In this document: in pieces, positions 1 through 16,083 of the stretch
Numbering within the stretch: position 1 is the stretch's first letter
Layout of the letters: every line of letters starts with the position of its first letter
Source: Opitutaceae bacterium
GTDB taxonomy: Bacteria; Verrucomicrobiota; Verrucomicrobiia; Opitutales; Opitutaceae
NCBI GenBank assembly: GCA_031254955.1
Contig: JAIRTK010000158.1
Coordinates: 1 to 16,083, forward strand
Reading direction: 5' to 3'
DNA length: 16,083 nt
Notes under the pieces: generated by a model
Told to the model about the DNA's origin: nothing
Database searches by the model: none
The model's input: the letters and a program-made list of their open reading frames with translations, nothing else
Program-made: the position numbers and the translations under genes

Positions 1-96
1 AAGATGAAGATGGAAGATGGAGATAAAGACGAAAGATGAACATAAAGAGGAAAGATAAAGATAAAGAGGAAAGATGAGAGATGGAGTGACACCGCT
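1..96. repeat. Purine-rich degenerate tract upstream of the exporter
   Basis: This stretch is almost entirely A and G, built from degenerate 6-7 base words such as AAAGAT, AAAGAGG and GAAGAT. A 24-base segment at 51-74 recurs exactly, in inverted orientation, at 4662-4685 on the far side of the exporter and radical SAM pair. It also carries the only ribosome-binding candidate for the exporter, GGAG at 83-86. No coding sequence is evident. Any upstream gene ends before the window. Confidence 0.75.
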
Positions 97-3000
97 TTGA
101 ATCGCACCGCAATGAATCCCCTGAAACAAAAATGGCTCGCGCGCGCCCTGCTCCTGACCGGGGCGGTTTTGGGCGCGGCGTGGCTGTGGTCGCTGGATTT
201 TTCGCGGAAGATTTCGCACGATCTCCTCGACTTGGTTCCGGGCGGGGAACGCGCGGCGGAACTGGCGGTGGTGCGTTCGCTGGCAAACGAGAAACAGGCG
301 CGGGTGGCGTTGTTCGCGTTGCGCGCGCCGGAGGGTGGCGCGGGTGCGGGGGCGTTGCGCGCGGCGGGGAGCGGCACGGATGCGGGTGTGTTGCACGCGT
401 CGGGGCGTGGCGCGGGCGCGGGGGCGTTGCGCGCAGCGGAGGGTGGCGCGGGGGCGAGGGCGTTGCGCGCGTCGGGGAGCGGCACGGATGCGGGTGTGTT
501 GCACGCGTCGGGGAGTGGCGCGGGGGCGGGGGCGGCGGAAGCGTTTGCGGGGGCGGTGGAGGCGTTTGCGGGGGCGTTGCGCGCGTCGGCGGCGTTTGTC
601 GAGGTGGAGATGGCGGACGATACCCGTTCGCGCGATGCGTTGGGCCGGCAGATTTTCGAGCAGCGCATGGAGTTGTTGTTGCCCGGCTGGCTGGCGGAGA
701 AGCGGCGGGAGTTCGAGGCCGCGATGGCGGCGTCTCGCGCGGGTGCTGTTGGCATGGCTGGTAGGGAGGCCTCTCCGAGGCCTCCGCGAGAACGCGCGCA
801 AGACGAAAGAAATTCGGATTTGGGTTTCCCGCTCGGCGGAGGCCTCGGAGAGGCCTCCCTACCAGGAATGGCGGCAGCGATGGAAACGGCGGCGGTGGCG
901 GAAACGGCGGCGGCGATGGGGGCGGCGGCGGGTGCAGCGGCGACGGGAACCACGGTGGCGGCGGAAACTACGGCGGCGGCGGGAATCACGGTGGCGGCGG
1001 CGGGGGGAATGGCGGGGGCGGGGGGGGATTTTGCCGGCTGGGTGGCGGGGCGGGCGGCGGCGGAGCTGGAGGCGTTTCTGGCCAGGCCGGAGGCGCTGGC
1101 GTTTCAGGAGGCGCTGCCGGCGGATCCGTTGCTGCTGTTGCCGGGGTTGGTGGAAAGGGTGTTGGCGCCGGGCGGGGAGCCGGAGGCGCCGGCGGGGGTG
1201 GCGCTGGTGTGGGCGTTGACGCGCGACAAGCCGATGGAGGCGGCGGGGCAGGGGCCGGTGTTCGCGGCGGTGGAGGAGGCGCTGGCGGCGGCGCGCGCGG
1301 TGGAGCCGGGGGTGGAGCTGCGGTGGACGGGCATCGCGCGGTTCGCGGAGGAAAACAGCCGCCGCATCCGGCAGGAGATGTCGCTGCTGAACGCGCTTTC
1401 GCTCGCGGCGGTGCTGGGGGTGGCGGCGGTCTGCCTGCGGCGGATTGTGAAGGCGTTGCATCTCGCGCCGGTCGTGCTGGGCGCGGTGCTGGGGGCGTGG
1501 GTGGCGGTGACGCTGGCGTTTGAGCGCGTGCATGTGCTGGTGTTTGTCATCGGTTCGCTGCTGGCGGGCGTGGCGATCGACTACGGGTTTTATCTTTATC
1601 TCCAGCCGCCGTTGTATCCGGGCGAGCACTACAGCGAGAAGGCGCGCCGGCTGATGAAGCCGTTGCTGGGGAGCGCGCTGACCACGGTCATCGGGTTTTC
1701 GTTGCTGATGTTTTCCGATCTGCCGTTGATCCGCCAGCTGGGGGTGTTTGTCAGCGCGGGGCTGCTGGCGGCGCTGGCGGCGGCGTTGTTGTGGTTCGCG
1801 CAGGTGCGCGAGCCGTTCATGCGGACGCGGGCGTTTGCACGGGCGCAGGCGAGGCCGTCGCGGCGCGGGCGCGGGGTGGCGCGGGCGGCGTTGGGCGTCA
1901 TCGCGGCGGCGGCGTTGGGCGGGCCGTGGCTGCTGCATTGGCGCGACGATATTCGCGAGCTGGAAATCCCGACTCCGGAGTTGCGGCGCGAGGCGCTGGA
2001 GTTGCGGGCGTTGTTCGGGGAGTCGGCGCGGCGCACGGTTTACCTGACGCGCGGCGCGACGCCGGGCGCGGCCCGGCAGGCGCTGGAGGGGTTTTTCGCG
2101 TGGCACGCGGAGGCGTTTCCGGGGAGCGCGGCGGCGTCGCTGGGGCAGGCGTTGCCGTTGCCGGGGGATTGGGTCGCGGGGGGCGCGCGGCTGGCGGAGC
2201 TGGTGCGCGGGGATTTCGCCGGAAAGTTTCGCGGGGCGCTGGAGCGGCGGGAGTTTGACGCGGAGGAGTTCGGGGCGTTTTTCGCGGCGTGGCGCGAGCG
2301 GGCGGCGGCGGCGGAGAGGGATGGGGAATTTCAATCGGGTCCCGCGGGCATGGGCGGCGGGGTGGCCGCTCCGGGGTGGCCGCGGGAAGGCGCGGCTGGC
2401 GGAAGCGATTCGGAGAGGGTTTCCTCGGGCGACGGGAGGCGCGGAGAGACCTCCCTGCCGGCCATGCCCATGATGGCGGCAAGAAATTACGATGGGGCGG
2501 CGCGCGCGCTGGCGGGGGCGTTGCGCGGGCGGATGGCGTTGTTGATGTCCACGACGCCGGGGGAATGCTGGTTTTTGACCGTGGCGAATCACGCGCCGGG
2601 CGAGGAGCCGCCGGCGGGGCTGGGCACCATCAGCCTTGACCAGTTGGAGACGTTGAACCGTTTGTTCGCGCGGTATCGCGTGTCGGCGTTGCGGTTGAGC
2701 GCGCTCGGGCTGGCGTTGGTGGGGTTGAGCATGTGGGTGATTTACGGCGTGGGGCGCGGCACGCGGATTTTCGCGACGCCGGTGGGGTCGTGTTTGTTTG
2801 CGTTTGGCGTGCTCGGGCTGGCGGGGCGGGACTTGAATTTGTTTCATTTGCTGGGCGCGTTTCTCGGTGTCTGCCTGAGCCACAACTACGCGATTTTCGA
2901 CGCGGAGAACGACGCTCGGGGCGAGGAGCCGCCGCCGTCCATCCGGCTGTCGGCGTTGAGCACGGCGGCCTCGTTCGGCGTGCTGGCGTTGAGCCGCATC

Positions 3001-3120
3001 CCGGTGGTGGAGGCGTTGGGCGCCACGGTGGCGCTGGTCGTGCTGGGCGCGCTCGCAATCGTGGAGTTGAAACGCGTGGCGCGGCGCGCCAAGGCTAATG
3101 GGAAAACGCAGCATGAATAA
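97..3120 (+). CDS. MMPL/RND-type predicted exporter with expanded periplasmic loops
   Basis: This is a predicted inner-membrane exporter of the MMPL/RND superfamily, probably moving a lipid or acyl product using the proton gradient. The layout is two homologous halves: TM1 at about residues 13-33, a large periplasmic loop at 34-427, and TM2-6 from about 431 to 575 with an acidic residue in GVAIDYG. TM7 is at about 595-615, a second loop runs from 616 to 860, and TM8-12 fill the C-terminus with an equivalent GVCLSHNYAIF segment. At 1007 codons it is some 200 residues longer than the usual 750-800. The excess lies in the loops: a 12-residue tandem repeat at 79-146, palindromic-element peptides at 219-259 and 751-791, and an Ala/Gly block at about 260-310. 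The start is TTG at 97, with GGAG 10 bases upstream; ATG at 112 is the alternative. It is translationally close to the radical SAM gene. The substrate is not readable from sequence. Confidence 0.85.
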   Translation: MNRTAMNPLKQKWLARALLLTGAVLGAAWLWSLDFSRKISHDLLDLVPGGERAAELAVVRSLANEKQARVALFALRAPEGGAGAGALRAAGSGTDAGVLHASGRGAGAGALRAAEGGAGARALRASGSGTDAGVLHASGSGAGAGAAEAFAGAVEAFAGALRASAAFVEVEMADDTRSRDALGRQIFEQRMELLLPGWLAEKRREFEAAMAASRAGAVGMAGREASPRPPRERAQDERNSDLGFPLGGGLGEASLPGMAAAMETAAVAETAAAMGAAAGAAATGTTVAAETTAAAGITVAAAGGMAGAGGDFAGWVAGRAAAELEAFLARPEALAFQEALPADPLLLLPGLVERVLAPGGEPEAPAGVALVWALTRDKPMEAAGQGPVFAAVEEALAAARAVEPGVELRWTGIARFAEENSRRIRQEMSLLNALSLAAVLGVAAVCLRRIVKALHLAPVVLGAVLGAWVAVTLAFERVHVLVFVIGSLLAGVAIDYGFYLYLQPPLYPGEHYSEKARRLMKPLLGSALTTVIGFSLLMFSDLPLIRQLGVFVSAGLLAALAAALLWFAQVREPFMRTRAFARAQARPSRRGRGVARAALGVIAAAALGGPWLLHWRDDIRELEIPTPELRREALELRALFGESARRTVYLTRGATPGAARQALEGFFAWHAEAFPGSAAASLGQALPLPGDWVAGGARLAELVRGDFAGKFRGALERREFDAEEFGAFFAAWRERAAAAERDGEFQSGPAGMGGGVAAPGWPREGAAGGSDSERVSSGDGRRGETSLPAMPMMAARNYDGAARALAGALRGRMALLMSTTPGECWFLTVANHAPGEEPPAGLGTISLDQLETLNRLFARYRVSALRLSALGLALVGLSMWVIYGVGRGTRIFATPVGSCLFAFGVLGLAGRDLNLFHLLGAFLGVCLSHNYAIFDAENDARGEEPPPSIRLSALSTAASFGVLALSRIPVVEALGATVALVVLGALAIVELKRVARRAKANGKTQHE
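331..534 (+). repeat. 36-bp coding minisatellite in exporter loop 1
   Basis: Five full 36-bp units start at 331, 367, 403, 439 and 475, followed by a partial unit at 511-534. Each encodes 12 residues. Two types occur in the order A-B-A-A-B: type A reads EGGAGAGALRAA or close to it, and type B reads GSGTDAGVLHAS. The two type B units (367-402 and 475-510) are identical in nucleotide sequence. The unit is a multiple of three, so copy-number change would keep the frame. A related 21-bp degenerate repeat follows at 535-576. Confidence 0.9.
751..873 (+). repeat. Palindromic element, in-frame copy 1, in exporter loop 1
   Basis: The core is a perfect 28-bp inverted repeat, 760-787 against 836-863, beginning GGTAGGGAGGCCTCTCCGAG, around a 48-bp centre. 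This gives a 104-bp core. Weaker similarity between the flanks (GGCATGGCT on the left, AGGAATGGC on the right) extends the unit to about 751-873, 123 bp or 41 codons. It is read as protein with no stop, giving residues 219-259 (GMAGREASPRPPRE... to ...GEASLPGMA). The same element, diverged, lies at 2347-2469 in the same gene and again between genes at 11170-11272. The exact ends are uncertain. Confidence 0.85.
873..1032 (+). repeat. GC-triplet low-complexity block coding Ala/Gly/Thr
   Basis: Immediately after palindromic copy 1 the exporter gene runs through GCG, GCA, GGC and ACG triplets. These encode an Ala/Gly/Thr-rich stretch with recurring AAAE and TVAA words (about residues 260-311). 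No fold is expected. It lies in periplasmic loop 1 and reads as triplet expansion rather than conserved domain. Confidence 0.7.
2347..2469 (+). repeat. Palindromic element, in-frame copy 2, in exporter loop 2
   Basis: This is a diverged copy of the element at 751-873. The 104-bp core, 2356-2459, has exactly the same length and aligns end to end with copy 1 without needing a net gap. The right half is clearest (ATTCGGA, GGGTTTCC, then GGAGAGACCTCCCTGCC). The inverted-repeat arms are imperfect here. It is translated in the same frame of the element as copy 1, giving residues 751-791. The peptides share 17 of 41 positions, including GM, PRE and GE-SLP-M. Confidence 0.8.
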
Positions 3121-3129
3121 GGTGAACCG

Positions 3130-4623
3130 ATGAGCGACGAACACAGGTGCCAGTGCCGCGCGGGGATCGCGCAGGATGTATCCGAAACAGGGATACCGCC
3201 GGATGGCCGCGGGCCGCGCGGCGGGGGCGGGGGCGGGCGGGTTTTGTTGATCAATCTCAACCGCTACGAGCAGCCGTATCCGGTTTATCCGCTGGGGTTG
3301 AGTTATGTGGACGGGGCGCTGCGGGCGGCGGGTTTCGAGACGCGGCTGTGGGATTCCTACGCGGGGCGGGGCACGATCGAGGAGTGCCTCGACGCGTTTC
3401 AGCCGGATTTCGTGGGGCTTTCGTTGCGGAACATCGACAACGCGCAGAGCCACAATCCGCTGTCGTTCGTGCGCGATCTGGCGGATTGCTGCGGGCGGCT
3501 GCGTCCGCGCACGCGCGCGCCGCTCATCGTGGGAGGGAGCGGGTTTTCCGTTTTTCCGAAGGAGCTGCTGGAGTTGACCGGCGCGGATTACGGCGTGCAG
3601 GGCGAGGGCGAGGCGGTGCTCGTGGCCTTGCTGGCGGCGTTGCGCGACGGGCGCGGCGTCGAGGGGCTGCCGGGCGTGGCGTGGCGCGACGCGGAGGGCG
3701 CGACGCAGTGCAACGCGCGGCGGGCCGTGCAGGCGGGGTTCACCGCCAAGCCCGCGCACGATCCGGAGGTGCTCAGGGCCTATGCGGCGCACGGCTCGCT
3801 CATCGGCGTGCAGACCCAGCGCGGCTGCCCGTTGAAATGCTGTTACTGCGCGTATCCGCTCATCGAGGGGCGGCGCAGCCGGTTCCGCAGCGGGCCGGAG
3901 GTCGCGGAGGAGATGGCGCGGCTGGCGGCGGAGGGCGTGCGCTACACGTTTATCGTCGATTCGGTTTTCAACACCCGCGACGACCACGTGGTCGAGGTGT
4001 GCGAGGCGCTCATCCGGGCCGGCATCGACATGGAGTGGGAGTGTTTCCTGCGTCCGCGCGGGGTGAGCCGCGAATTGCTCGCGCTGATGCGGCGCGCGGG
4101 GCTGCGGCACGTGGAGTTTGGCTCGGACAGTTTTTGCGACCCGGTGCTCGCGCGCTACGGGAAAAGTTTCACCTACGACGACGTGCGCCGCATCAGCGAG
4201 GACGCCGCCGCGCTCGACATCAAATACAGCCATTTCCTGATTTTCGGCGGTCCGGGCGAGACGCCGGAGTCGGTCGAGGAAACGCTGCGCCGCGCGGAGA
4301 CGCTGCCGGGGGCGTTTTATTTCGCGACCATCGGCATGAGGATTTATCCCGGCACGGCGCTCTGGGAGCAGGCCGGCCCCGGAGCGACGGGCGGGAGGCC
4401 GGAGGATTTCCTCGGCGTGCCGCGTTTTTATCTGGAGCCGCCGCTGACGGTGCAGGGCCTGTATTCGCGTCTGTGGACAGTGCGAAAAAACGCGCACAAC
4501 TGGGTGGTGGGCGACCCGCCGCCGGCGTTTGTGGCGACGATGGAAAAGCTCCGCCAGCGCGGCATTCGCGGCCCGCTCTGGGAATACATCGAGGTGCTGC
4601 AACGCTACGCGGGGGCGGTGTAA
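3130..4623 (+). CDS. B12-binding domain radical SAM protein
   Basis: This enzyme pairs an N-terminal cobalamin-binding Rossmann-like domain (about residues 38-175) with a radical SAM barrel. The [4Fe-4S] motif CxxxCxxC is C233-PLK-C237-CY-C240. The B12 domain begins RVLLINLNRYEQPYPVYPLG and lacks the canonical DxHxxG lower-ligand motif, as many members of this class do. GGSGFSVFP and GVQGEGEAV match the family's GG and GEGE segments. Such proteins methylate or rearrange unactivated carbons, several in lipid or natural-product pathways; the substrate here is unknown. AAGG at 3119-3122 overlaps the exporter stop and sits 7 bases before the ATG, so the two genes are very likely co-transcribed and coupled. 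Residues 1-37 are Gly-rich and poorly conserved in appearance, so a later start is possible. The partnership with the exporter suggests a membrane-lipid product. Confidence 0.85.
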   Translation: MSDEHRCQCRAGIAQDVSETGIPPDGRGPRGGGGGGRVLLINLNRYEQPYPVYPLGLSYVDGALRAAGFETRLWDSYAGRGTIEECLDAFQPDFVGLSLRNIDNAQSHNPLSFVRDLADCCGRLRPRTRAPLIVGGSGFSVFPKELLELTGADYGVQGEGEAVLVALLAALRDGRGVEGLPGVAWRDAEGATQCNARRAVQAGFTAKPAHDPEVLRAYAAHGSLIGVQTQRGCPLKCCYCAYPLIEGRRSRFRSGPEVAEEMARLAAEGVRYTFIVDSVFNTRDDHVVEVCEALIRAGIDMEWECFLRPRGVSRELLALMRRAGLRHVEFGSDSFCDPVLARYGKSFTYDDVRRISEDAAALDIKYSHFLIFGGPGETPESVEETLRRAETLPGAFYFATIGMRIYPGTALWEQAGPGATGGRPEDFLGVPRFYLEPPLTVQGLYSRLWTVRKNAHNWVVGDPPPAFVATMEKLRQRGIRGPLWEYIEVLQRYAGAV

Positions 4624-4650
4624 CCCAAAGCGGCCGCCTCCCGCCTCCTG

Positions 4651-4692
4651 CGTTCTCTTTCTCTTTCCTCTTTATCTTTATCTTTATCTTTG
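4651..4692. repeat. Pyrimidine-rich tract, inverted relative to the tract at 1-96
   Basis: The tract consists of CTTTAT and CTCTTT words. Bases 4662-4685 are the exact reverse complement of 51-74 (24 bp). The two copies flank the exporter and radical SAM pair. Confidence 0.8.
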
Positions 4693-4701
4693 AGTGGTGT
4701 G

Positions 4702-4798
4702 CAACCCCGTCGGAGTTGTTTCGATTTTTCAAGCAAGACAGGGTAGCGCTCGTTCCTCGCGCAACCCTGCCCTCTGTTATTAAACCGCTTTGCGGTTT
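4702..4798. repeat. Triple-hairpin composite repeat, possible bidirectional terminator
   Basis: Three stem-loops follow one another: CAACCCCG-T-CGGAGTTG at 4702-4718, a larger one with CAGGGT (4739-4744) pairing ACCCTG (4764-4769), and AAACCGC-TTT-GCGGTTT at 4782-4798. The last has a short T run on its plus-strand side (TTTTA) and an A/T-rich flank on the other. It lies between convergent genes, so a termination role is plausible. The arrangement also resembles dispersed repeats I recall from Verrucomicrobiota and Planctomycetota genomes; that comparison is from memory. Confidence 0.5.
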
Positions 4799-4832
4799 TA
4801 TGCCTGCCTGATGAAACCCGCCTCCCATTCAC

Positions 4833-4852
4833 GGGCTTCGCAAGCGAAGTCC
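4833..4852. repeat. REP-like hairpin, copy 1
   Basis: GGGCTTCGC-AA-GCGAAGTCC forms a 9-bp stem with one G-T type mismatch and a 2-base loop. Reversed, it reads as the same element as those at 10727-10746, 10948-10967 and 11010-11029, including the flanking GCAGGG. Confidence 0.7.
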
Positions 4853-4869
4853 CTGCAAAATCGCCCTCC

Positions 4870-4881
4870 GCGTAACATCAG
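4870..4881 (+). repeat. GCGTAACATCAG, copy 1
   Basis: This exact 12-mer recurs inverted at 6079-6090 and direct at 6246-6257. Against the third copy the match is 15 bases (CCGCGTAACATCAGT, 4868-4882 and 6244-6258). Against the second, similarity resumes about 20 bases outward in GCGAAG and CCCTG. Confidence 0.8.
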
Positions 4882-4925
4882 TCACCTTATTGGAATTCCG
4901 TCCCGTGGATGCTGACAATTGATGA

Positions 4926-6059
4926 TCAAATGCTGATCAGCATGTAGTAACAGGTGACACCTGTGCCCTGTTTTTCAGGAGCGCCAAATATAAACCGTCC
5001 CTCGACTTGATAGTCTTTCTCAGCCTGATCCATCCCGATGTTGATATGTTTTGAAAGCTCCCGGGCCGTGGGCAGGGGAACATTCACCAGTACCACATAC
5101 GCCACGCGATTGCCTCGCAGTGGCGCCATTGCATCCAGATAAAAATTCGCGCCATTCGAAAAATCCACTGTGCCATCGGAAAGATTGACAGCGGAAGGCG
5201 GTCCAATGGCTGAGCATTCCATGCGATTATATGGCGTCCAATCCAGCACATTGGCCTCTGGATGCGCCGGCATGACAAAGCCGTTTCTTCTTTGGTTATA
5301 GACGGGGAAATTGCGTGGATGCAGGAGCTGGTCGGCGGGTTCGTCGCCCGCGGGCCAGGCGATGCGGCGATCAGCAAGGCACATGCTGCCGTGAAGCACT
5401 TGGTCGAGGGTGAAGAGCTGACCGGGCATTCCCCATGCGAAGACTTCACCTCTGCTCCCGGTGATTTTTACCGGACCATTATCATCATCAATGTTGCCGC
5501 CCTCGGTGACGGGGAGCGTGCCAGCGGAGTGGAATTGTGCCACGTAACTTAAGACGGCGGTTTCAGCTTCCTTGAATAATGCAAGGCATGACTGGGCCTG
5601 TTGCCAATAGACGGCGATTGGTGTTTCTCGTGGTGATGCGGCACTGCTTGTCCGATCGATGGCAACGCGCCGGAGTTCTTCCGGAAGTTGTTGGGTCCAT
5701 AATCCGCCCAGCAGTGAGCCGACCGGCGTCGTCGAGGATTCAAAACTGAGTTTTCCCTCACTTACATAACCGGAGGCTTCACCCTCAATGCCGGCGAGGG
5801 TGATAAAGATGCCGGTGCCGTGGATTTCCCAGCGTCCATGTTCTCCTGTGGCGAGAAAACATTCGCCGTTGGAGTCAATCACCAGTCGCTGATTGGAATC
5901 GTTTATCTTGTAATAAGTCCCGGCGTGGGTTTCCGCCCGCCGGCATCCAGTGTTTGTTGTCAGGAGAAGTCCCAACACCAGGCAAGCTGCCATGCAGACA
6001 AATGCCCGACCGGCTGCAAGGTGGGAGTCCCGTAAGTTTTTTGGAAGTATTGGAACCAT
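4926..6059 (-). CDS. Hypothetical secreted protein, probable lipoprotein
   Basis: I do not recognise this 377-residue protein. A basic N-terminus (KNLR, GR) leads into a hydrophobic segment (MAACLVLGLLLTT) ending NTGC, with Cys39 as likely lipid attachment site. The lipobox is imperfect (Asn at -3). After it comes a beta-rich region whose early part (AGTYYKINDSNQRLVIDSNG, GRWEIHGTGIFI) resembles small lipocalin-like or META-like domains that test whether a compound changes fold stability. That likeness is weak, and I assign no function. The sequence is visibly less GC-rich than its neighbours and uses mixed codons, which hints at separate origin. No Shine-Dalgarno sequence precedes the ATG; M23 would delete the basic residues of the signal, so the long start is preferred. 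The final codons contain the 14-base palindrome ATGCTGATCAGCAT (4930-4943). The gene is flanked by inverted copies of GCGTAACATCAG. Confidence 0.7.
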   Translation of the reverse strand: MVPILPKNLRDSHLAAGRAFVCMAACLVLGLLLTTNTGCRRAETHAGTYYKINDSNQRLVIDSNGECFLATGEHGRWEIHGTGIFITLAGIEGEASGYVSEGKLSFESSTTPVGSLLGGLWTQQLPEELRRVAIDRTSSAASPRETPIAVYWQQAQSCLALFKEAETAVLSYVAQFHSAGTLPVTEGGNIDDDNGPVKITGSRGEVFAWGMPGQLFTLDQVLHGSMCLADRRIAWPAGDEPADQLLHPRNFPVYNQRRNGFVMPAHPEANVLDWTPYNRMECSAIGPPSAVNLSDGTVDFSNGANFYLDAMAPLRGNRVAYVVLVNVPLPTARELSKHINIGMDQAEKDYQVEGRFIFGAPEKQGTGVTCYYMLISI

Positions 6060-6078
6060 ATAGGTTGCTTATGCATAT

Positions 6079-6090
6079 CTGATGTTACGC
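6079..6090 (-). repeat. GCGTAACATCAG, copy 2 (inverted)
   Basis: This is the reverse complement of the 12-mer at 4870-4881. It lies 20 bases upstream of the start codon of the minus-strand lipoprotein gene, so it would fall in the leader or promoter. Confidence 0.8.
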
Positions 6091-6139
6091 AGTCAAAGGC
6101 ATTCAGGGCTTCGCGAAGGCGCGGCAGCGCCGGTTTGCG

Positions 6140-6208
6140 TGGCACGGGCGTCCCGCCCGTGTTTCGCGGCGCCACCGCCCGAAAACATGGGCGGGGACGC
6201 CCATGCCA
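6140..6208. repeat. Nested palindrome: two hairpins that also pair with each other
   Basis: The left arm 6140-6166 contains CACGGGCG-TCC-CGCCCGTG, itself a hairpin. The right arm 6180-6208 contains the hairpin ATGGGCG-GGGA-CGCCCAT. The arms are also inverted copies of one another (TGGCACGGGCGTCCCGCCC against TGGCATGGGCGTCCCCGCCC). The change from C to T in one half of each small hairpin is matched by G to A in the other half, so the small stems are kept. Confidence 0.85.
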
Positions 6209-6245
6209 CACCACCCGACGCCCGCGCCACGCAATCCCGCGTGCC

Positions 6246-6257
6246 GCGTAACATCAG
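6246..6257 (+). repeat. GCGTAACATCAG, copy 3
   Basis: This is the direct copy of the 12-mer at 4870-4881, within a 15-base match. It lies 53 bases past the stop of the minus-strand SGNH hydrolase gene. Confidence 0.8.
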
Positions 6258-6310
6258 TGCATATGTGGATAGAAATACTAAGTTTCCCGCAGCCGGCATC
6301 CAGCCAGCCC

Positions 6311-7042
6311 TTACTTCAACAGCTTCGCGAGCGGTTCCCTGATGGCGTCGGCCCAGATTTTGTAACCCTGCTCGTTGGGGTGCAGCAAATCCGGCATGAT
6401 GTCGCGCGGGAGCGTGCCGTCGGCGGCGAGGAACTTCGCGCCGATGTCCAGGTAGAAGACGCTTTTCCCGTCGTGCAGCGGGGCGATGAGCGTGTTGACT
6501 TCGTTGACCTGCGCGCGCGGTTTCGAGTCTTTTTCGCCGCGCGGAAACACGGCGAGCAGGAGGATTTTCGCATCGGGCAGTTTCGCGCGCAGGTGGCTGA
6601 CCAGCGCGGCGACGCCCCCGGCGATTTCCGGCGGGGTGTTGCGCGGGGTTTTCTTGTCGCTCTCGAAGCCGGTGTTGTTCGTGCCGATCATCATCACGAT
6701 GGCCTTCGGGCGGAGCGCGCCGATCTCGCCGTTTTGCAGGCGCCAGAGCAGGTGCTGCGTGCGGTCGCCGCTGATGCCGAAATTCACGGCGTGGAGCGGC
6801 GCGTAGTTTTCATTCCAGGTTTCGAGTCCCTTTTTGCGCCACCCGTCGGTGATCGAATCGCCGAGGAAGAGCGCCTGGCAGCCGGTTTCCTTTTTGGCGA
6901 TTTCGACGAAACCTTCGTGGCGCTTCACCCAGTTTTCGCCACGGGGCGCCGGCTCGATCGCGGTGTTGGCGAAGGCGGCGGCAGGGATGGCGAGGGCAAA
7001 GGCCAGCAGGCTGGCGAGGATGCGGACGGGGGTTGTTTTCAT
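6311..7042 (-). CDS. Secreted SGNH/GDSL-family hydrolase (PAF-acetylhydrolase-like)
   Basis: This is a 243-residue esterase/lipase-type hydrolase of the SGNH fold, likely cleaving an ester or acetyl group on a glycan or lipid outside the cytoplasm. All four family blocks are present: I with the nucleophile in LFLGDSITDGW (Ser63), II in NFGISGD (Gly89), III in MMIGTNN (Asn122), and V in PDLLHPN (Asp218 and His221). A signal peptide, MKTTPVRILASLLAFALA, ends at about AFA-NT, residue 25. The start chosen is the ATG at 7042, which begins this signal. The open frame continues upstream to 7156 but would bury the signal and overlap the phosphoesterase gene. The start lies 71 bases after the stop of the upstream phosphoesterase gene, so one transcript is likely. 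The closest known type is the PAF-AH beta/gamma-like group of carbohydrate acetylesterases. The substrate is unknown. Confidence 0.88.
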   Translation of the reverse strand: MKTTPVRILASLLAFALAIPAAAFANTAIEPAPRGENWVKRHEGFVEIAKKETGCQALFLGDSITDGWRKKGLETWNENYAPLHAVNFGISGDRTQHLLWRLQNGEIGALRPKAIVMMIGTNNTGFESDKKTPRNTPPEIAGGVAALVSHLRAKLPDAKILLLAVFPRGEKDSKPRAQVNEVNTLIAPLHDGKSVFYLDIGAKFLAADGTLPRDIMPDLLHPNEQGYKIWADAIREPLAKLLK

Positions 7043-7113
7043 AGTTTTGCAGGCTTGGAGAATTAAGCGAGCCGCCGCGACAATGCCGCCGTCACCGCCG
7101 CCGCGCGCGGCGT

Positions 7114-8181
7114 TCACAAGGTGAGCGAAAAGTCGTTTGCCTCGTCGTCGAGCCACTGGTCATACCACGGCGAGTAGGTTTTTACGGCCACCGTTTTCCG
7201 GTCGTCGTTGAAGCGCATCAGCCGCATGAAGCCGCCGCCGCCGTGGCCGCGGTCGGGTTTCACGCCGCCTTGGTAGTTCGCCAGAATCTGGTGCACCACG
7301 CGTCCGCCGGCGCCGGCGCTGGCGAGGTAGCCGGTGCCGGCGTGGAGGACGTGGCCGCAGCACACGAAGCGGATGTTCGCGTGGCGCGAAATGAGCTTGT
7401 CCCACATTTCCTGCGCGTCGTTCACGTCGCGCCTGAGTTTGTAGGAGTGCGGGTTCCAGCGTTGCTTTTTGCCCTTCGCGGCCCAGTCGTAGCGCGTGCT
7501 GTCGGAAAACAGGTAGGCGTGCGTGACGACGATCGTGTCGAGCTCCGCGTTGTCGCCGGCGATTTTATCCGCCCATTCGAGCACGCTGTCGCGCGGGCCG
7601 AATTCGAGCGAGAGGAGGAGTTTGTCGCCGTGAGGCGTGGCGAAGCGGTGCCAGCTGTTTTCGAGGTGGTGCGGCTCGAAGAGGCCGGACTTCGCGCTGT
7701 GCCGGTAGTGGCGTCCGTTGAAGTGGTCGTTGAGAAATGTGGCGCGCGAGGTGGTGCCGCCCCACGGGCCGAGGTCGTGGTTGCCGGTGGTGAGCGAGAA
7801 CGGGACGCCGTGGTTGAAGAGAATGTCGTGCGCCTCCTTGGCGACGAGCCACTCGGAGTGGACGTTGGTGTCCACGATGTCGCCCTCGTGCGCGACAAAG
7901 CGGAGGTTGAGGCGCTCCTTGTTTTCGGCGAGCCAGCGCGCCTGGCGCAGATAGACATCGGGGAACCGGTGCTCGTTGGTGTATTTTTGCGTGTCGGGCA
8001 GGAGGGCAAGCGTCCACCCGCCGGCGTCGTCGAAGGCAGGCGGGAAGACCGTGGAGGGGAGTTGGGCGACCGGCTTCGGCGGCGTGTAGGCGGCGGGGGC
8101 CGGGGATTGAGCGGCGGCGCGAACGAGCGAGGGCGCGGCGGCGGTGATGGCGAGGGTTTTGAGGAATTGCTTGCGGTTCAT
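7114..8181 (-). CDS. Secreted calcineurin-like metallophosphoesterase
   Basis: This 355-residue protein has the dinuclear-metal phosphoesterase fold. Motifs in order: D63-T-Q65 (in place of the more usual DxH), HEGDIVD with Asp101, GNHD at 133-136, VVTH with His221, and CGHVLH with His277 and His280. DTQ is seen in a subgroup of secreted members, so it need not mean loss of activity. The N-terminus MNRKQFLKTLAITAAAPSLV resembles a Tat signal (RK-QFLK, a variant of the twin-arginine motif), with a probable cleavage after RAAA. Export of a folded metalloenzyme by Tat would make sense. The ATG at 8181 has no clear Shine-Dalgarno sequence. It is the upstream gene of a likely two-gene operon with the SGNH hydrolase. 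Together they look like periplasmic or surface degradation functions. The substrate could be a phosphoester of a nucleotide, glycan or lipid and is not readable. Confidence 0.87.
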   Translation of the reverse strand: MNRKQFLKTLAITAAAPSLVRAAAQSPAPAAYTPPKPVAQLPSTVFPPAFDDAGGWTLALLPDTQKYTNEHRFPDVYLRQARWLAENKERLNLRFVAHEGDIVDTNVHSEWLVAKEAHDILFNHGVPFSLTTGNHDLGPWGGTTSRATFLNDHFNGRHYRHSAKSGLFEPHHLENSWHRFATPHGDKLLLSLEFGPRDSVLEWADKIAGDNAELDTIVVTHAYLFSDSTRYDWAAKGKKQRWNPHSYKLRRDVNDAQEMWDKLISRHANIRFVCCGHVLHAGTGYLASAGAGGRVVHQILANYQGGVKPDRGHGGGGFMRLMRFNDDRKTVAVKTYSPWYDQWLDDEANDFSLTL

Positions 8182-8673
8182 GGGGACGGAAATGCCTATG
8201 GGAAGGCGGTTGAGCTTGGATGCGATTCAAAGTGAAGCCATGCGGTCAAGCTCGTTCTTCGTTCCTCATTCTCTTTCTCATTCTCGTTCTCTTTCTCTTT
8301 CTTCGTTCTCGTTCTCGTTCTTCGTTCTCGTTCTCGTTTTCCGTTCTCTTTTTCTTTTTCCCTCAACGGCATCGCCCGGAGGAGAAAGAAGAACGAGGAG
8401 AAAGAAGAACGAGGAAAAAGAAAGAGAAAGAAGAGCGAAGGACGAGAACGAGGAATGAAGAACGAGAATAAAGAACGAGAAAGAGAACGAGAACGAGGAA
8501 AGCGGGCGTGGCTTTGGTTTGAATTACACTCTTGAGTCTCCGCAAGCCAATCCTGTTTTGCATTCCCTCCACGATTTAATCTATTGGTTCGTTTTTCCGT
8601 TTATTTTCCCTCAACCAACCGCACCACCTTCCCTCAACCAACACACGCAACCAACACCACCACCCATATCACC
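8182..8673. other. Divergent intergenic region between the phosphoesterase and htpG
   Basis: No gene is supported. Bases 8251-8505 form the pyrimidine-then-purine tract. Bases 8506-8673 are the htpG leader: A/T-richer to about 8610, then CA-rich with the 14-mer TTCCCTCAACCAAC repeated (about 8607 and 8631). I looked for a CIRCE operator or a clear heat-shock promoter before htpG and did not find one. CTTGAG at about 8531 is only a weak heat-shock -35 likeness. Confidence 0.6.
8251..8505. repeat. Long pyrimidine tract followed by purine tract (imperfect inverted repeat)
   Basis: Bases 8251-8364 are nearly all C and T, made of words such as CGTTCTC, TTCTTCG and CTTTCT. After a 13-base turn (8365-8377), bases 8378-8505 are nearly all A and G, made of GAACGAG, AAAGAAG and GAGAAC. 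The arms are complementary in composition and wording but do not pair perfectly. Short open frames here (Ser/Leu/Arg-rich) are artefacts of the repeats. Confidence 0.85.
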
Positions 8674-10584
<1,911 letters not shown>

Positions 10585-10680
10585 ACCCGACAGCCGGTGC
10601 GGCCTTATCGCAGCGCAGGCCAACGCCATTTTGCATTCAGACTCTGCTACCCGCGCCGCTCGCCCGGCAAAAGTGTCTGC

Positions 10681-10773
10681 TACCCTTTCCCAGTGAAAAG
10701 CACCCTTTAGAAGCAAAGCCATGTAGGGGCTTCGCTTGCGAAGCCCGCTGCCGGAGCACGGCCTTTGCTGGAG
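10681..10773 (+). repeat. 93-bp dispersed repeat, copy A
   Basis: This copy aligns without gaps to 10902-10994 with five mismatches. It begins TACCCTTTCCCAGTGAAAAG and carries a REP-like hairpin, GGGCTTCGC-TT-GCGAAGCCC, at 10727-10746. The two copies are 221 bases apart, start to start. Confidence 0.92.
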
Positions 10774-10901
10774 TTTGGCGCTCGTCGCCCCTCCGGGGCT
10801 TTGCTGTCTCATCGAAAATAGCGGGGAACCTCTTTTTTTAAGCACGGAGGCATGAAGAACAAAAACTCACGCGGAGAGGATGAGGGGCAGTGAACGAATG
10901 A

Positions 10902-10994
10902 TACCCTTTCCCAGTGAAAAGCACCCTTTAGAAGCAAAGCAATGTAGGGGCTTCGCTTGCGAAGCCCGTTGCTGGTGCACAGCCTTTGCTGGAG
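10902..10994 (+). repeat. 93-bp dispersed repeat, copy B
   Basis: This is the second copy, in the same orientation as 10681-10773. Its internal hairpin at 10948-10967 is identical to that of copy A. The mismatches cluster in the last 26 bases. Confidence 0.92.
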
Positions 10995-11009
10995 CACGGT
11001 TATCAAACC

Positions 11010-11029
11010 GGGCGTCGCAAGCGACGCCC
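11010..11029 (-). repeat. REP-like hairpin, inverted copy with compensated stem
   Basis: GGGCGTCGC-AA-GCGACGCCC is followed by CTACA, which makes it the reversed form of the TGTAGGGGC hairpins at 10727 and 10948. One stem pair is changed (T-A to G-C) on both sides, so the stem stays perfect. Confidence 0.85.
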
Positions 11030-11169
11030 CTACAAAAAAGTGATTTGTTTCTCGCCCTTCTCACTTCATTCATCGCCCATCACCCATCACCCAGCACCCA
11101 GCACCCTTAACTCTTAACTGATGTCACACGGAGGACACCTTGTGCCCCACCCAACGCAAACCAGCCCAA

Positions 11170-11272
11170 GGTAGGGAGGCATCTCCGAGGCCTCCGTGAA
11201 AACGCCGCAGGTGCCTATGAAATGCCAAACTTTTTTCTCCGTCCGGCGGAGGTCTCGGAGAGGCGCCCTATC
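11170..11272 (+). repeat. Palindromic element, intergenic copy
   Basis: The left arm GGTAGGGAGGCATCTCCGAG and right arm GGAGGTCTCGGAGAGGCGCC match the in-gene copies at 760-863 and 2356-2459. Total length is 103 bases against 104. The centre is also related in pattern (GTGAAAACGCCGCA against GCGAGAACGCGCGCA). Here it lies outside any gene. Confidence 0.85.
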
Positions 11273-11370
11273 GCTTGGCGACCATTTTCCAAAGCATCTT
11301 GAAGAGGACAGAGGAACGAGCAGGGAGTAAGGCCCACTGTTTTTTTCACGGGCGGACTGCCCGCGTCGCC

Positions 11371-13176
11371 TCACCAGACGAGCAATCCGCCTGCGAAGGT
11401 CATGCCGGCGCCCACACTGCAAAAGATGATCTTGTCGCCGGGGTTGAAGATGCCTTCCTCGGCGGCCCAGCCGAGCGCCATCGAGACACTGGCGGCGGAG
11501 GTGTTGCCGTATTTGCCGATCGTGACCACGAAGCGTTCGTAGGGGATGCCGACGCGTTTGCTCACGGCGCGCAGGATGCGTTCGTTGGCTTGGTGCGGGA
11601 CGATCCACGCGATGTCGGAGGGCGCGAGGTCGTGGCGTTTGAGGGTGTCGGCGATGAGGTCGGCGAAGGCGATGACGGCGTGCTTGAAGACGGCGGCGCC
11701 GTTCATTTGGAGGAAAAAGTCGTCGCGGTCGTTGCCCGCGGCGTTGGGCACGGGGCGGCGGGCGCCGCCGCCGGGCCGCTGGATGGCGGCGAACTGGTCG
11801 GCGTCGCCGGAGAGCGCCATGCGCGCGAGGCGGTGCCCGCCGGTCGCGTCGGTGAGGATGGCCGCGCCGGCGCCGTCGCCGAAGAGGAAGGCGGTGGCGT
11901 GGTCGCGCGGGTTGGTGATGCGCGAGAGCAGCTCGGCGGTGACGACGATGAGTTTTTTCGCGGTGCCGGAGCGGATGAAGGCGCGGCCGACTTCGAGCGC
12001 GTAGAGCCAGCCGGCGCAGGCGGCGTTGAGGTCGAAGGCCAGGGCGCGCGGGATGCCGAGTTCCCTGGCCAGGGCGCTGGCCATGGCGGGCACGGGTTGG
12101 TCGGGGAGGAGCGTGGCCATGATCACGCCGTCGATTTCGCCGAGGTCGATGCCGGACTGTCCGGCGGCGCGTCGCACGGCGATGACCGCCAGCCCGGTGG
12201 CGGTCTCGCCTTCGGCGGCGTAGCGGCGTTCGCGGATGCCGGTGAGTTTGACGATTTCCGCCTCAGTCATGTCGGGGAAGGCTTTCAGGATTTCTTTGTT
12301 GAAGCGGACGCCGGAGGGGATCGCGTAGCCGACGCCGGCGATGCAAACCGTCCCGTCGTCGGCGGGCGTGGCGGCTGGCGCGGGCACGGCGGCGGGCGTG
12401 GTGAACGCGTGTGTGGCGAGGTGGCGGGTTACGTCGTCGCCGGAGACGCGTCCGCCGGGGCCGGTGGCTTCAATGTCAGTGATGGCGGCGGGGTCTAGGC
12501 CTGCTTCCCGCGCGATTTTGATGGCCCGGGGCGTCCAGAGCGGGGTGGTGCCGGCGCGCGTGACGGGCATCGGCGGGCGCGAGTATGCGGAGGAGGCCAT
12601 GAAGACGGGGCTGGGGGTCGCCGGGGCGGAGTCCGCTGGGATGGGGCCGGCCAATGGCTTGGACGCGGCGGCGGCTGCTGCTGTGGCGGTAGCGGTAGCG
12701 GCGGCTGCGGTGTTGTTGTTGTTGGCGGTGGCGGCGGTGGTAGCGATGGCGTTGGTGGGAGCTGCGGCGGTGACGGGTGCTGCGGCAGTGGCGTTAGCGG
12801 CGGCGGCGGTGTTAGCCGCGGCAGTGGCGTTGGTGGCGGCGTCGTCGGCAGTGTTGTCGGGTGGCGGGTTTGTCTTGGGCGCGGAGCTGGCGGAGCCGGT
12901 GGCGATGGCGAGATGTTTCAGGGAAAGGTCGGCGGTTTCGATGCGCAGAAAAGGCGCGCCGGGCGGAAGAATGTCCCCGGCCCGGACGATGATGGACTGG
13001 ATGGTTCCGTCGCAGGGCGCCTCGAATTCAAAGACGGATTTGTCGCTTTCGAGTTCGGCGATTTTCTGGCCTTTGGAGACGGTCGCGCCGGGTTGCGTGA
13101 CGATGTCGATGACGGTGAGTTCGGTCACAGTGGCCCCCATGGAGGGCACGGGGACTTCGATGAGCAAGGTATCCAT
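11371..13176 (-). CDS. Lipoyl domain, E3-binding domain and KAS III (FabH-type) fusion
   Basis: This 601-residue protein joins parts normally kept apart. Residues 1-80 are a lipoyl carrier domain, with the attachment lysine Lys46 in ELESDKSVFEF (lipoyl-type, not the biotin-type MKM). Residues 97-190 are an Ala/Thr/Asn/Pro linker. Residues 213-255 are a peripheral-subunit-binding domain (TPRAIKIAREAGLDP, then TGPGGRVSGDDV), as used in dehydrogenase E2 proteins to dock E1 or E3. Residues 275-601 are a full KAS III with the triad Cys387 (LNAACAGW), His528 (IVPHQANERIL) and Asn558 (KYGNTSAASV). The KAS III thus sits where E2 has its acyltransferase core. KAS III enzymes start fatty-acid or polyketide chains by condensing an acyl primer with malonyl-ACP. 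I infer that the primer arrives on lipoyl-Lys46 rather than as CoA ester. No E1, E3 or ACP gene is adjacent. ATG 13176 begins the lipoyl domain correctly; no Shine-Dalgarno sequence is visible. Confidence 0.92.
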   Translation of the reverse strand: MDTLLIEVPVPSMGATVTELTVIDIVTQPGATVSKGQKIAELESDKSVFEFEAPCDGTIQSIIVRAGDILPPGAPFLRIETADLSLKHLAIATGSASSAPKTNPPPDNTADDAATNATAAANTAAAANATAAAPVTAAAPTNAIATTAATANNNNTAAAATATATAAAAAASKPLAGPIPADSAPATPSPVFMASSAYSRPPMPVTRAGTTPLWTPRAIKIAREAGLDPAAITDIEATGPGGRVSGDDVTRHLATHAFTTPAAVPAPAATPADDGTVCIAGVGYAIPSGVRFNKEILKAFPDMTEAEIVKLTGIRERRYAAEGETATGLAVIAVRRAAGQSGIDLGEIDGVIMATLLPDQPVPAMASALARELGIPRALAFDLNAACAGWLYALEVGRAFIRSGTAKKLIVVTAELLSRITNPRDHATAFLFGDGAGAAILTDATGGHRLARMALSGDADQFAAIQRPGGGARRPVPNAAGNDRDDFFLQMNGAAVFKHAVIAFADLIADTLKRHDLAPSDIAWIVPHQANERILRAVSKRVGIPYERFVVTIGKYGNTSAASVSMALGWAAEEGIFNPGDKIIFCSVGAGMTFAGGLLVW

Positions 13177-13564
13177 TCGTTAAAGGCGCGAGGGATTAAC
13201 AGGGCAGGAGCGCGATGCGCAAGCACGGCGTTCATGGCGGAAGGGCTTCTCTTGTTAATCATGGAGACATGGGGTTTTGGGGGAGTTTCCAGTTTTCGGT
13301 TTTCAGTTTTCGGGACCAAGCCACGAAAGCTGCGAAATCCGAAAACTGAAAATTGAAATCTGAAAACTGAAAACTCCCCTCCACCTTCCCTTCTCCCTCC
13401 CTTCCCACCCCTTTTCCCAAAAAAACCCCCACACACTTTCCCCCGACCCAATGCGCCGCCATGCACGTTGCCCTTGCTTCCCGGCTCCGGGTGTTGCGTC
13501 ATGGACCCTCATGGGCGACTCGCGTTTTTGGCGCGGCGCCGCATCGTTTCCCGCACCTCCGACC
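13177..13564. other. Divergent intergenic region between the KAS III fusion and priA
   Basis: No gene is supported. It holds the heptamer-built inverted repeat at 13281-13378, then a C-rich pyrimidine tract (about 13376-13445) with a run of seven A residues inside. Promoters for both divergent genes must lie here, but I see no convincing boxes. The priA frame stays open back to 13451, which I treat as leader. Confidence 0.6.
13281..13378. repeat. Inverted repeat built of GAAAACT heptamers
   Basis: The left arm, 13281-13313 (GGGAGTTTCCAGTTTTCGG onward), pairs with the right arm, 13339-13378 (CCGAAAACTGAAAATTG to AAAACTCCC). The right arm has one extra 7-base unit. The units in the right arm are GAAAACT, GAAAATT, GAAATCT, GAAAACT and GAAAACT. 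The 25-base loop is not repetitive. Confidence 0.88.
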
Positions 13565-15802
13565 ATGTTTGTGGGCGTCCATCCACTCGCCGGCTTCGAC
13601 AAACTCCTGCACTACCGCGTGCCGGAGCCGTTTCGCGCGCACACGCGAGTCGGCTCGCTCGTCCGCGTGCCCGTCGTCAACCACCTGCGCCTCGGCATCG
13701 TCGGCGAAATCGGCCCGCCGCGCGATTTTCCTCTGGAACGACTCAAAAACGTCGCCCAACTCGTCCACCCCTTCCCCGCGCTGACCGGCGACCTGCTCGA
13801 CCTCGCGCGCTGGATGGCCGCCTACTACGCATGCGGCATCGACGCGATCATCGAGACCATGCTCCCCGCCGCCGTGCGCAACGGCGCCGGCCTGAAACAG
13901 GAAAAATTCCTCGCCCTCGCCCGCCCGCCCGGCGCCGGCGAACTCGAAACCCTCGGCCACCGCGCGCCCCGCCAGGCGAAACTCTGCGCCTTTCTCGCGC
14001 AACAATTCAAACCGCAAAAAAAATCCCTCGTCCTCGCGCGCCTCGGCATCACCGCCGCCACCGCCACCGCGCTCGTGAAACGCGGACTCGTCCGCGAAGA
14101 ACTCCGCCGCGTCGAACGCGTGGCCTACGCCGACGACTGGGCCGCCGGCGAACCCGTCGCCACGCAACCGCCCGCGCTCAACCCCGCCCAACACGCCGCC
14201 ACCACCGCGCTCGCCGCCTCGCTACGCGCCGCCCGCTTCGGCGTCACGCTGCTCCACGGCGTCACCGGCTCGGGCAAAACCGAAGTCTACCTGCACGCCA
14301 TCCACGAGACACTCGCCGCCGGCGGCGGCGTGATCTTCCTCGTGCCCGAAGTCGCCCTCACCCCGCAAACCGTCGCGCGCCTGCGCGGACGCCTCGACGC
14401 CCTCGCGCCCGGCCACCGCGCCGTGGTCTGGCACAGCCACCTGAGCGAAGGCGAACGCCTCGACGGCTGGCTCGCGCTCGCCACCGGCGAAACCCGCGTC
14501 GTGGTCGGCGCCCGCTCCGCCATATTCGCCCCCGTGCACAACCTGCGCCTCATCGTCGTGGACGAAGAACACGAACCCGCCTACAAACAAGACGAAACCC
14601 CGCGCTACCACGGACGCGACGTGGCCGTCATGCGCGCCAAACTCGCCGGCGCGCACTGCCTGCTCGGCTCCGCCACCCCCTCGCTCGAATCCTTCGCCAA
14701 CGCCGAAGCCGGCAAATACGCCCTCCTCCAACTCACCCACCGCATCGACGACCGCCGCCTCCCCGACATCGACATCGTGGACATGCGCCTCGAAGTCATG
14801 CGCTCGCGCGGCCTCACCACGCTATCCCGCCGCCTGATCGACGCCATGCACGCCCGCTTTGAACGCCGCGAACAGACCATCCTCTTCATCAACCGCCGCG
14901 GCTACTCGTCGAGCATGCTCTGCACCGAATGCGGCCACGTCGAAGGCTGCGAACACTGCAGCATCGCGATGACCTACCACCGCGCCGACGAACACCTGCG
15001 CTGCCACCTCTGCGGCGCCGGACGCCCCGCGCCCGCCCGCTGCCCCCAATGCGGCTCGCCCAAAATCCGCTGGCGCGGCCTCGGCACCCAACGCGTCGAA
15101 GAAGCCGTGCGCCGCGTGCTCCCCCGCGCCCGCATCGAACGCATGGACACGGACACCATGGCGCGCAAAAACCGCTTCCGCGAAGTGCTCGCGCAATTCC
15201 GCGCCGGCAAACTCGACATCCTCGTAGGCACGCAAATGATCGGCAAAGGACTGGATTTCCCCAACGTCACGCTCGTCGGCCTCATCGACGCGGACATCTC
15301 GATGCACATCCCCGATTTCCGCGCCAACGAACGCACCTTCCAACTCCTCGTGCAAGTCGCCGGACGCGCCGGACGCGGCGACCGCGCCGGCGAAGTCGTG
15401 GTGCAAACCTTCACGCCCCAAGCCGGGGCCATCCAATTCTCCCGCCACGCCGACTTCGCCGGCTTCGCCGCGAACGAACTGAAGACACGGCGCGACTTTC
15501 GCTACCCGCCCTACCGGCACCTCATCCACCACCTCTTCCGCGGACCGAACCCGGAGAAACTGCAATTCTTCGCCGAACACTGGGCGCGCCTCGTCGAACG
15601 CGAACTGGGCAACCGCGTCGAACTGCGCGGCCCGTCCCCCTCGCCGATAGAAAAAATCAAGGACGAATACCGCTACCAACTCTGGTATTTCACCGCCACC
15701 GTCACCAAAGTCACAGCCGACCTGGCCCGGCTCCGCGCCGGATTCCCCTGGCCCGAAGATATAGTCCAAGTCCTGGACGTGGACCCCGTAAGCTTGTTAT
15801 AA
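13565..15802 (+). CDS. priA: PriA, primosomal replication restart helicase
   Basis: PriA is a 3'-5' DNA helicase that recognises stalled forks and reloads the replicative helicase. The 745-residue product has the expected length and order. The N-terminal DNA-binding domain starts GVHPLAGFDKLLHYRVP; Walker A is GVTGSGKT (232-239); the DEAH-type box is VVDEEHEPAYKQ (333-336); then LGSATPSLES. The zinc-binding insert has all eight cysteines (453, 456, 462, 465, 480, 483, 493, 496). Helicase motifs V and VI are GTQMIGKGLDFPNV and QVAGRAGRGDRAGEV. The start is ATG 13565, directly before the conserved N-terminus; the frame is open upstream to 13451, but that part resembles no PriA. The coding strand is rich in C-ending codons. 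Gene copies of this kind are normally single and essential-like, so no accessory role is implied. Confidence 0.97.
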   Translation: MFVGVHPLAGFDKLLHYRVPEPFRAHTRVGSLVRVPVVNHLRLGIVGEIGPPRDFPLERLKNVAQLVHPFPALTGDLLDLARWMAAYYACGIDAIIETMLPAAVRNGAGLKQEKFLALARPPGAGELETLGHRAPRQAKLCAFLAQQFKPQKKSLVLARLGITAATATALVKRGLVREELRRVERVAYADDWAAGEPVATQPPALNPAQHAATTALAASLRAARFGVTLLHGVTGSGKTEVYLHAIHETLAAGGGVIFLVPEVALTPQTVARLRGRLDALAPGHRAVVWHSHLSEGERLDGWLALATGETRVVVGARSAIFAPVHNLRLIVVDEEHEPAYKQDETPRYHGRDVAVMRAKLAGAHCLLGSATPSLESFANAEAGKYALLQLTHRIDDRRLPDIDIVDMRLEVMRSRGLTTLSRRLIDAMHARFERREQTILFINRRGYSSSMLCTECGHVEGCEHCSIAMTYHRADEHLRCHLCGAGRPAPARCPQCGSPKIRWRGLGTQRVEEAVRRVLPRARIERMDTDTMARKNRFREVLAQFRAGKLDILVGTQMIGKGLDFPNVTLVGLIDADISMHIPDFRANERTFQLLVQVAGRAGRGDRAGEVVVQTFTPQAGAIQFSRHADFAGFAANELKTRRDFRYPPYRHLIHHLFRGPNPEKLQFFAEHWARLVERELGNRVELRGPSPSPIEKIKDEYRYQLWYFTATVTKVTADLARLRAGFPWPEDIVQVLDVDPVSLL

Positions 15803-15938
15803 CCCCCCCCATCGTTCTCATTCTCATTCTCTCTACATTATCTTCCTCTTCCCACTTCCCACTTTCTTTCCCATCACTCTTTTCCCACTTTCTTTTTATG
15901 GTTCCCTGCTCTTTTCAATGACTGAGAAGCGAGATTTC

Positions 15939-15964
15939 ACCACGGAGGCACGGAGGACACGGAG
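15939..15964. repeat. CACGGAGG-type dispersed repeat
   Basis: CACCACGGAGGCACGGAGGA, continuing ACACGGAG, is built of three CACGGAG words. A shorter relative, AGCACGGAGGCATGAAG, lies at 10841-10857. From memory, this sequence family is widely dispersed in bacterial genomes. Confidence 0.6.
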
Positions 15965-16053
15965 CCCAGAGAGAGTCTTTTCATGCGACTTGTTCGCCAA
16001 CCCGCGTCCGCCCCCGCGCCCGCCGCCGCCCCGCCCCTTGGGGCGGAAGCGCC

Positions 16054-16083
16054 GGTATGGAGGCCTCACCGCGGCCACCCCAA
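16054..16083 (+). repeat. Start of a further palindromic element, cut by the window end
   Basis: GGTATGGAGGCCTCACCGCG, continuing GCCACCCC, matches the left arm of the element at 760-787 in most positions. Only the first 30 bases are inside the window. Confidence 0.6.

Follow-up and report, generated by a model that had tools for sequence, protein, structure and literature searches.

Known systems and the fusion gene

E2 dihydrolipoyl acyltransferases carry a lipoyl domain, an Ala-rich linker and a peripheral-subunit-binding domain (PSBD), in that order, and PSBDs dock complexes. In textbook branched-chain fatty acid synthesis, a 2-oxoacid is converted to an acyl-CoA, which is then taken up by FabH. 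In complexes of E. coli FabH, Thr28 bonds to the adenine of CoA, which is stacked between Trp32 and Arg151, and Arg36 holds the CoA phosphopantetheine (PMC4606726).

The window analyzed here is the whole stretch of 16,083 nucleotides of an Opitutaceae contig, and it encodes a fusion in which these two known kinds of protein are combined. This fusion is a strong candidate for experiment. In a single open frame of 601 amino acids, Pfam detected Biotin_lipoyl at residues 7-79 (3e-14), E3_binding at 215-249 (2e-10), ACP_syn_III at 381-456 (4e-24) and ACP_syn_III_C at 512-601 (1e-28). The PSBD model PF02817 scored 41.1 bits against a cut-off of 23.7, and the 2-oxoacid_dh catalytic core (PF00198) was absent from the protein according to Pfam. 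In NCBIfam, the KAS III model NF006829 scored 306 bits, above its cut-off of 249, and TIGR00747 (fabH) 281.7 bits, below its cut-off of 292.1. The open frame and the Pfam matches thus confirm the order of domains (lipoyl, linker, PSBD, KAS III in one frame) claimed in an earlier sequence-only reading of this DNA, and Lys46, Cys387, His528 and Asn558 lie where that reading had placed them. The features are the following.

11371..13176, minus strand: lipoyl–PSBD–KAS III fusion gene, 601 aa (open frame; Pfam, NCBIfam; homologues, 120 listed)
12937..13176, minus strand: lipoyl domain, aa 1-80 (PF00364 at 7-79; 78% mean pairwise identity; pLDDT about 70-95)
13039..13041, minus strand: codon of Lys46, predicted lipoylation site in ESDKS (invariant 121/121; ESDKS in 80/80 genome loci)
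12538..12906, minus strand: Ala-rich flexible linker, aa 91-213 (22.5% identity; length; pLDDT mostly <50)
12415..12537, minus strand: PSBD, aa 214-254 (PF02817; WTPRA 121/121)
11374..12351, minus strand: KAS III core, aa 276-601 (PF08545, PF08541, NF006829; best Foldseek matches are FabH structures)
12016..12018, minus strand: codon of catalytic Cys387 (121/121)
11593..11595, minus strand: codon of catalytic His528 (121/121)
11503..11505, minus strand: codon of catalytic Asn558 (121/121)
12244..12270, minus strand: aa 303-311, the positions of Thr28, Trp32 and Arg36 (CoA) of E. coli FabH, here Met303, Glu307 and Leu311
11899..11901, minus strand: codon of His426, which replaces the CoA-stacking Arg151 of E. 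coli FabH

The AlphaFold model of the fusion is weak (mean pLDDT 62.7, with a patchy KAS part); FabH structures head the list of Foldseek matches obtained with it, which confirms the fold. The linker at 12538-12906, rich in Ala, Thr and Asn, is 122 residues long, the upper end of a family range of 32-122 whose median is 49, as if it had been expanded by repeats.

Compared with FabH, the protein shares the fold, the Cys-His-Asn triad and Arg249, with about 34% identity to the E. coli enzyme. It differs by its N-terminal lipoyl domain and PSBD, by the lack of the CoA-binding residues Thr28, Trp32, Arg36 and Arg151 and by the replacement of Phe87 by Val or Ile. Compared with the E2 proteins of PDH, OGDH and BCKDH, it has the lipoyl domain, the Ala-rich linker and the PSBD in the same order, whereas KAS III stands in place of the 2-oxoacid_dh core.

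In the preferred explanation, the fusion would accept acyl groups within a complex resembling a 2-oxoacid dehydrogenase, with KAS III substituted for the E2 acyltransferase core. A single-chain E1 (alpha plus beta) encoded elsewhere would decarboxylate a 2-oxoacid and would reductively acylate a lipoyl group on Lys46; the 2-oxoacid is most likely branched, for example 3-methyl-2-oxobutanoate. The acyl-lipoyl thioester would reach Cys387 by means of the flexible linker, and the KAS core would condense the acyl group with malonyl-ACP to give 3-oxoacyl-ACP. E3, presumably docked on the PSBD with or beside E1, would re-oxidise the dihydrolipoyl group, and acyl-CoA would be bypassed in chain initiation. 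We consider it quite probable that KAS III replaces the E2 core in this way and that the acyl group passes from the 2-oxoacid via the lipoyl group to Cys387 with CoA bypassed, because of the conserved arm, the orphan E1, their co-occurrence, their similar gene surroundings, the loss of CoA residues, a second layout and the gene order kept in split forms. The sequence-only reading had already proposed that an E1-loaded lipoyl arm delivers to Cys387 without free CoA; this would still be the best reading of the sequences, and the loss of CoA-holding residues in the KAS part and the existence of E1-lipoyl-KAS III chains add to it.

Conservation, distribution and split forms of the fusion

Conservation was assessed on 121 sequences, namely the query and the best 120 of 1404 database matches. 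Biotin_lipoyl and both KAS III domains were present in 120/120 of these relatives, and the precomputed E3_binding domain in 114/120. Lys46, the Cys-His-Asn triad and the PSBD motif WTPRA were invariant in all 121 aligned sequences. Over 1500 random pairs, mean pairwise identity reached 78% for the lipoyl domain, 75% for the PSBD and 84% for the KAS part, against 22-23% for the two linkers. Since the linkers drift while the three domains do not, the lipoyl–PSBD arm is probably maintained by selection.

Scanning genome contigs yielded 281 relatives, and the 80 best loci among them were retained. Among these 80 loci, 57 are fusions in one frame, 22 are split into two genes and one (L011) appears to be frameshifted. 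An assembly artefact or frameshift as the origin of the fusion was ruled out, both by these 57 one-frame loci (best 80 of 281) and by the joint presence of the domains in 120/120 relatives (best 120 of 1404).

In the split form, a lipoyl–PSBD gene is directly followed by a KAS III gene, with a gap of 0-45 bases as judged from mechanical ORF ends; at the one junction that was read, a stop precedes a new ATG. The arms carry ESDKS in 80/80 and WTPRA in 79/80 of the best 80 of 281 genome loci, fused and split alike. A quick tree was built from 69 KAS domains, among them 10 of the 22 split forms and 23 fused ones with the query; in it the split forms made up one clade nested among the fused ones, consistent with one change. 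The sequence-only reading had seen a stop between the PSBD and KAS III as damaging to the idea of a fusion; such a stop is present in relatives (22/80), as a tidy two-gene version. Because the gene pair is tidy, forms a single nested clade and keeps the gene order, it speaks for a partnership of the two parts and not against it.

The titles of the best 80 loci refer to Opitutia or Verrucomicrobia, save three. Two of these carry the label of Sumerlaeota (L005, a contig of 3.2 kb) or Akkermansia (L069) and are perhaps mis-binned Opitutales DNA; the third, L071, is labelled as a plain bacterium and may be mis-binned as well. When 387 genomes of the phylum were sampled, 21 had a match at 1e-80, all within the window's own family, and among 132 genomes of the order the fusion was also found in two further families (f8 and f24). 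The names Opitutaceae and Opitutales for these sampled genomes are taken from how relatives are titled and named. Within the samples searched, the fusion is therefore confined to the window's order. No description of the lipoyl–PSBD–KAS III architecture was found in the titles and abstracts of the best-ranked results from the open-licence PMC literature.

The CoA site of the KAS part

The ordinary FabH proteins of 15 fusion-bearing genomes served as a control for the CoA residues; loss of the clamp alone is no proof of a lipoyl donor. Thr28, Trp32, Arg36 and Arg151 were each found in 15/15 of these ordinary FabHs and in 0/121 of the lipoyl–PSBD–KAS proteins (query and best 120 of 1404). The same four positions gave 0/80 each in the genome loci (best 80 of 281, one locus being gapped at three of them). 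The triad and Arg249, which we take to be the ACP docking residue, were conserved at 100% in all groups, Arg249 being present in 121/121 fusion proteins. Position 87 is occupied by Val or Ile in the fusion and by Met or Phe in the 15 ordinary FabHs, and residues deeper in the tunnel, for example Asn247, are conserved in the fusion. According to the PDB titles 2aj9 and 2ahb, Trp/Arg and Arg/Arg pairs of another FabH have been mutated for study.

The KAS part could still use acyl-CoA if the lipoyl–PSBD arm only anchored it to a dehydrogenase complex, where it would catch freshly made acyl-CoA. The KAS III domains and the triad are intact, the deeper tunnel residues are kept and PSBDs dock complexes, all of which would suit such a tethered enzyme. 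However, the four CoA-holding residues are lost in 121/121 fusion proteins while the FabHs of 15 fusion-bearing genomes keep them, and a mere anchor needs no lipoyl Lys invariant in 121/121. We regard continued use of acyl-CoA as improbable and retain a direct transfer from the lipoyl arm to Cys387 as the preferred reading.

The fusion as the sole FabH of its genome was ruled out, as an ordinary FabH was found in 15/16 related genomes; the remaining one (G009) shows only the fusion. In the window's genome, which is 68.7% complete, the fusion and two distant KAS-like genes were the only ones found. In three genomes without a lipoyl-type KAS (loci L254, L255 and L256), position 87 of the ordinary FabH is Ile or Leu, perhaps giving a wider pocket that takes over branched primers.

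An orphan E1 in fusion-bearing genomes

We searched the window's genome and 16 fusion-bearing genomes (n=17) for E2 cores (PF00198), E1 alpha domains (PF00676) and PSBDs. Each genome carries one or two E2 cores, with 29 in total across the 17 genomes. The closed genome IMCC26134 has only two: the first is a PDH E2 next to PDH E1 alpha and beta, each of the three exceeding its NCBIfam cut-off, and the second adjoins a 930-aa E1 of SucA size. This genome also encodes a third E1, in a 734-aa frame that lies more than 10 kb from any E2. E1 frames of 683-997 aa with no E2 core in the surrounding 10 kb were found in 15/17 genomes (the one of G010 lies 0.8 kb from a contig end); the other two, G000 (68.7% complete) and G013, showed none. 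Where translated, this orphan E1 is a single chain of about 680 aa comprising E1 alpha and beta (Pfam on three). Genome G130 has an orphan E1 and, among its three PSBD proteins, the fusion. The search for an E1 lacking a partner E2, suggested by the sequence-only reading, thus turned up a third, single-chain E1 in fusion-bearing genomes.

Co-occurrence of E1, arm and KAS

Strong orphan-E1 matches, defined as >800 bits or, in G112, as two clear pieces, were detected in 22/132 genomes of the order. In these 132 genomes, a KAS-bearing fusion or split form occurs together with E1 in 18, and 108 have neither. E1 occurs without a KAS-bearing fusion in four (G082, G096, G112 and G115), and the fusion without E1 in two (G000 and G127, 68.7% and 75% complete; Fisher 2e-16, ancestry ignored).

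A second set consisted of 36 genomes of the window's family with a completeness of at least 96%. Of these, 34 have both the arm and E1, and two, from different genera, have neither (Fisher 0.0016, ancestry ignored). In one of the two (G051) the arm was also missing from a PSBD search; in the other (G394) the absence holds among the matches listed, a weaker match being unlisted.

The KAS half is fused or split in 20 of the 34 genomes that have arm and E1, and in the other 14 no KAS match was found at E 1e-80. Two of these 14 were read (G082 and G096): no KAS gene adjoins the didomain, kdsA lies beside it (identified with NCBIfam in G082 and by resemblance in G096), and FabH retains the CoA residues. 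Stand-alone didomains of this kind were located as follows.

L228:5297-5770, minus strand: lipoyl–PSBD didomain beside kdsA, E1 present, KAS match absent
L238:7519-8100, minus strand: lipoyl–PSBD didomain beside kdsA, E1 present, KAS match absent

With E1 and arm present without a KAS match in 14/36 genomes, the two appear to be useful without a lipoyl-type KAS, and this count is the strongest fact against a strict mechanism in which the arm serves only its own KAS. Since fused genes occur in the other two families, the didomain-only genomes are more simply read as having lost the KAS half. E1-bearing frames of at least 1000 aa were found in 11/16 genomes without a lipoyl-type KAS and in 2/20 with one (Fisher 4e-4). 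The long frame ends in an E2 core in 3/3 that were domain-checked, out of 13 genomes, and one E1 frame of G082 consists of E1 and lipoyl domains only. As long E1 frames are commoner where the lipoyl-type KAS is missing, there are hints that an E1-E2-core route and the KAS route may substitute for each other.

Both of these observations would also suit a general donor module, in which E1 and arm serve several acceptors (another E2 core, CoA or an ordinary FabH) and the KAS III fusion is specific to some lineages. Against this, the fused form exists in all three families having E1 and the KAS domains of the two-gene version branch from within the fused family, so that the association with KAS looks old. 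We find a general donor module rather unlikely, and keep the transfer from the arm to its own KAS III as the main reading.

A second layout with E1 and KAS III in one chain

In family f20 of the same order, chains of about 1130 aa contain E1_dh, Transket_pyr, Transketolase_C, Biotin_lipoyl, ACP_syn_III and ACP_syn_III_C (3/3 tested by Pfam).

L239:1785-5171: E1alpha-E1beta-lipoyl-KAS III chain, about 1130 aa
L240:313-3732: E1alpha-E1beta-lipoyl-KAS III chain, about 1130 aa
L250:2416-5817: E1alpha-E1beta-lipoyl-KAS III chain, about 1130 aa

Most of the best 120 of 848 database matches have all six domains, and a few are shorter and have no E1_dh. These 120 comprise proteins from Puniceicoccales, Cerasicoccus, Ruficoccus, Pirellulales, Phycisphaeraceae, Spirochaetia, Syntrophobacteraceae and Sumerlaeota, and thus reach well outside Verrucomicrobia; the database names them, automatically, beta-ketoacyl-ACP synthase 3 or 3-methyl-2-oxobutanoate dehydrogenase. 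No characterised member was found among the best-ranked results from the open-licence PMC literature.

Like the fusion, these chains have KAS III after a lipoyl domain with an invariant Lys (121/121, the set including the best 120 of 848), and Thr28, Trp32 and Arg151 are absent (0/121 each). They differ in that they include E1, no PSBD was found in them, their KAS domains form a separate clade and Arg36 is retained in 67/121, a count that speaks against the proposed mechanism; position 87 is Thr in 107/121. The two KAS groups stand on long branches in the quick tree of 69 KAS domains. Other chains of the same order share the E1-lipoyl layout of the f20 chains but end in a 2-oxoacid_dh core, unlike KAS III, and should therefore make acyl-CoA. 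KAS III would thus occupy the place of the E2 core in two layouts.

We lean, with somewhat less assurance than for the mechanism proposed for the fusion, towards an oxidative ketosynthase existing in two gene layouts, in which KAS III stands for E2 and (branched) 2-oxoacids enter fatty acid synthesis free of acyl-CoA. If so, Opitutales would have a CoA-free starter route, and Puniceicoccales, Planctomycetes, Spirochaetes and others a version of it with E1 in the chain. Beside the textbook route, there would be a second entry in which a dehydrogenase passes the acyl group straight to a condensing enzyme. A database family bearing only the two automatic names would gain a function, and the E2 core would prove to be exchangeable, offering a compact tool for making branched lipids.

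Nature of the acyl group

One orphan E1 was searched against the PDB. Its beta half matched 1um9 best, at 207.7 bits, an entry titled 2-oxo acid dehydrogenase that we take to be a branched-chain enzyme; a PDH E1 beta followed at 201.7 bits. The best match of the alpha half was human branched-chain E1 alpha. In NCBIfam, the orphan E1 matches PDH E1 models alone, and these below cut-off, which counts against the proposed mechanism.

These scores bear on a version of the route based on pyruvate, in which PDH E1 or the orphan E1 would make acetyl-lipoyl for ordinary acetyl priming without CoA. It would agree with the NCBIfam models, with the near equality of the two PDB beta matches and with the PDH-like E1/E2 sets of many carriers (PDH confirmed in one). 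On the other side, the arm tracks the orphan E1 (34 with both and 2 with neither, of 36 genomes), the best PDB matches are 1um9, taken to be branched-chain, and human branched-chain E1 alpha, position 87 is Val or Ile and not Phe, and an ordinary FabH is present in 15/16 genomes. Acetyl priming from pyruvate seems to us quite unlikely, and an acyl group from a branched 2-oxoacid remains the preferred reading.

Protein P0045 of Nibricoccus aquaticus is a fusion, and this species contains iso-C14:0 (19.9%), anteiso-C15:0 (19.3%), C16:0 (16.8%) and iso-C16:0 (14.5%) according to a table in PMC12193912. Three Lacunisphaera strains contain 33.3, 48.6 and 9.1% iso-C15:0, the third also 15.4% iso-C14:0 (PMC5303756). 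Branched acids are also given for Puniceicoccus, Coraliomargarita and Alterococcaceae in the table of PMC12193912. Since branched acids also occur in families without the fusion, the fatty acid composition fits the proposal and does not discriminate, and its use as a discriminator was dropped. The sequence-only reading had guessed at branched primers. This guess stands weakly, on the E1 relatives, which include branched-chain enzymes, on Val/Ile87 and on the branched acids of one carrier; against it, PDH follows closely in the PDB and branched acids also occur without the fusion. Branched 2-oxoacids are thus weakly indicated as the substrate of the fusion system.

Genomic environment

In 46 of the 62 loci with enough upstream DNA, kdsA precedes the arm gene by a median of 75 bases; in three loci without kdsA, the arm gene comes directly after pyrG (genes of G082 named by NCBIfam). 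At loci L183-L197, a kdsC-like gene lies downstream of the orphan E1 gene on the same strand in 13/15, and genes resembling lptC, lptA and lptB also follow it in 12/15 each. KdsC (two loci) and LptB (one) scored above NCBIfam cut-offs, LptA-like was weak and LptC-like received no name. As arm and E1 both lie among KDO/LPS genes, a part in acyl-chain synthesis for the envelope would fit.

The E1 gene was not found beside the fusion among its conserved neighbours, and this lack of adjacency counts against the mechanism. In three genomes (G012, the same as G456; G016, the same as G428; and G409), E1 and fusion share a contig, with about 12-19 kb between them. In the window, the neighbours of the fusion are htpG and priA (Pfam), and kdsA is absent.

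Elsewhere in the window, at 97-4623, an MMPL-type transporter adjoins a B12-binding radical SAM protein that exceeds the TIGR04072 cut-off (rSAM_ladder_B12, lipid biosynthesis), and this pair may be the edge of a lipid or polyketide cluster. By eye, the N-terminal part of the MMPL frame (about 330-550) contains in-frame repeats (GSGTDAGVLHASG-like), perhaps a recent insertion.
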